Shown here: positions 1-64,000 of the stretch, one piece after another
Layout: every line of letters starts with the position of its first letter
How positions within the stretch are numbered: position 1 is the first letter of the stretch
Origin: Oscillospiraceae bacterium
GTDB lineage: Bacteria; Bacillota; Clostridia; Oscillospirales; Oscillospiraceae
NCBI GenBank assembly: GCA_902787755.1
Contig: CADAHL010000007.1
Coordinates: 1-64,000, forward strand
Direction of reading: 5' to 3'
DNA length: 64,000 bases
Notes under the pieces: generated by a model
Seen by the model: only the letters and a program-made list of their open reading frames with translations
The model's database searches: none
Told to the model about the DNA's origin: nothing
Position numbers and translations under genes: made by a program

Positions 1-24
1 ATTCACAACCAAATTATATGCCGA

Positions 25-62
25 CAGCCGCCCCTCTTTCAAGGGACGGCTGCCGTTATTTT
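25..62 (+). terminator. Intrinsic terminator of a gene upstream of the window
   Basis: An 11-bp stem (25-35 with 42-52, one mismatch) with a 6-nt loop is followed by a T-rich run on the plus strand. It probably ends a plus-strand gene lying left of the window. A second small GGGGCTG/CAGCCCC hairpin at 74-97 has no T-tract and no role I can assign. Confidence 0.6.
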
Positions 63-106
63 ACTCTTTTTTCGGGGCTGCCTTTTGAGACAGCCCCTTG
101 GGCAAC

Positions 107-143
107 AAAAAAGGGCCGTTTTCACGAAATGGAAAACGGCCCT
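107..143 (-). terminator. Intrinsic terminator, minus strand
   Basis: A perfect 12-bp inverted repeat (112-123 with 132-143) is followed, read on the minus strand, by six T. It lies about 110 bp beyond the tRNA-Ala gene and could be a back-up terminator for it. Confidence 0.65.
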
Positions 144-212
144 GGTAGGAGAGAGACTTAAATGGCGGTGGATCGTGCCAACTTCATCCCGATATGTAGT
201 TTTAGAAAAGGG

Positions 213-244
213 AAAGGCTTGTTTTCTTACGAAAACAAGCCTTT
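213..244 (-). terminator. Terminator of tRNA-Ala
   Basis: A perfect 14-bp stem (213-226 with 231-244) with a 4-nt loop lies 13 bp past the CCA end of the tRNA. It is T-rich at both ends and so can act in either direction. Confidence 0.75.
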
Positions 245-256
245 TATCGTACCCTT

Positions 257-332
<76 letters not shown>

Positions 333-345
333 ATGCGCAAGACGT

Positions 346-374
346 ATAATAGCAGAGCCAACACGAAAAGTCAA
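346..374 (-). promoter_or_regulatory. Promoter of tRNA-Ala
   Basis: On the minus strand, -35 TTGACT and -10 TATTAT are separated by exactly 17 bp, directly upstream of the tRNA. The DNA between here and 508 holds no gene that I can see. Confidence 0.85.
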
Positions 375-508
375 GAAGAATTTTTCAAAAATCGAGAATT
401 TTTCTTTCGGGCCCTTTTCGGTACTCTCTATCCGCGCTCCAGGCGTCGGATCGGTCGGGACTTCCCTCCCCTGTTCCGGCGCCTGGGATCCATCCGTCTC
501 GCTGCCTC

Positions 509-1450
509 TCAGTCCTCGCCGTAGCTTCTCAGGCCGGCCTCCACCAGATCCCAGAAGCCCCCGGCGTCGATGTCCACCGCCACCCGGGCGGTCTCCGGCA
601 GGCCCAGGTAGCCAAAGTAGTCGCAGTTTGTCCGTCCGTAAGAGGGGCCGTGGCTCAGATCGATGCTCACGTTCATGCCCTTGAGCTGCACCAGCTCCGG
701 CCGAAGGAGCCAGGCGATGGTCACCGGATCGTGGAGCGGGCCGCCCTCCCAGCCGAAAACCTCCTTCTGGGTCCGGCAGAAATGGCCCATCAGATCCACG
801 AACAGCCGGGAGGCCCGGTTGTTCACCTTCGCCATCCGCGCCACCACATCCGGGGTGCAGAGGACTTTCCTCGTCACGTCCAGGCCCATCATGACCACCG
901 GCCGGCCGCAGCTGAAGCAGATATGGGCCGCCTCGGGATCGGCGATGATGTTGAACTCCGCCGCCGGAGTCACGTTGCCGTTGGTGTAGCTGCCGCCCAT
1001 GAGCACGATCTGCCGGATCTTCTCCGCGATCCTGGGCTCCAGGCGCAGGGCCAGGCCCAGGTTGGTCATAGGCCCGGTGGTGACCACGGTGACATCCCCC
1101 GCGGAGGCCATCAGAGTTTTGATCAGAAACTGTGCGGCGTGACCCTTCTCCGGGAACTTGGTCCGGGGCGGGAACACCGGACCGTCCAGGCCGGTGGAGC
1201 CGTGGATATCGGCGGCGATCATCTTGTCCCGGACCAGGGGCCGGTCACAGCCGGCGTAGACGGGGATCTCCCCTTTTCCCAGCCAGGAGAGCACATTGCA
1301 GGCATTCCGGCTGGTATTATCCAGGGTCTGGTTGCCGGCGGTGACGGTTACCCCCAGCAGCTCCAGGGCCGGGGCATTGGCCGCCAGCAGGATGGCCACC
1401 GCGTCGTCGTGGCCGGGATCGCAGTCCAGGATCAGCTTTGTCTTTTCCAT
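509..1450 (-). CDS. Nucleoside hydrolase (IUNH family)
   Basis: Cytoplasmic nucleosidase that cleaves the N-glycosidic bond of ribonucleosides to free base and ribose for salvage. The 313-aa length is usual for the family. The N-terminus carries the Ca2+/ribose-binding signature DCDPGHDD (about residues 9-16). Also present are the conserved block GGSYTNGNVTPAAEFN and, near the C-terminus, the HDP motif expected to contribute the active-site His/Asp. The substrate (pyrimidine or purine) cannot be read from sequence alone. The gene starts 10 bp after the stop of an AraC-family regulator on the same strand, so the two are probably co-transcribed and the regulator may sense a nucleoside or sugar. 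No terminator is obvious at its 3' end. Confidence 0.93.
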   Translation of the reverse strand: MEKTKLILDCDPGHDDAVAILLAANAPALELLGVTVTAGNQTLDNTSRNACNVLSWLGKGEIPVYAGCDRPLVRDKMIAADIHGSTGLDGPVFPPRTKFPEKGHAAQFLIKTLMASAGDVTVVTTGPMTNLGLALRLEPRIAEKIRQIVLMGGSYTNGNVTPAAEFNIIADPEAAHICFSCGRPVVMMGLDVTRKVLCTPDVVARMAKVNNRASRLFVDLMGHFCRTQKEVFGWEGGPLHDPVTIAWLLRPELVQLKGMNVSIDLSHGPSYGRTNCDYFGYLGLPETARVAVDIDAGGFWDLVEAGLRSYGED

Positions 1451-1460
1451 GCTCTTCTCC

Positions 1461-2294
1461 TTATGATTCTTTCAGTTTCCCGGGACTGATGCCGAAGCAC
1501 TCCTTGAAGGCCCGGTGGAAGGCGGAATAATCTCCGAAGCCCGCGTCGGCGGCCGCCTTGTTCACCGGCGTCCCCTCCCGAATAAGCCTTGCGGCGTACA
1601 GCAGCCGTTTCTGTCGCACATAGGCGTGAACCGTGGAGCCGGTCTGGGCCTTGAACAGGCGCATGAAGTGGTAGCGGCTCAGATACAGCTGCTCCGCCAG
1701 GCTGTCCACCGTCAGGTCCTCGGTCAGATGCTCGTTGATATACGACAGGCTCTGCCGGATCTTGGGGTCCATCCGCTCGGTCTCCCGAGGGGCCGCGCCG
1801 CTGATGCGCCCCACCTGGATGAGCAGCTGCATCACCAGGGTGTCCCGCATGGCCTGAGCGCCAAAGTCCTCCGACTCCCCGGCCTGCTCAAACGCCCGGA
1901 TGATATTCTCCAGGCCCTGACGCTGCTCCTCGCTGGGCGCCAGCAGATGCTGCCCGGAGTGATCGGCGGTCTCGAAGCACTCCATCAGCCGTCCCTCGGG
2001 CAGACAGCGCTCGAAGAAGCTCCGGTCCAGATACAGGATCACCCGCTCGTAGGGCTCGGAGCGGTCGATGAGCGCTTTGTGGATGGCGTGGTGCTTGACC
2101 AGGAGCACATCCCAGGGCTGCAGATCGTAGGCCCGGTCCTCGATGAGATAGCGCACCCGGCCCGACAGCAGCAGCACCAGCTTGTCAAATTCATGGAAGT
2201 GGAAGTCCCGCTCCTGCCCGGCGGTGTCCCGCAGATGGAACCAGCGGTAATTCTCCCGCAGATAGCCCTCCCGGGTGACTTTTGCCTTATCCAC
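1461..2294 (-). CDS. AraC-family transcriptional regulator with cupin sensor
   Basis: One-component regulator of 277 aa. The N-terminal half is a cupin-type ligand pocket (HFHEFDKLVLLLSG and following). The C-terminal hundred residues are a double helix-turn-helix of the AraC type, with LAEQLYLSRYHFMRLFK and the second-helix block AGFGDYSAFHRAFKECFG. I chose the GTG at 2294 because a strong GGGGAGGGG Shine-Dalgarno precedes it. An upstream ATG at 2357 falls inside the -35 box of the only good promoter and so could not be in that mRNA. It is followed after 10 bp by the nucleoside hydrolase, its likely target or partner. Ligand unknown. Confidence 0.88.
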   Translation of the reverse strand: MDKAKVTREGYLRENYRWFHLRDTAGQERDFHFHEFDKLVLLLSGRVRYLIEDRAYDLQPWDVLLVKHHAIHKALIDRSEPYERVILYLDRSFFERCLPEGRLMECFETADHSGQHLLAPSEEQRQGLENIIRAFEQAGESEDFGAQAMRDTLVMQLLIQVGRISGAAPRETERMDPKIRQSLSYINEHLTEDLTVDSLAEQLYLSRYHFMRLFKAQTGSTVHAYVRQKRLLYAARLIREGTPVNKAAADAGFGDYSAFHRAFKECFGISPGKLKES

Positions 2295-2328
2295 GCGCTC
2301 CCCTCCCCGATTCCTTGAATTGTTTCCC

Positions 2329-2357
2329 ATTGTACCGCACTTTTTGCAAGTTTTCAA
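2329..2357 (-). promoter_or_regulatory. Promoter of the AraC regulator-nucleoside hydrolase operon
   Basis: -35 TTGAAA and -10 TACAAT with a 17-bp spacer on the minus strand. It is divergent from, and only 13 bp away from, the symporter promoter, so one regulator could affect both. Confidence 0.7.
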
Positions 2358-2370
2358 GCACAGGGGGCAA

Positions 2371-2399
2371 TTGTATTTGCAAAGATTGAGCCATATAAT
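2371..2399 (+). promoter_or_regulatory. Promoter of the symporter-dapF operon
   Basis: -35 TTGTAT and a perfect -10 TATAAT with a 17-bp spacer, about 30 bp before the symporter start codon. Confidence 0.78.
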
Positions 2400-2431
2400 A
2401 GGGCAGTAATTTGAGAAGGGAGTGTTTCGCT

Positions 2432-3682
2432 ATGTCGAATTCCGGCAAAGGCAGCTTTCTGAAAAACAACTGGTTCTTCTTTACCATGATCATTGGTATC
2501 GTTCTGGGCATCGTTGTGGGCTTTGCCTGGCCCGGCGCCACCGCGCTGGAGCCTCTGGGCACCCTGTTTATCAACATGATGTTCTGCGTGGTGGTCCCGA
2601 TGGTGTTCTTCTCCATCTCCTCCGCCATCGCCAATATGAAGAACGTCAAGCGCGCCGGCAAGCTGATGGGCACCACGGTCCTGACCTTCATGTGCACCAC
2701 CATCATCGCCTCCGTGATCATGTACGTTCTGGTCCGCTTCATCCCCATCTACACCGGCGAGCCCGCCTTTGAGCCGGGCGCTTCCGAGCCCATGACCGCC
2801 GGCGACATGATCGTCGGCTTCTTCACCAAGGCCGACTTCCCCGAGCTGTGGAGCCGCCGCTCCATCCTGCAGCTCATTATCGCCGGCATCTTCTTCGGCT
2901 TCGGCGTGCAGATGTGCGGCGGGCCCAAGACCAAGGTGGCCGGCCTTCTGGAGGAGATCACCAACGTCCTCATGAAGGTCATCAAGCTCATCAGCTACTA
3001 CGCCCCCATCGGCTTCTTCGGCTTCTTCGCCTCCCTGGTGGCCGTCCACGGCGCCGACTTCGTGTCCAGCTACGCCAAGGCCATCATCCTCTACTACGTG
3101 GTCGCCTTCGCTTACATGTTCCTCATTTTCCCGCTCTACGCCCGCTTCGGCGGCGGCAAGGGCGCCGTCAAGGTCATGTTCCAGCACCTGTTCCGCCCCG
3201 CGGCTGTGGCCTTCGGCACCTGCTCCTCTGTGGCTACCATTCCCACCAACATGGAAGTGTCTGAGGACACCGGCATCTCCAAGGACGTGACCGACATCGT
3301 GCTGCCCATGGGCGCCACCATGAACATGGACGGCTCCGGCATGAGCGCCATCATCAAGGTGGCCTTCCTGTTCGGCATGTTCGGCAAGGACTTCGCCACC
3401 ACCGACGCGCTGCTGGCCATCATCGTGGCCACCATCTCCTCCGTTGCCATGTCCGGCATCCCCGGCGGCGGCGGTACCGGCGAGCTGGTGCTCTGCTCCC
3501 TGTTCTTCCCCGAGCAGCTGGCTGTGGCCTTCCCCATCGCCCAGGCCATCGGCGACTTGGTGGATCCCCCTGCCACCATGGTCAACGCCGCCGGCGACTA
3601 CGTGGCCTCCTTCATCGTCTCCCGCTTCAATGACGGCAAGGATTGGCTGCAGAAGGCCATGAAGAAGAAAGCACAGGAATAA
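2432..3682 (+). CDS. Dicarboxylate/amino acid:cation symporter (DAACS, GltP/DctA-like)
   Basis: Secondary transporter of 416 aa importing an acidic amino acid, dicarboxylate or small neutral amino acid with Na+ or H+. There are multiple hydrophobic segments. The family core is clear: the serine-rich re-entrant loop (CSSVATIPTN), the MGATMNMDGSG motif that binds cation and substrate in the glutamate-transporter fold, and the second re-entrant loop GIPGGGGTGELVL. The start at 2432 has an AAGGGAG ribosome site 9 nt upstream; earlier TTG codons do not. Its TAA stop overlaps the ATG of dapF by one base (TAATG), so the two are translationally coupled. The substrate cannot be fixed from this sequence. 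Confidence 0.92.
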   Translation: MSNSGKGSFLKNNWFFFTMIIGIVLGIVVGFAWPGATALEPLGTLFINMMFCVVVPMVFFSISSAIANMKNVKRAGKLMGTTVLTFMCTTIIASVIMYVLVRFIPIYTGEPAFEPGASEPMTAGDMIVGFFTKADFPELWSRRSILQLIIAGIFFGFGVQMCGGPKTKVAGLLEEITNVLMKVIKLISYYAPIGFFGFFASLVAVHGADFVSSYAKAIILYYVVAFAYMFLIFPLYARFGGGKGAVKVMFQHLFRPAAVAFGTCSSVATIPTNMEVSEDTGISKDVTDIVLPMGATMNMDGSGMSAIIKVAFLFGMFGKDFATTDALLAIIVATISSVAMSGIPGGGGTGELVLCSLFFPEQLAVAFPIAQAIGDLVDPPATMVNAAGDYVASFIVSRFNDGKDWLQKAMKKKAQE

Positions 3683-4506
3683 TGCGATACACAAAAATGC
3701 ACGGCGCGGGCAATTCCTTCGTCCTGACGGAGGATCCCACGGGCAAGCTCACGGGCGAGGACCTTCAGGCCCTCGCCCTGCGCTTATGCTCCCCGGTGAC
3801 CGGCCCCGGCGCCGACGGACTGATTGTCCTGGTTCCCGGCGGGGATGGCGTGGACTTCACCATGCGCTTTTACAACTCCGACGGCAGCCTGGGAGAAATG
3901 TGCGGCAACGGCGCCCGCTGCGCCGCCCGCTATGCCTATGAGCACGGTCTGGCGAAGGATCCGGAGCACATCCGCTTTCTCACCACTGCGGGACCCGTCT
4001 CCGCCCGGCGGATCAGCCGGGAGCAGTACCAGGTCCGGCTCAACGATCCCTCGGTCATCGACCTGGAGCGCCGGGCCGGGGACAGGCTCTGCGGCTACGT
4101 GGAGCTGGGAGACCCGGGCCTGCCCCAGGCGGTGGTGGAGATCCCTCTCCCCGCCTTCGAGGATCCGGACGCCCTGCGGGAAAAGGGCCGGGCCCTGCGC
4201 TGGGATCCCGCCTTCCCCAAGGGCACGAACGTGACCTTTGTCTCCCCCATCGGGCCCGGCCGGGTCCGGGCCGTTACCTTCGAGCGGGGCGTGGAGGATT
4301 TCACCCTGGCCTGCGGCACCGGCTGCGGCGCGGCGGCCCTGGTACTGATTCTCTCCAGGCGCTTCTCCGGCGACCGGCTGGAGATCTCCATGCCCGGCGG
4401 CGAGCTCTCCGTGGACCTGAACCGGCAGGGCGGCCAGGTCCGGGATATCCTTCTCACCGGCCCCACGGCGGTGGTGGGATGCGGGACGCTTGATGCGGAA
4501 AACTGA
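3682..4506 (+). CDS. dapF: Diaminopimelate epimerase
   Basis: PLP-independent racemase converting LL- to meso-diaminopimelate for lysine and peptidoglycan synthesis in the cytoplasm. The 274 aa match the usual length. Both catalytic cysteines sit in their standard motifs: MCGNGARCAARYA (about residues 74-86) and ACGTGCGAAAL near the C-terminus. The N-terminal MHGAGNSFVL block is also typical. The start is the ATG overlapping the symporter stop. Co-transcription of a transporter and DapF is unusual enough to suggest the transporter may handle an amino acid linked to DAP or lysine metabolism, but this is only inference. Presence of DapF implies meso-DAP peptidoglycan. Confidence 0.97.
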   Translation: MRYTKMHGAGNSFVLTEDPTGKLTGEDLQALALRLCSPVTGPGADGLIVLVPGGDGVDFTMRFYNSDGSLGEMCGNGARCAARYAYEHGLAKDPEHIRFLTTAGPVSARRISREQYQVRLNDPSVIDLERRAGDRLCGYVELGDPGLPQAVVEIPLPAFEDPDALREKGRALRWDPAFPKGTNVTFVSPIGPGRVRAVTFERGVEDFTLACGTGCGAAALVLILSRRFSGDRLEISMPGGELSVDLNRQGGQVRDILLTGPTAVVGCGTLDAEN

Positions 4507-4522
4507 ATCTCAAAAGACGCGA

Positions 4523-4572
4523 AAAATCTCCGGCAAACGCGGTCACAGAAGGCCGTTTTCGCCGGAGATTTT
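4523..4572. terminator. Bidirectional terminator between dapF and the XRE regulator
   Basis: A 12-bp perfect stem (4523-4534 with 4561-4572) with A/T-rich flanks on both sides, placed between convergent genes. Confidence 0.7.
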
Positions 4573-4617
4573 GTTTTATTGAAATCCTATGGGAAGCAGG
4601 GGGATCCGCGCTCCCGC

Positions 4618-5628
4618 TCATTTCTTTTTGGTTTTCCGGGTCCTGCATAGGCCCGCGATCAGGAAGGCCGCCCCCGCGACCAGGCAGGTCAGCAAAACGA
4701 GAAACTGTACGTTGGCGTTTGTATGCTGCTGCCAATTTTGGAAATCGAAGGCATAGAAGGCTTCGTTTCCACTCGGGCCAAACAGGCGCGTTTGGACGTC
4801 GGGGGTGAAGGCGTAGATCCCGGCGCTGAGCAGGGTGCAGAGGCCCGCCTTCAGGAAGGGATCGAAGCGGAGCAGGCAGAGGGCTGCGCACAGGAGGACG
4901 GGAAGGAACCCGAAGCAGCTCAGCCCGATGGCCGGGACGAGCCGGAAGGGCTGCCATACGTGGATGCTCAGCAGCAGCGCGATCGTCAGAAGAAGGGCCA
5001 GGGCGAAGGACAGGAGAAAGCGATACGGCTTTGCCTTTGTTTTCCCCAGCAGCATGGGACCAAACAGCAGGCTGTATCCGATCAGGATCCCGATGCAGGC
5101 CGTCGGGACCCAATACAGCGTCTTCGTATAGGCTCCACAGGTGAACAGGAGCAGGCAGATCGTCAGATAGCTCGTACCGGCAAAGACCAGCAGGCGGTCG
5201 GCCTTGAAGAACGAGGTATAGGTCGGGATGAAGGAATAGGCGCAGAGCAGCGCTGCCAGCACCACAAAGAACCAGGAGAGCGTGTGGTTCACGGCCAGGT
5301 TGCAGATCAGGCAAACCACAAGCGCGAGGGCGTAGGCGATCGTCGGGGCCCAGAACCAGGCGCCCCGGATCGTGCGGTATTTCCGGGCCTCCTGCTTCAT
5401 CCTCCGGCCTTCCGTATCGGTGGAGGCGGTGATAAATTCGTGCTCGCTGATCTCAAGCACTCTGCAGATCTCCGAAATCAGCGTGATGTCAGGGTAGGTC
5501 ACGCCCCGCTCCCACTTGCTCACCGCCCCTTCCGTCACGTACAGCAGCTCGGCCAGGTCCTTCTGGGAATAGTTCTTCTCGATCCGTTTGGCTTTGATGT
5601 AGGAGCCGAAGGTTTTTTTATCCGTCAT
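4618..5628 (-). CDS. XRE-family DNA-binding protein with membrane domain
   Basis: A 336-aa membrane-tethered regulator. Residues ~1-65 form a Cro/C1-type helix-turn-helix (GSYIKAKRIEKNYSQKDLAE, then TEGAVSKWERGVTYPDI). After a basic linker, roughly eight hydrophobic helices fill the rest, and the chain ends in a Lys/Arg-rich tail. The ATG at 5628 is preceded by GGGAGG at 8 nt; a GTG three codons earlier overlaps that site. Such HTH-membrane proteins are common in Clostridia, but the signal sensed is unknown. The promoter contains a palindrome (see 5649-5677) that fits self-regulation. It is monocistronic and convergent with dapF. Confidence 0.85.
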   Translation of the reverse strand: MTDKKTFGSYIKAKRIEKNYSQKDLAELLYVTEGAVSKWERGVTYPDITLISEICRVLEISEHEFITASTDTEGRRMKQEARKYRTIRGAWFWAPTIAYALALVVCLICNLAVNHTLSWFFVVLAALLCAYSFIPTYTSFFKADRLLVFAGTSYLTICLLLFTCGAYTKTLYWVPTACIGILIGYSLLFGPMLLGKTKAKPYRFLLSFALALLLTIALLLSIHVWQPFRLVPAIGLSCFGFLPVLLCAALCLLRFDPFLKAGLCTLLSAGIYAFTPDVQTRLFGPSGNEAFYAFDFQNWQQHTNANVQFLVLLTCLVAGAAFLIAGLCRTRKTKKK

Positions 5629-5648
5629 GTGCCCCACCTCCCAGCTAC

Positions 5649-5677
5649 GGTATACAGGAATTCCTATTCCCTGTCAA
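5649..5677 (-). promoter_or_regulatory. Promoter with palindromic operator, XRE regulator
   Basis: -35 TTGACA (consensus), 17-bp spacer, -10 TATACC on the minus strand. The spacer holds the 10-bp palindrome AGGAATTCCT (5656-5665), placed where a repressor would block RNA polymerase. Confidence 0.72.
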
Positions 5678-5751
5678 TGGCTTGTTAAGCCACCCCCCTG
5701 TTTTCCGCCAAAACAGCCGCAATGAGGCTCTTGCCCGATGCCTCCGTCAAG

Positions 5752-5782
5752 AAAAACCAGCCGAGAAGCTCGGCTGGTTTTT
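5752..5782. terminator. Bidirectional terminator
   Basis: A 14-bp perfect stem (5752-5765 with 5769-5782) with a 3-nt loop, AAAAA at one end and TTTTT at the other. It ends the 5811-6365 gene. Confidence 0.9.
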
Positions 5783-5810
5783 GATTCCGGTATGTGTCCC
5801 GACAGGGGAT

Positions 5811-6365
5811 TCAGGTCTCGTCCTCCGGCTCGTCCTCGTCGCCCAGATCGAACTGCAGCAGCTCGCCGCAGCTGGGGCACTGGATGGATCCGGTCTCCAG
5901 GGTCTCCTCGTCGAAGCTGATCTTCTCCCCACAGCTGGGGCAGGTCACGTCATAGACCACGCCGTCGTAGTCCTCGTCCTCGTCGGAGTCTTCATCAGGC
6001 TCCTCCTCATCGGACGCGTCCCCGGGGCTCTCCTCGTCCTCATCGTCCACAGATCTCCAGTGGGGGAAGCGGTAGAGCTTGCCCTCCTCCAGCTCGTCGT
6101 CCTCGTCATCGTCGCCCCAGGAGTCGTCAAAGGGAGACATGTCCAGATCGTCGGCCATCTCCTCCAGGAGAGCCACGTCCTGGCAGACGTCATCCAGCGT
6201 CTCGCTCATATCCACGCTGGCGGCCTTCAGATCCTCGATCTCATGGACCACATCGCTCAGCAGTTCGGTCAGTACGCCCCAGAGCTTGGCCTCCCGGGAA
6301 TCCTCCTGAAAGTCCATCCCATCGCACAGTCCTCTCAGATACGCCGCTTTCTCCATGATCGTCAT
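5811..6365 (-). CDS. CD1247-like protein with acidic linker and C-terminal zinc ribbon
   Basis: A 184-aa protein of the type found throughout Clostridia and annotated by an N-terminal domain named after C. difficile CD1247. The N-terminal ~75 residues are helical (KAAYLRGLCDGM and ELLSDVVHEIEDLKAA). A long Asp/Glu-rich stretch follows, then two CPSCGE knuckles (CPSCGEKISFDE and CPSCGELLQFDLGD) that should bind one zinc. The function is not known. The acidic linker and zinc ribbon would suit a nucleic-acid- or polymerase-associated role, which is inference. AAGGAGGG lies 8 nt before the ATG. Single gene with its own terminator. Confidence 0.8.
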   Translation of the reverse strand: MTIMEKAAYLRGLCDGMDFQEDSREAKLWGVLTELLSDVVHEIEDLKAASVDMSETLDDVCQDVALLEEMADDLDMSPFDDSWGDDDEDDELEEGKLYRFPHWRSVDDEDEESPGDASDEEEPDEDSDEDEDYDGVVYDVTCPSCGEKISFDEETLETGSIQCPSCGELLQFDLGDEDEPEDET

Positions 6366-6409
6366 AACAAAGCCCTCCTTTTTCGGTATCCTTGGGTTCC
6401 GTCAATATG

Positions 6410-6448
6410 AAAACAGGGGGAGATCCGCAGACTTCCCCCTTGTTTTCT
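6410..6448 (-). terminator. Terminator of efp
   Basis: A near-perfect hairpin of about 14 bp with GGGGGAG/CTTCCCCC at its centre and GAAAAC arms that give a T-run on the minus strand, 15 bp after the efp stop. Confidence 0.8.
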
Positions 6449-6463
6449 CTACTTGATCGCCGC

Positions 6464-7021
6464 TCAGGCTCTGGACAGATACTCGCCGGTGCGGGTATCC
6501 ACGCGGATCCGCTCGCCCCGCTCGATGAACAGGGGAACCTTGATCTCGGCGCCGGTCTCCAGAGTGGCGGGCTTGGTGGCGTTGGTGGCGGTGTTGCCGG
6601 CAAAGCCCGGATCGGTATCGGTGACCTCAAGCTCCACAAAGAAGGGAGGCTCCACGTTGAAGACCTTGCCCTTGTAGGAGTAGATGGTGCACTCCATGTT
6701 TTCCTTGACGAACTTGAAGTTGTCGCCCAGAACGTGGCCGTCCACCGGCTCCTGCTCGTAGGTCTCGGGGTTCATGAAGTAGTAAAGATCGCCGTCGTTG
6801 TACAGGTACTCCATGGTCACTCTGTCCACGGTGGCATTCTCAAACTTGGCGGTGGGGTTGAAGGAAGTCTCGGTCACGGCACCGGTGATGACGTTCTTCA
6901 TCTTGGTGCGCACGAAAGCGGCGCCCTTGCCGGGCTTCACGTGCTGAAACTCCACGACCTGCATGACCTGGCCGTCCATCTCAAAAGTCACGCCGTTTCT
7001 GAATTCGCCTGCAGTAATCAT
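6464..7021 (-). CDS. efp: Elongation factor P
   Basis: Translation factor that binds between the P and E sites and relieves stalling at proline runs. The 185 aa cover the three usual beta-barrel domains. It starts [11 protein letters not shown], carries the domain-I loop [14 protein letters not shown] whose tip residue (Lys, or Arg in some lineages) is modified, and ends with the C-terminal signature [11 protein letters not shown]. In this window several proteins contain PEPTPEPTP-type runs, the kind of substrate that needs EF-P. It has its own promoter and terminator. Confidence 0.98.
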
Positions 7022-7074
7022 TTATGGGTCCTCCCGTAATCAGTTTCTGTTGATTGTACAGCATTAGCTGTATC

Positions 7075-7103
7075 ATTCTACAGTATGTAGCGCCATTTTG
7101 CAA
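7075..7103 (-). promoter_or_regulatory. Promoter of efp
   Basis: -35 TTGCAA, 17-bp spacer, -10 TAGAAT on the minus strand, about 53 bp before the start codon. Confidence 0.65.
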
Positions 7104-7146
7104 GAGTTTTCTTTCAAATCCCCGGAAAAGGGGTGAAAAAGGGCCA

Positions 7147-7752
7147 TCAGTCCAGGCCGATCGTCTCCGTCACCGGGCTGAGCTCCTCCCCGGCCAGGTA
7201 GGACACGATCACGCTCCCGCCGTCGTCAGAAAAGCGGGCGTCGGTAAAGGGCTCCGCCACCGGGGCCAGAGGCCGGGAAAACCCGGTCAGCTCCAGGAAG
7301 GGCTCCTCGGTGAACACGCCCCGGACGATGAGCCGGTCCGCCTGGGCGCAGAGTACCAGACCCCCGCGCTCGTCGAACAGTCCGTAGAACAGCTCGGAGA
7401 TCTGTCCGCTCTCCGGGGCAAAATAGTACGCCCAGCCGGAAGCGCCGCCGGCCTCGCCCTGCAGGCTCACTTCCCACAGTCCGTCCCCGGTCTGCCGGAC
7501 CTCCGGGCATTGTTCATAGGGTCCGTCGTCCCGGAGCACATTTCCCTCCCGGTCCGTCAGACGCAGGGTGTAGACCGCGCCGTTCTGATAGATGGCATAG
7601 CCCTCCCCGCTTTCGGTCAGGATTCCGGGCAGATCGCTCCCGTTCCCGGGGCGAAACAGCAGAAACAGCACCACGATCACCGCGGCCAGGGCGGTGGTGC
7701 CCACCCGGATGACGGTCCGTTTCTTCTGCTCCTCGGTATTGCGTGGATCCAT
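7147..7752 (-). CDS. Membrane-anchored protein of unknown function
   Basis: 201 aa. A short charged N-terminus (MDPRNTEEQKKRT) is followed by one transmembrane helix (residues ~17-33) and an extracytoplasmic domain of about 165 residues rich in short beta-strand patterns. No motif I recognise. It starts 13 bp after the M24 peptidase stop, and is the last gene of the operon response regulator-kinase-peptidase-this gene. That position suggests envelope regulation, but nothing in the protein proves it. The Asp-rich ends of the strands could bind cations; that is speculation. Confidence 0.7.
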   Translation of the reverse strand: MDPRNTEEQKKRTVIRVGTTALAAVIVVLFLLFRPGNGSDLPGILTESGEGYAIYQNGAVYTLRLTDREGNVLRDDGPYEQCPEVRQTGDGLWEVSLQGEAGGASGWAYYFAPESGQISELFYGLFDERGGLVLCAQADRLIVRGVFTEEPFLELTGFSRPLAPVAEPFTDARFSDDGGSVIVSYLAGEELSPVTETIGLD

Positions 7753-7765
7753 GGCGCTTCTCCTG

Positions 7766-8845
7766 TCAGTTGTTCAGGACGATCAGCTCCATCTTGGGAG
7801 CCTTGGTGATGACCTCGGCGCCGTCCTTGCGGATGATCATCACGTCCTCGATCCGCACGCCGAACTTACCGGGGATGTAGATGCCCGGCTCGGCGGAGCA
7901 GAGATCGTTCTCCGCCATCAGGGCCTCGCCCCGGGGGCCGGCCAGAGGCGGCTCATGGATATCCAGACCCAGGGAGTGGCCGAAGCCGTGGCCGAAGTAG
8001 GCTCCGTAGCCGGCGGCCTCGATCACGTCCCGGGCGGCCTTGTCGATGAGCTTGCCGGGGATGCCGGAGCGGGCGGCGGCGATGCCGGCCAGCTGGGCCT
8101 GCAGAACGATGTTGTACACGTTCCGCATCTCCTCGGTGGCGTAGCCCACGGCCACGGTGCGGGTCATATCGGAGCAGTAGCCGTTTTTCAGGCTGCCGAA
8201 GTCCATGGTGATAAAGTCGCCGGCCTGGATGACGGTGTCGCCGGGCACGCCGTGGGGCATAGAGGTGTTCTTGCCGGTGACCACGATGGGATCGAAGGAA
8301 TTGCCCTCGCTGCCGAACTTGAGCATGTAGTAGCTCAGCTCCGCCATGACCTCCCGCTCGGTCATACCGGGCTTGATGAGAGTCAGGGTCTTCTCCAGGG
8401 CCTTCTCGCTGATGCGCTGGGCCTGGATCATGCTGTCGATCTCCTCCTGGTTCTTGGAGGCTCTCAGGCCCATCAGCAGGCCCTTGCTGGCATAGAACTG
8501 CTTTTCCAGGTTCCTGGACAGGGCGGCGAAGCTCGCGTAGCTCAGCTTCTCCTCCTCGGCGGCCAGCTTCTCCACCCCGGCCTCGGCCAGAGCGGCCTTC
8601 AGCAGGCTGACGGCGCTGTGCCCCCGGTCAAACATCTGCACCGTGCAGCAGCCGCCCGCGATCTTCTCGGCGGCTTCGATATAGCGGGAGTCGGTGATGA
8701 GCCAGGCCTTCTCCCGGGCGACCAGCACATAGCCGTCGGTGAAGGGAAAGCCGGTGGCATAGCGCTGGTTCTTCTCATCGGTGATGAGAATGGCGTCCAG
8801 GCCCTGCTGGATCAATGCTTCCTGAATTCGTCTGATGTTGTTCAT
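7766..8845 (-). CDS. M24-family metallopeptidase (Xaa-Pro aminopeptidase type)
   Basis: Cytoplasmic dinuclear-metal aminopeptidase of 359 aa with the two-domain layout of bacterial Xaa-Pro peptidases: an N-terminal creatinase-like domain (residues ~1-125) and a C-terminal pita-bread domain. All metal ligands are visible: the two Asp (MDFGSLKNGYCSDMTRT), the His (GHGFGHSLGLDIHEPP) and the two Glu (SAEPGIYIPG and VRIEDVMII). It likely trims Xaa-Pro from peptides during peptide recycling. Its ATG overlaps the upstream kinase stop (ATGA), so it is translated together with the two-component system. Confidence 0.93.
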   Translation of the reverse strand: MNNIRRIQEALIQQGLDAILITDEKNQRYATGFPFTDGYVLVAREKAWLITDSRYIEAAEKIAGGCCTVQMFDRGHSAVSLLKAALAEAGVEKLAAEEEKLSYASFAALSRNLEKQFYASKGLLMGLRASKNQEEIDSMIQAQRISEKALEKTLTLIKPGMTEREVMAELSYYMLKFGSEGNSFDPIVVTGKNTSMPHGVPGDTVIQAGDFITMDFGSLKNGYCSDMTRTVAVGYATEEMRNVYNIVLQAQLAGIAAARSGIPGKLIDKAARDVIEAAGYGAYFGHGFGHSLGLDIHEPPLAGPRGEALMAENDLCSAEPGIYIPGKFGVRIEDVMIIRKDGAEVITKAPKMELIVLNN

Positions 8846-10242
8846 GCTTCTGTCTCCTCTGCTTTCGTCCGGGGGAAGGAAACGGTGAAAACGGATCCCC
8901 TCGGCGTATTTTGTGAAACGGTGATCGTGCCTCCGCGGGCCTGCACCGTGTCATGTACGATGCTCAATCCCAGGCCGCTGCCCCCGGCCTCCCGGGAGCG
9001 GGCCTTGTCCACCCGATAGAAGCGGGAGAACACATGGGGTCTGTCCTCCTCCGGGATGCCGATGCCGGTGTCGCTGACCGTCAGACGCACCTGCTCGGAG
9101 TCCTGGCTCAGGGTCAGCTTCACGCTGCCCTGGGGGACGTTGTACTTGATGGCGTTCTCCGCCAGATTGAAGATGATATGGAACAGATCCTCGGACCCGG
9201 CCATGACCACGCAGCCCTCCTGCAGCTCGGTCTCGATGGTCACGCCCTTCTCCTCCGCCAGAGGCTTCAGAGGGCCGATGGCTTCCAGCACCGCCTTCTT
9301 CACATCCACCGGCTCCGCCGGCGGCAGCGCCCGGTCGTCCAGCCGGGACAGGTCCAGCAGCTTCTCGGTGGTGCGCTGCAGACGCTGCACCTCATGGCTG
9401 ATATCGCCCATGAACTCCTTTGCCATCCGGGGATCCATATCCTGGTTGAGCATGATGCTGTCCGACAGCAGCCGGATGGAGGCCAGGGGCGTTTTCAGCT
9501 CGTGGGACGCGTCGGAGACGAAGCGGCGGCGCTGTTCCTCGTTGGTCTGCAGCCGCTCGGTCAGCAGATTGAACTCCTGCCCCAGCTCGCTGATCTCATC
9601 CCGGCCCCGGATCTCATGCCGATAGGCGTAGTCGCCGCCGGCCACCACGCGCATGGACTCGGTCAGCTCCCGAAGCCTGCGCACCATCATGATCACGAAC
9701 ACCATCGCCACCGCCAGCGCGGCGCCCCCGATGGTCAGGGAGGCGGCCCGGATCCGGTGCTGGAAGCCCAGGATGATCTGGGCCCGCTCGGCGTCGTATT
9801 CATACAGATACACCGCACCGGTCAGGAAGCCCTGATTGCTCATGGGCGTGACCACGCTGCTGGAAAAAGCGGCGTCCCGGAAGGCCGAGCGGAACACAGT
9901 CTTCCCCGTCAAGGCCAGCTTCACATCCTCCAGGTCGGTCTGTTTTCCCACGGTGCCCGGCTGAGTATCGTAGATCACCAGGCCGTCGGCGTCGGTGACC
10001 ACGATGCGGGAAAAGCCGCTCAGGTCCAGAAACCGCAGCACCTCCGCCACGCTCTCCCGGCTGGGCCGCTCCAGACCCGACAGGGAGGCTGCCAGCGTCG
10101 CCGCCTGCCCGTCCAGGGAGCTGCGCTTTTCTTCAAACACCGCATCCCGGGAGGAGGTGATGGGATAGGTGTTCAGCAGGATCAGCAGGATCAGCAGCAG
10201 GCCCGTGATGAAGGAGATAAATTGAAATCGAATACTATGCAT
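8842..10242 (-). CDS. Two-component sensor histidine kinase
   Basis: 466-aa membrane kinase. TM1 is at residues ~7-25, followed by an extracytoplasmic sensor of about 135 residues with a PAS/CHASE-like look, then TM2 (~165-188), a HAMP linker with GRDEISELGQEFNLL, and HisKA with the phospho-acceptor His at about 247 (SDASHELKTPLAS). The ATPase has N box FNLAENAIKYN, G1 DTGIGI and G2 GGSGLGLSIV. It pairs with the OmpR-type regulator just upstream in the same operon, from which it is separated only by 7-bp tandem repeats. The arrangement resembles PhoR/ResE-type kinases; the signal is unknown. Confidence 0.93.
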   Translation of the reverse strand: MHSIRFQFISFITGLLLILLILLNTYPITSSRDAVFEEKRSSLDGQAATLAASLSGLERPSRESVAEVLRFLDLSGFSRIVVTDADGLVIYDTQPGTVGKQTDLEDVKLALTGKTVFRSAFRDAAFSSSVVTPMSNQGFLTGAVYLYEYDAERAQIILGFQHRIRAASLTIGGAALAVAMVFVIMMVRRLRELTESMRVVAGGDYAYRHEIRGRDEISELGQEFNLLTERLQTNEEQRRRFVSDASHELKTPLASIRLLSDSIMLNQDMDPRMAKEFMGDISHEVQRLQRTTEKLLDLSRLDDRALPPAEPVDVKKAVLEAIGPLKPLAEEKGVTIETELQEGCVVMAGSEDLFHIIFNLAENAIKYNVPQGSVKLTLSQDSEQVRLTVSDTGIGIPEEDRPHVFSRFYRVDKARSREAGGSGLGLSIVHDTVQARGGTITVSQNTPRGSVFTVSFPRTKAEETEA

Positions 10243-10261
10243 ATTTCTCGCTCTTCGCTTA

Positions 10262-10320
10262 TCTCTCCGCTCTCTTCACTCTTCGCTCTTCACTCTTCAC
10301 TTTTCACTCTTCACTCTTCA
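10262..10320 (-). repeat. Heptanucleotide tandem repeat, AGAGTGA type
   Basis: Reading on the minus strand, about seven imperfect copies of AGAGTGA follow one another. The first copy contains the TGA stop of the response-regulator gene. It fills the space between regulator and kinase. A seven-base period cannot be coding in one frame. The related TTCGGAR repeats in this window sit in the same position relative to stop codons. Confidence 0.85.
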
Positions 10321-11007
10321 CTCATTGAAGTAGTATCCCACGCCCCATTTGGTGGCGATATACCGGGGATGAGCCGGGTCCGGCTCCAGCTTCTCGCGCA
10401 GCCGGCGCACATGCACGTCCACCGTCCGGGTGTCGCCCTGATATTCGTAGCCCCAGACCAGATCCAGCAGGTTCTCCCGGCTGTAGACCTTGCCCGGGTT
10501 CTTCATCAGAAACAGGATCAGGTCGAACTCCTTCATGGTCAGTTCCACCGGCGCGTCGTTCTTCCAGGCGCTGCGCCGCTGCTCGTCGATGGCGATGGGG
10601 CCTACCCGCAGCACCTGCTTCTGGGCGGCGGTATTCCCGCTGCCGGCGATGGAGGCCCGGCGCAGCAGGGCCCGGACCCGGGCCTTCAACACCATCACGT
10701 CGAAGGGCTTGGTCACATAGTCGTCCGCCCCGGACTCGAAGCCCATGAGCAGATCCGCCTTCTCGCTGCGGGCGGTGAGCATAATGATGGGCACCGTGGA
10801 GAAGGCCCGAATCTCCTGGGCCGCCTGGAGCCCATCCTTCTGAGGCATCATCAGGTCCAGGATAATGAGATCGTAGTTGCCCGTTTTGGCCATATCCACC
10901 GCTGCCTGCCCGTCGTAGCAGGCGTCCACGGTGTAGCCCTCGTTTTCCAGATTGAATTTGATCCCCTTCACCAGCAGCTTCTCGTCATCCACGACCAGAA
11001 TTTTCAT
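10318..11007 (-). CDS. OmpR/PhoB-family response regulator
   Basis: 229 aa. The receiver domain has the acidic pair at residues 7-8, the phospho-acceptor Asp at 51 (LDLMMPQ) and conserved Lys in VTKPFD. The C-terminal winged helix has the block DTRTVDVHVRRLREKLE and RYIATKWGVGYYF. I use the ATG at 11007, with AAGGTGGG just upstream, rather than an upstream in-frame codon that lacks a ribosome site. It is the first gene of an operon with its histidine kinase, an M24 peptidase and a membrane protein, divergent from the dacA-like gene. A link to cell-wall control is plausible from that neighbour but unproven. Confidence 0.93.
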   Translation of the reverse strand: MKILVVDDEKLLVKGIKFNLENEGYTVDACYDGQAAVDMAKTGNYDLIILDLMMPQKDGLQAAQEIRAFSTVPIIMLTARSEKADLLMGFESGADDYVTKPFDVMVLKARVRALLRRASIAGSGNTAAQKQVLRVGPIAIDEQRRSAWKNDAPVELTMKEFDLILFLMKNPGKVYSRENLLDLVWGYEYQGDTRTVDVHVRRLREKLEPDPAHPRYIATKWGVGYYFNE

Positions 11008-11040
11008 AGAGTCCCACCTTGTCCTTAAGCAATTTTTAAG

Positions 11041-11069
11041 TTGCAATTCCCCGCGGCAATCCTTATAAT
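11041..11069 (+). promoter_or_regulatory. Promoter of the DacA-type carboxypeptidase
   Basis: -35 TTGCAA, 17-bp spacer, perfect -10 TATAAT. The start codon lies about 48 bp downstream. Confidence 0.8.
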
Positions 11070-11117
11070 GTGTGCATATGGATTATATCACTATCGTGAT
11101 CAAAATTGGAGAACAAA

Positions 11118-12524
11118 ATGAAAAAAACCAGAATTTTTCCCCTGCTGCTGGCTCTGTGCCTGCTGTTTGCCGCCTTTTCCCCCTGCGCTCTGGCTCTGGA
11201 CGACCCGGAACTGAACGCAGAGGCCGCCATTCTGGTGGATCTGGACTCGGGCCGGGTGCTCTATGATCTGAACAGCACCGAGGCCCGGGCCCCCGCCAGC
11301 CTAACCAAGATCATGACCGTGCTGCTGGCCCTGGACGCAGTGGACTCCGGCCGGGCGGATCTTGAAACCATGATCACCGCGCAGGACGACTGCCGCTACG
11401 GCATGGACGAATCCAGCTCCACCGCCGGGATCCAGCCCGGGATGACCCTGAGTCTGCGGGAGCTGCTGTACTGCGCCATGCTCAAATCCGCCAACGAAGC
11501 CTGCAACATCATCGGCGCCTACCTTTCCGGTTCCGTCAGCGCCTTCGTGGGGGAGATGAACCAGCGGGCCGCCTCCCTGGGCTGCGTGAACACCCAGTTC
11601 AAGAATCCCAACGGTCTGTCCGAGAGCGGGCACTACACCTGTGCCTACGACCTGTATCTGATCACCGCCGCCGCCATGCAGCACCCCTTCTTCATCGAGC
11701 TGTGCAACACCAAGAGCTATCAGTCCGCCTCCCCTGAGGTGAACGGCGGCGAGCCCATGTACAACTCCAACGCCCTGATCTCCTCTCAGTCCGACTACGG
11801 CAGCACCTACCTGTACGAATATGCCTCCGGCGTCAAGACCGGCTACACCCGGGCCGCGGGCTACTGCCTGGTCTCCACCGCCCTGAAGGACGGCGTTCAC
11901 GTGCTGTCGGTGGTGCTGGGCTGCGACGGCTGGCTCAACGCCCAGATCGAGGAGTACAAGAACTTCTCCGACACCATCACCCTGTTCAACTGGGGTTTTG
12001 ACAATTTCAGCTACCGCCAGGTGCTGGACACCGGCGACGCCATCACCAAGATGGACGTGGAGCTGGCCCAGGGCGACGGACAGGTGACCCTGTATCCTCA
12101 GAACGACGTAGAGCTGCTGCTGCCCAACGACATGGACCTGAGCGAGCTGGAGCGCTCGGTGATCGTCTACTCCGACCGTCTGGTGGCGCCCATCGACCAG
12201 GGCACGGTTCTGGGCGAGGCTACCCTGTATCTGGACAAGAACGCCGTGGCCACGGTCCGGCTCGTCAACGGCAACGCCGTGGAGCTGGCCCGGGGTGAAT
12301 ATATGAAGGAGCGGGTCGCCGAGTTCCTGGGCCGCCCCTGGGTGATCGCGGTGATCGTGATTCTGGTGATCTTCGCCATCGCCTATATCGTGCTGGTCAC
12401 CCGGTACCGCCGGCTGCGCCGGAAACATCTGAAGGAGCGGAAGCTGGCGGAGAAGCGCCGGGAGGAGCAGAAGCGGGTCGCCCAGCAGGACTTTTTCGAC
12501 GGCGAGTGGAAAGATCTGTATTAA
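11118..12524 (+). CDS. D-alanyl-D-alanine carboxypeptidase (S11 family, DacA/PBP5-like)
   Basis: Trims the terminal D-Ala from peptidoglycan stem peptides outside the cell. The 468-aa protein has a signal peptide (residues 1 to about 27, ending SPCALA). The three penicillin-binding motifs are present: SLTK with Ser61, SAN (KSANEAC) and KTG (VKTGYTRAAGYC). A beta-rich C-terminal domain follows, then a transmembrane helix (about 412-432) and a basic cytoplasmic tail. A true TM anchor replaces the amphipathic helix of E. coli PBP5. The ATG at 11118 follows TTGGAG; an earlier TTG is part of that site. It is divergent from the OmpR-type regulator. Confidence 0.95.
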   Translation: MKKTRIFPLLLALCLLFAAFSPCALALDDPELNAEAAILVDLDSGRVLYDLNSTEARAPASLTKIMTVLLALDAVDSGRADLETMITAQDDCRYGMDESSSTAGIQPGMTLSLRELLYCAMLKSANEACNIIGAYLSGSVSAFVGEMNQRAASLGCVNTQFKNPNGLSESGHYTCAYDLYLITAAAMQHPFFIELCNTKSYQSASPEVNGGEPMYNSNALISSQSDYGSTYLYEYASGVKTGYTRAAGYCLVSTALKDGVHVLSVVLGCDGWLNAQIEEYKNFSDTITLFNWGFDNFSYRQVLDTGDAITKMDVELAQGDGQVTLYPQNDVELLLPNDMDLSELERSVIVYSDRLVAPIDQGTVLGEATLYLDKNAVATVRLVNGNAVELARGEYMKERVAEFLGRPWVIAVIVILVIFAIAYIVLVTRYRRLRRKHLKERKLAEKRREEQKRVAQQDFFDGEWKDLY

Positions 12525-12532
12525 ATATGTCA

Positions 12533-12553
12533 GGGAGGGGCTGGCCCCCTCCC
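12533..12553 (+). terminator. Short GC hairpin between dacA-like gene and hflX
   Basis: GGGAGGGG (12533-12540) pairs with the C-run ending at 12553, but no T-tract follows. A TATAAT at 12557-12562 directly after it could be a -10 for hflX without a clear -35. Terminator activity is doubtful. Confidence 0.35.
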
Positions 12554-12566
12554 GCGTTATAATGTT

Positions 12567-13865
12567 ATGGAAAAAATCGAAGCGAAAAAAGAACGGGCCA
12601 TCCTGGCGGGCCTGGCCGCGGCCAGTATGGACGAGCACGAGAGATCCTCGGAGATCTCCATGGAGGAACTGAAGGCCCTGGTGGAGACCGCCGGGGGCGA
12701 GCCGGTGTGCATGCTCATTCAGTCCCGGCCCACGCCGGAGCCCCGGACCTTCCTGGGCGAGGGCAAGCTCCGGGAGATGAAGGAACTCATTGAGGCCAAT
12801 GACTGCGATCTGGCGGTGTTCGACAACGAGCTCTCCCCTTCCCAGATGCGGGTGATCGGCGAGGAGCTGGGGGTCAAGGTGCTGGACCGCTCCGGCTTGA
12901 TCCTGGACATCTTCGCCCAGCGGGCCAGGACCCGGGAGGGTCAGCTCCAGGTGGAGCTGGCCCAGTATCACTATCTGCTCCCCCGGCTCACCGGTATGTG
13001 GACCCACCTGGTGCGGCAGACTGCCGCCGGAGGCTCCTCCCCTATCGGTACCCGCGGCCCCGGCGAGACCCAGCTGGAGACCGACCGCCGTCACATCCGG
13101 CGCAAGATCCAGAAGCTGGAGGAGGAGCTGGCCGCCGTGCGGAAGGTGCGCTCTACCCAGCGCCGCCGGCGGGAGAAGAACGCCATGCCGGTGGTGGCCC
13201 TGGTGGGCTACACCAACGCCGGCAAGTCCACCCTTCTAAACTGCCTGACCGGCTCGGACATTCCGGCCAACGACCGGCTGTTCGACACCCTGGACACCAC
13301 CACCCGCCGTCTGCGCATCGACGAGAGCACCGAGGTGCTGCTGTCGGACACAGTGGGCTTCATCCGCAAGCTCCCCACCCACCTGATCGAGGCCTTCAAG
13401 GCCACCCTGGAGGAGCTGCAGTTTGCCGACGTGCTGCTGCATGTGATCGACCTGTCCAACCCCGAGTGGATGGAGCAGGCCCGGATCGTGGACGAGCTGA
13501 TCCGTCAGCTGGGCGCGGAGGGCACTCCCTGCCTGCGCATCTACAACAAGTGCGACAAGTACCTGGGCATCCTCCCTCACGGCGAGGACGTGGTGTGCCT
13601 GTCCGCCAAAACCGGCGAAGGCGCCGCGGACCTGGTGCAGAAGCTGTCTCAGCTGCTGGATCGGGGCAAGCGCCGGGTAAAACTGCTGCTGCCCTATGCC
13701 GCGGCGGGCCTGCTGGATAACCTGAACCGGGAGGCCGCCGTTCTGAGCACCGAGTACACCGAGGCGGGCGTAGAGGTGGAGGCCATCGTCCCGCCGGAGC
13801 TCTTCGGCCGGGTCAAGCCCTATATCCCCGGCTTTGTGGAAGAGAAAGAGGAATGGGAATCGTAG
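12567..13865 (+). CDS. hflX: GTPase HflX
   Basis: Ribosome-associated GTPase that splits stalled 70S/100S ribosomes under stress. 432 aa, with the N-terminal HflX domain (including RARTREGQLQVELAQYHYLLPR and the glycine-rich GTRGPGETQLETDRR), a coiled region, then the G domain with P-loop GYTNAGKSTLLN, switch GYTNAG-to-TLDTTTRRL, G3 DTVGFIRKLPTHLIEAF and G4 NKCD. All motifs are intact. The stop codon TAG is provided by a REP-like palindrome that begins GTAGGGGC at 13862. The C-terminus may therefore have been redefined by an insertion, though the length remains normal. Confidence 0.97.
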   Translation: MEKIEAKKERAILAGLAAASMDEHERSSEISMEELKALVETAGGEPVCMLIQSRPTPEPRTFLGEGKLREMKELIEANDCDLAVFDNELSPSQMRVIGEELGVKVLDRSGLILDIFAQRARTREGQLQVELAQYHYLLPRLTGMWTHLVRQTAAGGSSPIGTRGPGETQLETDRRHIRRKIQKLEEELAAVRKVRSTQRRRREKNAMPVVALVGYTNAGKSTLLNCLTGSDIPANDRLFDTLDTTTRRLRIDESTEVLLSDTVGFIRKLPTHLIEAFKATLEELQFADVLLHVIDLSNPEWMEQARIVDELIRQLGAEGTPCLRIYNKCDKYLGILPHGEDVVCLSAKTGEGAADLVQKLSQLLDRGKRRVKLLLPYAAAGLLDNLNREAAVLSTEYTEAGVEVEAIVPPELFGRVKPYIPGFVEEKEEWES

Positions 13866-13887
13866 GGGCCGACGCCCTCGGCGGCCC
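13862..13887 (+). repeat. REP-like palindrome overlapping the hflX stop codon
   Basis: Starts GTAGGGGCCGACGCC and folds as GGGCCG-type stem with GGCGGCCC. The TAG inside GTAG is the hflX stop. Member of the GTAGGGGC family. Confidence 0.8.
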
Positions 13888-13918
13888 ATTTGTATCTTTC
13901 AGCACAGGAGGTGCGGCC

Positions 13919-14440
13919 ATGCCTGTCATTCAAACCGACCGACTGATCCTCCGGCCCTGGCGGGAGGAGGACGCGGAGGAGCTGTACCGCTGGGCCTCCG
14001 ACCCGGAGGTGGGCCCGGCCGCCGGCTGGGCGCCCCATGAGAGCGTGGCGGACAGTCTCAATATCCTGCACACGATCCTGATGAAGCCCGACACCTGGGC
14101 TCTGTGCCTCAAGGGCACGGACGCCCCCATCGGCAGCATCGGCGCCTTCCCCTGCTCGGCGGCCATGGCAAAGCAGCAGCCGGAGATCGGCTACTGGCTG
14201 GCCCGGCCCTATTGGGGGCAGGGGCTCATGCCCGAAGCCGTTCGGGCCCTGATCGACCTGCTCTTCCGGCGCGGCGCCCGGGAGGTCTGGTGTGCCCACG
14301 CGGTGCAGAACCGCAAGTCCCGCCGGGTCATCGAAAAGTGCGGCTTCACCTTCCGCTGTGAGGAGGACTGGACCTCCGCCCTGGGCGACACCCGCCGCAG
14401 CAGGTATTATTCCATTGGGCGGTCCGAGGTCAGCCGTTAA
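13919..14440 (+). CDS. GNAT N-acetyltransferase (RimJ/RimL type)
   Basis: 173-aa acetyl-CoA-dependent acetyltransferase. It opens with the typical TDRLILRPWREEDAEELYRW. The middle has IGYWLARPYWGQGLMPEA, the acetyl-CoA pyrophosphate loop of this subfamily, and the C-terminal part has NRKSRRVIEKCGFTF. The start at 13919 has AGGAGGTG 5 nt upstream. RimJ/L relatives acetylate ribosomal-protein N-termini or small amines; the real substrate is unknown. It lies between two REP-like elements and probably belongs to no operon. Confidence 0.88.
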   Translation: MPVIQTDRLILRPWREEDAEELYRWASDPEVGPAAGWAPHESVADSLNILHTILMKPDTWALCLKGTDAPIGSIGAFPCSAAMAKQQPEIGYWLARPYWGQGLMPEAVRALIDLLFRRGAREVWCAHAVQNRKSRRVIEKCGFTFRCEEDWTSALGDTRRSRYYSIGRSEVSR

Positions 14441-14465
14441 CGCAATGCCGCACGGTCTGCCACGC

Positions 14466-14490
14466 GGGCGACCACAAGGGTCGCCCCTAC
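14466..14490 (-). repeat. REP-like palindrome upstream of the RAYT gene
   Basis: GGGCGACC-ACAAG-GGTCGCCCCTAC: an 8-bp perfect stem with the GTAGGGGC head on the minus strand. It lies 16 bp before the transposase start, the usual place for a REP next to its RAYT. Confidence 0.88.
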
Positions 14491-14506
14491 AGCGAGGAAC
14501 GCGGAT

Positions 14507-15037
14507 ATGAACGACTCTCCAGCTGATCTGCCCGACCGCAAATCTCTTCGGCTTCCCAAATATGACTATCGCTTACCCGGCGCTTATTTCGTCACTATCT
14601 GCACGCAGGATCGAAGGTGTATTCTCTCGGATATACGTAGGGGCGACCCTTGCGGTCGCCCGGAATTGCGTCTGACTTCCTATGGCGCTATTGCCGAGAG
14701 TACCCTCTCCAGACTGGAAACAGAATACGGGGTATCCATTGATGCAAGCGTTGTGATGCCCAATCACGTTCACTTTATCTGCCGTATCGCAGAGGATCGG
14801 GCGACCACAAGGGTCGCCCCTACACTGGGACGGATCGTCGGCGCGTACAAGTCCATCGTGGCGAACGATTGCAGAAAAGCCGGGTTGACGGGAAAGCTCT
14901 GGCAGCGGGGTTATTATGAGCATGTCATACGCGGGGATGCGGATTATCGCGACATCTATCTTTACATAGAGGGTAATCCCTCTAAATGGGCGGAGGATCG
15001 CTACTATCAGAGTTTACCGGAGGAGACAGACCCATGA
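14507..15037 (+). CDS. REP-associated tyrosine transposase (RAYT, Y1/HUH family)
   Basis: 176-aa single-domain Y1 transposase of the type that nicks and mobilises REP palindromes. The HUH motif is MPNHVHFI (His pair at about residues 86 and 88). The catalytic Tyr region is the C-terminal helix block ending YIEGNPSKWAEDRYY, after WQRGYYEHVIRGDADY. Two REP-like palindromes lie inside the reading frame, at 14637-14661 and 14799-14823. They are translated as RRGDPCGRP and RATTRVAPT and keep the frame open. They add about 9 residues each at loop positions, so activity may persist. The stop overlaps the yigZ-like start (ATGA). Another REP lies just upstream. Confidence 0.92.
   Translation: MNDSPADLPDRKSLRLPKYDYRLPGAYFVTICTQDRRCILSDIRRGDPCGRPELRLTSYGAIAESTLSRLETEYGVSIDASVVMPNHVHFICRIAEDRATTRVAPTLGRIVGAYKSIVANDCRKAGLTGKLWQRGYYEHVIRGDADYRDIYLYIEGNPSKWAEDRYYQSLPEETDP
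14637..14661 (+). repeat. REP-like palindrome inside the RAYT gene, copy 1
   Basis: GTAGGGGCGACC-CTTGC-GGTCGCCC, 8-bp perfect stem, same sequence class as the copy at 44163. In frame with the transposase. Confidence 0.9.
14799..14823 (-). repeat. REP-like palindrome inside the RAYT gene, copy 2
   Basis: Identical over 25 bp to the copy at 14466-14490 and in the opposite orientation to copy 1. In frame with the transposase. Confidence 0.9.
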
Positions 15038-15660
15038 GCGAGTATTTCATTCCCACCGGGGCGGGCGAGGCGGAATTTACCGAGAAGCGCAGCCGCTTCC
15101 TGGGCCATGTGCGTCGGGTGGAAAGCGAAGAGGAGGCCCGCTCCTTCATCGCCGAAATGAAAAAGAAATACTACGACGCCCGGCACAACTGCTGGTGCTA
15201 TATCCTCCACGAGGGCCCGGAGCGCTATTCCGACGACGGCGAGCCCCAGGGCTCGGCGGGCCTGCCCATGCTGGAGGTCTTTCGCCGGGAGGGCATCGAA
15301 AATCTGGTCTGTGTGGTGACCCGCTACTTCGGCGGGGTGCTGCTGGGCACCGGCGGGCTCCTGCGGGCCTACACCAAGAGCGCCAAGGACGCCCTGGACG
15401 CCGCCGGGCGTTCGGTGGTCCGGCGCTGGGTGACTGTGGATCTCCCCTGCTCCTACGCTTCCCTGGAGCGCTATAAGCTGGAGCTTAGTTCCTTTGGCGG
15501 CGCGGTGGGAGAGATCGAATACGGCGCCGCCGTCACGATCCACGCCCTGCTCCCGGAGGATAAGAGCGAGGCCTTCCGGGCCCGGATCTTCGATCTGTCC
15601 GGCGGCAGCGTGACCGTCGCCGTCACGGGCGAAAGCTATCAGGACGTACCGGTCGGTTAG
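15034..15660 (+). CDS. YigZ/IMPACT family protein
   Basis: 208 aa. The N-terminal UPF0029 (IMPACT) domain has the strongly conserved SRFLGHVRRVESEEEARSFI, DARHNCWCYIL, SDDGEPQGSAGLPML and TRYFGGVLLGTGGLLRAY. A C-terminal alpha/beta domain (DUF1949-like) follows. In eukaryotes the related IMPACT protein regulates GCN2; in bacteria the role is unsettled, perhaps ribosome- or nucleic-acid-linked. Its ATG overlaps the RAYT stop and has an AGGAG site inside the transposase gene. Translation is therefore now coupled to the RAYT, probably a by-product of the insertion. Confidence 0.93.
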   Translation: MSEYFIPTGAGEAEFTEKRSRFLGHVRRVESEEEARSFIAEMKKKYYDARHNCWCYILHEGPERYSDDGEPQGSAGLPMLEVFRREGIENLVCVVTRYFGGVLLGTGGLLRAYTKSAKDALDAAGRSVVRRWVTVDLPCSYASLERYKLELSSFGGAVGEIEYGAAVTIHALLPEDKSEAFRARIFDLSGGSVTVAVTGESYQDVPVG

Positions 15661-15694
15661 AGTTCGGAATTCGGAATTCGGAGTTCGGAATTCC
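15661..15694 (+). repeat. Heptanucleotide tandem repeat, TTCGGAR type
   Basis: Directly after the yigZ stop, four units of TTCGGA plus A or G follow one another, ending in TTCC. Same unit as at 15960, 19950 and 43250. Confidence 0.85.
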
Positions 15695-15709
15695 TGATAA
15701 GTCCAGAAG

Positions 15710-15757
15710 CAAGACGCTGAGTCTCCCCAATTTTGGAAAACTCAGCGTCTTGTTTTT
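15710..15757 (+). terminator. Terminator of the yigZ-like gene
   Basis: A 13-bp perfect stem (15710-15722 with 15740-15752) followed by TTTTTC. A diverged second copy of this structure stands 200 bp downstream. Confidence 0.88.
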
Positions 15758-15911
15758 CATTCCCAACTCCAAATTTGACTTGGCCCCTCTGAAAGGGGCT
15801 GTTGTATCTTCTTTCAGGTCGCCGCGCTTGCCACGAAGCCGCCCTGCCGTCCTTGTCTTCTTATCAGAAAGCCGTATAAGCCCTCCTGTTTTCGGTCTGC
15901 CGCAAGCCGCC

Positions 15912-15957
15912 AGACGCCGGATCTCCCCGTTTTGGGGAAACCCGGCGTCTTGTTTTT
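15912..15957 (+). terminator. Second, duplicated terminator-like hairpin
   Basis: Stem AGACGCCGG with the matching CCGGCGTCT, and an inner CTCCCC/GGGGA pair, followed by the same TTGTTTTTCATTCC as the first copy. The DNA between the two copies (15758-15911) holds no gene that I can support, so this looks like a duplicated or orphaned terminator. Confidence 0.65.
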
Positions 15958-15988
15958 CATTCCGAATTCCGAACTCCGAACTCCGAAT
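15957..15988 (-). repeat. Heptanucleotide tandem repeat after ntpD stop
   Basis: On the minus strand, immediately after the ntpD TAA, comes ATTCGGAG then TTCGGAG, TTCGGAA and TTCGGAA. Sense orientation, same as the other copies. Confidence 0.85.
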
Positions 15989-16639
15989 TTATTTGTAGTG
16001 GTGCGCGTCCTGCAGGACCATCTCCTTGACCTTGAGCAGCCGGACCTTGGTGGAGTTCTCGTTCTCCTCCAGCTTCATGGAGATGTACTTGATGTTGCCC
16101 TCCAGTTCGGGGATCATCACGTACTCCAGCGCGTTCACGCGCCGGCGGGTCTTCTCGATCTCCTCGGCCAGCAGCTGCATGGTCTTCTCCACCTGGGCCA
16201 GCTCCAGCATATCCTGGAACACCTTCGCCAGCTTCTCCAGCGCGTCGTCCAGCTCGCCGGAGGTCTGGGCAAAGCCGTAGGGATAGATCTCCGTGGGATC
16301 GTTGTTCTTGGTCTGGAAGCTGTACTCGGGCACGTTCACGCTCATGATGTTGCGGAACTTGAGCCCCAGCTCCACGCTCTGCCGGGGATACAGCAGCGCC
16401 TGGCCCAGCATCTCGGGAGACATGATGGAGGACGCCACCTGCAGGGATCCGAAGGCCTCGGTCAGGCCCTCCTCCACCTTCAGACGCAGCTGCTTGTTCT
16501 TCTTCACCACGTCCATGAACTGGCGCATCAGCTCATCCCGCTTATCCTTCAGGAGCTTGTGGCCCCGGCGGGCGGTTTTCAGGCGGCCCTTGAGCTGGTT
16601 GAGCACCATTCGGGTCGGGGTTATTGCGGTACTTGCCAA
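15989..16639 (-). CDS. ntpD: V-type ATPase subunit D
   Basis: Central rotor shaft of the V1 sector, coupling ATP turnover at A3B3 to ring rotation. 216 aa with the expected long N- and C-terminal helices. It starts ASTAITPTRMVLNQLKGRLKTARRGHKLLKDKRDEL in pattern (NPTR/L..LK...A..G..LLK.K conserved), and ends with a coiled coil containing EIEKTRRRVNALE. It is the last gene of the nine-gene operon, 125 bp after ntpB. The gap holds palindromic CCCCCT repeats rather than coding sequence. No minus-strand terminator with a T-tract is evident after it. Confidence 0.95.
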   Translation of the reverse strand: MASTAITPTRMVLNQLKGRLKTARRGHKLLKDKRDELMRQFMDVVKKNKQLRLKVEEGLTEAFGSLQVASSIMSPEMLGQALLYPRQSVELGLKFRNIMSVNVPEYSFQTKNNDPTEIYPYGFAQTSGELDDALEKLAKVFQDMLELAQVEKTMQLLAEEIEKTRRRVNALEYVMIPELEGNIKYISMKLEENENSTKVRLLKVKEMVLQDAHHYK

Positions 16640-16661
16640 AAGCTTTCACCTCCAATTATTC

Positions 16662-16755
16662 TTGGCTCCCCCTTTGGGGGAGCTCCGCGAAGCGGTGAAG
16701 GGGCAGACCCCCACCGGCCTCGCTTCGCTCGGCCACCTCCCCCACAGGGGGAGGC
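16662..16755. repeat. Two CCCCCT/AGGGGG palindromic repeats
   Basis: GGCTCCCCCTTTGGGGGAGC (16663-16682) plus its GCGAAGCG tail, then an inverted relative at about 16716-16755. They lie between ntpB and ntpD and belong to the same family as 22713, 43918 and 46145. Confidence 0.8.
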
Positions 16756-16764
16756 GCGAGCCGG

Positions 16765-18110
16765 TTACTGCTCTTTCGGCATGTACTTTTCTATCATCTC
16801 GGGCTTGATACGCTTCAGCTCGCGGCGGGGCAGGATGCTCAGCAGCTCCCAGCCCAGATCCAGGGTCTCCTGGATGGAGCGGTTGGTGGAATTGCCCTGG
16901 CTGACATAGCGGCGCTCAAACTCGTCGGCGAACTTGGCAAAGAGCTTGTCGTCGTCACTCAGAGCGGCCTCGCCCAGAATGGTCATCAGCTCCTTGGCGT
17001 CCTTGCCCCGGGAGTAGGCGGCGAAGAGCTGGTTCATGGTGCCGGCATGGTCCTCACGGGTCTTGCCCACGCCGATGCCCTTGTCCTTCAGACGGCTCAG
17101 GGAGGGCAGCACGTCCACGGGAGGCACGATGCCCTTCCGGTGCAGATCGCGGCTCAGGATGATCTGGCCCTCGGTGATATAGCCGGTCAGGTCGGGGATG
17201 GGGTGGGTCTTGTCGTCCTCGGGCATGGTCAGAATGGGGATCATGGTGATGGAGCCCTTCTTGCCCTGACGGCGTCCGGCCCGCTCGTACATGGTGGCAA
17301 GGTCAGTGTACAGGTAGCCGGGATAGCCGCGGCGGCCCGGGACCTCTTTCTTGGCCGCGGAGACCTCACGCAGAGCCTCGGCGTAGTTGGTGATATCGGT
17401 CAGGATGACCAGCACCTGCATGTCCTTCTCGAAGGCCAGGTACTCGGCGGCGGTCAGCGCCATACGCGGGGTGGCGATACGCTCCACCGCGGGGTCGTTG
17501 GCCAGGTTGGAGAAGACCACGGTACGGTCGATGGCGCCGGTGCGGCGGAAGTCGTTGATGAAGTACTCGGACTCCTCAAAGGTGATGCCGATGGCGGCGA
17601 AGACCACAGCGAAGGTCTCGTTGTCGCCCAGCACGCGGGCCTGACGGGCGATCTGGGCGGCCAGGGCGGCGTGGGGCAGACCGGAGCCGGAGAAGATGGG
17701 CAGCTTCTGGCCTCTTACCAGGGTGTTCAGACCGTCGATGGTGCTCACGCCGGTCTGGATGAACTCGGCGGGGTAGGCACGGGCGGCGGGGTTCATGGGC
17801 AGGCCGTTGATGTCCATGTGGGCGTCGGCCAGGATGGCGGGGCCGCCGTCGATGGGCTGGCCCATGCCGTTGAAGACGCGGCCCAGCATGTCCTCAAGCG
17901 GACCTTGGACTCGGCCAGGTTGATGCCCTGGGCGGACTCGAACAGCTGGACCACCGCCCGGTCGCCCTCCACCTCCAGCACCTTGCAGCGCCGAACGTCC
18001 CCGTTGGGCAGCTCGATCTCGCCCAGCTCGTCGTAGGTCACACCTTCCACGTGCTCCACGATCATCAGAGGGCTGGCGATCTCTCTTATGGTCTTATACT
18101 CTTTGATCAT
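16765..18110 (-). pseudogene. ntpB: V-type ATPase subunit B, frameshifted by a small deletion
   Basis: Non-catalytic nucleotide-binding subunit of the V1 hexamer. The N-terminal barrel (start 18110, [16 protein letters not shown]) reads to [10 protein letters not shown]. The frame is then lost, and the rest ([18 protein letters not shown] to [11 protein letters not shown]) continues in another frame from about 17895 to 16765. In Enterococcus NtpB eleven residues (pattern FLG....LGVS) lie between VR and EDM. Here only TT remains, so about 31 bases are missing. Everything else is well conserved, including SGSGLPH and the arginine-finger region. Either a recent mutation or an assembly error; a functional operon would need an intact B. 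The start overlaps the ntpA stop (ATGA). Confidence 0.9.
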
Positions 18111-19876
18111 GCGTCCTCACCTCCGGCGATAACTTCCTCGATCTCCCGCTGCATCTGGGCCTCGATCTCGGCATAGACCCGCTCGAACTCGTTCACGTCC
18201 ACGGTCTTGGCACGGCCGATCCGCTCGCGGGCATCGATGGCGAAGAGCTTGTTCATATTGGCGCCCTTGTCCAGGGCCTCCCGGCACAGGCTGTCGAAGC
18301 GCAGCACCAGGGCCATCAGCTTGAACTGCTTCAGGTAGGAGGAATAGGCGTCCTCATCCACGAAGGCGTTCTGCTGCAGGAAGTCCTCACGGATGCTCTT
18401 GGCGGTCTCCATGGTCAGACGGTCGGCCGGGGACAAAGCGTCCTGGCCCACCAGACGGACGATCTCCTGCAGCTCGCTCTCCTCCTGCAGGATGTGCATG
18501 GCCTTCTCGCGGTTCTTCATGTAGGCCTCGCCGAACTGCTCGTTGTACCAGGGGCCCAGGCCCTCCAGATACAGGGAGTAGGAGGTCAGCCAGTTGATGG
18601 CCGGGAAGTGACGGGCGTAGGCCAGACTGGAGTCCAGCGCCCAGAACACCTTGACGATGCGCATGGTGGCCTGAGACACAGGCTCGGAGATATCGCCGCC
18701 CGGAGGCGACACGGCGCCGATGGCGGTGACGGAGCCCTGACGGTCCTCGGAGCCCAGGCACTCCACCACGCCGGCTCTCTCATAGAACTGGGCCAGACGG
18801 GAGGCCAGGTAGGCGGGATAGCCCTCTTCGCCGGGCATCTCTTCCAGACGGCCGGACATCTCGCGCAGAGCCTCGGCCCAGCGGGAGGTGGAGTCGGCCA
18901 GAACGGCCACGTCGTAGCCCATGTCGCGGAAGTACTCGGCGATGGTGATGCCGGTGTAGATGGAGGCCTCGCGGGCCGCCACGGGCATATCGGAGGTGTT
19001 GGCGATCAGCACGGTGCGCTTCATCAGAGGCTCGCCGTTTCTGGGGTCCTTCAGCTCGGGGAACTCCATCAGAACGTCGGTCATCTCGTTGCCGCGCTCG
19101 CCGCAGCCGATGTAAATGACGATGTCCACATCGGACCATTTGGCCAGCTGGTGCTGCACCACGGTCTTGCCCGAGCCGAAGGGGCCGGGCACGGCGGCGG
19201 TGCCGCCCTTGGCGATGGGAAACAGCGTGTCGATGATGCGCTGGCCGCTGTTCATGGGGCGGCTGGGCACGTACTTGCGGGTGTAGGGGCGGGCGATACG
19301 CACGGGCCAGCGCTGCATCATGGTGAGCTCATGCTCCTTGCCCTTCTCGTCCTTCAGCACCGCGATCACGTCGGTGACGGTGTGCTCGCCGCTCTCGATC
19401 CGGACAAGCTCTCCGGAGACCCGGTAGGGCACCATGATCTTGTGCAGGATGGCGCTGGTCTCCTGGACGGTGCCCAGCACGTCGCCGGCCACCAGCTTGT
19501 CGCCGATCTTCGCCACGGGTACGAAGTCCCACTTCTTTTCCCGGTTCAGGGCGGGAACGTCGGTGCCGCGGGTGATGTTGTCGCCGGTCAGGGCGCGCAT
19601 CTCGGGCAGGGGACGCTGGATGCCGTCGTAGATGTTGTCCAGCATGCCGGGCCCCAGCTCCACAGACATGGGCATTCCGGTGGTCTCCACCAGAGCGCCG
19701 GGTCCCAGGCCGGAGGTCTCCTCATAGACCTGGATGGAAGCGCGGTCGCCGGTCATATTCAGGATCTCGCCGATCAGACGCTGAGAGCCCACACGGACCA
19801 CGTCGGAGACGTTGGCGTCCGCCAAGCCCTCAGCCACCACCAGCGGGCCGGATACTTTGGTAATGGTTCCGCTCAT
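18107..19876 (-). CDS. ntpA: V-type ATPase catalytic subunit A
   Basis: Catalytic subunit of the V1 sector; 589 aa. It has the N-terminal barrel starting [16 protein letters not shown], the non-homologous insertion typical of V/A-type A subunits, the P-loop [17 protein letters not shown], and the catalytic region [13 protein letters not shown]. The [20 protein letters not shown] block and the C-terminal helical domain also match. I use the ATG at 19876, which has AAGGAAGGT 6 nt upstream; an in-frame codon 60 bases earlier runs through the intergenic repeat side. It is followed by ntpB with an ATGA overlap. Upstream, heptad repeats separate it from ntpG. Confidence 0.98.
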
Positions 19877-19948
19877 AGTATTACCTTCCTTTTTCGAATA
19901 ATAAAGGTAAGGAGATGGAGTGGAGAAATGGATCAAAGAAGGTGTTCC

Positions 19949-19982
19949 TCATTCCGAATTCCGAACTCCGAACTCCGAATTT
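19949..19982 (-). repeat. Heptanucleotide tandem repeat after ntpG stop
   Basis: On the minus strand the ntpG TGA is followed by GATCAA and then four TTCGGAR units, so this repeat lies inside the V-ATPase operon between ntpG and ntpA. Confidence 0.85.
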
Positions 19983-19986
19983 GATC

Positions 19987-20307
19987 TCAGTCTCCCAGGA
20001 TATTGGTGCCCACGGCCCGCTCCACGGCGGCGCGCAGGGCTCTCTGTCCCAGGCCCAGGCTCCCCTCCCGCCCGGGGATCAGGATGATGGCGGGGGTGGG
20101 GCTGTCCTTGAACTTGTCGATCTCATGGGACAGCTGGGCGGCCAGGTTCTCCTCGATGTAGATGATGGCGTAGTCGTCGTGCTCCCGGGTCAGGCTGCGC
20201 AGGGTCTTCAGGCCCTCCTCCGCCGTGTCCACGGGATAGGCCTCCAGGCCCAGGGCCTTGAAGCCCATCACGGTCTCGCGACCGCCGATAACCGCAATTT
20301 TAAGCAT
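19987..20307 (-). CDS. ntpG: V-type ATPase subunit F (NtpG)
   Basis: Small rotor-shaft subunit that binds subunit D and modulates ATPase activity. 106 aa, starting MLKIAVIGGRETVMGFKALG, with the flexible alpha/beta fold block YAIIYIEENLA and PAIILIPG. The start at 20307 overlaps the end of ntpC (stop at 20300). In the Enterococcus hirae naming this is NtpG; elsewhere it is called subunit F. Length and position between C and A fit that operon exactly. Confidence 0.93.
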   Translation of the reverse strand: MLKIAVIGGRETVMGFKALGLEAYPVDTAEEGLKTLRSLTREHDDYAIIYIEENLAAQLSHEIDKFKDSPTPAIILIPGREGSLGLGQRALRAAVERAVGTNILGD

Positions 20308-21292
20308 ACAGATCACGCAGCCTTTCCCGGATGGTCTCCGCTGATACGCCGGAGAGACGGCCCGTCAGGATCATGCGCACAGCCGTGATCTCCCCTTCCG
20401 CCGCGGCCAGGTAGGCCGCCAGGGGCTCCGGTCCGTAGCTTATGAGCTTGGCCGAGCGCAGGTAGGTATTCATGGCGTTGTCCACGCTCCGCTCGAAGGC
20501 GGTCATGGGGCCGCCCTGGCAGGTCTCCGCCGTCAGGGCCGCGGCCTTCTCCAGAGCACCCGACTGGAACAGCGCCGCCAGGCTCTCGCCGTCGGCAGCG
20601 GCCAGGATCCGGTCCGGGTCCACATTGCCGCCCGGGATCAGCGCCAGGCGCATAAACTCCGCGTCCTTGCCCATGCGCAGGGTGCGCACGGCGCTCTTCA
20701 GGTTGGCGCAGTCGATCTGCAGGCGCACATAGCCCAGGATGAAGGGGTTTCCCACTTCCCCGGCGATGCGCAGCAGTTCCTCGAAATACGCCCGGTCCAG
20801 CACGAAGTCCGCCAGCTGGGGATTGGAGGTCCGGGCCAGCAGCTCTCCGGCTTCCTTCATGGCGGAAGCCAGGATCGGGGGCAGATCCCGGGTCTGCTCC
20901 TCCCGGCGGGCCTCCAGCAGCTTCTCGGGCTCAATGCGCCCGGAACGGCTGAGCAGGCTGTGGGGATCCACACCCATGGCCTCGGCCTTCAGGATGGTCT
21001 TGATGTTGTGAATATCGTACTTGACCCGGAACAGATCCACGATCCCCGGATCGGGAGCCAGGCCCGCCAGCTCGTCGAAAATGGCGTTGCGCCGGCCGGT
21101 CAGGACCTCCTCCAGCTGGGATGCGTTCATGCCGCCCAGATCGCCGTAGCCGCAGTCGGCAAGCAGCTTGGCCGCCTCCTCCGCGGAGGCCGCGTCCAGC
21201 ATACGCCCCGCCCGCTCGGCGTTGAGGAGCCGGGGTTCCCGGGCGCGCAGCATGGCCGACAGGCTCAGGTACGCTTCTTTCTTGATAGCCAA
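20300..21292 (-). CDS. ntpC: V-type ATPase subunit C
   Basis: Funnel-shaped subunit connecting the central shaft to the membrane ring. 330 aa, mostly helical, with the family pattern RAREPRLLNAERAGRML near the N-terminus and VKYDIHNIKTILKAEAMG in the middle. It ends in IRERLRDLYA and overlaps the ntpG start by eight bases. It is preceded by ntpE with a 22-bp gap. Confidence 0.93.
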   Translation of the reverse strand: MAIKKEAYLSLSAMLRAREPRLLNAERAGRMLDAASAEEAAKLLADCGYGDLGGMNASQLEEVLTGRRNAIFDELAGLAPDPGIVDLFRVKYDIHNIKTILKAEAMGVDPHSLLSRSGRIEPEKLLEARREEQTRDLPPILASAMKEAGELLARTSNPQLADFVLDRAYFEELLRIAGEVGNPFILGYVRLQIDCANLKSAVRTLRMGKDAEFMRLALIPGGNVDPDRILAAADGESLAALFQSGALEKAAALTAETCQGGPMTAFERSVDNAMNTYLRSAKLISYGPEPLAAYLAAAEGEITAVRMILTGRLSGVSAETIRERLRDLYA

Positions 21293-21314
21293 AACGATTC
21301 CTCCCTATTTGGGA

Positions 21315-21902
21315 TCAGGCGAAGAGCAGCTCCGCCACCTGGGCGGACAGCTCGTTCCGGCTCAGCTCCACCAGCAGCTCCAGGGTGCAGTTGGCCTCGA
21401 TGCTGCCCCGGCGAAGGATGAGCCCGCCGGCAAAGTCGCCGGTCTTGTCGCTGAGCGTCAGCTTCCCGCCCTTGAGCAGGGCGTTGGCGGCCTTCACCAG
21501 GTCGGCGCCGATCTCCTTCCGGTCGCGCTCGTTGAGCACGATCTCCTCGGTGCCGGTGACAGCGGCCTGGGCGGCCAGCTTGGCCAGGAAGGCAACGTAC
21601 TGCTCCCGGGGGAGTTGGGTGATCTGGGTCAGGGCCTTGTCGAAGCTCTGGGAGACCATCTCCTGCTTCAGAGCCAGCAGGCTCTTTCTGGCCTCCATCT
21701 TAGTGATGCGCCGGGCGCTGTCGGTCTGATCCTCACAGGCCTTGACCCCCAGACGGATCCGCTCGCCATAGGCCTGGGCGGCCTTCTGGTCGGCCTGCTG
21801 GCGCAGTTCGGCGCACTGCTGGTCGGCCCGGCGCAGGATCTCCTCTGCCTGGGTCCTGGCATCGCCCGTGATGTGGGCGATGATCTTTTCAGTGCCTTTC
21901 AT
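21315..21902 (-). CDS. ntpE: V-type ATPase subunit E
   Basis: Peripheral-stalk subunit, part of the stator that holds V1 against Vo. 195 aa with a long N-terminal coiled coil rich in Ala/Arg/Glu (EEILRRADQQCAELRQQADQ) and a C-terminal globular domain (AVTGTEEIVLNERDRKEIG). It would pair with the coiled-coil protein encoded by the first gene of the operon. 21 bp after ntpK. Confidence 0.92.
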   Translation of the reverse strand: MKGTEKIIAHITGDARTQAEEILRRADQQCAELRQQADQKAAQAYGERIRLGVKACEDQTDSARRITKMEARKSLLALKQEMVSQSFDKALTQITQLPREQYVAFLAKLAAQAAVTGTEEIVLNERDRKEIGADLVKAANALLKGGKLTLSDKTGDFAGGLILRRGSIEANCTLELLVELSRNELSAQVAELLFA

Positions 21903-21923
21903 ATCGACTCCTGTTCTGCCAGC

Positions 21924-22406
<483 letters not shown>

Positions 22407-22437
22407 CTATTATTTTAATTAATAAACTACCTTATTG

Positions 22438-22756
22438 GCCCCCTTGCCTAAAGGGGGCTGTCAGCACAGCTGACTGGGGGATTCTCCCCGATCTTGTAGG
22501 CCCCCTTGCCTAAAGGGGGCTGTCAGCAAAGCTGACTGGGGGATTCTCCCCGATCTTGCGTCAAAAGCCTCTGGAGCGGGACCGCGTCAGCGGTGGAGGG
22601 GTCCCCCTTGCCTAAAGGGGGCTGTCAGCACAGCTGACTGGGGGATTCTCCCCGATCTTGCGTCAAAAGCCTCTGGAGCGGGACCGCGCCAGCGGTGGAG
22701 GGGTTACCCTTATCGGCTCCCCCTCTGGGGGAGCTGTCGCGCAGCGACTGAAAGGG
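22438..22756. repeat. Tandem repeat block between ntpI and ntpK
   Basis: Three near-identical ~58-bp units (22438-22496, 22499-22558, 22602-22660), each with CCCCCTTGCCTAAAGGGGG and CAGC.AGCTGACTGGGGG. The last two are followed by a ~43-bp unit (22559-22601, 22661-22703) ending GGTGGAGGGG, so a ~102-bp block is duplicated. A CCCCCTCTGGGGG palindrome follows at 22713-22756. The rest of 22395-22829 shows no gene. Confidence 0.88.
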
Positions 22757-22829
22757 CGCCCCTATCGCCCTTCGGGCACTTCCCCGGAGGGGGAAGCCGC
22801 GGCGCATTTGCCTTTATGTGGGCACCTTT

Positions 22830-24797
22830 TCACTCCTTGGGCACCGCGTACTTGCCGCGAATGCGCAGGGGCTGGAAGGGCTTGCCGCCGTCCTGATAGA
22901 ACTTCCCGAAGAACTCCAGGCACTGCAGTCTCAGGTCGTGGACAAAGCAGCCCAGCAGGTTCAGACCGAAGTTCAGGGCGTGGCCCACCAGGAAGATCAG
23001 GATAAAGACCAGAATGGTCAGGGGGTTTACCCCGGCGCCCTCGGCGGGCATGGCGGCGATGGAATTGAAGACCTGGGCCACAACGCCGCCGGCCAGCATC
23101 AGGGCCATGATACGGGAGTAGCTCAGAATATCGCCGAACCAACCGGTCAGGGTGTTGTAGATGATGCCGAAGGCGGCCGTCACCTTGCCGAAGCCCTTGG
23201 CGTGGCGTCCCGCGCCGTAGAGCAGCATCACTGCGCCTACGATCAGGATGACCAGACCGATGGTCTTCAGGATCGTCAGATCCTTCAGTACCAGCATCTG
23301 CAGGCCCATCAGCACGCCGCCCAGCAGGATCACCCACAGGGGGCCTTCCTCAAAGACGCCGTCCAGGATGTTCCCGGCCTTGGCCTTCTGGACGAAGGAG
23401 ACGATCATGCCCACATTCAGGTGGATAACGCCCAGGACCATAGCGCCGTATAGCACCGTCTGGCTGTCCCGCACCGGACTGAACAGGGCCGGCAGACCCT
23501 CCCAGTCGGAGCCCAGCATCCTGGCCAGCACCGCCGGCGCGTCGCCGAACAGGCCGCCGGTCAGGGCGCCGAAAATGAAGGTGGAGATGCCGCCGTACAG
23601 CAGCAGCTGGCAGAAGGCCAGGCTGCCCTCCCGGGGCTTCAGCTTCCGGATGGCCACCACCGCGGCCAGCATCATGATGAGCCCGTAGCCCATGTCCGCC
23701 ATCATCAGGCCGTAGAACAGCAGGAAGAAGGGGGCCATCAGGGGGTTGGGGTCCACCGTGCCGTAGGCCGGCAGGGAGTACATATCGGTGACCATGTTCA
23801 GAGCATTGGTCAGCTTGTTGTTTTTCAGTTTTACGGGGACTTCGGGATACTCGTCCTCCTCCGGGGTCCGGGTCTCCCAGGCGCAGTCCAGCTTATCGAA
23901 GAGCTGCTCCAGCTCCTCCTCCCGTTCGGCCGGAGCCCAGCCCTCCAGGACCAGGGTGCTCTCGGTGCCGCCCAGGCGTTCCTCCGCCTCGGCCATGGCG
24001 ATCCGGGTGCCCATCCGGTCAGAGGCCAGCTCCAGTTCCTCCCGGTGGGAGGCCAGGGAGACGATCTCCGCCCTGCAGGCTTCCTTGTCCTCAGCCAGGG
24101 TCTTGAGCTTCTCCTCCGCGGCGGCGATCCCCTCCCTGGCCGTGCCGGTCTGTCCGGAGAAGGACAGGGCCGTAAAGCCGAAGGGCCGCAGGCTCTCCTG
24201 GGCCGCGGACAGCTGGTCCTTCATGCAGACCAGAGCCAGGTAGCGCTGGGACTTGTCGCCGGAGATGGGGAACAGCTCCGCCTCGTCGGCGGCAGCGGCC
24301 AGGGCGTTCTGGGCCTCCGCCAGGTTCATCCGCTGGGACATGGTGCCCAGCAGCAGGCTGGTGCGCTCGGTGCCCTCGGTCTCCAGAGGCAGGTCCAGAT
24401 CCTTCCAGGGCGTCAGGGACTCGATGATCCCCCGCTGACGGCTCTCCTCGGCGCTGTCCCGGCGAACCTTGTCCTCCAGGTCCAGCAGCTGCCGGGCCAG
24501 AGCGGAGGCCTCGTCCAGGCCTTCGTCATCGAGGAAGCTCGCCTCCTCCCGCTCGGGCTTGGCGCTGAGCAGGGGCTTCTTCACCGGGGCGTAGGCGTTC
24601 AGCAGCTGGATGGCCCGGTCCAGATCGGCCTGACGGCTGCGCAGCTCCAGCAGATCGCTGCTCTCCGGGCGGAGGACCTCATCGGTCTCCAGCTCCGTCA
24701 GCTGCACACAGCCCAGCCTGGTCAGTTCCTTCAGCAGCTCTTCCTTCCGGGAGCGGACAAGCATGACCCGTAGCCGTTTCATGTTTACAATGGCCAT
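22830..24797 (-). CDS. ntpI: V-type ATPase subunit I (a-subunit)
   Basis: Membrane stator subunit forming the two ion half-channels next to the K ring; 655 aa. The N-terminal ~330 residues are soluble and coiled-coil. The C-terminal half has seven or eight transmembrane helices, with the conserved FFLLFYGLMMADMGYGLIM and GFGKVTAAFGIIYNTLTGWF blocks, and the helix SYSRIMALMLAGGVVAQVFN carrying the essential Arg. The start at 24797 lies one base before the stop of the preceding coiled-coil gene, so the two are coupled. Confidence 0.96.
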   Translation of the reverse strand: MAIVNMKRLRVMLVRSRKEELLKELTRLGCVQLTELETDEVLRPESSDLLELRSRQADLDRAIQLLNAYAPVKKPLLSAKPEREEASFLDDEGLDEASALARQLLDLEDKVRRDSAEESRQRGIIESLTPWKDLDLPLETEGTERTSLLLGTMSQRMNLAEAQNALAAAADEAELFPISGDKSQRYLALVCMKDQLSAAQESLRPFGFTALSFSGQTGTAREGIAAAEEKLKTLAEDKEACRAEIVSLASHREELELASDRMGTRIAMAEAEERLGGTESTLVLEGWAPAEREEELEQLFDKLDCAWETRTPEEDEYPEVPVKLKNNKLTNALNMVTDMYSLPAYGTVDPNPLMAPFFLLFYGLMMADMGYGLIMMLAAVVAIRKLKPREGSLAFCQLLLYGGISTFIFGALTGGLFGDAPAVLARMLGSDWEGLPALFSPVRDSQTVLYGAMVLGVIHLNVGMIVSFVQKAKAGNILDGVFEEGPLWVILLGGVLMGLQMLVLKDLTILKTIGLVILIVGAVMLLYGAGRHAKGFGKVTAAFGIIYNTLTGWFGDILSYSRIMALMLAGGVVAQVFNSIAAMPAEGAGVNPLTILVFILIFLVGHALNFGLNLLGCFVHDLRLQCLEFFGKFYQDGGKPFQPLRIRGKYAVPKE

Positions 24798-24798
24798 G

Positions 24799-25113
24799 TC
24801 AGATGTTCACTATCCTTTCCACAATCAGCGCTGCCGCGGCGTCCAGCCGTCCCTCCGCCTTTTTGCGGAGAGCCGCCTTTTCCTTCTCCAGTTCGGCCGC
24901 CTGCTCGTCCTCCTCGGTCCGGCCCTTCTCCGCCGCCTTCCGGCGCAGCTGGCCCAGCTCGCTGTCGGCCCGGGCGATGGCCGCCTCCACCGCGGTCTTC
25001 CCTGCGGCCTCCGCCTCGGCCAGACGCTGTCTGGCTTCCGCCTCGGCATTGGCGACGGTGGCTTTCGCTTCCGCCTCCGCCGCAGTCACGCTGGCGATCG
25101 CATCAAATGACAT
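24799..25113 (-). CDS. ntpF: V-type ATPase coiled-coil stalk subunit (NtpF / subunit G-H type)
   Basis: 104 aa, almost wholly a heptad-patterned coiled coil rich in Ala, Glu, Arg and Lys (EAEAKATVANAEAEARQRLA, AAEKGRTEEDEQAAELEKE). It is the partner of subunit E in the peripheral stalk. It is the first gene of the operon, as NtpF is in Enterococcus. The ATG at 25113 follows AGAGGGGG; a longer in-frame extension reaches past the promoter and is not credible. Confidence 0.88.
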   Translation of the reverse strand: MSFDAIASVTAAEAEAKATVANAEAEARQRLAEAEAAGKTAVEAAIARADSELGQLRRKAAEKGRTEEDEQAAELEKEKAALRKKAEGRLDAAAALIVERIVNI

Positions 25114-25201
25114 TGACACACCCCCTCTTGTTGGTTTTTTCAGCTTCGGAGCGGAAATCCGCCCCGCATTATGGAAACACTTGTGCAAAACACCAAAGCT
25201 T

Positions 25202-25230
25202 ATTATACCGCAAGGCGGAGGTTCTTTCAA
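25202..25230 (-). promoter_or_regulatory. Promoter of the V-ATPase operon
   Basis: -35 TTGAAA, 17-bp spacer, perfect -10 TATAAT on the minus strand, about 90 bp before ntpF. The only good promoter seen for the nine genes. Confidence 0.8.
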
Positions 25231-25346
25231 GAACAAACTGCGTTCCGTCTTGAAAAAATTCCTACATTTCGACAAGGACTTCCCCTCTGTCGAGACAGAC
25301 TCATTATATCCGTTTGTGAAATCTATGTCAATCTTATATGTAAAAG

Positions 25347-25381
25347 AAGCGGACCTCTCCCTAAATCGAAGAGATCCGCTT
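25347..25381. terminator. Terminator after the spoVAC operon
   Basis: AAGCGGA/TCCGCTT and TCTC/GAGA stems with a two-base bulge, A-rich on one side and T-rich on the other. It lies just past the 43-codon gene and may also shield the V-ATPase promoter. Confidence 0.7.
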
Positions 25382-25391
25382 TTCTGTGAAC

Positions 25392-25523
25392 TTAGCCCCA
25401 GTCCCCGGAGACGCCGTCGGGCGCCTCCGGCTTTGCCGAACCGGGCTTGGCAATCGTCCCCTTCTTCGCCCGCTCATCCTTCCCCAGCGGGACACAGGGC
25501 CGGTCCTGCTTCTTCTTTTTCAC
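25392..25523 (-). CDS. Small basic protein translated with spoVAC
   Basis: A 43-codon frame. GTG overlaps the spoVAC stop (GTGA), and the frame ends TAA just before a terminator. The product is hydrophilic: it starts MKKKKQDRPCVPLGKDERAK, is rich in Lys and Pro, and ends DGVSGDWG. One Cys at residue 10. No family is known to me. The overlap with SpoVAC and the terminator right after it are the only evidence that it is real. If it is, it may be made in the forespore. Confidence 0.5.
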   Translation of the reverse strand: MKKKKQDRPCVPLGKDERAKKGTIAKPGSAKPEAPDGVSGDWG

Positions 25524-26008
25524 GGCCCCACCCCCATCAGGCACAGGATCAGGCCGTAGACGACGCTGGCGCTCAGGCCGCAGACGATCACGGGCCCGGC
25601 GATGACGAACATCTTGGCCGAGGTGCCGGTGATGATCCCCTCGGTCTTGAATTCCAGGGCCGGGGCGGCCACGGAATTGGCAAAGCCGGTAATGGGCACC
25701 AGGGTCCCGGCGCCGCCCAGCCTGGCCAGGTCGTCATAGACGCCGAAGCCGGTAAGGGCCGCCCCCAGAAACACCAGGGTGATGGAGGTGGCCGTACCGG
25801 CGGCCTCGGTGTCCAGGCCCCAGAGGGAGAACAGGTCGCCGATCAGCTGGCCCAGGCAGCAGATGGCCCCGCCCATGAGAAAGGCCTTCAGGGCGTTGGG
25901 TCCGGCCTTGGACCGGGGCATGTGTCGTTCGGCATAGGCCCGGTACTCCTCGTTGGTCATGCCCAGGCCGCCTTCCTTCGCGTGTTGTTTGCTTGAATCT
26001 TTCTGCAT
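25520..26008 (-). CDS. spoVAC: Stage V sporulation protein AC
   Basis: Integral protein of the forespore inner membrane. It belongs to the SpoVA channel that moves Ca2+-dipicolinate into the developing spore and out during germination, and is a candidate mechanosensitive element. 162 aa with about four transmembrane helices. The conserved C-terminal half has ITGFANSVAAPALEFKTEG and AKMFVIAGPVIVCG. GGGAGGGG lies 5 nt before the ATG. Unusually, spoVAD and spoVAE are not adjacent; only a 43-codon frame follows. They would need to be elsewhere in the genome. I could not identify a convincing sigma-G promoter. Confidence 0.93.
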   Translation of the reverse strand: MQKDSSKQHAKEGGLGMTNEEYRAYAERHMPRSKAGPNALKAFLMGGAICCLGQLIGDLFSLWGLDTEAAGTATSITLVFLGAALTGFGVYDDLARLGGAGTLVPITGFANSVAAPALEFKTEGIITGTSAKMFVIAGPVIVCGLSASVVYGLILCLMGVGP

Positions 26009-26099
26009 TGGATCCCCTCCCGTGTTTTCCGTAGTTTTTCCTCTCTCTGCGGATTCTATGCTATCTCCGCAGAATTCTGAAAAAAGAGAAAAAACTCCT

Positions 26100-26128
26100 T
26101 GACTTTCCCGGAATGAGGGCTTATAATA
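26100..26128 (+). promoter_or_regulatory. Promoter of tRNA-Ser
   Basis: -35 TTGACT, 17-bp spacer, perfect -10 TATAAT, about 40 bp before the tRNA. A strong stable-RNA-type promoter. Confidence 0.85.
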
Positions 26129-26168
26129 TCCAAGCTGTCAAGTGAATAGCTTGTTTCTTGAGCAACAC

Positions 26169-26253
26169 GGAGATGTCGCGTAGTTGGTCGAGCGCGCACG
26201 ATTGGAAATCGTGTAGGGGTCAAAAGCTCCTCGAGAGTTCGAATCTCTCCATC
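26169..26253 (+). tRNA. tRNA-Ser(GGA) with its acceptor 3' strand interrupted
   Basis: The 5' acceptor strand GGAGATG, D-arm, anticodon arm CACGA-TTGGAAA-TCGTG (anticodon GGA), a serine-type long variable arm AGGGG/CTCCT and the T-arm GAGAG-TTCGAAT-CTCTC are all present. After the first four bases of the 3' acceptor strand (CATC) the sequence changes. The missing TCC-G-CCA end lies 174 bp further on (26428-26434), after a second copy of CGAATCTCTCCATC. Precise loss of 174 bp between the 14-bp direct repeats would restore a perfect tRNA with encoded CCA. As it stands, only four of seven acceptor pairs form. Confidence 0.8.
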
Positions 26254-26427
26254 AAGATCCCCCACCACCCGGTGGGGGATCTTTTTCATAAGTGGTTGGA
26301 GAGATTCGAATGTGTATCGCACAGGCCGGTGGCCTGTGCGTGAGCCAGTGCAAACACTGGCGAACACCGCTATTTTGATTCCGCATCCCCCGCAGGCGGA
26401 ATCAAAATGCAAGCGAATCTCTCCATC
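26254..26427 (+). mobile_element. 174-bp hairpin-rich segment inside tRNA-Ser
   Basis: Bounded by 14-bp direct repeats (26240-26253 and 26414-26427), with an inverted copy of the same T-arm sequence at 26296-26309. Four hairpins follow one another. First is a 13-bp terminator with TTTTT (26254-26286). Then come a 10-bp stem with 3-nt loop (26318-26340), a 7-bp stem (26344-26361) and a 13-bp stem (26372-26408). There is no coding potential. The element type is unknown to me; it could be an attachment-site scar, a small structured mobile element or a rearranged tRNA duplicate. Confidence 0.55.
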
Positions 26428-26437
26428 TCCGCCATAT

Positions 26438-26479
26438 TTGCACGCTAATTTTGATAGAATTAGCGTGCAATATTTTTTT
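26438..26479 (+). terminator. Original terminator of tRNA-Ser
   Basis: A 13-bp perfect stem (26438-26450 with 26458-26470) followed by TATTTTTTT, right after the displaced CCA end. Confidence 0.88.
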
Positions 26480-26551
26480 ACCTTAAAACCCCTAACCCGC
26501 GTCTTTCTTGTGCGCGCGCCGCAGCGGAATGCAGTTGACGCTGTGGCTGCT

Positions 26552-26604
26552 GTTGTGTTTGTAGTTGTAGATGCAGTTGTAGTTGTAGTTGTAGATGTAG
26601 TTGG
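26552..26604 (+). repeat. Hexanucleotide repeat (GTTGTA)n
   Basis: About eight imperfect copies of GTTGTA (variants GATGCA, GATGTA) lie some 70 bp upstream of the promoter of the orphan gene. A slippage-prone array in a non-coding stretch. The remainder of 26480-26670 shows no gene. Confidence 0.8.
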
Positions 26605-26670
26605 ATGGAATCGTTAACGACGCTGATCGATCGATAAGGAGTTTTTTCGACAGGCGCTTTTTCTTCTCGA

Positions 26671-26700
26671 TTGCAGAGCCCTGCCCCGGTATGTTATAAT
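26671..26700 (+). promoter_or_regulatory. Putative promoter of the 734-aa orphan gene
   Basis: -35 TTGCAG, 18-bp spacer, perfect -10 TATAAT, leaving a leader of about 80 nt. Confidence 0.6.
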
Positions 26701-26786
26701 ATGATCCGTTATACTGAACTTCCGTACTGTAATCCGTGTTCTTTGCTTTTCTGTATTCGGCCATTTTTGTGTTTGGAGATTTGACT

Positions 26787-28991
26787 ATGCTCTCAGTCAC
26801 AGCACGCGCAAAAAGCGTAACGCAGCCACGAGGTGGGTATCTTCCCCTCTCGCAGTTTACTGAACAAGTATATGATGATGATCTCGCAGTTATTGAGATC
26901 GAGCCGGCATTTGCTTCTATGCAGGGAACCGCGGTAGATTATCTCAGCAGGTTTTTATGTGGGTTCCCAACTGAAAAAGCTTTTGGGATACCTCTCGAGG
27001 GTGCTGAAAGGGTAGGCGAAACCGCAGTTGCCGCAAAGCTCCTGAGCAAAATAAATCGACTTAATAAGGAATCCATCCTCGCGGCTTGTAAGCTTACAAA
27101 ATATGATGTGGCTTTCCGGCAAGGTACGGCTTATTTCAAGTCGTTCCCACGCATAAAAATTCCCGACACCATCGTAAACAATATCAAGACATTGGTTGGC
27201 CGGACCCTCGCTTTTCTTCATCAGCATGACCCTATTATTGATGTTGGGTTTTCTTTTGGTGGTGGCTTCACCTCGATCGTAAGCTCCGGAGACGGAGATT
27301 ATCTCACTTCCGATGGGATGTGGGATCTAAAGGTATCAAAAACCCCTCCAAAGCCGCATGAACTCCTGCAGATTCTCATGTATTACATCATGGGATGCCG
27401 TTCCACGCCCTCAGTCTTCAAAAACATCCGCACAATAGGGATCTTCAATCCCCTCCTGAATCGTTCCTACAGCATAAATGTTGCTGACATTCCTGACAAA
27501 GTCTTTCAACAGGTAAGCCGAACTGTGATCGGATATTCAGTTCCGGACGATCCTGCTCTATGGCGAGATGTGCATGGTGAAGATCCAGCGGTTATCTCGG
27601 ATTTTTTTGAGATGTATTCCTTGCAATTTGAGAATAGTCCGTTTGACCCCGACAGCTATTCTGATGGCATCTACACAATACGGGTCATGGATTATTGGAG
27701 GTATTACAGAAGCGTTGCGACTGATATATGGGTATTTCAGCCCAAATTTTCTCATACAGATCATGTACTTCTCCTAAAAAATTCCGGTTTTATCATGTTT
27801 GTCTCCGTATCTTCGAAGGGAAGCACCTGTATTTTGCAGGGCGCGCACATGAGACGGTTGGAAAGGCCTGTTGAATACTATTATGAGCGATTACCCGCCT
27901 ATGGAACCATGGTGCTCAATATGTTCTCAAAATATTGGGATGCCCTCTACAGTCTTAGTGAATTTGTTCGGGCAATTTCCCCAAAGAAGGTGAGCGCAAA
28001 GGTCCATGGATGTATAGTCGATATTGATTTTTTTAACCATATATACCTCAACCCTCTCGACGGATCGGTCGTACCATATTCCGCAGAGTCCATGTATTCA
28101 AAACATGCATATAAGAATCTATCCTCTCTGATCGCCGCTGAGATTCCGACATTACAGCCAGCATGGAATAAAGCGCTGTTGCGCAAACCGAACACCTTTG
28201 CATTGCCGGATTCCCTGAACCCGGAATCCTCGCTTGCGTTGACCGGCAGCGAAATCGAATTGCGTCCCCAGTTCGTCAGCGATCCCAGTATGTATAACAT
28301 CTCCAACAGGCTAAAAGCGCTCCAATTGGTTTATGATTATCGCCTTGTTGCGGTATGGTACGATTCCATTTTACCGGCTTTTGAACGACTTGAGATACCA
28401 CCCCGTCAACCGGACGGCGATGATACAATATGGTGCGATGCCCTTTTATCTGCTTCCGAGCAACATGAGATACCACCGCATCGGCCGGAAGACGATAATT
28501 CGAAGGCAGCTTCCGTGGCCGATCAGCGAATTCAGGGCGGCTTTAAGTATTTTGTTAAAGTTCTGTATGATGATCACAATTCTTCTCCGAATATGCGTCG
28601 AGCGGTTCAATGGATCAGCAAAAGGCAGATGAAACAGGACGATTTCTTTGCCATTATTCGAAAGCTGTTTCAGGATAACGAAAGCGAACTGCTACGATTC
28701 GAGCATGTTTTTTTCTGTGCAACCTGGCAGCCCAAAAGCAGAGTTCCACAGCATATTGTAGTCACATCAAGTCCAAGAGATGTTCTCCTGTATTATAAGG
28801 ATTTATTTGTGAAACGGTCAGCATATCATGAAGGCATTTCATTCCGTTTCGAAATAAAAGCAAGCGGCAATCAAGAGCGAGCCTTTATAACAGTGGATTT
28901 CCACGGTGGGAAGCAAAACCCATTGTCCACGTCCGGATCTTTCCGGTATCAAAACAATTCGTTGGTCAGGGCAGCAACAGATTCGCAATAA
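26787..28991 (+). CDS. Orphan 734-aa protein with RecB/PD-(D/E)XK-like nuclease motifs
   Basis: No family that I can name with confidence. Residues ~150-235 look like a RecB-type PD-(D/E)XK core: acidic GDGDYL (D169, D171), then DGMWDLKVSK (D176, D180-x-K182), then QILMY (Q195-xxx-Y199), the QxxxY motif of RecB/Cas4 nucleases. The rest (about 500 residues) is unrecognised. It contains a diverged 25-residue tandem duplication (28354-28503) with the EIPP motif in each copy. No signal peptide or TM helix is evident. The ATG at 26787 follows TTTGGAGA. Codon use is clearly more A/T-ending than in all neighbours and the gene sits next to a disrupted tRNA, both signs of transfer. A DNA-processing or defence role is inference only. 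Confidence 0.72.
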   Translation: MLSVTARAKSVTQPRGGYLPLSQFTEQVYDDDLAVIEIEPAFASMQGTAVDYLSRFLCGFPTEKAFGIPLEGAERVGETAVAAKLLSKINRLNKESILAACKLTKYDVAFRQGTAYFKSFPRIKIPDTIVNNIKTLVGRTLAFLHQHDPIIDVGFSFGGGFTSIVSSGDGDYLTSDGMWDLKVSKTPPKPHELLQILMYYIMGCRSTPSVFKNIRTIGIFNPLLNRSYSINVADIPDKVFQQVSRTVIGYSVPDDPALWRDVHGEDPAVISDFFEMYSLQFENSPFDPDSYSDGIYTIRVMDYWRYYRSVATDIWVFQPKFSHTDHVLLLKNSGFIMFVSVSSKGSTCILQGAHMRRLERPVEYYYERLPAYGTMVLNMFSKYWDALYSLSEFVRAISPKKVSAKVHGCIVDIDFFNHIYLNPLDGSVVPYSAESMYSKHAYKNLSSLIAAEIPTLQPAWNKALLRKPNTFALPDSLNPESSLALTGSEIELRPQFVSDPSMYNISNRLKALQLVYDYRLVAVWYDSILPAFERLEIPPRQPDGDDTIWCDALLSASEQHEIPPHRPEDDNSKAASVADQRIQGGFKYFVKVLYDDHNSSPNMRRAVQWISKRQMKQDDFFAIIRKLFQDNESELLRFEHVFFCATWQPKSRVPQHIVVTSSPRDVLLYYKDLFVKRSAYHEGISFRFEIKASGNQERAFITVDFHGGKQNPLSTSGSFRYQNNSLVRAATDSQ
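28354..28503 (+). repeat. 75-bp tandem duplication inside the orphan gene
   Basis: Units 28354-28428 and 28429-28503 align without gaps, sharing TATGGT.CGAT and GAGATACCACC. They encode two 25-residue units of pattern (I/V)W.D..L.A.E...EIPP..P. The copies have diverged but remain in frame. Confidence 0.8.
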
Positions 28992-29006
28992 GGAAAGGTT
29001 CCAGGT

Positions 29007-30113
29007 ATGAAAAAAACCAACGGTCTGTTCTGGATCGCGCTGGCGGTCCTTCTCTTCATTTTCATCAGCAGCACGCGGAAGTCTGACGAGCCGGCGGCGC
29101 CGACTCCCGGGCTCAGCCTGAGTACCCCCGCGCCCAGCTTTGCTCAGCCCGCGCCCGCACCGGCAGCGCCCGCGCCTTCCGTCCCGACGGCGGACCCCTA
29201 CGCCTACACTGCGAGGGACTGGCAGCAGGCCATGCCCTCCCCCTCAGATGCGCAGATCGATCAGGCCAGGGGGACGGCACGCTCGCCCTATATCTCCATC
29301 TATCCCCATTATCCCGGCGTCAATCGGGTCCTGGAATACAGTGTGGATCTGCACGCGGATCATCAGCCTCTGGGGACCTATCTGTGCCCGCTCAACTGGT
29401 GGATGGACGTGTCGGCCCTGCAGGCCAGATATGTGTCCGTTTACAACGACTATACCGGCATTCCGGGCGGGTACTGCGGCTTCCAGACCCTGGGCGACGG
29501 CTCCCGGGTCTTCATCATGACCGTCTGGAGCACCTTCTGTCAGGACGCCGCCGGAAACGTGACGGTATTTACCCCTCAGGTGATCTACCCCGAGGGCCAG
29601 GGCAGCGGAAATACGGACATGGCCGAGGGCAGCTTCACCCACGTTATTCTCCCTTATGACTGGCGTCCGGGGCGGGATTACCGGGTGCTGCTCCAGACAA
29701 GCCGGTCGGAACAGACCGGCAACACCGTCCTGACTGCCTTCGTCTGTGATCTGCAGACCTACGAGTGGACCATGCTGGCCTCCTTCGACACCGGAGTGGC
29801 CGAGGTCTATCCCAACAGCGCGGGCGGCTTCCTGGAGAACTTCCTGCCCGACTACGCCGGAGAGGTCCGCAGCATGCAGCTGCGCAATCTGCGGGCCCGG
29901 TCGGCGGATACCGGTCAGTGGGTCAGCGCCGACTCCGTCCAGTTCCTGCTCAACAGCTCCGTCTCTCAGCTGGACTACTCCGGCAGCGCCGCCTACGGCG
30001 CCGACGGCGACGCCATCTGGGCCATCACCTCCGGGGTGAACGGCCTGTGCCCGACGCCCTCCGACAATATAACCTATCCCCTGTCCCCCGGAGACAGCTC
30101 CGATCCGTACTGA
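29007..30113 (+). CDS. Exported DUF3472-like protein
   Basis: 368 aa. An N-terminal hydrophobic helix (residues ~7-22) is either a signal peptide or membrane anchor. It is followed by a Pro/Ala-rich linker to about residue 70 and a beta-rich domain of ~280 residues. The domain has the pattern GGYCGFQTLGDGSRVFIMTV and FTHVILPYDWRPGRDYRVLL seen in DUF3472 proteins, a guess from memory. Those are often found with carbohydrate-binding or envelope proteins; the biochemical role is unknown. It is 15 bp after the orphan gene but its GC-rich codons show it belongs to the host chromosome. A strong terminator follows. Confidence 0.72.
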   Translation: MKKTNGLFWIALAVLLFIFISSTRKSDEPAAPTPGLSLSTPAPSFAQPAPAPAAPAPSVPTADPYAYTARDWQQAMPSPSDAQIDQARGTARSPYISIYPHYPGVNRVLEYSVDLHADHQPLGTYLCPLNWWMDVSALQARYVSVYNDYTGIPGGYCGFQTLGDGSRVFIMTVWSTFCQDAAGNVTVFTPQVIYPEGQGSGNTDMAEGSFTHVILPYDWRPGRDYRVLLQTSRSEQTGNTVLTAFVCDLQTYEWTMLASFDTGVAEVYPNSAGGFLENFLPDYAGEVRSMQLRNLRARSADTGQWVSADSVQFLLNSSVSQLDYSGSAAYGADGDAIWAITSGVNGLCPTPSDNITYPLSPGDSSDPY

Positions 30114-30135
30114 GTCCGGGAAAAAAACGCAAAAA

Positions 30136-30188
30136 ACGCAAAACCGTCCCCTGTGTGGCAGACGGTTTTGCGTTTTGCTTTTTTGGTT
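30136..30188. terminator. Bidirectional terminator
   Basis: A 13-bp perfect stem (30136-30148 with 30161-30173) with A-runs before and a T-run after, between the convergent exported-protein and GH2 genes. Confidence 0.88.
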
Positions 30189-30260
30189 TTTTCTCCGGCG
30201 GCTTACCGGCGCGGCTCTATTCCGGAACCCGGAAGGAATGCCGGCCGCGCGGGATTTGTC

Positions 30261-32639
30261 TTACCGGCAGGGCAGCTCCGCGGTCGCCGTCCGCTCGCCG
30301 TCGGTGACGGTCACGCGCAGGGTGCCCGCCTCCCCGGCCTGCACGACGGCCAGGGCCTCGCCGAAGTAGGTCGGCACTTCGCTCTGGGCGTAGTTGCCCT
30401 TGAAGTAGGGGCTGGCATTGGCTGTGCCCATCACCAGGCCGTTCTCGGCGCTGACGGAGACGCGGTGCTTCTCCATGGGCTTGACCTCGCCCTTTTCATC
30501 GGTGTAGCGCATGCGGAAATAGACCATCTCGCCGGGATGGCAGCCGGTGCTCTCCGGCTCCAGGCGCAGCTCGGTCTCGCTGCCCGCGGTTCGCAGGGTA
30601 TCCCTGCCGAGCTCTTTCCCGGAGGCGTCATAGGACACGGCCGTGATCTCCCCGTCATGGTAGGTCACCCGGAAATTGGCCCGGGCCTTTTTCACTTTCT
30701 TTTTTCCCGCGCTCTGACCGTTGACCAGGACCTCCACGCTGTGGGCCCGGGCATAGACCTCCGCGTCCGTCTCCTGCCCGTCGCAGCCGGGCCAGGTCCA
30801 GGAGCGCTTGGCGCTGGTCATCTGCCAGCCGGTAATGGCGGGGCGCTGCTTCTCATAGGCCGGGATCACGGCCAGCCTGGGCCCCTTCTCCAGCTCGAAG
30901 GCCACCCGGGTGTAATCCACCTCCGGGGTCATCTTGCCGGTAAAGTCGATGCGGCAGGTACCGCCCCGGATCCGGTCCTCCGGGTTCTCGGACAGATAAT
31001 CGGGGTACTCCGGGCCGCCGTCGCCGCACTCGCCGATGTAGTCCCAGCCGGCCCAGACGAAGTCGCCCACCAGCTGGGGCAGCTCCTTGGCGATCTCCCA
31101 GAAGTCGTAGGCGTCGCCGATCAGGGTCTCGCTGCCCAGGATCAGGCGCTTGGGGTACTTTTTGGCGTCCTTGCGATAGCGCCAGTTGCCGTAGTTGTAG
31201 CCGGCGATATCCATGGCGGCGAAGGCATCCCGGGTCTTCCAGTCGCACATGGGCAGACTGGCCCCGAACTTCATGAAGTCGCAGCCGATCCTGGCCGCCA
31301 GCACGTTATAGAACTCGGAGCCCACGGACTTTCTCTTGGGCTTCTGGGCAGAGGCGTCCCGGGCGGCTTTCTTTGCGGCCTCGGCCTGCTGCCGGGCCTT
31401 CTCGTCGCTGTATACGCCGAAGCCGGCGGAGGAGAGGAAGTTAAAGAAGATATTGATGCCGCAGGTCACGGGGCGAGTATCGTCCAGCTGATGCAGGTAC
31501 TCGGTGAACTCCCGCTGGAGGGCGATGCCCTTCTCCTGGGCAGTCTCGGCCACCTCGTTGCCGGTGGAGTACAGGATGACGCAGGGGTGGTTGTAGTCCT
31601 TGTCCACCATGTCCTTCATGTCCCGCTTCCACCAGTCGGTGACAAAGGAGGCGTAGTCATACTGGGTCTTGTGCATGTACCAGCAGTCCACGTACTCGTC
31701 CATCATCAGCATGCCCAGCCGATCGCAGACCTCCAGCTGGTACTTGGAGCAGGGGTTGTGGGCCGAGCGCACGGCGTTGTAGCCCGCCTGCTTCAGGATG
31801 CGGATGCGCCGCTCCTCCGCCTCGGGGTAGCTGCAGGCGCCCAGAATGCCGTTGTCGTGGTGGATGCAGGCGCCGCGGATGACCACCCGCTCCCCGTTGA
31901 TGGCCACGCCCTTTTCGGGAGTCCAGCTCAGGGTCCGGATGCCGAAGCGCTCTTCCACCACGTCGTCGCCGAAGCGCACCCGGCAGGTGTAGAGATGCGG
32001 CGTATCCACGTTCCAGAGCTTCGCCTCGGGGATCTCCAGCTCGAAGGGCCCGCTGCCGCTTTCCTTGGCCACGACAGTCCCGCCGTCCAGGATCTCCACA
32101 TCTGCCTGGCCGGGTACGGAGGTCTCCACCGTGACGGCGATCTTCGCCGGGCGGATGCTCAGGGTCCTGATGCGCAGGCCGTTGAGCTTCACGTGCTTCT
32201 CTCCGGCGGCCCAGAGCCAGACCGGGCGGAAGATGCCCGTGCCGGAATACCAGCGGGAATTGGGCTGGTCGGCGTTGCGGGCGATGACCAGCAGCTCGTT
32301 CTCCCCTTCCTGCAGGGCGCCGTTCAGCTCCGCGTAGAAATTGGTGTAGCCGTAGGGCCGGGAGGCGAGCTTCTGTCCGTTGAGCCAGACCTCGGCGTTG
32401 TGATACACGCTCTCGAATTCCAGGATCAGCTTCTGCCCGGCCAGGTCCTCCGGCAGGGTAAAGATCTTGCGGTACTCATAGTCGCCGCCCTCATACCAGC
32501 CGATGTTGCCCTCGCCCAGGCTGGTGCCGACCCGGGCCTCGGTGCGCATGGCGTCGTGGGGCAGGGTGACAGGGATGGGCTCGCCGCCCGGCTTCAGCGC
32601 CCGACAGGTCCAGCCGCGGTTGAAATCATATCGTTTCAT
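30261..32639 (-). CDS. Glycoside hydrolase family 2 (beta-galactosidase type)
   Basis: 792-aa retaining glycosidase. N-terminal sugar-binding jelly roll (RYDFNRGWTCRALKPGG, NSRWYSGTGIFRPVWLW), immunoglobulin-like domain, then the TIM barrel. The barrel has RIRILKQAGYNAVRSAHNP, the acid/base Glu in STGNEV and the nucleophile Glu in LGSETL. C-terminal beta domains follow. An insertion of about 40 charged residues (DEKARQQAEAAKKAARDA) sits in the barrel. No signal peptide, so it is cytoplasmic and would act on imported oligosaccharides. Whether it is a galactosidase, glucuronidase or other beta-glycosidase cannot be told here. Single gene. Confidence 0.92.
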   Translation of the reverse strand: MKRYDFNRGWTCRALKPGGEPIPVTLPHDAMRTEARVGTSLGEGNIGWYEGGDYEYRKIFTLPEDLAGQKLILEFESVYHNAEVWLNGQKLASRPYGYTNFYAELNGALQEGENELLVIARNADQPNSRWYSGTGIFRPVWLWAAGEKHVKLNGLRIRTLSIRPAKIAVTVETSVPGQADVEILDGGTVVAKESGSGPFELEIPEAKLWNVDTPHLYTCRVRFGDDVVEERFGIRTLSWTPEKGVAINGERVVIRGACIHHDNGILGACSYPEAEERRIRILKQAGYNAVRSAHNPCSKYQLEVCDRLGMLMMDEYVDCWYMHKTQYDYASFVTDWWKRDMKDMVDKDYNHPCVILYSTGNEVAETAQEKGIALQREFTEYLHQLDDTRPVTCGINIFFNFLSSAGFGVYSDEKARQQAEAAKKAARDASAQKPKRKSVGSEFYNVLAARIGCDFMKFGASLPMCDWKTRDAFAAMDIAGYNYGNWRYRKDAKKYPKRLILGSETLIGDAYDFWEIAKELPQLVGDFVWAGWDYIGECGDGGPEYPDYLSENPEDRIRGGTCRIDFTGKMTPEVDYTRVAFELEKGPRLAVIPAYEKQRPAITGWQMTSAKRSWTWPGCDGQETDAEVYARAHSVEVLVNGQSAGKKKVKKARANFRVTYHDGEITAVSYDASGKELGRDTLRTAGSETELRLEPESTGCHPGEMVYFRMRYTDEKGEVKPMEKHRVSVSAENGLVMGTANASPYFKGNYAQSEVPTYFGEALAVVQAGEAGTLRVTVTDGERTATAELPCR

Positions 32640-32699
32640 CTTCCTTATCCTTTCGCTTTCCGTTCCGGTTCTCGCTTCCCTTTGCTTTTCTTATGTTTT

Positions 32700-32727
32700 A
32701 TTTTACACAAATGTCACGATCCCGCAA
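32700..32727 (-). promoter_or_regulatory. Putative promoter of the GH2 gene
   Basis: -35 TTGCGG, 16-bp spacer, -10 TAAAAT on the minus strand, about 60 bp before the ATG. Confidence 0.5.
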
Positions 32728-32861
32728 GAGAAAAACCCGCGCCCGGCCCCGGTTGTTCTGCCGGCATCGGGGGAAATACCGGCAAACGGTCCGGAGGATC
32801 CTGGACCGATCTTGTCCTCTCACGCTTATACTATGGGGATAACATAATTTCCCTTAAAGGT

Positions 32862-32908
32862 AAAAGGAAGAGGATTTGCGCACACTGACTGCAGATCCTC
32901 TTCCTTTT
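32862..32908. terminator. Terminator of the sigma/anti-sigma operon
   Basis: A long AAAAGGAAGAGGAT...ATCCTCTTCCTTTT stem, 17 bp with one internal mismatch, 25 bp past the anti-sigma stop. Bidirectional by composition. Confidence 0.85.
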
Positions 32909-32932
32909 CTATTGCCGGGGCGGGGCTGAGGT

Positions 32933-34126
32933 TCAGCCCGCTTCGCCGACAGTCTCCAGGAGCTGGGCTGTCCAGGCCTGATACACGCTGTCAAAATCTG
33001 TGCCGAAGGCCTGGTCGAATTCCTTCTGACCGAAGCAGAAGGCGCTGGTCTCGGAGAAGCCGTACTGATCCGCCAGGTAGCCCACGAAGGAGGTGGCCAT
33101 ACACACGCTCATCTCGTTGCCCGGATCCGTGGAGACGCTGGGGCCCCGGTACAGGGCGGTGTAGCGCAGGGGGGTGCTCTCATAGGCGGAGCCCCAGTAC
33201 ATGCGTTTGGACAGGCAGAGCCAGGAGATGGCGTCGTTCAGCTTCCGGTAGTTCTCCGGGCTGAACTCCTCGGTGCCGCCCAGGCGCAGGTAGGCCTCAT
33301 AGTAGGGCTGCTGCTTCAGGGCCTCCGCAGAGCTGCTGTGCAGAACCTCGGCATAGGGGTCCAGGCAGGACCCCACATACCAGGCATAACCCAGCTGCTT
33401 CCACTGTACGCCCCTGGTTCCCATCAGGGAGAGCAGATACAGCTCCTCCCGGTGCCAGTAATAGCTGCCGATATCCAGGACGATCCGGTCCTCCTTTTCG
33501 GTCCAGCCGTAGTTTTCTATGGGCTGGATGTTGAGCTCCACATATTTGTCCGCCCGCTCCGCCGGGAAGCTGTCGCTGCAGTTTTCCCGCAGATAATTCC
33601 GCAGGAAGTCCAGACTCCTCTCGGTGCGTTCCAGGTAGGCGGGCAGATAGTCCTCCATAGGGGTCTCCTCCGTGCGCAGCATGGGCAAATACATGGCCAT
33701 GTGGAAGCTGTCAAACTGGGCGTCCAGGGTCTGGGCCTGGTTCACCGTCTCGGGCAGCTTCAGTTCTTTTGCCCCGCCGGCGGCATAGACCACCAGGGTC
33801 TTGGAGCCCTCATCGTAGCTGACGCTGGCCTGCTCCGCCCTGGCCCGGAACCAGACCGTAAGCCCGCCGACGATCAGGGCCAGCGCCAGCAGGGCCCCCA
33901 CCAGCAGCCGGGTCCGGCTGCGGCGGACCTTCTTCAGATAGTCCAGCTCCACCGGATCGGCGGCAGAGGCGGGCTCGGGATCGGTCATCTGCCCGTAGAT
34001 CTCCCGGCAGACCTGACACTCCGCCAGGTGCTCCTTCAGGATCGCCTCGCTCTCCGGGGAGAGCAGCCCGTCCGCCAGCAGGGGCAGCATGTCTCTCGCA
34101 ACGCTGCAAGAAAGCGTCTCACGCAT
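32933..34126 (-). CDS. Membrane anti-sigma factor with zf-HC2 domain
   Basis: 397 aa. The N-terminal zinc-binding anti-sigma domain has CSVARDMLPLLADGLL and the HxxxCxxC motif in EHLAECQVC. One transmembrane helix (~72-91) follows, then an extracytoplasmic domain of about 300 residues. Its C-terminal part (FVGYLADQYGF and FGTDFDSVYQAW) resembles the tail of peptidase-MA-like gluzincin domains, though no HExxH is visible, so it may be a non-catalytic sensor. The start overlaps the end of the sigma gene by eight bases. It should hold that sigma factor inactive until an envelope signal arrives. Confidence 0.85.
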   Translation of the reverse strand: MRETLSCSVARDMLPLLADGLLSPESEAILKEHLAECQVCREIYGQMTDPEPASAADPVELDYLKKVRRSRTRLLVGALLALALIVGGLTVWFRARAEQASVSYDEGSKTLVVYAAGGAKELKLPETVNQAQTLDAQFDSFHMAMYLPMLRTEETPMEDYLPAYLERTERSLDFLRNYLRENCSDSFPAERADKYVELNIQPIENYGWTEKEDRIVLDIGSYYWHREELYLLSLMGTRGVQWKQLGYAWYVGSCLDPYAEVLHSSSAEALKQQPYYEAYLRLGGTEEFSPENYRKLNDAISWLCLSKRMYWGSAYESTPLRYTALYRGPSVSTDPGNEMSVCMATSFVGYLADQYGFSETSAFCFGQKEFDQAFGTDFDSVYQAWTAQLLETVGEAG

Positions 34127-34613
34127 CGTCTTTCAGCTCCTTTACCAGATTTTGTTTGGCCCGATAGAAGGTGACCCGGGCCCAGTTCTCGCTCTGCCCC
34201 AGGATCGAGCCGATCTCCCGGAAGCTCAGGCTCCCCAGCAGGCGCAGGTACAGTACCTCTCTGCCCGGCTCCGGCTGTTTGTGGATCGCCGTGAGCAGCA
34301 GCTCTCTGCCCATGTTTCCCAGCACCGCGTCCTCCGCAGAGCCGCCGGCAGGCTCCGGCACCTCCTCCAGAGAGACGGACGCGTGCTTCTGCTTCCGATT
34401 GTGGTTCAGCAGCACGTTCCGGGCGATTCCGCACAGCCAGGTGCTGATCTGACAGCTGCCGTCATAGCGGCCGATGCTCTGCACCGCCTGATAGAAGGTC
34501 TCCTGAGTCAGCTCCTCCGCAAGCTCCGGAGAGCCGGTCTTGGCCAGCAGGAAGCGATACACAGTCTGCGCATACTGGCGGTAGATCCCGTCCAGATCGG
34601 TCACGCCTCTCAC
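34119..34613 (-). CDS. ECF RNA polymerase sigma factor
   Basis: 164 aa with region 2 (YRFLLAKTGSPELAEELTQE, TFYQAV, STWLCGIARNVLLNH) and region 4 (LYLRLLGSLSFREIGSILGQ, then ENWARVTFYRAK). Regions 1 and 3 are absent, as in group 4 sigma factors. It is encoded just before, and overlaps, a zf-HC2 anti-sigma gene. ECF systems usually self-activate. A GTAAC stretch lies upstream, but I cannot define an ECF promoter with confidence. Confidence 0.92.
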   Translation of the reverse strand: MRGVTDLDGIYRQYAQTVYRFLLAKTGSPELAEELTQETFYQAVQSIGRYDGSCQISTWLCGIARNVLLNHNRKQKHASVSLEEVPEPAGGSAEDAVLGNMGRELLLTAIHKQPEPGREVLYLRLLGSLSFREIGSILGQSENWARVTFYRAKQNLVKELKDDA

Positions 34614-34692
34614 CCCCTTCTGCTCTGTTCATGTCTGAAAGGCGGCTTTCGTTACAGCTTTTGCCTGAAAAAAAGAAAAATTCTCTCGGCGC

Positions 34693-34720
34693 AAAAAAGC
34701 CCGCCGGACGGCGGGCCTTT
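34693..34720 (-). terminator. Terminator of glgB operon
   Basis: GCCCGCC/GGCGGGC stem with a 4-nt loop and six T on the minus strand, 11 bp past the glgB stop. Confidence 0.88.
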
Positions 34721-34730
34721 TATGCTTGTC

Positions 34731-36716
34731 TTATGATTCCTTTTTCGCCGGGCAGAGGACGATGGCGGTGCGGGCGGGCAGGTAGAGGCGCAGGTGGCTG
34801 CCCTCCATTCCGGGCACATAGGCGCTGACCGGATCCCGGGCTACCCGGCCGTAGCCGCCGTAGCAGTAGTCGTCGCTGCTGAAGAGGACCTGATGGTCCA
34901 CACCGTGGGTGACGGGGATGGTATAGTCGGTGTAGCTGCGGTCCGGGGAGAAGTTGAAGACGAAAACCAGGTCTCCCCGCTCGAAGGCGATCACGTGGTC
35001 GTCCTCATGGATCCAGAGCAGCTTGGGATAGGTCTCCTCCAGCACGTGGTGGGCCTTGGCCACGTGGATCATATCCCGATCGAAGGCGTAGAGCTGGTGG
35101 TACTTCAGTGCCGGGTTCTCCAGCAGGCTCCACTGCCGGCGGCAGTACTGGAAGCTGTTGCCATTGCCGGGCCGGGGGAAGTCGATCCATTCGGGATGAC
35201 CGAACTCGTTGCCCATGAAGCACAGGTAGCCGGTACCGCCGGCGGCCAGGGTGATCAGGCGGATCATCTTGTGCAAGGCCACGGCCCGGTCGATGACCTG
35301 GGTATGGCAGTCCACGGTCATCTGGTCGTACATGGCGGCGTCCGCCAGACGGAACATGACGGTCTTATCGCCCACCAGGGCCTGGTCATGGCTCTCCACG
35401 TAGGCCACGGTGGGGGCGTTGCGGAAGGTCAGCTCCCGCCACAGGCTGCCCAGGTGCCAATCCTCGTCCCGGCGCTCCTTGATCCACTTGATCCACAGGT
35501 CGGGGATGCCCATGCCCAGACGGAAGTCAAAGCCGATGCCGCCGTCTTCCACCGGCTCGCACATGCCGGGCATGCCGCTCATATCCTCGGAGATGGTCAG
35601 GGCCTGGGGGTTCACCTGGCGGATCAGCTCGTTGGCCAGCTGCAGGTAGGTCACGGCCTCCACGTCGGTGTTCATGGTGAAGTACATGCCCAGATTGGAG
35701 AAGGCCACGCCCAGACCGTGGTCGTGATAAAGCATGGAGGTGACGCCGTCGAAGCGGAAGCCGTCGAAGTGGTACTCCTCCATCCAGAACTTTAGGTTGC
35801 TGAGCAGGAAGTGGATCACCTGGGGCTTGTCGTAGTCAAAGAGCTTGGTGCCCCAGGCGGGATGATCGCCCTCGGGGCCGTCGTGGAAATACTGGTAGCT
35901 GGTGCCGTCGAACAGGTTCAGGCCCTCCAGCGTATTGCCCACCGCATGGGAATGGACCACGTCCAGCAGGACCCGGATGCCCATGGCGTGGGCCTTGTTC
36001 ACCAGATACTTCAGATCCTCGGGATAGCCGAAGCGGCTGGAGGCGGCGAAAAAGCTGCTGACCTGGTAGCCGAAGGAGCCGTAATAGGGGTGCTCCATCA
36101 CCGCCATCAGCTGGATGGTGTTGTAGCCCGCGTCCAAAACGTGGGGCAAGATGTTGTCGGCAAACTCCCGGTAGGTGGCGATCCGGTAGTCCTCGCTGGC
36201 CATGCCGATGTGGGCCTCATAGATCAGCGGCGGCTCCGTATTGACGAAGTCCCCGTCGGTCCAGGGATAGGGCTCCTCGTCGTCCCAGACCTCGCAGCAC
36301 CAGCTCTGGGTCACCCAGTCCTGGGTCACCCGGCGGGCATAGGCGGGCACATGCTGGGACAGCTTGTCCCCATTGCGCACGATGGTCAGGACCCGGCTGC
36401 CCTTGTGCAGGGTATCGCCGGGCAGTACGATCTCCCAGTTGCCGTTTTCCAGTCTGGTCATGGGAGCGTCCACCCAGTGCCAGTCGTTGAACTCACCGGT
36501 CAGATAGAGCTGATCGGCCCCGGGCGCCCATTCCCGGTACACCCAGCCGTCCTTCAGCTTGTGGAAGCCGTAGTAGGCGTGGGCGTTGGCGAAGTCCTTC
36601 AGACTGCCGTCCTTGCCCAGCAGCTGGGTCTTCTTGCTCTCGTAGCGCTCCATGCGCATCTCCAGGTCGATCCGGAAGGGCACCAGCTCGGGATGGGTTT
36701 TCAGAATACGCAGCAT
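34731..36716 (-). CDS. glgB: 1,4-alpha-glucan branching enzyme
   Basis: Forms alpha-1,6 branches in glycogen. 661 aa: N-terminal CBM48 (VYREWAPGADQLYLTGEFNDW in pattern), GH13 barrel with nucleophile Asp in FDGVTSMLY, acid/base Glu in TISEDMSGMP and transition-state Asp in VESHDQALVG, then a C-terminal beta domain. The sequence style (YYGFHKLKDGWVYREWAPGA) resembles the GH13_8 group shared with eukaryotes and some Firmicutes/Bacteroidetes, rather than E. coli GlgB. The ATG at 36716 is preceded by GAGCAGG; a GTG nine bases earlier overlaps that site. It is the third gene after a GH13 glucosidase and ispE. Confidence 0.95.
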   Translation of the reverse strand: MLRILKTHPELVPFRIDLEMRMERYESKKTQLLGKDGSLKDFANAHAYYGFHKLKDGWVYREWAPGADQLYLTGEFNDWHWVDAPMTRLENGNWEIVLPGDTLHKGSRVLTIVRNGDKLSQHVPAYARRVTQDWVTQSWCCEVWDDEEPYPWTDGDFVNTEPPLIYEAHIGMASEDYRIATYREFADNILPHVLDAGYNTIQLMAVMEHPYYGSFGYQVSSFFAASSRFGYPEDLKYLVNKAHAMGIRVLLDVVHSHAVGNTLEGLNLFDGTSYQYFHDGPEGDHPAWGTKLFDYDKPQVIHFLLSNLKFWMEEYHFDGFRFDGVTSMLYHDHGLGVAFSNLGMYFTMNTDVEAVTYLQLANELIRQVNPQALTISEDMSGMPGMCEPVEDGGIGFDFRLGMGIPDLWIKWIKERRDEDWHLGSLWRELTFRNAPTVAYVESHDQALVGDKTVMFRLADAAMYDQMTVDCHTQVIDRAVALHKMIRLITLAAGGTGYLCFMGNEFGHPEWIDFPRPGNGNSFQYCRRQWSLLENPALKYHQLYAFDRDMIHVAKAHHVLEETYPKLLWIHEDDHVIAFERGDLVFVFNFSPDRSYTDYTIPVTHGVDHQVLFSSDDYCYGGYGRVARDPVSAYVPGMEGSHLRLYLPARTAIVLCPAKKES

Positions 36717-36749
36717 AACATGCACCTGCTCTTTCTTATTACTCGTTGT

Positions 36750-37616
36750 TTACAGCCGGTCCACCGGAACGGCGGTACGGCAGAAGCGGTAGTCTTTTTT
36801 CAGGGCTTCCCGGGCTTTCTCCGCCCGGGCCTCGTCCTCGAACACGCCGAAGACCGCCGAGCCCGTGCCTGTCATCACGGCCCCCAGGGCGCCCTGGTCC
36901 AGCAGAGCGCTCTTGATCTCCCGGATGGTCCTCATCCGCCGGTCGCTCACGTCCTCAAAGACGTTGTACATCCGGCGGCACAGGGCGTTCAGGTCCCCGG
37001 CCTCGATAGCCGCCAGCAGGCCCGGGGTATCCGGGTGGCTCCGGGGTGGGCAGCGGTCCAGGCGCTTGAAGAGATCGGGAGTGGAGATGGAAAACTCGGG
37101 TTTGACGATGGTGAAGGCGCAGGCGGGGATCCCGGGCAGCGGCTCCAGCACCTCGCCCCGGCCTTTGGCCAGGGCCGTGCCGCCGGAGACGCAGAAGGCC
37201 ACGTCCGAGCCGATGGACGCCGCCAGCTCCTCCAGCTGCTCCCGGCTCAGGGGGCTGTCATACATCCGGTTCAGGCCCCGCAGCACCGCCGCGGCGTCGG
37301 AGGAGCCGCCGGCCATGCCCGCGCCCACAGGAATGTTCTTGCGCAGGTCCAGACGGAAGCCCTGGCCCTCTTTTCCGATGCGCTCCAGATAGCGCAGCGC
37401 GGCCCGGACCGCCAGGTTCCGCTCGTCCCGGGGGATGAAGGGCAGATTGGAGGAGGCGATCACCCGGCCGGAGGCGTTGGGCTGGATCCGGATCTCATCA
37501 GACAGGGACACGGTCTGCATGACCATGACCATGTCGTGATAGCCGTCGGCCCGTCTGGCGCTGACGTCCAGGGAGATATTCAGCTTTGCGTAGGCCAATT
37601 CCGTCGTTTCGATCAT
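36750..37616 (-). CDS. ispE: 4-diphosphocytidyl-2-C-methyl-D-erythritol kinase
   Basis: GHMP kinase of the MEP isoprenoid pathway; phosphorylates the 2-hydroxyl of CDP-ME. 288 aa with AYAKLNISLDV at the N-terminus, the phosphate-binding loop PVGAGMAGGSSDAAAV and the C-terminal MTGTGSAVFGVF. The start overlaps the GH13 stop by four bases, and glgB follows 33 bp on. So it is embedded in a glucan-metabolism operon without a metabolic link, probably for shared expression. Confidence 0.97.
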   Translation of the reverse strand: MIETTELAYAKLNISLDVSARRADGYHDMVMVMQTVSLSDEIRIQPNASGRVIASSNLPFIPRDERNLAVRAALRYLERIGKEGQGFRLDLRKNIPVGAGMAGGSSDAAAVLRGLNRMYDSPLSREQLEELAASIGSDVAFCVSGGTALAKGRGEVLEPLPGIPACAFTIVKPEFSISTPDLFKRLDRCPPRSHPDTPGLLAAIEAGDLNALCRRMYNVFEDVSDRRMRTIREIKSALLDQGALGAVMTGTGSAVFGVFEDEARAEKAREALKKDYRFCRTAVPVDRL

Positions 37617-39307
37617 ACATCCTCCTTCGCCGGGAACAGGTACACCCGCAGCTCGTAGGGGCGGGTGGTAAAGCCGTTGGCGATGACAAAGTTCATGTCG
37701 TAGTTGTTCAGCACCAGCTCCCCTTCGCTCAAGCGCAGGCCCTCCGGGGCGTCGAAGCGGACCTGATCGTCGGTAAAGGAGCAGACCACCAGCAGCTTCG
37801 TTCCCTCGTACTCCCGCAGATAGGTGTAGAGCTTCCGGCTGTCGGGCTCGAGCTCCCGGAAGGTCCCCCAGATGGCCACCGGCGTGGTCTTGCGGAAGCG
37901 GATCAGCCGGCGGTAGAAGTTCAGCAGGGAGTCGGGATCCTCCTCCTGGGCCTTCACGTTGATCCGGGGATAGTTGTCATTGACAAAGAACCAGGGGGTT
38001 CCGGAGGTAAAACCGGCGTTGGGCTCATCGGACCACTGCACCGGGGTCCTGGCGCTGTCCCGGCAGCCCTCCTGCACCATGCGCAGCACCTGCTTCTTCG
38101 GCAGCAGATGGGAGGCGATGTTCACCGCGTTGCGGGTCATCACGTCCTCGTACTTGTCCACCGAATCCAGGCGCAGATTGGTCATGCCGATCTCCTGGCC
38201 CTGGTAAATGAAGGGCGTGCCCCGCTGGAGCATGTACATGGCCGCCAGCATCTTGCCGCTCTCGTCATGGTATTTCTCGCTGCCGTAGCGGCTGATGATC
38301 CGGGGATGGTCGTGGTTTTCGATATACAGGCAGTTCCAGGCCTTGCCCTCCAGCTTTTCCTGCCAGTCGGACATGGCCCGCTTCAGCTTCCGCAGGTCGA
38401 AGGGCATGCGGATCATATCGGTCATGAAGCAGTCGGCCTCCATGTGGGAGAAGGAGATCATCTCGTCCAGCACCTGGCCCGGTCCCTCGGTCACATAGCG
38501 CAGAGCCACGTCCGCGGTGGTCTGGGGGCTCTCCCCCACCACGAAGCAGTCGTAGTGGTCCAGCACGTCCTTCTTGAACTCCATCAGGTACTCATAGACC
38601 GCGGGCTGGTTGATGAAGTACTTCATCCCGTTGGCCACCGGCAGCGGCGGATAGCAGTTGGGCAGGCCCTCGTGCTTGGAGATGAAGGTGATGACGTCCT
38701 CCCGGAAGCCGTCCACTCCCATGTCCAGCCAGAAGCGCATGATGCCCTTAACCTCTTCCCGCACCTTGGGATTGTCCATGTTCAGGTCCGGCTGCTTCTT
38801 GGCGAACAGGTGCAGGTAGTACTCGTCCAGGCCCTCGTCGTATTCCCAGGCGCCGCCCTCGAACATACTGGTCCAGTTGTTGGGAGGCAGCCGCCGCCCG
38901 GCCACCGTCCGGCCCGGACGCCAGTAATAGTAGTCGTGATAGGGGTTGTCCTTCCCCTTTCTGCTCTCCTGGAACCAGAAATGCTCGTCCGAGGTATGGT
39001 TCACCACCAGATCCATGAACACCTTCATGCCCCGGGCGTGGGCTTCGCCGAGCACCCGGCGGAAGATCTCCAGGTTGCCGTAGTCCGGATGGATGTTCCG
39101 GTAGTCGGAGATGTCGTAGCCGAAATCCGCGTTGGGAGAGGGATAGAGCGGCGAGAACCAGATCGCGTCCGCACCCAGGCTTTTGATGTAATCCAGCTTG
39201 CTCAAAACGCCCCACAGATCCCCGATGCCGTCTCCGTTCCCATCGCAGAAGCTCCGGGGCCAGATCTGATACACAATCATCTGCTTGTACCACTGCTGTT
39301 TTTCCAT
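37613..39307 (-). CDS. GH13 alpha-glucosidase (oligo-1,6-glucosidase type)
   Basis: 564-aa cytoplasmic alpha-glucosidase. It starts with the family hallmark WYKQMIVYQIWPRSF and DGNGDGIGDLWGV. The barrel has VMDLVVNHTSDEH-type region I, nucleophile Asp in GVDGFREDVI, acid/base Glu in VVGESPQTT and Asp in ENHDHPR. The position after the nucleophile pair is Glu, where many relatives have Met. Val/Thr-type specificity residues cannot be judged safely, so isomaltose, sucrose and trehalose-phosphate remain possible. First gene of the operon with ispE and glgB. Confidence 0.93.
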   Translation of the reverse strand: MEKQQWYKQMIVYQIWPRSFCDGNGDGIGDLWGVLSKLDYIKSLGADAIWFSPLYPSPNADFGYDISDYRNIHPDYGNLEIFRRVLGEAHARGMKVFMDLVVNHTSDEHFWFQESRKGKDNPYHDYYYWRPGRTVAGRRLPPNNWTSMFEGGAWEYDEGLDEYYLHLFAKKQPDLNMDNPKVREEVKGIMRFWLDMGVDGFREDVITFISKHEGLPNCYPPLPVANGMKYFINQPAVYEYLMEFKKDVLDHYDCFVVGESPQTTADVALRYVTEGPGQVLDEMISFSHMEADCFMTDMIRMPFDLRKLKRAMSDWQEKLEGKAWNCLYIENHDHPRIISRYGSEKYHDESGKMLAAMYMLQRGTPFIYQGQEIGMTNLRLDSVDKYEDVMTRNAVNIASHLLPKKQVLRMVQEGCRDSARTPVQWSDEPNAGFTSGTPWFFVNDNYPRINVKAQEEDPDSLLNFYRRLIRFRKTTPVAIWGTFRELEPDSRKLYTYLREYEGTKLLVVCSFTDDQVRFDAPEGLRLSEGELVLNNYDMNFVIANGFTTRPYELRVYLFPAKEDV

Positions 39308-39340
39308 ACCGACTCCCCTCCCTGACTTTTTCTTCCTCTT

Positions 39341-39369
39341 AGTTTATCACAGCCCGGGCGCTCGCGCAA
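39341..39369 (-). promoter_or_regulatory. Promoter of the GH13-ispE-glgB operon
   Basis: -35 TTGCGC, 17-bp spacer, -10 TAAACT on the minus strand, about 30 bp before the ATG. Confidence 0.6.
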
Positions 39370-39444
39370 CCGCCGCTCACAGTTTTTTGCAGCCCCTGTC
39401 CCCTATCGACAAGCCCCGGCAAGTTTCCAAAAGTTTTGCAAATG

Positions 39445-39473
39445 TTGACAAAATGGTAAAACCGTGGTATATT
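39445..39473 (+). promoter_or_regulatory. Promoter of the Ig-like surface protein
   Basis: Consensus -35 TTGACA, 17-bp spacer, -10 TATATT. The start codon lies about 70 bp downstream. Confidence 0.82.
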
Positions 39474-39541
39474 TACGATGCTTTATTGTGGAGACCGATC
39501 CGCATTGACCCTTCGGCCCTCTGTTTGAGAAAGGGAATCCT

Positions 39542-41116
39542 ATGAAAAAGTCTTTGATTTCAGCGCTGCTTGTGCTGCTGCTGATCATGAGCCTGCCGGG
39601 CGTGGCCTATGCCGACGTGATCTACCCCGCTCCGGGGAACGTAGAGGCGGGCAGCTATATGAACCATCTGATCGCGGAGCTGACCCCGGGCTGCCAGGTA
39701 AGCGCCTCCGGCCTTCCTGAGGGTGTGTCCCTGGCGGAGGAACCGGGCGAGGAGCTGACGCAGGTCTATCTGCGCGGTACCCCCACCACCGCCGGCACCT
39801 ACAGCGCCATCATCAACGTGGATGGCAACAGCACCATCTGCACCTTTACCGTCACCCCCGCCGTCCCCCAGCTCACGGTCAGTGAGGACCTGCGCTGCTA
39901 CACCGGGCAGTTCATCCAGCTGTCGGTCAGCGCCGTGGCCTGGGACAAGGGCAGCCTGAGCTACCAATGGTATGTCAGCACCGATGAGGACACCGGCTCC
40001 GGCCTGCCCATCAGCGGCGCCACTGGCTCCCTGTATCTGCCCGGGACCGGTCAGATCGGGCATTTCTTCTACTATTGTGTGGTGACCAACACAAGCGGCG
40101 GCATGTCCGTGTCCGCCACTTCTCCCATGATCACCGTAGTAGTGGAGGAGCTGGCCGCCGATTCCATCCAGGTGGAGACCATGCCGGCAAAGCTGCGCTA
40201 CCGGGTCGGCGATCGGCTGGATCCTGCCGGGCTGAGCCTGCGGGTACAGCTGAGCGACGGCAACAGCCGGATCCTGACCGAGGGCTTCAGTCTGGAGCCC
40301 TTCCAGTTGGAGCACACCGGGATCCAGACCATCCAGGTCTCCTACGCAGGCAAGACCTGCAGCTTCCAGGTCCAGGTGGACCCGGCGGAGGAGATCATCG
40401 AGGGCATCGGTGTGCTCACCCTTCCCACCAAGACCAGCTATGAGGTGGGCGAGGAGCTGGACGCCGGAGGCCTGGGCATCCGGGTCTACACCAACAACGG
40501 CCACCGGGACGTGTTTGACGAGCTGATCTGCACCCCCACCAAGCTGGAGCATGAGGGCAATCAGACCATTACCGTCCACTACCGGGAGAAGACCTGCACC
40601 TTCACCGTCACCGTCCGGGCCAAGGACAAGGCCGAGAGTCTGAGCGTCTCCCGCCTGCCGGACAAGCTGCGCTACGAGAAGGGCGAGACCCTGGATCCCG
40701 CGGGGCTGGTCCTGACCCAGACCGACAGCTCCGGTCACACCGAGGAGATCAAAGAGGGCTTCGTCTGCGCCCCCACCCGTCTGGACAAGGCGGGCGAACA
40801 GGAGATCCTGGTCACCTACGGCGCGCTGAACTGCCGCTTCACCGTCCAGGTGGAGGAGAAGCCGGCTCCCACGCCCAGCCCGACGCCGACGCCGGAACCC
40901 ACGCCGGAGCCCACGCCCGCTGCGACCCAGCCACCCGCCCCTACGCCGTCGCCCCGTCCCACCTACGACTCCAACCTGGGCCGGAATCTGGCCGGCGTCA
41001 TCGTCGGCGCCTCGGTCCTGGCGCTGCTGGTCCTGGGCGGCTATGTGTTCGTCATGAACCGGGGCGGCCTGGATCTGTTCCTGGATCAGCTGAAGGAACG
41101 CTTCAAGAAGAAATAA
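39542..41116 (+). CDS. Exported multi-domain Ig-like (Big_3-type) surface protein
   Basis: 524 aa: signal peptide (1 to about 24, ending VAYA), two irregular beta domains, then three repeats of a ~75-aa bacterial Ig-like domain. These have the recurrent LPxKxxYxxGExLDPAGLxL opening and a closing TFTVTV/CRFTVQV strand. A Pro/Thr/Glu linker (PTPTPEPTPEPTP) and a C-terminal transmembrane helix with basic tail anchor it to the membrane. Likely a cell-surface or adhesion scaffold; no catalytic motif. The linker is a classical EF-P-dependent stretch. A hairpin terminator and a separate promoter split it from the next gene. Confidence 0.88.
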   Translation: MKKSLISALLVLLLIMSLPGVAYADVIYPAPGNVEAGSYMNHLIAELTPGCQVSASGLPEGVSLAEEPGEELTQVYLRGTPTTAGTYSAIINVDGNSTICTFTVTPAVPQLTVSEDLRCYTGQFIQLSVSAVAWDKGSLSYQWYVSTDEDTGSGLPISGATGSLYLPGTGQIGHFFYYCVVTNTSGGMSVSATSPMITVVVEELAADSIQVETMPAKLRYRVGDRLDPAGLSLRVQLSDGNSRILTEGFSLEPFQLEHTGIQTIQVSYAGKTCSFQVQVDPAEEIIEGIGVLTLPTKTSYEVGEELDAGGLGIRVYTNNGHRDVFDELICTPTKLEHEGNQTITVHYREKTCTFTVTVRAKDKAESLSVSRLPDKLRYEKGETLDPAGLVLTQTDSSGHTEEIKEGFVCAPTRLDKAGEQEILVTYGALNCRFTVQVEEKPAPTPSPTPTPEPTPEPTPAATQPPAPTPSPRPTYDSNLGRNLAGVIVGASVLALLVLGGYVFVMNRGGLDLFLDQLKERFKKK

Positions 41117-41139
41117 GTCATGCCGATATCCCAGCTTGT

Positions 41140-41170
41140 CCCCCGGAAGGCTTCCTTCCGGGGGATGTTT
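41140..41170 (+). terminator. Terminator of the Ig-like surface protein
   Basis: A 10-bp perfect stem (41140-41149 with 41155-41164), followed by ATGTTTTG. Confidence 0.78.
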
Positions 41171-41201
41171 TGCATTGGGAACTTTTCCGGCCTGGAAGCT
41201 C

Positions 41202-41229
41202 TTGTAATTCTCCCTGTTCGTGCTATAAT
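41202..41229 (+). promoter_or_regulatory. Promoter of the Ig-domain lipoprotein
   Basis: -35 TTGTAA, 16-bp spacer, perfect -10 TATAAT. Confidence 0.72.
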
Positions 41230-41260
41230 TGGATAAAGAACACCGAAGGAGGGATCCCGT

Positions 41261-42607
41261 ATGAAGACGAAACGTTCCCTGTGCCTGATCGCCTGCCTGC
41301 TTTGTCTGGCTCTGATCCTGGGCGCCTGCGGAAGCTCGGAGCCCAAGCCCAAGGCGAGTGATTTCAACATGGCGAACCTGGAGGGCCTGTATGTGGAGCA
41401 GATCGCCCGGCGCGCTTCGCTTCTGCTGACCGCCCGGGACGAGCAGACCGCCTGGATCGTGGTGGATTGGCCCGACAGCGCCGCCGTCAGCTACCATTGG
41501 GAGCTGACCGGCCGCTATGATGCGGAGACCGGAGAGATTGCCTACAGCGACGCCGTGCTGATCGAGAAGACCTTCAACGCCCAGGGAGAAGAGAGCGACA
41601 TCGTGCTCTACACCCACGGGACCGGCTCCTTCGCCAAAGAGCTGGACAAGCTGCTCTGGACCGACAACGAGGAGACCGGCAGCGGCAAGAGTGCCTTCCT
41701 CTACGAGATGAGCCTGGAAGCCTATCGCAATAACCAGTGGGCTCCCGCTCAGCCGGAGGTCTCGGCCCTGCCCGTAGAGGAGCCCGTCGAGCCGGAGGAA
41801 GAGCCCGAGCCCGAGCCGGAGCCGACCCCGGAGCCGGCAAACCTGCCCATCATCACCAAGAGTCCCACCGACGAGACGGTGGCTGAGGGCGGCAACGCCT
41901 CCTTCGTGGCCCGGTACGAGAACGCCCTGTGGGCGGTGTGGCACTTTGTCTCTCCCGACGGCACCACCGACATCACCTATGAGGAGGCCTCGGAGGTCTT
42001 CCCCTCCCTGGAGATCATCAACGGCATGTACAGCACCATGAAGCTGCGGAACATCCCCGTGGAGCTCAGCGGCTGGCGCGTCTACTGCCGCTACAGCAAC
42101 CCCTCCGGCTACAAGGACACCGGCAGCGCCCTGATCACCGTCACCAACGCCCCCACGCCCACCCCCACGCCTCCCCCGCTGGGACCGGTGGTCAATGACT
42201 GGACCGAGACCGACGATCTGGCGGTGGCCGAGGGCGGCTCTGGCATGTACTTCACGCTGCCGTCTTCCGACGCCTTCCCCGAGGGTCTGCACCTCAAGAA
42301 CTACCGCTATCGTTCCGGCATTCTGGAGGCCAATTACGCCAATGACGCCGACGAGGTGCTTCTGACCATCCGCAAGTCCACCACCCAGAGCGGCACCGAG
42401 CTGTCCGGAGACTACAACAGCTACTCCAACGTCTGGAACCTGACGCTGAACGGCGTGACCCTGCGCTGCATGGGCGACGGCGCCACCATCAACACCGGCA
42501 CCTACGACACCGCCGCCGAACACTTCAGCATCTGCTATAACCCGGGCCAGCCGGGCCAGGGCCTGACCGTGGCCCAGCTCAGCTCCATGGTCAGCGGCAT
42601 GCAGTAA
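41261..42607 (+). CDS. Surface lipoprotein with immunoglobulin-like domain
   Basis: 448 aa. A lipoprotein signal peptide with lipobox LGAC (Cys at about residue 24) is followed by a domain of ~140 residues (VEQIARRASLLLTARDEQTA onward). Next come a Glu/Pro linker and an Ig-like domain (ITKSPTDETVAEGGNASFVA to SGYKDTGSALITV). A short PTPTPTPPP linker leads to a C-terminal beta domain of ~130 residues. AAGGAGGG lies 8 nt before the ATG. Function unknown; with its upstream neighbour it forms a surface-protein pair, each with its own promoter. A terminator follows. Confidence 0.85.
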   Translation: MKTKRSLCLIACLLCLALILGACGSSEPKPKASDFNMANLEGLYVEQIARRASLLLTARDEQTAWIVVDWPDSAAVSYHWELTGRYDAETGEIAYSDAVLIEKTFNAQGEESDIVLYTHGTGSFAKELDKLLWTDNEETGSGKSAFLYEMSLEAYRNNQWAPAQPEVSALPVEEPVEPEEEPEPEPEPTPEPANLPIITKSPTDETVAEGGNASFVARYENALWAVWHFVSPDGTTDITYEEASEVFPSLEIINGMYSTMKLRNIPVELSGWRVYCRYSNPSGYKDTGSALITVTNAPTPTPTPPPLGPVVNDWTETDDLAVAEGGSGMYFTLPSSDAFPEGLHLKNYRYRSGILEANYANDADEVLLTIRKSTTQSGTELSGDYNSYSNVWNLTLNGVTLRCMGDGATINTGTYDTAAEHFSICYNPGQPGQGLTVAQLSSMVSGMQ

Positions 42608-42624
42608 ACCACGACCCACAAGAG

Positions 42625-42654
42625 AAAGCCCACGGGGGAAACCTCGTGGGCTTT
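42625..42654 (+). terminator. Terminator of the Ig-domain lipoprotein
   Basis: A 10-bp perfect stem AAAGCCCACG/CGTGGGCTTT. Confidence 0.78.
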
Positions 42655-42672
42655 GCTATACGCGGCGGCGCA

Positions 42673-42701
42673 TTGCGGCCCGGCCGGTTTTGTGCTATAC
42701 T
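42673..42701 (+). promoter_or_regulatory. Promoter of the C39-like protein
   Basis: -35 TTGCGG, 17-bp spacer, -10 TATACT; the start codon is about 34 bp downstream. Confidence 0.65.
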
Positions 42702-42734
42702 GTGCCCATTCGACACAGAAGGAAGGCAGATGGA

Positions 42735-43241
42735 ATGGAACAGAGAGCACCGGAACAGGGTTTTTCACAGGACGGATACATCATCGACCAGGACTGTTTT
42801 CACGCCCTGCGCTACCGCACCATGCCCGCGAATATCAACTCCTGCGGCCCCATCGCGGCCTACAACCTTCGCCGCTTTCTGGGCCAGGACCCGGACTTTT
42901 CCCAGGTCCTGGGGGAGTTGGAGGGCATGCACCTATGGAACGTGCCCGGCCCCACGCTGATGACCGTGATGCGGCCCTATCTGCAGAAATACGTCCCCGG
43001 GATCCGGGAGACGGTGGGTCGGGAAGAGGCCCTGGCCGCGGCGGCGCGGAGCCGGGCCGGGATCTTCCGCTACCGGGAGCGCCGGGAGCCCCATTTCGCC
43101 AGCTATATCCGCCTGGACGACGGGCGCTTTCGCTTCTTCAACGTGGCCGACGGCCTGGAGGACGCCGCCATGCCCATGTCCCGCTTCGGCGCAGAACACC
43201 TCCTGGGCGGCACCGTGATCGTGTTCACGGTGGAAGAATGA
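42735..43241 (+). CDS. Putative C39-like cysteine peptidase or relative
   Basis: 168 aa with no signal peptide. The block NINSCGPIAAYNLRRFLG has the Cys-Gly-Pro plus helix seen at the catalytic cysteine of papain-fold C39-like proteins. PHFASYIRLDDGRFRFFNVADG supplies a His followed by a strand and an Asn/Asp at the expected spacing for the rest of a triad. This is pattern recognition only. The substrate is unknown; relatives mature peptides or are part of transporters, but no bacteriocin or ABC gene is adjacent. The ATG at 42735 has AAGGAAGG 8 nt upstream. Confidence 0.6.
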   Translation: MEQRAPEQGFSQDGYIIDQDCFHALRYRTMPANINSCGPIAAYNLRRFLGQDPDFSQVLGELEGMHLWNVPGPTLMTVMRPYLQKYVPGIRETVGREEALAAAARSRAGIFRYRERREPHFASYIRLDDGRFRFFNVADGLEDAAMPMSRFGAEHLLGGTVIVFTVEE

Positions 43242-43249
43242 GCGCGGGC

Positions 43250-43281
43250 AGTTCGGAGTTCGGAATTCGGAGTTCGGAGTT
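43250..43281 (+). repeat. Heptanucleotide tandem repeat after the C39-like gene
   Basis: Eight bases after the TGA, four units of TTCGGAR and a final TTGAG. Same orientation relative to the gene as the other four arrays. Confidence 0.85.
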
Positions 43282-43411
43282 GAGTGCTCAGGAAGTAGTG
43301 CTCCGTGCTCAAGGGACGGGGGACGAGTTTTAGTTCTTAGTTTTAGAGTTCAGGAAATGAAGAACACGAGTTAGGGCCGCAGGAGACGATGCCCCCTGCG
43401 GCCTGTCACCA

Positions 43412-43437
43412 GTAGGGGCCGACGCCCTGGTTGGCCC
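43412..43437 (+). repeat. REP-like palindrome
   Basis: GTAGGGGCCGACGCC head with TTGGCCC closing arm; diverged member of the GTAGGGGC family. Confidence 0.75.
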
Positions 43438-43469
43438 GTATTATTTCATCGATAACGCCCATTCAACCC

Positions 43470-43494
43470 GTAGGGGCGGGGCTTGCCCCCGCCC
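43470..43494 (+). repeat. REP-like palindrome
   Basis: GTAGGGGCGGGG-CTTGC-CCCCGCCC: 8-bp stem with compensatory change relative to the GACC/GGTC class. It is followed by a ~40-bp sequence (43495-43535) repeated directly at 43701-43740. Confidence 0.85.
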
Positions 43495-43576
43495 GTGCGG
43501 TACGGTCTTGGATTTCGCGGTACGCTTCGGCGAATACCGGGGAGGGCCTCACGCTATCGACTCTGCAGCACATTTC

Positions 43577-44112
43577 GGTCATGCCGTAGGGGCGCCCTCC
43601 GCTTCGCTCCGCCCTTGCGGTCGCCCGCGCGGGCCGCGAGCCTCCCTTGCCTAAAGGGGGGTGGCCCGCAGGGCCGGGGGGATATTGATTCGGTAGACCC
43701 GCGCGGTACGGTCTTGGGCCTCGCGGTGCGCTTCGGCGAATGCGAAGAGAGACGGTATTCTTTCTCTTTGCTTGCCCAAAGAGAAAGAACCAAAGAGAAA
43801 CGACACTCGGGAGGGGAAGATTGCGATTTCTTCCCCTCCCGAGACCCACCCTATTTGAAACGCCCAAGAGGGGCGATCCCCTCTTGGAACACCCCCGGGC
43901 GGTAGGCGGCTGACCATTGGCTCCCCCTCTGGGGGAGCTGTCGAGCTAAGCGAGACTGAAGGGGGCTCTCCCGGGCGGTACGGATTCGCCCGGGGGTTCT
44001 ACATCTCCCAGATTTTCCGCCGGGCATCCGTGCCTCCCCCTCAGGGGGAGGTGTCTGCGCAGCAGACAGTGGGGGCGCTACCCCGCCGGGCGGGGACGAG
44101 CCCCGCCCCTAC
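43577..44112 (+). repeat. Left arm of a large inverted composite repeat
   Basis: Starts with a REP (GTAGGGGC at 43586) and ends with an inverted one (44088-44112). Internal landmarks are CTTTCTCTTTGCTTG, a long palindrome CTCGGGAGGGGAAG...CTTCCCCTCCCGAG, CCCAAGAGGGGCGATCCCCT, and the CCCCCTCTGGGGG palindrome at 43918-43967. The reverse complement of nearly all of this occurs at 46064-46493. An extra ~90 bp (43634-43725) is found only here. No believable gene lies in it. Confidence 0.88.
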
Positions 44113-44162
44113 ATGAGGACGGACGGCTTCCTGTTCTCCGCATGGGCCGACGCCTTCTCGCC

Positions 44163-44187
44163 GTAGGGGCGACCCTTGCGGTCGCCC
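44163..44187 (+). repeat. REP-like palindrome
   Basis: Identical over 25 bp to the copy inside the RAYT gene at 14637-14661. Confidence 0.9.
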
Positions 44188-44257
44188 GCAGCCCGGCGGC
44201 CAACTGATGTCTGTACAGCGAATGATCTACGATGATACCGGTCTCTTTGAGATATCA

Positions 44258-44290
44258 AACCGGCAGGGAGTGATGTGCTCCCTGCCGGTT
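44258..44290. terminator. Hairpin downstream of the Big_2 lipoprotein
   Basis: A 13-bp perfect stem AACCGGCAGGGAG/CTCCCTGCCGGTT with a 7-nt loop. The T-run is short on either strand, but the place (50 bp beyond the stop) suits the minus-strand gene. Confidence 0.6.
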
Positions 44291-44339
44291 GTTTCTCAAG
44301 CAAATTATTGTGATCTCTAAATCTCGACGATTGAAGCTC

Positions 44340-45197
44340 TCAGTCGTTGACCTCGATCATAACCTCCAGTCCATGATCCGGATGGTATGTCCACGACACA
44401 ACGGCGGTTTCGTTCTCCGCCTTCTGTACACCCATCATAGCAGTCGTCTTGTTCATCTGTTCGTAGACAGAGCTCTTGAAGCCCAGATCTTTCAAGACGT
44501 TCGGAAGGTTTTCATCGACCGCTAGGTAATCAGACAAAAACAAATAAATGCTATCGCTGTCGTAGTCATGCGGGTTGGTATCGAATTTCATCCACAGTCC
44601 GTCATCACCAACAGCGAACCAGCTGTTGCCCTCCCATTCGCCGTACAGTTCCTTGAAATTGGGCAGAGCTTTATTGACTGTTACAGAGCAGGTCGCAATA
44701 AAGCCATCGGTGTTGGAGATGGAAATAGTCGTCTGGCCTACGCCTACGGCAGAGATGTTGCCGTCGGACACGGTCGCAACATTGGGATCGGCGGATTTCC
44801 AATTCAAGCCATAATCGCTGGCGTTCTCGGGAAAAAGGGTATAGCTGAGTTGAAATGATTCGCCCTCTGCGATCTCGCATGCGTTTGTGGACAGCACAAT
44901 ACTGGTGACTGGGACAACCGTAGCCGTGACGGTATACTCCGCAACCTGCTTCCCCTCTTTGTTCGAAGCTGAAACGGTAGTGCTGCCCGGCCCGACAGCT
45001 GTGATCTCGCCCTTTTTAACCGTGGCAACTGCCTCATCAGCAGACTCCCAGGTCAGCGTATCGAAATCGTCCAGGGACTCTGCTTCCACGCTGTAGGTTT
45101 CACCATACTCGAGCGAAACTGCTTCCTTCTTCATGCCGCACGCGCAAAGTAGAAACACCATGGCCAACACCAGAATCAATGCAAGCCCTCTTTTCAT
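44340..45197 (-). CDS. Lipoprotein with two Big_2 (Ig-like) domains
   Basis: 285 aa. Lipoprotein signal peptide with lipobox LLCAC (Cys about residue 20). Two Ig-like domains follow with the typical TWESADEAVATVKKGEITAV and NWKSADPNVATVSDGNISAV signature. The C-terminal domain of ~110 residues (GEWEGNSWFAVGDDGLWMKF) resembles a lipocalin-like or DUF domain and is unassigned. The start at 45197 follows GAGAGG; a 31-residue upstream extension lacks a ribosome site. It is less G/C-biased than the nearby housekeeping genes. Lies between the two inverted composite repeats. Confidence 0.85.
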   Translation of the reverse strand: MKRGLALILVLAMVFLLCACGMKKEAVSLEYGETYSVEAESLDDFDTLTWESADEAVATVKKGEITAVGPGSTTVSASNKEGKQVAEYTVTATVVPVTSIVLSTNACEIAEGESFQLSYTLFPENASDYGLNWKSADPNVATVSDGNISAVGVGQTTISISNTDGFIATCSVTVNKALPNFKELYGEWEGNSWFAVGDDGLWMKFDTNPHDYDSDSIYLFLSDYLAVDENLPNVLKDLGFKSSVYEQMNKTTAMMGVQKAENETAVVSWTYHPDHGLEVMIEVND

Positions 45198-45311
45198 TCC
45201 CTTTACCTCTCTTTCATTTTTATTGTCACCACGCATTTTTCGGGAAAAGTAAAAATGTGTGGTCCAAACGGAACCGCATACAAAACGCATCTCCGCTTGA
45301 TTCAGAAGCCC

Positions 45312-45782
45312 TTAATCCGCGCTGATTTCCTCTCCGGCAGGGGCGGAAGAATCCGTTGCCGGCTTTTCTTCCTCATCCGCTTTCTCCTCGATCGGAGCCC
45401 AGACCGGGGACGGGATGGTTTCCGGAGCGGTACCGCTGACGACCGGAGCCTGCGGTTCCTTCTCAGACAACTTCAGTCCGAACAGGCAGGTCGTAAACAG
45501 TCCGAAAACGATGAACAGGCAGCCCAGGGAGGACCTGAGCAGATCTGCGATGGCGTTGAGGTTGCTGGCTACAGTACGGCTGGCGCTGGCCGCCTCCTGG
45601 GCGTTGTTGGAAACGTAAGTGTAGAAATCGGCGCCAAAGGAAGCATAACCGGAGTCATAGAGTGCCGAGGCGCCGCTGGCCGTACTGGTGTCTCCGCCGA
45701 AGCTGCCGCTCAAAATGAGGATGCCGAACAGGATCGCCAGAAGCCCGGTGGCAACGCCGCAGTACAAAAACAGTTTTTTCAT
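45312..45782 (-). CDS. Small membrane protein of unknown function
   Basis: 156 aa with two transmembrane helices (~4-25 and ~83-103). The external loop of about 55 residues is rich in Ser/Ala/Tyr (SASGASALYDSGYASFGADF), and an acidic Pro/Glu-rich tail faces the cytoplasm. AAGGAGAG lies 4 nt before the ATG. It is 114 bp upstream of the Big_2 lipoprotein gene, same strand, so the two may form a unit; both are enclosed by the inverted repeats. Confidence 0.7.
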   Translation of the reverse strand: MKKLFLYCGVATGLLAILFGILILSGSFGGDTSTASGASALYDSGYASFGADFYTYVSNNAQEAASASRTVASNLNAIADLLRSSLGCLFIVFGLFTTCLFGLKLSEKEPQAPVVSGTAPETIPSPVWAPIEEKADEEEKPATDSSAPAGEEISAD

Positions 45783-46063
45783 TTTTCTCTCCTTCGCATT
45801 GTTGTTTTGGGGACTATTCCGGTCCGTCAAAGGGTCATTCCCATATACAAAAGCCACGATACAACTCCGTTTGATCCCGGATCATCCCTCCGTTGCGTTC
45901 ATTTTACCAAACTCAAAATCCGAAAACAATTTACTGGCTGCATACTGTTTGGACAAAATTTTTCGTTTTTCGCTCGCAGGCGCTGCTATAAGAATCGGTA
46001 AAACGGGCCGCCGGGCGATTCGTGAATCGCCCCTACGGAGAACAGGAAGTCTTCCGTTCCCGT
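45783..46063. other. Intergenic stretch, no gene seen
   Basis: Contains the upstream region of the small membrane protein, whose promoter I could not define, and one diverged REP-like palindrome at 46013-46036 (GGGCGATTCGTGAATCGCCCCTAC). Confidence 0.6.
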
Positions 46064-46493
46064 GTAGGGGCGGGGCTTGTCCCCGCCCGGCGGGGAAACC
46101 TGGGAGATACAGAACCCCCGGGCGAATCCGTACGACCCGGGAGAGCCCCCTTCAGTCTCGCTTAGCTCGACAGCTCCCCCAGAGGGGGAGCCAATGGTCA
46201 GCCGCCCGGCGGGAAAATCTGAGAGATGCAGAAACCCCGGGCGAATGCGTACCGCCTGGGGGTGTTCCAAGAGGGGATCGCCCCTCTTGGGCGTTTCCAT
46301 TAGGGTGGGTCTCGGGAGGGGAAGAAATCGCAATCTTCCCCTCCCGAGTGTCGTTTCTTTCTCTTTGGACAAGCAAAGAGAAAGAATATCCGTCCCTCCC
46401 CCGCATTCGCCGGAGGGATTAGGAAACGAAGATCGTGCCGCGCGGGCGACCGCAAGGGCGAAGCGAAGCGGAGGGCGCCCCTACGGCATGACC
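46064..46493 (-). repeat. Right arm of the large inverted composite repeat
   Basis: The reverse complement matches 43577-44112 across the REP at each end, the CTTTCTCTTTGCTTG segment, the CTCGGGAGGGGAAG palindrome, CCAAGAGGGGCGATCCCCT and the CCCCCTCTGGGGG palindrome (46145-46195). The order of two internal blocks differs slightly between arms. Non-coding. Confidence 0.88.
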
Positions 46494-46565
46494 TGAAGGG
46501 CGAGGCAAAACGGAAGGCTCCCCTATCGCCCCTTCGGGGCACTTCCCCCCAAAGGGGGGAAACAA

Positions 46566-46591
46566 GGGCCAACCAGGGCGTCGGCCCCTAC
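46566..46591 (-). repeat. REP-like palindrome before the RAYT remnant
   Basis: GGGCCAACCAGGGCGTCGGCCCCTAC; diverged, head on the minus strand, 16 bp before the remnant. The same spacing is seen at the intact RAYT. Confidence 0.75.
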
Positions 46592-46607
46592 AAACGGAAC
46601 TCTGCCC

Positions 46608-46778
46608 ATGCTTATCTCAACGTTCAAGCGCTTTACGAATCGCAAATGCGGTGCGCTGCTCTGGCAGCGTTCCTATCACGAACATGTGATCCGCAATGAG
46701 AAGGATTTTTTTGAAATCTGCGGCTACATCCAGGGCAATCCAGCGAAATGGGCCGAGGATCGGGTTTTCCTGGGCTGA
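46608..46778 (+). pseudogene. C-terminal remnant of a second RAYT transposase
   Basis: A 56-codon frame whose product contains LLWQRSYHEHVIRNEKDFF and GYIQGNPAKWAEDRVF. It matches the C-terminal third of the intact RAYT at 14507 (LWQRGYYEHVIRGDADY, YIEGNPSKWAEDRYY). The N-terminal part with the HUH motif is missing; REP-like elements and the inverted composite repeat occupy the space before it. The Tyr helix region is present but the fragment cannot be active alone. Divergence from the intact gene shows it is a separate copy. Confidence 0.85.
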
Positions 46779-46812
46779 CCACATAGCGAGGCGATTCTGA
46801 CATATAATAAAT

Positions 46813-46857
46813 GGCACGGCCTTCCCGCGCGTCTGACCGGGAGACCGTGCCTTTTTC
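46813..46857 (+). terminator. Hairpin terminator past the RAYT remnant
   Basis: GGCACGG...CCGTGCC stem extended by TCCCG/CGGGA, followed by TTTTTC. A TATAAT at 46803-46808 directly before it has no matching -35. Confidence 0.65.
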
Positions 46858-46883
46858 TCATCGCTTTGTTCGCACTTTACGCA

Positions 46884-46920
46884 AAAAAGTACCCGAAAGA
46901 CGGGCTTTCGGGTACTTTTT
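46884..46920. terminator. Terminator of gap
   Basis: A 16-bp perfect stem (46884/5-46899 with 46905-46920) with AAAAA and TTTTT ends, 15 bp past the gap stop. Confidence 0.9.
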
Positions 46921-46934
46921 ATGGTTTTTTTGAC

Positions 46935-47938
<1,004 letters not shown>

Positions 47939-48014
47939 TGAAACTATCCTCCAATAAAAAGTTTTGCAAAATTTGGCAGCCCAAAGCAGGGCTTTTCCCC
48001 TTTTGAGCGTCTAA

Positions 48015-48044
48015 ATTGTAACATATACTACAAAGAAAAATCAA
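48015..48044 (-). promoter_or_regulatory. Promoter of gap
   Basis: -35 TTGATT, 18-bp spacer, -10 TACAAT on the minus strand, about 75 bp before the ATG. Confidence 0.6.
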
Positions 48045-48118
48045 TATTTCCACGCCTTGTTTTTGGGAAAAATATCGCCGAAATTTTCCCTTTTTCCCGG
48101 CGGCCCGCGCCGGGATTC

Positions 48119-48147
48119 TTGTGTATTTTGTCGATTCGTGTTATATT
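48119..48147 (+). promoter_or_regulatory. Promoter of the histidine-kinase-like ATPase
   Basis: -35 TTGTGT, 17-bp spacer, -10 TATATT. Confidence 0.65.
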
Positions 48148-48196
48148 ATGTTGAAAGCTCCCGATTTCGGATACCGCCGGCGGTCCCGGCGGGGAA

Positions 48197-49255
48197 ATGA
48201 GAGATGTTATGAGCCATTTTTCCTATGAGACCCTCGCGCTGTCCGGAGAACCGGCGCTGGTTTTCCGCCAGGGCAGGCTGGTCTATTGCAATCCCCAGGC
48301 GGAGACGCTTCTGGAGCATCCCGCCCCGGGTTCGCTCTTTTCGGACCTGTTCGGGCTGTCCCAGCCCGAGGGGAACGCCGCCCTGTCCCCCGTTTCTCTG
48401 CACGGCCGGAGCTGGTCCCTGCGCCTGAATCCGGTTGAGGACGAGACGCTGGTCTTTCTCACCCGATTGAGCGACGGTCCCCTGTCCCTGAGCGATCCCC
48501 TGCTGGTGCTGCTGCGGGATATCCAGGTGGGTATCAGCCTGTCCGCCGACCGGATCCGGGAGGAGGCCGAGGCCGAAGAGAACGCCGGGATCCTGGAGAG
48601 CACCCGGGTGCTGACCCGGAACCAGTTCCGCCTGAACCGCATCGTCGGCAACGCCGCCGTGGCCTCCAACCTGCTGGCCGGGCGGCAGCCCTTCCACCCC
48701 TGCCTCTGTGATCCGGCCCAGCTGTGCCGGGTGGTCCTGGACGCGCTGCGCTTCATGCTGCCCCGGCTCCGGCTGGAGGAGCATATCGAGACCGAGCTTC
48801 CCTTCCCCCTGGACGCGGCGCTGTTCAAGCAGCTGCTGCTCAATCTCATCGCCAACAGTCTGGACGCCGGCAGCGACCGGATCGCCCTGTATCTGCGCCG
48901 GGAGAAGGATCTTCTGCTGCTGAGCCTGTGCGACAACGGCAGCGGCATCGCTCCGGAGGAGCTGCCCCTGGTCTTTGACCGCTTCCGCCACGACGCGGAG
49001 CTGGACCGGATGCGCCGTGGCGCGGGTCTGGGCCTGACGGTATCCCGGGGCATTGCGGAGCTCCACGGCGGGGCGCTGCTGCTGGAGAGCCCGCCCGGTC
49101 AGGGAACTACCGTCCGGGTATCCTTCCGGCGGCCATCGGTACAGACAGAATCCCTGCTGCTGCCCGAGGATCCCCTGCCCGGGGCCCGGGAGCTGCTGAC
49201 CGGGCTGGCGGAGCATCTGCCCGCCGGGCTGTTCGACGCCTCCCTGCTGGATTGA
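48197..49255 (+). CDS. Histidine-kinase-like ATPase lacking an obvious phospho-acceptor
   Basis: 352 aa, soluble. A PAS-like N-terminal domain (ALVFRQGRLVYCNPQAETLL) is followed by a helical region where a DHp would stand. That region (ILESTRVLTRNQFRLNRIVG) has no His at the usual E/S-H-E/D position. The GHKL ATPase domain is intact: N box LLNLIANSLDAG, G1 DNGSGIAPEELP, G2 GAGLGLTVSRGIAELHGG. A C-terminal extension of ~45 residues follows. No response regulator is adjacent. It may bind ATP to regulate a partner, in the manner of kinase-fold anti-sigma or two-component accessory proteins; that is inference. The start could also be the ATG at 48209. Confidence 0.8.
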   Translation: MRDVMSHFSYETLALSGEPALVFRQGRLVYCNPQAETLLEHPAPGSLFSDLFGLSQPEGNAALSPVSLHGRSWSLRLNPVEDETLVFLTRLSDGPLSLSDPLLVLLRDIQVGISLSADRIREEAEAEENAGILESTRVLTRNQFRLNRIVGNAAVASNLLAGRQPFHPCLCDPAQLCRVVLDALRFMLPRLRLEEHIETELPFPLDAALFKQLLLNLIANSLDAGSDRIALYLRREKDLLLLSLCDNGSGIAPEELPLVFDRFRHDAELDRMRRGAGLGLTVSRGIAELHGGALLLESPPGQGTTVRVSFRRPSVQTESLLLPEDPLPGARELLTGLAEHLPAGLFDASLLD

Positions 49256-49268
49256 ACAATGGAAAATG

Positions 49269-49313
49269 CCCCGGCCGGGTACCGCCTGATCTGCGGCGCC
49301 CGGCCGGGGTTTC
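49269..49313 (+). terminator. Terminator of the kinase-like gene
   Basis: An 11-bp perfect stem CCCCGGCCGGG/CCCGGCCGGGG followed by TTTCTTT. Confidence 0.8.
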
Positions 49314-49353
49314 TTTGGGTGAATGCCTGGATCGTTTCTGTCTGCCGTCCGGC

Positions 49354-50289
49354 TCAATACTCGTAGATGCCGCCGCCGATGAACTCCCGGATCAGGGAAT
49401 CCGGGGCCACCTCCGCCTCGTCGATATCGCCGAAGAGCTGCAGCGCGGGCAGCACCCCTCTCAGTTCCTCGAAGCGCTCGATCCCCTCGGGCACCGAACG
49501 GAACAGCTGGGTGGCAGTGCTGTTGAACACCGGCAGTTCGTAAGGCAGGGCGGTGTCGAACTGATAATCGGCCTTGTCCTTGAAGGGGGAGATGTTCATC
49601 TTCTCGCCCCGGCGCACGTTGGCCCACATGCTCATGGTCTCAAAGGGATCGGAGCCCCGGAACTTGAAATCCCGGACCGTGCGGCGCACCAGCCGGAACC
49701 AGGTCCGCTTGAAGACCACCTTGCCCTCAAACATCACATCGCTGCGGGCGGATATGTAGAGCTTGAAGGCCTCCGGATGCCGGTTGGTGATGGCGTCGTT
49801 CAGGGCATGGATGCCCTCGAAGATCACGATCTCGTCGGGGTGGAGCTTGATGGACTTGGACGGCTCCTGGATGCGCATGCGCCGGGAGAACTCATACTTG
49901 GGCACGAAGATCCGCTGGCCCTGGGCCAGCATGGTGAAGTGCTCGTTCAGCAGCTCCATATCCAGGCACAGGGGCGACTCCAGATCGATCTCCCCCTCCG
50001 GGGTCCGGGGGCAGGTGGCCGGGTCCACGGTCTTGAAATAGTCGTCCATAGCCACATAGTGGGTGCCCACGCCATGGCGCTCCAGGGCCTCGGCGATCTT
50101 CATGGCCGTGGTGGTCTTGCCCGAGCCGGAGGGGCCGGAGAGCAGCACGATGGGGCTGCGGTCCCGATGGGCCAGGATCTTCTCGGCCGCGGTCTCCACC
50201 CGGGCCGTATACCGGGCGTCTCCCTCCTCCACCAGAGCGCGGGGATCGGCCACCGTCTTGAAATTGATGTCGGTCAGTTGAAAGGCCAT
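49354..50289 (-). CDS. Uridine-kinase-like P-loop nucleoside kinase
   Basis: 311 aa. The P-loop GPSGSGKTTTAMKIAEALE lies at residues ~50-68. The DDYFK motif of the phosphoribulokinase/uridine-kinase family follows (VAMDDYFKTVDPATCPRT), then VIFEGIHALND as the Walker-B-like segment. The N-terminal 45 and C-terminal ~90 residues are extra compared with a ~210-aa Udk. It is thus the longer clostridial type whose substrate is not certain. 16 bp after hemZ, probably in one operon. Confidence 0.88.
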   Translation of the reverse strand: MAFQLTDINFKTVADPRALVEEGDARYTARVETAAEKILAHRDRSPIVLLSGPSGSGKTTTAMKIAEALERHGVGTHYVAMDDYFKTVDPATCPRTPEGEIDLESPLCLDMELLNEHFTMLAQGQRIFVPKYEFSRRMRIQEPSKSIKLHPDEIVIFEGIHALNDAITNRHPEAFKLYISARSDVMFEGKVVFKRTWFRLVRRTVRDFKFRGSDPFETMSMWANVRRGEKMNISPFKDKADYQFDTALPYELPVFNSTATQLFRSVPEGIERFEELRGVLPALQLFGDIDEAEVAPDSLIREFIGGGIYEY

Positions 50290-50305
50290 AGGTTTTCCTC
50301 CTCGT

Positions 50306-51778
50306 TCATCGTGTTTCGTAAAACGCGGTGATGCTTTCCTTCTCCGCGCAGGTCTTTTCGATATTCTGAATGTATTCCAGGGGATATTTGGGCGCCATGA
50401 GCCGGATGTTCCGTCCCCCGTCCCGGCGGATGAGCTTGGTGGAGCCTCCGCCCCCCAGGGCCAGGATGCTGCACAGCTCTTCCATGATGCAGATGTTGTA
50501 CAGATTGGCGTACCCGGGCCGGGTCCAGCCCACGTTCTCGAAGCCGCCGGACATGAACTTCTGGCGGTACAGGTAATAGGGTCCGTAGCCCGAGGCCCGC
50601 AGGCGCTGCCCGGCCAGATCCAGCATCTGTCCCACCGCCCCGGCGTCAGGCAGATCGGTGCCCTCCAGGGTGATGCGGCTGCCCTTTTTGAGGCTCAGGG
50701 TATGGACCGTGATATTTTCCGGCCCCAGGGCCAGGACCCGATCCAGCGTTTCGGAGAAGCCCTCCACGCTGTCTGCCGGCAGCCCGGCGATCAGATCCAT
50801 GTTCACCGCGAAGCCCCCCACCCGACGGACGCAGGCCAGGGCAGACTCGATATCCGCGGCGGTATGCTTTCTTCCGATGGTCTCCAGCACCCGGTCGGAC
50901 ATGGTCTGGGGGTTGACGCTGACCCGGTCCACCCCGTGCTTTTTCAGCACCCGGAGCTTTTCCTCCGTAATGGTATCCGGCCGGCCCGCCTCCACCGTGT
51001 ATTCCCGCAGGGCGCTCAGATCGAACTCCTCCGCCAGCAGGGCGCAGAGCCGGTCCAGCTGGGGCGCCGACAGCGTGGTGGGCGTACCGCCGCCGAAGTA
51101 GATGGAGACCACCCGCAGGCCCAGCGCCCGCACCTGCCGCGCCGTGGCCCGCAGCTCCTGCTCCAGGGCCTCCAGAAAGGGCGGGATCAGCTTCATGCTC
51201 TTCTCCACGGACTGGCTGACGAAGCTGCAGTAGGCGCAGCGGGTGGGACAGAAGGGGATGCCCACGTACAGGCACACGTCCCGCTCCTCCAGACTCTCCA
51301 CCGCCTTGAGCGTACAGCGGCTGGCGTCCAGGCACAGCTCCGCCCGCTCCCGGGACACGTCAAACTCCCGGATGAAGCGCTCCAGGGCGTTCTTCTCGCT
51401 CATGCCCTGCTCCAGGAAGGCGCTGAGCAGCTTGCCGGGCCGGACCCCGGTCAAGGCGCCCCAGACAGGTTTCTCCCGCCCGGCGCGAAGGGCCGCCCGG
51501 TACATGGCGTTTTTCACCAGGCGCTGAGCCTTCCGCTCGATCTCCAGAGCGCCGCCGAGCCCGGCCCTGTCCGCGCAGGCCCTGCCCGAGAAGCGCCCCT
51601 GCTCGTTGACCAGAAGGCAGCTGGCGGTCAGGCGCTTTTCCCCTTCCGACAGCCGGATCTCCATCCGTTTCCCCTCCGGGCGGCCCGCCGGGTACTCCGG
51701 CCGCTCCTCCGGGTACAGCGTCAGCAGCATCTGCTCCACGGCATATTTATATTCATGGCCTTCCAGATATAGCTTCAT
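50306..51778 (-). CDS. hemZ: Coproporphyrinogen III oxidase-like radical SAM protein HemZ
   Basis: 490 aa. The N-terminal ~150 residues are a HemZ-specific extension. The radical SAM core follows with CPTRCAYCSF (CxxxCxxC for the 4Fe-4S cluster) after LYVGIPF, then the GGGTPTTLS motif, and a C-terminal HemN-like region (ENITVHTLSLKKGSRI). It is annotated as an oxygen-independent coproporphyrinogen dehydrogenase, though the family also includes proteins handling haem or other tetrapyrroles. No other haem gene lies in the window. It shares an operon with the kinase-like gene downstream. Confidence 0.92.
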   Translation of the reverse strand: MKLYLEGHEYKYAVEQMLLTLYPEERPEYPAGRPEGKRMEIRLSEGEKRLTASCLLVNEQGRFSGRACADRAGLGGALEIERKAQRLVKNAMYRAALRAGREKPVWGALTGVRPGKLLSAFLEQGMSEKNALERFIREFDVSRERAELCLDASRCTLKAVESLEERDVCLYVGIPFCPTRCAYCSFVSQSVEKSMKLIPPFLEALEQELRATARQVRALGLRVVSIYFGGGTPTTLSAPQLDRLCALLAEEFDLSALREYTVEAGRPDTITEEKLRVLKKHGVDRVSVNPQTMSDRVLETIGRKHTAADIESALACVRRVGGFAVNMDLIAGLPADSVEGFSETLDRVLALGPENITVHTLSLKKGSRITLEGTDLPDAGAVGQMLDLAGQRLRASGYGPYYLYRQKFMSGGFENVGWTRPGYANLYNICIMEELCSILALGGGGSTKLIRRDGGRNIRLMAPKYPLEYIQNIEKTCAEKESITAFYETR

Positions 51779-52019
51779 TCGTCCCGCTCCCAGACCCGGC
51801 CTCCTTCTTTCTGAGGAGATCAGACTCCCTCGCCCCGGGGCCGGTCCGCCGGAGCAAAAATTTCACTTTTTCATTATAACAGAAGCCTTTTGGAAACACA
51901 ATGCTAAGTTCTTTCTTCTTTTTTATTCAAAAACTTTTACTAAAAATCGAAAAAAAACAATGGAAATCTCCCCAAACTTGTTGTAAAATAGAAGCATAAG
52001 ATATAGAGTAGGGGATAAT

Positions 52020-52514
52020 ATGATGTTTTCTGTGGGTGACAAAATCGTATACGGGGAAAATGGCGTATGCACCGTGGAGAAGATCGAGCCTCTGGGCAAT
52101 ACCGGTGCGAACAAGGGTATGCTGTATTACCATCTTTCCCCTCTGATCGGAAGCGGGACCTACTTTGCCCCGGTGGATTCCGGCGCCTATATGCGCCTGG
52201 TCATCAGCCGGGAGGAGGCCGAAGCCCTGATCGATTCCATGCCGGGTATTGAGCCTGCCATCTGCAACGACAACCGCTTCAACCACGTGGACGCGTTCTA
52301 CAAGGAGCTGTTCCGCCAGCACAGCAATGAGGCGCTGGTGGCCATCGTCAAGGGGCTGCGCTGCCGGATGGCCCAGCGCAAGAGCCGCAGCAGCCGGGCG
52401 GAGGCCACGCTCAAGCGTGCCCGGGACATGCTCCACGGAGAGCTGTCCGTAGCTTTAGACCTGGATCTGGACCAGGTGGAGGACTATATCACCCAGCGGA
52501 TCGGCACCATGTGA
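52020..52514 (+). CDS. CarD/CdnL-family transcriptional regulator
   Basis: 164 aa. N-terminal CarD Tudor-like RNA-polymerase-binding domain (FSVGDKIVYGENGVCTVEKI, YYHLSPLIGSGTYFAPVD), then a helical C-terminal domain with a basic patch (MAQRKSRSSRAEATLKRAR) for upstream promoter DNA. Such proteins bind the beta subunit and stabilise or tune open complexes. It starts MM; AGGGGAT precedes the first ATG. The upstream 240 bp are AT-rich but no single promoter stands out (a TAAAAT at 51984 is possible). Confidence 0.92.
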   Translation: MMFSVGDKIVYGENGVCTVEKIEPLGNTGANKGMLYYHLSPLIGSGTYFAPVDSGAYMRLVISREEAEALIDSMPGIEPAICNDNRFNHVDAFYKELFRQHSNEALVAIVKGLRCRMAQRKSRSSRAEATLKRARDMLHGELSVALDLDLDQVEDYITQRIGTM

Positions 52515-52584
52515 CCGGACCGGGACCTTTCCTCTGCCGGAGGGCTCAAATCACGCAATCTCTGCGCCCTTTTCCGCTTTTTCA

Positions 52585-52640
52585 CAGATCCCGGGCGGGA
52601 TCGGAAGCCATTTCCGATCCCGCCCGGGATCTGCCCTTTT
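52585..52640 (+). terminator. Terminator of the carD-like gene with 22-bp perfect stem
   Basis: Left arm 52585-52606 and right arm 52612-52633 pair without mismatch around a 5-nt loop; CCCTTTTCTC follows. Confidence 0.85.
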
Positions 52641-52648
52641 CTCCCCTC

Positions 52649-52677
52649 TTTTCAGCGCTTTTGATCCGTGATATACT
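52649..52677 (+). promoter_or_regulatory. Promoter of the second two-component system
   Basis: -35 TTTTCA, 17-bp spacer, -10 TATACT. Confidence 0.6.
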
Positions 52678-52707
52678 GATCCTATGCTGATCATGGGGAG
52701 GCAAGCC

Positions 52708-53379
52708 ATGCGGATTCTTGTTGTGGAAGACGAAAAAAATCTGAACCGGATCATCTCCGAGGCCATGGAGGACGAGGGCTACAGCACCGACAGCTGCTTT
52801 AACGGTCTGGAAGCGCTGGAGTTCTGTTCCTGCGCCCAGTATGACGTGATCATTCTGGACGTGAACATGCCGAAGATGGACGGCTTTGAGCTGGTCCGGA
52901 CCCTGCGGAGCCGGGGCGTGAACAGCCCGGTGCTCTTTCTCACCGCCCGGGACAGCGTGGCCGATCGGGTCGAGGGGCTGGACTCCGGCGGGGATTATTA
53001 CCTGGTCAAGCCCTTCGATTTCCAGGAGCTGATGGCGGTGGTCCGGGCCATGACCCGAAAGTTCACCGGCAACCGCACCAACCTCTACACCATCGCCGAT
53101 CTGAGCCTGGACGTCTCGGCCAAGACCGTGACCCGGGCCGGAAGGCGCATTGAGCTGACTGCCAAGGAGTTTTCGCTGCTGGAGTACATGCTGCGCAACC
53201 GGGGCGTGGTGCTGACCCGGGAGATGATCGAGAACAATCTCTGGAACTTCGATTACGAGGGCGGCACCAACATCGTGGACGTCTATGTAGGCTATCTGCG
53301 CCGGAAAATGGACACGGGCTTTGACAAGAAGCTGATCCACACCGTCTGGGGCAGCGGCTGGGTGCTGAGAGAGGAGTAA
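52708..53379 (+). CDS. OmpR/PhoB-family response regulator
   Basis: 223 aa. Receiver with acidic pocket at residues 7-9, phospho-acceptor Asp51 (LDVNMPK) and Lys in LVKPFD. Winged-helix output domain with ELTAKEFSLLEYMLRNRG and NIVDVYVGYLRRKMD. The switch region reads TARDSVADRVEGLDSGGDYY. The start at 52708 has GGAGGC 6 nt upstream. It is encoded 4 bp before its kinase and is of the CopR/QseB-like subgroup by appearance. Targets unknown. Confidence 0.93.
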   Translation: MRILVVEDEKNLNRIISEAMEDEGYSTDSCFNGLEALEFCSCAQYDVIILDVNMPKMDGFELVRTLRSRGVNSPVLFLTARDSVADRVEGLDSGGDYYLVKPFDFQELMAVVRAMTRKFTGNRTNLYTIADLSLDVSAKTVTRAGRRIELTAKEFSLLEYMLRNRGVVLTREMIENNLWNFDYEGGTNIVDVYVGYLRRKMDTGFDKKLIHTVWGSGWVLREE

Positions 53380-53383
53380 AGGC

Positions 53384-54733
53384 ATGGAGTTTCGACGCAC
53401 AACCGTCTCCGCCAAGTTCCGCCTGACCCTGTGGCTGACCCTGATGGTCCTGCTGCTGGGCGCGGTGGTGCTGGTCTTCGTCATCCTCTTCAACACCAGC
53501 TCCACCCTGGACGATCCGGCGGAGCGCCTGGTGAAGATGGTGGAGCGCAACGCCTCCCGGGTGGAGTTCGACAACGGCCGCTTCGACTGGGAGGATCTGA
53601 GCGCTTACCGCCGGGGCGTCTACTGCTGCTTCTACAGCCGGCAGGGCGAGCTGCTGCTGGCGGCGCTGCCGGAGGATGTGGATCCCTCCGGACTGGACTT
53701 TGAGGCCAACGTGGTGCGCACCGTCCGGCTGGGGCAGCAGGATTATTATCTGTACGACAGCTATGTGGACATGGATGTGACCGGGCTCTGGATCCGTGGC
53801 CTGGTCTCCACCGGGGACAGCTCCGGTCTGATGCACACCATCACCGTGATCACGCTGACGCTTCTGCCGGTCCTGCTGCTGGTGGCGCTGGGCGGCGGCT
53901 GGCTCATCGCCTGGGACACCTTCCGGCCCATGGAGCAGATCCTGGCCGCCGCCAACTCCATCTCCAACGGCGAGGATCTGACCGCCCGGATCCGGCTGAA
54001 GCGGGCCTCTTCGGAGATGCTGCGCCTGGCGGACGCCTTCAACCACATGTTCGAGCGCCTGGAGCGCTCCTTCCGGGCCCAGAGGCAGTTCGCCTCCGAC
54101 GCCTCGCACGAGCTGCGCACCCCCATCACCGTGATCCTGGCCGAGTGCGATCGGGCCCGGAGAAAGAATCTGAGCCTGGAGGCCACCCGGGAGTCCCTGT
54201 CGGTGATCGAGGATCAGAGCCGGCGGATGTCCGCGCTGGTCCAGCAGCTGCTGAGCCTGACCCGCATGGAGCGCAGCAGCGACGCCTATCCCCTGCGGGA
54301 GGGGGATCTGAGTCTGTTCGTGGCCTCCTGCTGCGAGGAGTTCGTCCCCTCGGAGGATCGGGGGATCCGTCTGACCACGCAGATCGACCCGGGCGTTACC
54401 GCCCGTTTTCACCCGGGGCTCTATTCCCGGATCGTGCAGAACCTGCTGGAGAACGCCTATCAGTATGGCCGGGAGGGCGGCTGGATCCGCCTGAGCCTGA
54501 CACAGACCGAGGGCAAAGCCGTCCTCACGGTGGAGGACAACGGCGTCGGCATCTGTCCGGAGGATCAGGACCGGATCTGGGATCGCTTCTGGCAGGCCAG
54601 TACCGCCCGGGAGCAGGGCAAGGGCACCGGCCTGGGCCTGGCCATGGTCCGGGAGATCGCCGAGTTCCACGGCGGCAGAGCTACGGTGGAGAGCGTCCCC
54701 GATCAGGGCAGCCGCTTCACGGTGACGATCTGA
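53384..54733 (+). CDS. Two-component sensor histidine kinase
   Basis: 449 aa with TM1 (~14-36), an extracytoplasmic domain of ~110 residues, TM2 (~152-178), HAMP (MEQILAAANSISNGEDL), HisKA with phospho-acceptor His at about 242 (SDASHELRTPITVI), and ATPase N box NLLENAYQYG, G1 DNGVGI, G2 GKGTGLGLAMV. It works with the regulator directly upstream. Its 3' end overlaps the end of the convergent spoIIR gene by 17 bp, so no terminator separates them. Confidence 0.94.
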   Translation: MEFRRTTVSAKFRLTLWLTLMVLLLGAVVLVFVILFNTSSTLDDPAERLVKMVERNASRVEFDNGRFDWEDLSAYRRGVYCCFYSRQGELLLAALPEDVDPSGLDFEANVVRTVRLGQQDYYLYDSYVDMDVTGLWIRGLVSTGDSSGLMHTITVITLTLLPVLLLVALGGGWLIAWDTFRPMEQILAAANSISNGEDLTARIRLKRASSEMLRLADAFNHMFERLERSFRAQRQFASDASHELRTPITVILAECDRARRKNLSLEATRESLSVIEDQSRRMSALVQQLLSLTRMERSSDAYPLREGDLSLFVASCCEEFVPSEDRGIRLTTQIDPGVTARFHPGLYSRIVQNLLENAYQYGREGGWIRLSLTQTEGKAVLTVEDNGVGICPEDQDRIWDRFWQASTAREQGKGTGLGLAMVREIAEFHGGRATVESVPDQGSRFTVTI

Positions 54734-55313
54734 GACTTTGGCGCAGCTCCCCCCAGAGCTCCAGAAGCCGGAAGCGCAGCTCGTAGCCCTCCTCCTCGGC
54801 GATCAGGGAAAAGTTGTCGCCGCCCATCACGGTTCTGGCCTGTTCCGGGGCAATGACCTGCTCGCACAGGGGCGGGAAGACCACGCACCACCAGTTGTGC
54901 CCCTTTCCCTCTCCCAGGACGATCCGCAGGGACCGGTACTCCCCCGCCGGCAGCGCGAAGCCCTCGTACTGCCGCAGCGGGAACCATTCTCTCTCCAGGC
55001 TCACCCGGACCGGGCGGCCCTCGGAGGCCCCTCCGGCGACGCCGGCGATCTCCTCCAGCCGGTCCTCCAGGACCATGGCGGCCCGGTCGGCGTCGTCCAG
55101 CTCCGCCAGGGTCGGGCGCAGATACGCCAGCACCGCGTCCCGGACCCGCAGCTTCAGGGCCTGTTCCCCCTCGTCGTCCGAGGCCGCCACCACGTGCAGC
55201 CGGATGAGCCGGTCGCTGAGGTCGGTCTGCCGCCCCTGGGCCCAGGTACCCATCAGAAGGGACGCGCACAGAGCCAGCAGGGCCGAGGCCTCCCAGATTC
55301 TCAGTTTTCTCAT
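54717..55313 (-). CDS. spoIIR: Stage II sporulation protein R
   Basis: Forespore-made signalling protein, secreted to the intermembrane space where it activates the SpoIIGA protease and so pro-sigma-E processing in the mother cell. 198 aa with a signal peptide/anchor (~7-24) and the conserved LIRLHVVAASDDEGEQALK and GHNWWCVVFPPLC motifs. Diagnostic of an endospore former. It is a single gene, convergent with and overlapping the kinase. No sigma-F promoter was identified with confidence. Confidence 0.95.
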   Translation of the reverse strand: MRKLRIWEASALLALCASLLMGTWAQGRQTDLSDRLIRLHVVAASDDEGEQALKLRVRDAVLAYLRPTLAELDDADRAAMVLEDRLEEIAGVAGGASEGRPVRVSLEREWFPLRQYEGFALPAGEYRSLRIVLGEGKGHNWWCVVFPPLCEQVIAPEQARTVMGGDNFSLIAEEEGYELRFRLLELWGELRQSLRSSP

Positions 55314-55381
55314 AAAAAATCACCGCCTGACTTCGATATCCGAAGTATAGACGGTGTTTTTGTTTTTTATACAGAGCCTCC

Positions 55382-56626
55382 TCAGGGCTCCTCTGTCACC
55401 ACAGCGGCCTGGCCCTCCGGCTCCGGCGTCGGCGTGGGTTCCGGGCTCGGCTCCGGCTCCGGGATCACCGTGGCGGGGATCCCTGCGCCGTCGTCGCCCT
55501 CCGTGGGCTCCGTGCCCTCCGGAGCCGGCGTGGGACTGGCCGGCGCGGGCACGGGCTTGTAGTAGTACTCCCCTCTCAGCTCCTGGGTGGCGAAATACTC
55601 TCCTCCCTGCTTGTAGACCACATCCAGCTGAGAGGAATAGATCTGCTGATCCAGGGGGTTGAAGCTCTCGTTGAGCAGGTCCATCCAGGGCCACAGATCC
55701 AGCACCACATAGCTGTAGCCGTACAGGCTGTCCACCGAACAGGGCAGGGTGTAGAAGTGGATGTCCTCGCTGTCGCAGGCCAGCACCTGGCGCAGAAGCC
55801 AGGCGATATTCGGCGCGTCCAGATTGGTGTCCAGGCCCGAGGCCAGCAGCTTCACCAGCTTGGGCAGATTGGGGATATTGCCCAGCTGGAGCATCTGCCG
55901 GTCCACCGCCTCCAGAAACTGGTGCTGCATGTCGATGCGCCCCAGATCCCCGGTGATGTAGCCGCTGCGGAAGCGCACCACGCCCATGGCCTGGACCCCG
56001 TCCAGGTGCTGGTATCCCGGCTGGAGATGGATGTAGTAGCCCTTGGCATAGTCGTCATAGTCCATGTTTACCGGGACGTCAAACCACACCCCGCCGATGG
56101 TGTCCACCGCCTCGATGAGCGTGTCCAGATCCATGACGGCATAGAAGTCCGTACGGTAGCCCAGGAAGCGGGCAATATGCATCTCCAGGGCGTCGATCCC
56201 GTCGCCCCCGGCGTTCTGGGTCCCCCAGTAGACGGTGTTGATCTTCCGCACCGTCCAGTCGGCGTTGATGAGGGTGTCCCGGGGGATGCTGAGCACGTTC
56301 ATCTCGTGCTTGCCGGTGTCCAGCATCGCCACCATGAGGGTGTCGGTGTTCCCGTTGCCCTCGTCGTTGCCCACCAGAAGCAGGGTGTAGACCCCGTCTG
56401 GCCGCTGGGCGATCTCCAGCTCCTCCTCCGGCTCGGCTGTGGGTTCCGGAGTCTGCCGCGCCGCGATGTCCGCCGCGGCCTGCTCCGATTCCTGTTTGAT
56501 TTGAGAGACCGGCCGGGCCTCCGGCGGCTTCTCCCAGAGAAAATAGGTGCCGATAACGCCGCCTGCCGCCAGAATGACCGCGGCCAGGATGATCAGCGTC
56601 CGGCGAATGATCTTGTTTCGGTCCAT
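55382..56626 (-). CDS. LytR-CpsA-Psr (LCP) family protein
   Basis: 415-aa membrane-anchored phosphotransferase that attaches anionic polymers to peptidoglycan. N-terminal TM helix (~7-29), Glu/Pro spacer, then the LCP domain with GNTDTLMVAML, the polyprenyl-phosphate and metal-binding NVLSIPRDTLINADW, and the NMDYDDYAKGYYIHLQPG region. It ends in a Pro/Glu-rich tail (PEPEPSPEPTPTPEPEG). The start at 56626 has AAAGGA 6 nt upstream. Monocistronic by appearance. Confidence 0.9.
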   Translation of the reverse strand: MDRNKIIRRTLIILAAVILAAGGVIGTYFLWEKPPEARPVSQIKQESEQAAADIAARQTPEPTAEPEEELEIAQRPDGVYTLLLVGNDEGNGNTDTLMVAMLDTGKHEMNVLSIPRDTLINADWTVRKINTVYWGTQNAGGDGIDALEMHIARFLGYRTDFYAVMDLDTLIEAVDTIGGVWFDVPVNMDYDDYAKGYYIHLQPGYQHLDGVQAMGVVRFRSGYITGDLGRIDMQHQFLEAVDRQMLQLGNIPNLPKLVKLLASGLDTNLDAPNIAWLLRQVLACDSEDIHFYTLPCSVDSLYGYSYVVLDLWPWMDLLNESFNPLDQQIYSSQLDVVYKQGGEYFATQELRGEYYYKPVPAPASPTPAPEGTEPTEGDDGAGIPATVIPEPEPSPEPTPTPEPEGQAAVVTEEP

Positions 56627-56668
56627 AGTCGTTCCTTTCCGGACGGATCCCAGGATCCGTCTGTAGGC

Positions 56669-56674
56669 ATTATA
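56669..56674 (-). promoter_or_regulatory. -10 element of the LCP gene
   Basis: A perfect TATAAT on the minus strand, 43 bp before the ATG. The -35 region is weak. Confidence 0.5.
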
Positions 56675-56716
56675 AGCCAAAGCAGGGAACTTTCATACTT
56701 AAGCTTTCTTAAATTT

Positions 56717-56744
56717 CCGGGGGCGTGCTTTCGCACGCCCCCGG
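56717..56744 (-). terminator. Hairpin after the GLUG protein gene
   Basis: A 12-bp perfect stem CCGGGGGCGTGC/GCACGCCCCCGG with a 4-nt loop, then AAATTT on the minus strand. No long T-run, so efficiency is uncertain. Confidence 0.55.
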
Positions 56745-56757
56745 TGGTTGTCTGGTA

Positions 56758-59532
56758 TCAGTCCTCGTCAGTCTGTTTCTCCGGCTCGGGCCTCGATTCT
56801 TTTTTCGGTTTCTTCCGGGTCAGCAGGATCGCCGCCGCCACGCCGACCACGGCCACGCCGCCCGCCGCGGCCAGGATCACTGTCCGGATCGGGGAGGGAC
56901 GCACCTCCACTGCCGCGAAGATCACCGTATCCTGATCCGCGTCGAAGCTCAGATAGCTGCCGTTGCGGCTGGTGGCAACCTTGTGCCACTGTCCGTCCTG
57001 GCGGACGTAGATCTCCACCGTTCTGCCTCTGGCGCTCAGCTCTGGGGGCAGATAACGGACGCTGAAGCTCTGGCCCTCCTCCAGCCGGCTCAGCCGCAGG
57101 ACCCATTTCTCCAGCACGAGGCCCTCCGTCTCGGGATCCTCGCCGGTGAAGCCGTTGAGATAGAGCTTGGTGCTGTCGTCAAAATCGCCCTCCACCAGCA
57201 CCACGGACATGGGCGAGCCCTCTCGGGTCGTCTCCGCGGCCAGGGCACCCTGGCGGGCGGTATAGACCGCCTCCACGACGGCGCTGTGGGTCAGGCCCTC
57301 CAGGCTCATCTCCGGCCAGGCGCCGGTGTAGCCCTCCTTCTCTGGCACCGCGGGGATCTGGCTGGGATCCACCCGGCCGCCGTAGGCGAAGCTGACCTCG
57401 CCCACCAGCTCCCCGTCGGCCATGAAGCTGAGCTTCAGGGACTTGAACTGCTCCGGCACGCCTTCCAGCCCGACCATTTCGCTGTAGCTCAGGGGCATGG
57501 CCTTGCCCTCATAGCTGATGCCGTCCACCGCGCCCAGGCTGTCGTGGACGAAGTAGTTGCCGCTCACGGCGTCCTCCACGGTCACGTCCGCCCAGCCGGC
57601 CACCGCGCCGCCGCAGGCGGTCACGTCGCTCATGCCCACCATGCTGCCGCAGTCGGTGATCACCGTGCCGTAGCCGGCGATACCGCCCACATACAGCGAG
57701 CCGGACAGGTCGCACATGGCGTAGCTTTCCCGGACGATGGTGTGGGAGTAGCCAACCACGCCGCCCACGTAGCTGCCGTCGCTGCTGCTGACGCTGCCGT
57801 AGCCCTCGCAGCGGAGAACCACGCCCAGCTCCGTCAGGCCCACCACGCCGCCGGCGTCGTCCTTTCGGGCGGACACGCCGCCCCGGTTCACGTTGCCGTC
57901 GCTGACGCATTTGGTCTCATAGGTGTTGCTGACGATGCCCTCCAGGCCGATGACCTCGGTGAGCTGGCCCTCCATGTCGAACTCGTACTCGATGCCCATG
58001 TCGCCGATGACGCCGCCCACGTTCTTGTCGCCCTCGATGGCGCCATAGTTCACGTTGCGGTTCACCCGGCCCTCCGGGTCGTCCTCCTCCATGTCGTCGG
58101 ACACGTCCTCCAGGATCTGCCGGTTGGCGGCGCCGTTGAGAGCGTTGGCCAGGAGCATGATGACCCGGGAGAGCTGATTGTTCACGTCCTCCAGATCGTC
58201 GGACATTGCCCCGGTGCCGGAGGAGATCGTGCCGAAGAGGGCATAGAGCCCGTCGGCCATGCCGTTGACGTCGGCGGAAAGCCCCGCGGGCACGTCTACG
58301 TTGTCGGTGTCGATGCTGGTATTGTCATCCACATAGTCCAGCCCGTCCTGCAGATCCTGGTCGCTGAGACCGGAGCCGCCAGAGATGCTGCCGCCGGACC
58401 CGCCGGAGATACTGCCGTCGGAGCCGCTGCCGGAGGAGGCGCCGGGCTGGCTGATGGTGCCTCCGCCGCCGAGCTTCTCGCCGGCGGATCCGGCGCTGGC
58501 GTCGATGCTGTCCAGGGTGCCGGACATCTCATCGGACATCTGGCCCAGATCCGAGGAGGCCCGATTCATGTAGGTGTTCAAAAGCTCCAGCTCGTCGGCC
58601 AGATTCACCGAGTCCTTCAGGATCATGAAGGGCTCCATCTGGCCCACGATGCCGCCGATATCCTTGCGGCCGTAGATGCTGCCGGTATTCTCGCAGTCCT
58701 TCAGGCTGCCGGACTGGCGGCCGGCGATGCCGCCCACGTTGTAGCCGTAGTGGGGATAGCCCACCGTGCCCTGGTTGGAGCACTGGCTGACCACGCCCTT
58801 GGAGAAGCCCACGATGCCGCCGCTGTCGGAGACCACATTCTCGTCCTCGGCGTTGGTCAGCTCCATGGTGCTCAGATCCGCCAGGGCCAGGCTCTCCAGC
58901 TCCAGCCCGCCCTCGGTGATGGCGGTGTTCACCTGGGCGCTGTTGACGCATTCGGAGATCAGGCCCTCGCTGTAGCCCACAAGGCCCCCGGTATAGCGTT
59001 TGCCGTCCACCGTGCCGGAGCTGCTGCAGCCCATCACCCTGCCGTAGTTCTCGCCCACCAGGCCGCCCACGGAGTTCATGCCGGACACGCTGCCGTCAAA
59101 GGAGCAGTTGAGGATCTGGCCGTGATTGGTGCCCGCCAGGCCGCCCACCTGGCAGCGGCCGTTCTCCGGGGCGATGCTGCCCTGGAGCTTCAGATTCTTC
59201 ACCAGGCCCTCGGCGGTAATATAGCGAAACAGGCCCTGATGGGAGCCGTCGGTGGCCAGGCGCAGGCCGGTAAGGCTGTGCCCGCCGCCCTCAAAAATGC
59301 CGCTGAAGCTGGGGATGGGATAGATCTCCTCCCCGCCCAGGTCCAGATCCTGGTCCAGGATCACCCGCAGGCCCCGGGAATAGCTGTCCACCGTGCAGCG
59401 CTGGGCCAGTTTTTCCAGGTCCTCCCGGGAGGAAATATGTACGGTCTCCCCCTGGGCCAGGGCCGCCGGAGCGCTCAGCGCTCCCAGCACCGCCAGGACG
59501 AGAACCCATGCCAGCAGTTTTCTTCCTCTCAT
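56758..59532 (-). CDS. Exported GLUG-motif surface protein
   Basis: 924 aa. Signal peptide (1 to ~24, ending APAALA), then an N-terminal beta region. A long series of GLUG-type repeats follows (VGGLAGTNHGQILNCSFDGS, VGGLVGENYGRVMGCSSSGT, TGGLVGYSEGLISECVN, and others), broken by a helical/Gly-Ser segment at ~410-500 (GSGSDGSISGGSGGSISGGS). A C-terminal anchor helix (~891-910) and a charged tail complete it. GLUG repeats are found in bacterial surface adhesins or proteases; no catalytic site is visible. It is translated with the MMPL transporter gene upstream (ATGA at 59538 overlaps its stop). I prefer the ATG at 59532, which has AAGGAG 7 nt upstream. Confidence 0.88.
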   Translation of the reverse strand: MRGRKLLAWVLVLAVLGALSAPAALAQGETVHISSREDLEKLAQRCTVDSYSRGLRVILDQDLDLGGEEIYPIPSFSGIFEGGGHSLTGLRLATDGSHQGLFRYITAEGLVKNLKLQGSIAPENGRCQVGGLAGTNHGQILNCSFDGSVSGMNSVGGLVGENYGRVMGCSSSGTVDGKRYTGGLVGYSEGLISECVNSAQVNTAITEGGLELESLALADLSTMELTNAEDENVVSDSGGIVGFSKGVVSQCSNQGTVGYPHYGYNVGGIAGRQSGSLKDCENTGSIYGRKDIGGIVGQMEPFMILKDSVNLADELELLNTYMNRASSDLGQMSDEMSGTLDSIDASAGSAGEKLGGGGTISQPGASSGSGSDGSISGGSGGSISGGSGLSDQDLQDGLDYVDDNTSIDTDNVDVPAGLSADVNGMADGLYALFGTISSGTGAMSDDLEDVNNQLSRVIMLLANALNGAANRQILEDVSDDMEEDDPEGRVNRNVNYGAIEGDKNVGGVIGDMGIEYEFDMEGQLTEVIGLEGIVSNTYETKCVSDGNVNRGGVSARKDDAGGVVGLTELGVVLRCEGYGSVSSSDGSYVGGVVGYSHTIVRESYAMCDLSGSLYVGGIAGYGTVITDCGSMVGMSDVTACGGAVAGWADVTVEDAVSGNYFVHDSLGAVDGISYEGKAMPLSYSEMVGLEGVPEQFKSLKLSFMADGELVGEVSFAYGGRVDPSQIPAVPEKEGYTGAWPEMSLEGLTHSAVVEAVYTARQGALAAETTREGSPMSVVLVEGDFDDSTKLYLNGFTGEDPETEGLVLEKWVLRLSRLEEGQSFSVRYLPPELSARGRTVEIYVRQDGQWHKVATSRNGSYLSFDADQDTVIFAAVEVRPSPIRTVILAAAGGVAVVGVAAAILLTRKKPKKESRPEPEKQTDED

Positions 59533-59534
59533 GC

Positions 59535-61985
59535 TCATTCTCCTTTTTCGCCGGTCTGTTGCTCCAGCAGTTTTTCCTCCATGGTCTGCACGCCGCCCAT
59601 CTCCACGATGGCGTTCAGGCTGCCCCGGAACACACCGTGGACCTCGGCGTCCACCAGCCCGTTCAGGCTGCCCCGGACCCGGCCGTCGATGCGCATCAGG
59701 CCCACCTGCTGGGTCATCCGGGTGCCGTGCTCGATCTGGAAGGAGGTCTTTTTGATCACGATATCGCCCATCAGCAGGATCTGGGGCAGCACGCACATGA
59801 CCAGGAAGATGGACATGAGCGTGCCGGAGCCCAGGTACACGCCGATGGCGGAAATGGTCTCGTTGGAGGTCATCAGACCGATGGCGATGCCCGCGGAGGC
59901 CAGCATGGTGCCGGAGGTGATGATGGTGGGAAAGGCCAGGTTCAGCGTCTCGATCATGGCCTGGCGCAGGGGCATCTGCTCCTTGAGCTCCATATACCGG
60001 CTGGAGATGACGATGGCGTAGTCGATATTGGCGCCCATCTGGATGGCGCTGATGATCAGGTAGGTCAGGAAGAACAGATTGTCTCCCTTCAGATAGGGTA
60101 CCGAGAAGTTGCAGAAGATACTGCCCTGGATGATCAAAATCAGCAGCAGGGGCAGACCCACGGACTTGAAGGTAAACAGCAGCACCGCCACCACAAACAG
60201 CACCGTCAGTACGCTGATGAGCAGGTTGTCGTTCTGGAAGGATGCCTCCAGGTCGCTGCAGCTGGTGGTGTCGCCCACCAGATAGTATTCGTCGTAATAC
60301 CGGGCGGTCAGGCCGTGGATCACGTCCAGATAGTCGAAGCTCTCCTTGCCCTCGGTGGGCAGGTCCATCTCCAGCACGATCCGGCTCCAGTTTTCGCTGC
60401 GCAGCTGGAGTTCGGCGTCGTGGATCTGCTCCTGCAGTTCGTCCAGCTTCTCCTCGGTCTCCTGGTCCAGGTTCAGGCTCACCTCGTCCCGGCGGTCGAT
60501 CAGATAGTCGAACAGGTCGATAAGCGGGATCCGGTAGTTGTCCAGGTTGGTCACCACCTGACCGTAATCGTCCTGGTGCATGGCGTAGCCGGTGTAGAGC
60601 ACCTGGGCCACCTCATAGTCCAGGTCCGTCAGCTCCGCAAACTGCCGGGGCGTCAGAGCGCTGGTGAGCACGTAGCCGTCCATGGCCTCGATATTGGCCA
60701 GACCCAGCACCGACTCGGTGCGGCTCAGCTCCTCCAGGTCCGCGATCAGCGCTGCTTCCTTCTCGTCGCTGCCGGCGGGGACGATCAGCGCCATCTGATT
60801 GGTCTTGCCAAAGATCTGTCGGATCCGGGCCTCGGCGATCTGGGTCTCGTTCTGGCGGATGGAGCGGACCGAATACTGGGAATAGACATAGTTGACGCGG
60901 TTGGAACAGATCAGGGCCGCCGCGAACACGCCCAGAAACAGCACCGGCATCACAAAGCGGGTGGCGTACACCGCCTTGCCCAGGAAGCTGATCTTCGGCA
61001 CGAAGCTGCGGTGGTGGGTCCGGTCGATGATCGGCGCGAAAACCACCAGCAGGCCGGGCATCAGCAGGAACACCGAGCACAGGGACAGGAGGATGGCCTT
61101 GATGAGGACCAGGCCCATATCCATGCCCAGCCGGTACTGCATGAAGCACAGGGCCAGCAGGCCCGCCACCGTGGTCAGGGAACTGGCGGAGATCTCGGGG
61201 ATGGCCTTGCTCAGCGCCGCCACCGCCGCTTCTCTGGCGGGCCTGGTCTCATGCTCCTCCATAAAGCGGTGGCAGAGAATGATGGCGTAGTCGATGGCCA
61301 GGGCCAGCTGCAGCACGATGGCGATGGAGTTGGTGACGAAGGAGATCTCCCCCATGAGATAGTTGGTGCCCATGTTCAGCAGGGCCGCCGCCCCGAAGGT
61401 CAGCAGCAGCACCGGGATCTCCCCGTAGGTCTTGGAGGTCAGCAGCAGCACCAGGATGATGATCACCACGGCAATCAGGTCCACCACCAGCATCTCCTGA
61501 TCGATGATGAGCTTCAGGGGATTGCCCACGTTGCTGTCCACGTACAGGTCGTATTCCGACAGCAGCGCCCGGATGGTGCTCAGGGCCTGAATGCTCACGT
61601 CTTCATTTTCGGTGCCGTGGAAGGTCACGGAAAACAGCGCCGCGGCCTGGGCGTAGTGCTTGGGACTGTTGTCGAAGTCCACGGACTTGACCCCGTCCAC
61701 CGCCTCGATCCGCTCCCGGATGGCCTCGGCCTGGTCGTAGGTGATATTCTCCACCATGATCTGGGCGGTGCCGAAGGTGGTAAACTCCCGCTCCATCAGA
61801 TCCAGGCCCTGCCGGGTCTCGGTGGTCTCCGGCAGATAGGCCGTCAGGTCGTCATTGACCCGGACCCAGTTGCGGGACACGGCGCAGAACAGGGCGGCGA
61901 TGACGAAAATAAGAAAGAACACGCTGCGGCGGTCCACGATCAGGGCCGCCAGCCGTTCCATAAAGCTCCGATTCTCAGTTTTCAT
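59535..61985 (-). CDS. MMPL/RND-family transporter
   Basis: 816 aa in two homologous halves. Each half has one TM helix, a large extracytoplasmic domain and five more TM helices (first cluster ~175-345, second ~590-745). The conserved AIVLQLALAIDYAIILCHRF and ISAIQMGANIDYAIVISSRY blocks are the membrane signature of MMPL proteins with the proton-relay Asp-Tyr pair. Such proteins export lipids or hydrophobic compounds, or assist cell-envelope assembly. The start at 61985 follows AAGGAA. It is coupled to the GLUG surface protein, which might be its partner or cargo; that link is inference. Confidence 0.9.
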   Translation of the reverse strand: MKTENRSFMERLAALIVDRRSVFFLIFVIAALFCAVSRNWVRVNDDLTAYLPETTETRQGLDLMEREFTTFGTAQIMVENITYDQAEAIRERIEAVDGVKSVDFDNSPKHYAQAAALFSVTFHGTENEDVSIQALSTIRALLSEYDLYVDSNVGNPLKLIIDQEMLVVDLIAVVIIILVLLLTSKTYGEIPVLLLTFGAAALLNMGTNYLMGEISFVTNSIAIVLQLALAIDYAIILCHRFMEEHETRPAREAAVAALSKAIPEISASSLTTVAGLLALCFMQYRLGMDMGLVLIKAILLSLCSVFLLMPGLLVVFAPIIDRTHHRSFVPKISFLGKAVYATRFVMPVLFLGVFAAALICSNRVNYVYSQYSVRSIRQNETQIAEARIRQIFGKTNQMALIVPAGSDEKEAALIADLEELSRTESVLGLANIEAMDGYVLTSALTPRQFAELTDLDYEVAQVLYTGYAMHQDDYGQVVTNLDNYRIPLIDLFDYLIDRRDEVSLNLDQETEEKLDELQEQIHDAELQLRSENWSRIVLEMDLPTEGKESFDYLDVIHGLTARYYDEYYLVGDTTSCSDLEASFQNDNLLISVLTVLFVVAVLLFTFKSVGLPLLLILIIQGSIFCNFSVPYLKGDNLFFLTYLIISAIQMGANIDYAIVISSRYMELKEQMPLRQAMIETLNLAFPTIITSGTMLASAGIAIGLMTSNETISAIGVYLGSGTLMSIFLVMCVLPQILLMGDIVIKKTSFQIEHGTRMTQQVGLMRIDGRVRGSLNGLVDAEVHGVFRGSLNAIVEMGGVQTMEEKLLEQQTGEKGE

Positions 61986-62026
61986 GGCTCGTTCCTTCTG
62001 GTTCATTTCATACAGATACAGAGCAT

Positions 62027-62055
62027 ACTATACACCCGAATCCTAAAAAAGTCAT
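62027..62055 (-). promoter_or_regulatory. Promoter of the MMPL-GLUG operon
   Basis: -35 ATGACT, 17-bp spacer, -10 TATAGT on the minus strand, divergent from the permease promoter. Confidence 0.55.
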
Positions 62056-62090
62056 TAAAAAAAGCGGCATTTCCCAGGCTCCTCCTCCGG

Positions 62091-62120
62091 TTGACAGATT
62101 CCCTGTCTTTTCCGTATAAT
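62091..62120 (+). promoter_or_regulatory. Promoter of the amino-acid permease gene
   Basis: Consensus -35 TTGACA, 18-bp spacer, consensus -10 TATAAT; ATG 33 bp downstream. Confidence 0.85.
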
Positions 62121-62152
62121 GAGAGCAACAAGCATACACGGGAGGGCTCAAG

Positions 62153-63310
62153 ATGAAAACGATCCACGGCGAATCCCGGCTGACCTTCTGGGAGGCCACC
62201 AGCATCATCATCGGTCACGGCGTAGGCTCCGGCATTCTGTCGGTCCCCTATCTGGCCGCCCACAACAGTCTGCGGGAGATCCTGCTGATCCTGGGCTTCT
62301 GCTACCTGTTCAACCTCATCCTGCATCTGGTCATCGCGGAGCTGAGCTACAACAACGACGGCGCGCAGTTCATCGCCTGCTTCGACGCGGAGCTGTTCTC
62401 CGGGAAGCTGAAAACGATCTTCACGGGCCTGGCCTTCGCCCTGCTGGGCCTGTCGGTGCTGTTTAACGTCAGCGCCTATCTCACCGGCGCCGCGGCGGTG
62501 TTCCGCAGCTGGTTCGGCCTGCCGGACGTGGCCGGGATCCTGCTGTTCTACGTGATCGGCGCGGGCGTGGTGTTCGTGGGAATGAAGCTGGTGGGCATCT
62601 GCGAGAAGATCGCCGTGGGCTCCATGGTGCTGGTGGTGGGCGTCCTCTTCGTGGCCACCCTCCGGGCGCCCATGAGTCCCCTGCCCTCGGGCTGGCACGG
62701 CGTCAACAACGCCCTGGCCCTGTTCGGCATGGTGTCCTTCTCCCTGTCGGCGGTCATGTCCACGCCCCAGGTGGTCAAGGGGCTGGAGGGCGACAAGAGG
62801 CGCATCCGCGCCGCCATCGCCTCGGGCCTGGCCATCAATCTGGGCCTCATTCTCCTGATCACCCTGATGACCCTGCTGGGCACCGGAGAGGGCATCACCA
62901 AGGACGGCGCGCTGGTGGATCTGAGCCGTCACCTGGGCGGCTGGGTCAGCGTGGTGGGCTATGTGTTCACCCTGCTGGCGCTGGCCACCTCCTTCTGGGC
63001 CAACACCCTGAACCTGCGGGACATCATCCACGAGCAGACCCGCTGGGAGTTGAAGCTCAGCTGGCTGGCCGCCTCGGCTCCCTGCCTGCTCATCGCCCTG
63101 TTCGTCCCGGCCAGCTTTGTGGGCCTGACCCGCTTTGCCAGCATCATCCAGGTGGTCACGGGTCTGGGCATCATCGTGGCCTATTACCGCTCCCGGAAAC
63201 GGGTGGGCACTTCGGAGCTGGTGGGCGCCTTCGGCACGCTGCCCATTCTCATTCTGGTGATGCTCTGCTCCCTGCTGGCCACGGTAGGCGCTGTGCTTCC
63301 GGTGAGCTGA
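62153..63310 (+). CDS. Amino-acid permease (aromatic/hydroxy amino acid, APC-superfamily type)
   Basis: 385 aa with about eleven transmembrane helices. The first helix has TSIIIGHGVGSGILSVPYLA, the broken TM1 with the GxGxG-like substrate/Na+ site of the APC fold. GMVSFSLSAVMSTPQVVKGL corresponds to TM6. The layout resembles tryptophan/tyrosine and AAAP-type permeases, but the substrate is not deducible. GGAGGG precedes the ATG. The next gene starts 2 bp after the stop, so they share a transcript. Confidence 0.88.
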   Translation: MKTIHGESRLTFWEATSIIIGHGVGSGILSVPYLAAHNSLREILLILGFCYLFNLILHLVIAELSYNNDGAQFIACFDAELFSGKLKTIFTGLAFALLGLSVLFNVSAYLTGAAAVFRSWFGLPDVAGILLFYVIGAGVVFVGMKLVGICEKIAVGSMVLVVGVLFVATLRAPMSPLPSGWHGVNNALALFGMVSFSLSAVMSTPQVVKGLEGDKRRIRAAIASGLAINLGLILLITLMTLLGTGEGITKDGALVDLSRHLGGWVSVVGYVFTLLALATSFWANTLNLRDIIHEQTRWELKLSWLAASAPCLLIALFVPASFVGLTRFASIIQVVTGLGIIVAYYRSRKRVGTSELVGAFGTLPILILVMLCSLLATVGAVLPVS

Positions 63311-63311
63311 G

Positions 63312-64000
63312 ATGAACAGAGCCGTCAAAACCGCCGCCGCGGCCTCGGGGGTCACCCTGGCCTTGGCCGGGCTCTTCGCCGAGGAGCTGTATCGCTACGT
63401 CTTTCACCGGAAGGGCTCGGCCCTGCTCTCCCCTTTTCTGGACAGCTTCGGCCACGAGGCGGGCTACTACGTCTTCCGCAACACCGCCGCTGACGAGCTG
63501 CGGTCCCTGCCCCGGCGGGAGCTGAGCATCCGCTCCGCCGACGGGCTGGAGCTGCGCGGCTTCTACTATCCCCTGGGCGGCCAGGGAAGGCGCATCGCCT
63601 TTCTCATCCACGGCTACCGCTCCGAGCATACGGAGACCGCCGGAATGTTCCTGGACTACTACCGCAGCCGGGGCGTCGATCTGTTCTGCTGTGACCAGCG
63701 CTCCCACGGCCGGAGCGAGGGGCGGCTCATCGGCTTCGACGTCTTCGAGGCGGAGGACTGCCTGGCCTGGGTGGAGGAGCTTCGCCGGCAGTTCGGCCCG
63801 GAGGTCTCCATCCTGCTCCACGGCTTCTCCATGGGCGCGGCCACGGTGCTGCGCATGGCTCCCCGCTGCCCGGACTGCGTGAAGTTTCTGGTGGAGGACA
63901 GCGGCTACGCCAGCGCGGTCACCCAGCTGAAGGGACAGCTGGGTCCGGCCTACCCCCTGCTGGCCCGGATCCACCGTCTGCTCTCCGGCCGGGATCTGAG
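63312..64000 (+). CDS. Alpha/beta hydrolase, cut by the window end
   Basis: First 229 codons of a larger gene running off the right edge. An N-terminal hydrophobic helix (~5-24) anchors or exports the protein. The hydrolase core follows, with the oxyanion HGYRSEH motif, CCDQRSHGRSEG, and the nucleophile elbow GFSMGA (Ser in G-x-S-x-G). It resembles the YqkD/BEM46-type membrane-associated serine hydrolases; the substrate is unknown. Its start lies 2 bp after the permease stop. The acid and His of the triad would be beyond the window. Confidence 0.88.
   Translation, partial: MNRAVKTAAAASGVTLALAGLFAEELYRYVFHRKGSALLSPFLDSFGHEAGYYVFRNTAADELRSLPRRELSIRSADGLELRGFYYPLGGQGRRIAFLIHGYRSEHTETAGMFLDYYRSRGVDLFCCDQRSHGRSEGRLIGFDVFEAEDCLAWVEELRRQFGPEVSILLHGFSMGAATVLRMAPRCPDCVKFLVEDSGYASAVTQLKGQLGPAYPLLARIHRLLSGRDL

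Follow-up and report, generated by a model that had tools for sequence, protein, structure and literature searches.

Organization of the tRNA-Ser(GGA) locus

The stretch of DNA analyzed here (64,000 nucleotides; hereafter the window) carries a tRNA-Ser(GGA) gene that is cloverleaf-like and lacks its last seven nucleotides, TCCGCCA. The truncated gene scored 40.7 bits with the Rfam tRNA model, aligned to model positions 4–67 of 71 only, and was left uncalled when ARAGORN was run on the window. Part of the gene, the 14-bp sequence CGAATCTCTCCATC, recurs as a direct repeat at a spacing of 174 (26240–26253 and 26414–26427), and TCCGCCA follows the distal copy immediately (26428–26434). The features of the locus are listed in Table 1. 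This is the arrangement that the initial annotation had described, and its coordinates agree with ours: the four hairpins that it reported are all present, the first of them terminator-like and followed by a T run, and the inverted T-arm copy that it noticed inside the segment is present as well and counts as a meaningful part of the site. Judged by the sequence, the segment is also, as proposed, a discrete one flanked by direct repeats, and a deletion between the repeats would regenerate the tRNA. The picture of a one-off segment splitting a tRNA did not survive; as described below, the segment is one member of a family whose elements as a rule bring along a complete tRNA 3′ end.

Table 1. 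Features of the tRNA-Ser(GGA) locus and the transposase gene upstream of it (window positions)
Feature	Position	Strand	Basis or remark
RAYT-like Y1 transposase	14507–15037	+	Pfam Y1_Tnp, 27.8 bits
tRNA-Ser(GGA) without its last 7 nt	26169–26253	+	Cloverleaf-like; contains proximal CGAATCTCTCCATC
174-bp unit (proposed "empty cassette"), T-loop CGAAT through TGCAAG	26240–26413	+	Repeat spacing of 174
Terminator-like hairpin of the unit, with T run	26254–26288	+	Inverted repeat (hairpin 26254–26283); alike hairpin in locus L076
Inverted copy of the T-arm 3′ half	26297–26310	+	Repeat analysis
Folded site, model R1	26298–26424	+	136.9 bits (one of the 34 sites from which R1 was built); covariation; DNA fold
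Inner hairpin 1	26318–26340	+	Repeat analysis, DNA fold
Inner hairpin 2, GCCAGTG CAAA CACTGGC	26344–26361	+	DNA fold; alike hairpin in other genera
Inner hairpin 3	26372–26408	+	Repeat analysis, DNA fold
Complete tRNA-Ser 3′ end CGAATCTCTCCATCTCCGCCA, 3′ of the site	26414–26434	+	Sequence, direct repeat
Second terminator-like hairpin, GATAGAA loop	26438–26470	+	Inverted repeat; same type directly 3′ of three tRNAs without an adjacent site

The outer stem of the folded site is formed by the inverted T-arm copy (26298–26308) and the direct T-arm copy (26414–26424), which enclose the three inner hairpins. Folded as DNA, the strand shown (26296–26426) reached −47.8 kcal/mol (z = −11.0), and the opposite strand of the same interval gave z = −9.5; in either case none of 200 shuffled sequences equaled it. 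The view that the segment matches no known intron form is borne out by Rfam, where over window positions 25900–26900 only the tRNA reached its gathering score and the group I intron model was unmatched. A second tRNA-Ser(GGA) was absent from the 37 tRNA matches of the genome, and none of the 35 typed tRNAs was a tRNA-Ser, in an assembly that is 92% complete. Downstream of the segment we observed a run of TTGTAG-like short repeats (26559–26605), followed by an ORF of 751 aa on the + strand (26736–28991) with zero Pfam matches at E 0.1 and, as the next gene, a DUF3472 protein (29007–30113).

A family of folded sites behind tRNA and tmRNA genes

The initial annotation had proposed looking for the 174-bp segment beside other tRNAs, and searching the source genome at the DNA level did turn up two further copies, each following an intact tRNA gene, tRNA-Arg(ACG) in one case and tRNA-Ala(CGC) in the other. 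The inverted and direct T-arm copies of the Arg, Ala and Ser elements suit, in each case, the element's own tRNA. A T-arm filter (at most two mismatches) kept 47 sites, from which 7 were dropped, as were 6 longer ones, and the remaining 34 sites (alignment A1) were used to build the covariance model R1. With this model, five sites were found in the source genome, behind tRNA-Ser(GGA), -Arg(ACG), -Ala(CGC), -Pro(TGG) and -Pro(CGG). Counting the source genome and using samples that were limited or drawn subsets, R1 matched 56 of 101 genomes of the genus (with a maximum of 18 matches in one genome), 17 of 300 genomes and 11 of 106 genera of the family, and 6 of 394 genomes of the order. One of these six (G210) belongs to another family; its eight R1 matches were weak, no tRNA was called at the two loci inspected, and we set them aside as probably due to chance. 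Seven loci came from three other genera (g26, g30, g38). A tRNA was called in four of them, and in three it is the host (tRNA-Gln, -Leu and -Arg), with the site 3′ of the tRNA and T-arm copies that match; the fourth called tRNA is an unlikely host, and the other three loci had no tRNA call.

A wider pattern scan returned 35 stretches, mostly metagenome-assembled genomes as far as the records are named, of which 32 are titled Clostridia, Eubacteriales, Clostridiales, Oscillospiraceae or Ruminococcaceae and several come from rumen or gut samples. The matches in Nevskia and Omnitrophota are probably due to chance, and the third outlying stretch, which carries no named group, had zero R1 matches. 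Viral contigs gave four 17-mer matches, none of which was an R1 site, and similar DNA was absent from the plasmids and phages searched.

We also noticed a second, GC-rich structural class built on the same plan of inverted and direct T-arm copies, behind tRNA-Val(CAC) and tRNA-Glu(TTC) on contig C19 of the source genome (L018, with zero R1 matches) and behind tRNA-Ser(GGA) in another genome (L057, G031); the tRNA-Thr(GGT) of the source genome (L005) may have a member of this class as well.

Most sites match the T-arm of their own host

A larger alignment (A2; 121 sites in 93 sources, found by structure, from loci mostly of site-rich genomes) was used to relate sites to their hosts. A CCA-ending tRNA lies upstream on the same strand at 93 of the 121 sites and is missing at 26, among them sites at contig ends, sites hosted by tmRNA and the site behind the truncated tRNA of the window; two sites were removed as duplicates. 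The site starts 39–62 nt after the CCA in 62 of the 93 tRNA-hosted cases. As called, the hosts comprise 19 tRNA species, including one doubtful call, a Thr(TGT) at L269 that is probably a missed tRNA-Tyr. In two of three further loci scanned the host is a tmRNA, located 50 and 54 nt upstream of the site. The majority of host tRNAs are intact, unlike the window copy; the host is kept whole because the elements normally bring a complete tRNA 3′ end.

At six variable T-arm positions, compared for the 78 sites that lie at most 400 nt from their tRNA, the inverted and direct copies agreed with their own host at 5.09 and 5.51 positions, respectively, and with other T-arms at 3.23 and 3.26. The host match of the inverted copy was reached by none of 10,000 permutations. 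Over 11 T-arm positions, at least 9 agreed with the host in 65 of the 78 inverted and 67 of the 78 direct copies, the remainder being looser, and 19 odd rows were exceptions to the own-host match. In all, the family spans 23 different T-arm sequences.

The stems covary and are nearly free of G-T pairs

The 34-site alignment contains four helices with 40 pairs, and 98.4% of its cells are standard pairs; helix 1 was partly selected here by the T-arm filter and helices 2–4 were unselected. Changes on both sides were found in 26 of the 40 pairs, and the covariation score was 0.451 compared to 0.145 in shuffled alignments, none of 500 being as high. One of the five covariation measures, the number of further pair types, did not rise above its shuffled value (47 vs. 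44.1; 78 of 500 as high).

In alignment A2, which was built with the structure model and is thus biased toward pairs and unbiased on G-T, the inner helices 2–4 held G-T pairs in 27 of 3,404 cells. The control, with 95 G-T pairs in 1,343 cells, was the acceptor, T and anticodon stems of the CCA-ending genes within a set of 95 distinct tRNAs that covered all loci fetched, including one viral contig. Helix 1 had 35 G-T pairs in 1,196 cells (2.9%) and was 91.6% Watson-Crick. A structure maintained as RNA is normally expected to contain more G-U pairs. Since the stems covary and G-T pairs are almost absent, the sequences suggest that the site is a folded DNA instead of an RNA.

Units, arrays and cargo

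A unit consists of a tRNA 3′ end (T-loop CGAAT to CCA), a terminator and a folded site of about 127 nt, with one or a few genes in some cases lying between the last two. With unit length taken as the distance between successive T-arm copies, 73 of 102 units were 150–260 nt long and without a gene, 12 were 261–350 nt, one was shorter and 16 were longer. Gene carriage is thus the minority state, as most units have no gene. Three of the 16 long units are larger mobile elements of 8.5–16.4 kb (L233, L235 and L238), which entered the tRNA and left a [3′ end, terminator, site] block on their far side. The other 13 measure 385–3,432 nt (the length of one, L269, being doubtful); 11 of these contain an ORF of 90 aa or longer, and in 10 of the 11 the longest ORF lies on the tRNA strand. 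Eight of the 11 are clear and three (L252, L164 and L269) doubtful: the ORFs of L252 and L164 may not be cargo, because the end of another element precedes the second site of L252 and because the far site of L164 scores 41 bits.

Behind several tRNAs, two or three sites occur in tandem. In one genome (G086) an XhoI-type endonuclease and an N6/N4 methyltransferase together form one cassette behind tRNA-Ser(GGA) (L242, 699–2302), and in the source genome an ABC transporter is carried behind tRNA-Pro(CGG) in the unit of 3,432 nt. Further cargo, in these and other arrays, comprises a GNAT protein, an alpha/beta hydrolase, HTH regulators, an amidohydrolase as well as small proteins with no assigned family; no integrase was present among the cargo proteins scanned. 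The second site of L252 (G113:C29; also L097) sits directly in the remnant of a tRNA-Arg T-loop, with GGGGTTCGAAT followed by CATGTCC, and has neither its own tRNA 3′ end nor a terminator.

Occupied and empty loci and the missing acceptor end

The gene upstream of the tRNA-Ser(GGA), in the window as in other genomes, is one that we take to be spoVAC. This same locus is occupied by a cassette in some genomes and empty in two (G018 and G022). Of 80 tRNAs that have no site next to them, three are followed directly by a terminator-like hairpin with the GATAGAA loop, namely a tRNA-Lys of the source genome and a tRNA-Ser in each of two others. This hairpin comes after the site in 7 of 120 site copies, those of the window and of six relatives, and was found between a tRNA and an adjacent site in none of 83 cases; the remaining matches to its regular expression differ from this form. 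The placement of these ten hairpins fits an incoming cassette that would have displaced the old tRNA end together with its terminator. A comparison of flanks between arrays was discarded, the flanks being too repeat-rich to count as movement.

The nearest cassette start that we found, at L076 in G035, reads CATC-TCCGCCACGAAA-AAGATCCCC, compared to CATC-AAGATCCCC in the window, and the 12 nt that are absent from the window contain the acceptor end. The tRNA of the window is therefore "split" because a 12-nt gap relative to this one related cassette removes the acceptor end. TCCGCCA was retained in 33 of 39 tRNA-Ser(GGA) entries (some loci being entered twice); of the six others, four are the window locus and two are one locus with an N gap. 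The 12-nt gap alone could be an assembly artefact, which is unlikely for the element itself because it recurs in many genomes.

Candidate recombinases and alternative explanations

Among the matches listed, tyrosine recombinases were present in all 24 genomes tested, site-bearing or not, and by eye no integrase type tracked the sites. In G118, which has nine sites at 91% completeness, the matches listed comprise four tyrosine recombinases, of which two resemble Xer in score and length. The integron integrase model (IntI, TIGR02249) exceeded its cut-off in none of 15 site-carrying genomes; the best match (82.8 bits vs. 265) coincides with a high-scoring gene labelled Xer-like. Serine recombinases were found in 22 of 25 genomes, with no pattern relative to the sites by eye. 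A phage-type tyrosine integrase lies beside a partial tRNA (model positions 7–64) at G000:C52:2379–3212.

One alternative holds that the segments are satellite-like mini integrative elements that mimic the double-stranded att site of tRNA-targeting ICE or prophage tyrosine integrases and are moved in trans. Tyrosine recombinases occur in every one of the 24 genomes tested, the 8.5–16.4 kb elements occupy the same tRNAs in three loci, and in L238 the attR copy starts in the T-loop, with a tyrosine integrase (L226) next to the tRNA. In all three loci, however, the cassette is a resident outside the larger element and distinct from its attR, and among the matches listed no integrase type follows the sites by eye. 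Double-stranded att sites do not require strongly covarying hairpins, which also counts against this reading, and we consider it rather unlikely. The narrower notion that the site is itself the attR of a larger element was rejected for L233, L235 and L238, because the larger element there separates the tRNA from the resident [3′ end, terminator, site]. Mobilization of REP-like elements by a RAYT, an HUH Y1 transposase such as the one in the window, draws its appeal from HUH enzymes acting on single-strand hairpins and from co-occurrence: 39 of 47 genomes with a RAYT carry sites, compared to 17 of 54 without (Fisher p = 2.8e-7, assuming that both scans drew the same 101 genomes and ignoring descent), and at least two genomes have a RAYT gene less than 300 nt from a site (19 nt in G032:C20; 234 nt in G021:C22, where the gene has an internal stop). 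Against it, both RAYT flanks that we inspected (window and L180) adjoin a different, short hairpin with GTAG/CTAC, presumably the usual REP form beside RAYT genes; in the window this hairpin ends in CTAC and lies just upstream of the RAYT gene (14466–14490). Moreover, RAYT was undetected in 17 genomes with sites, including G086 with eight and G108 with seven, and this explanation appears improbable to us.

A structured RNA, e.g., a tRNA trailer or a regulator copied along with tRNA genes, would fit the stable fold and the same-strand tRNA upstream of 93 of 121 sites. Yet a terminator-like hairpin separates the tRNA from the site, making a shared transcript less likely, G-T pairs are nearly absent, the two strands fold about equally in the window, and the direct copies of tRNA ends and the gene cargo would be left unexplained; an RNA origin is therefore very improbable. 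That the locus is just a broken tRNA-Ser duplicate or an assembly artefact, as a truncated tRNA known from a single assembly might suggest, we find scarcely credible, given the same anatomy behind other tRNAs of the source genome and the R1 matches in more than half of the genus sample. For the element as such, a group I intron, a broken duplicate and an artefact were all rejected, the intron model being unmatched and copies being present elsewhere.

Proposed mechanism and significance

We think it probable that these elements form an integron-like system of T-arm cassettes, of which the window copy would be an empty one. From the sequences we infer that the units recombine, presumably with a folded substrate, and may be excised. 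In this model, a candidate site-specific recombinase would recognize the site as folded DNA, either single-stranded or as a cruciform, and the cassette would enter the tRNA gene by a crossover at CGAAT in the T-loop. The 3′ end of the incoming cassette would restore the tRNA and shift the old 3′ end and the old terminator downstream, and repeated entry would give rise to arrays. Through pairing of its T-arm copies, a cassette would stay with tRNAs that share one T-arm. In the window, the tRNA-Ser(GGA) cassette lacks the 12 nt and thereby deprives the tRNA of its acceptor end, which exact excision would restore.

More tentatively, and with the balance of our own judgment slightly against it, the elements may represent a separate gene-capture class in which the T-arms of tRNA and tmRNA genes serve as dispersed insertion platforms, base pairing of the folded-site arms, instead of a protein preference, sets the target tRNA, and the mover is an enzyme not known for this role (a housekeeping Xer or an unnoticed one). 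If the T-arm cassette model is true, anaerobic gut bacteria would possess a tRNA-anchored gene-cassette system, with no IntI in the 15 genomes tested. In the approximately 120 aligned sites the covarying structure is found together with the target match, and control of target choice by folded DNA is therefore directly testable. The cassettes would also account for the repetition, in these genomes, of tRNA 3′ ends and terminators downstream of tRNA genes, the T-arm sites would constitute natural site-specific landing points, and the cargo includes a complete-looking XhoI-type restriction-modification pair. Among the open-access papers found by our searches, no title or abstract opening pointed to a description of tRNA T-arm cassettes.

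Comparison with known systems

Bacterial group I introns of tRNA genes likewise interrupt a tRNA gene; the T-arm unit differs in its length of about 180 bp, its position in the T-loop and the supply of its own tRNA 3′ end. With RAYT/REP and IS200/IS605 non-autonomous elements the T-arm sites share a small, hairpin-rich form, repetition in the genome and strict Watson-Crick stems, whereas direct repeats of tRNA ends and gene cargo set them apart, and a GTAG-type foot is absent from the site consensus (34-site alignment). ICEs, IMEs, prophages and islands are similar in their direct repeat of the tRNA 3′ end and in supplying a replacement 3′ end, and the T-loop is a known crossover position of tRNA-targeting integrative elements. 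Restoration of the tRNA is seen in the T-arm family at large, the window copy being the exception. Unlike those elements, the T-arm unit has no integrase gene and is typically about 180 bp long (174 bp in the window), and one family serves 23 T-arm sequences through matched inverted and direct copies.

Integrons are a further system close to the T-arm cassettes in organization. The attC boxes contain conserved AAC and GTT, with RYYYAAC at the 5′ end, according to the parts of PMC2727003 and PMC8632094 that describe them. By eye, the 34-site alignment has no AAC/GTT boxes at the site ends, which are ATTCGAAT and TGCAAGCGAAT; because these boxes are absent and IntI exceeded the cut-off in none of the 15 genomes, the system is not an integron by definition. 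As in attC sites, the site folds into imperfect hairpins whose structure is conserved above the sequence, and recognition would apparently proceed via structure, the sequence being variable. As in cassette arrays, units carry one or a few ORFs with the site 3′ of the ORF (11 of 13 long units, three of them doubtful, most units being gene-free). Both systems combine a gene with a folded recombination site 3′ of it, tandem units in one orientation, and varied small cargo. They differ in that the T-arm site is a multi-hairpin junction and most T-arm units are gene-free, and in that integrons use one attI, whereas T-arm cassettes would target T-loops in a wide range of tRNA and tmRNA genes.
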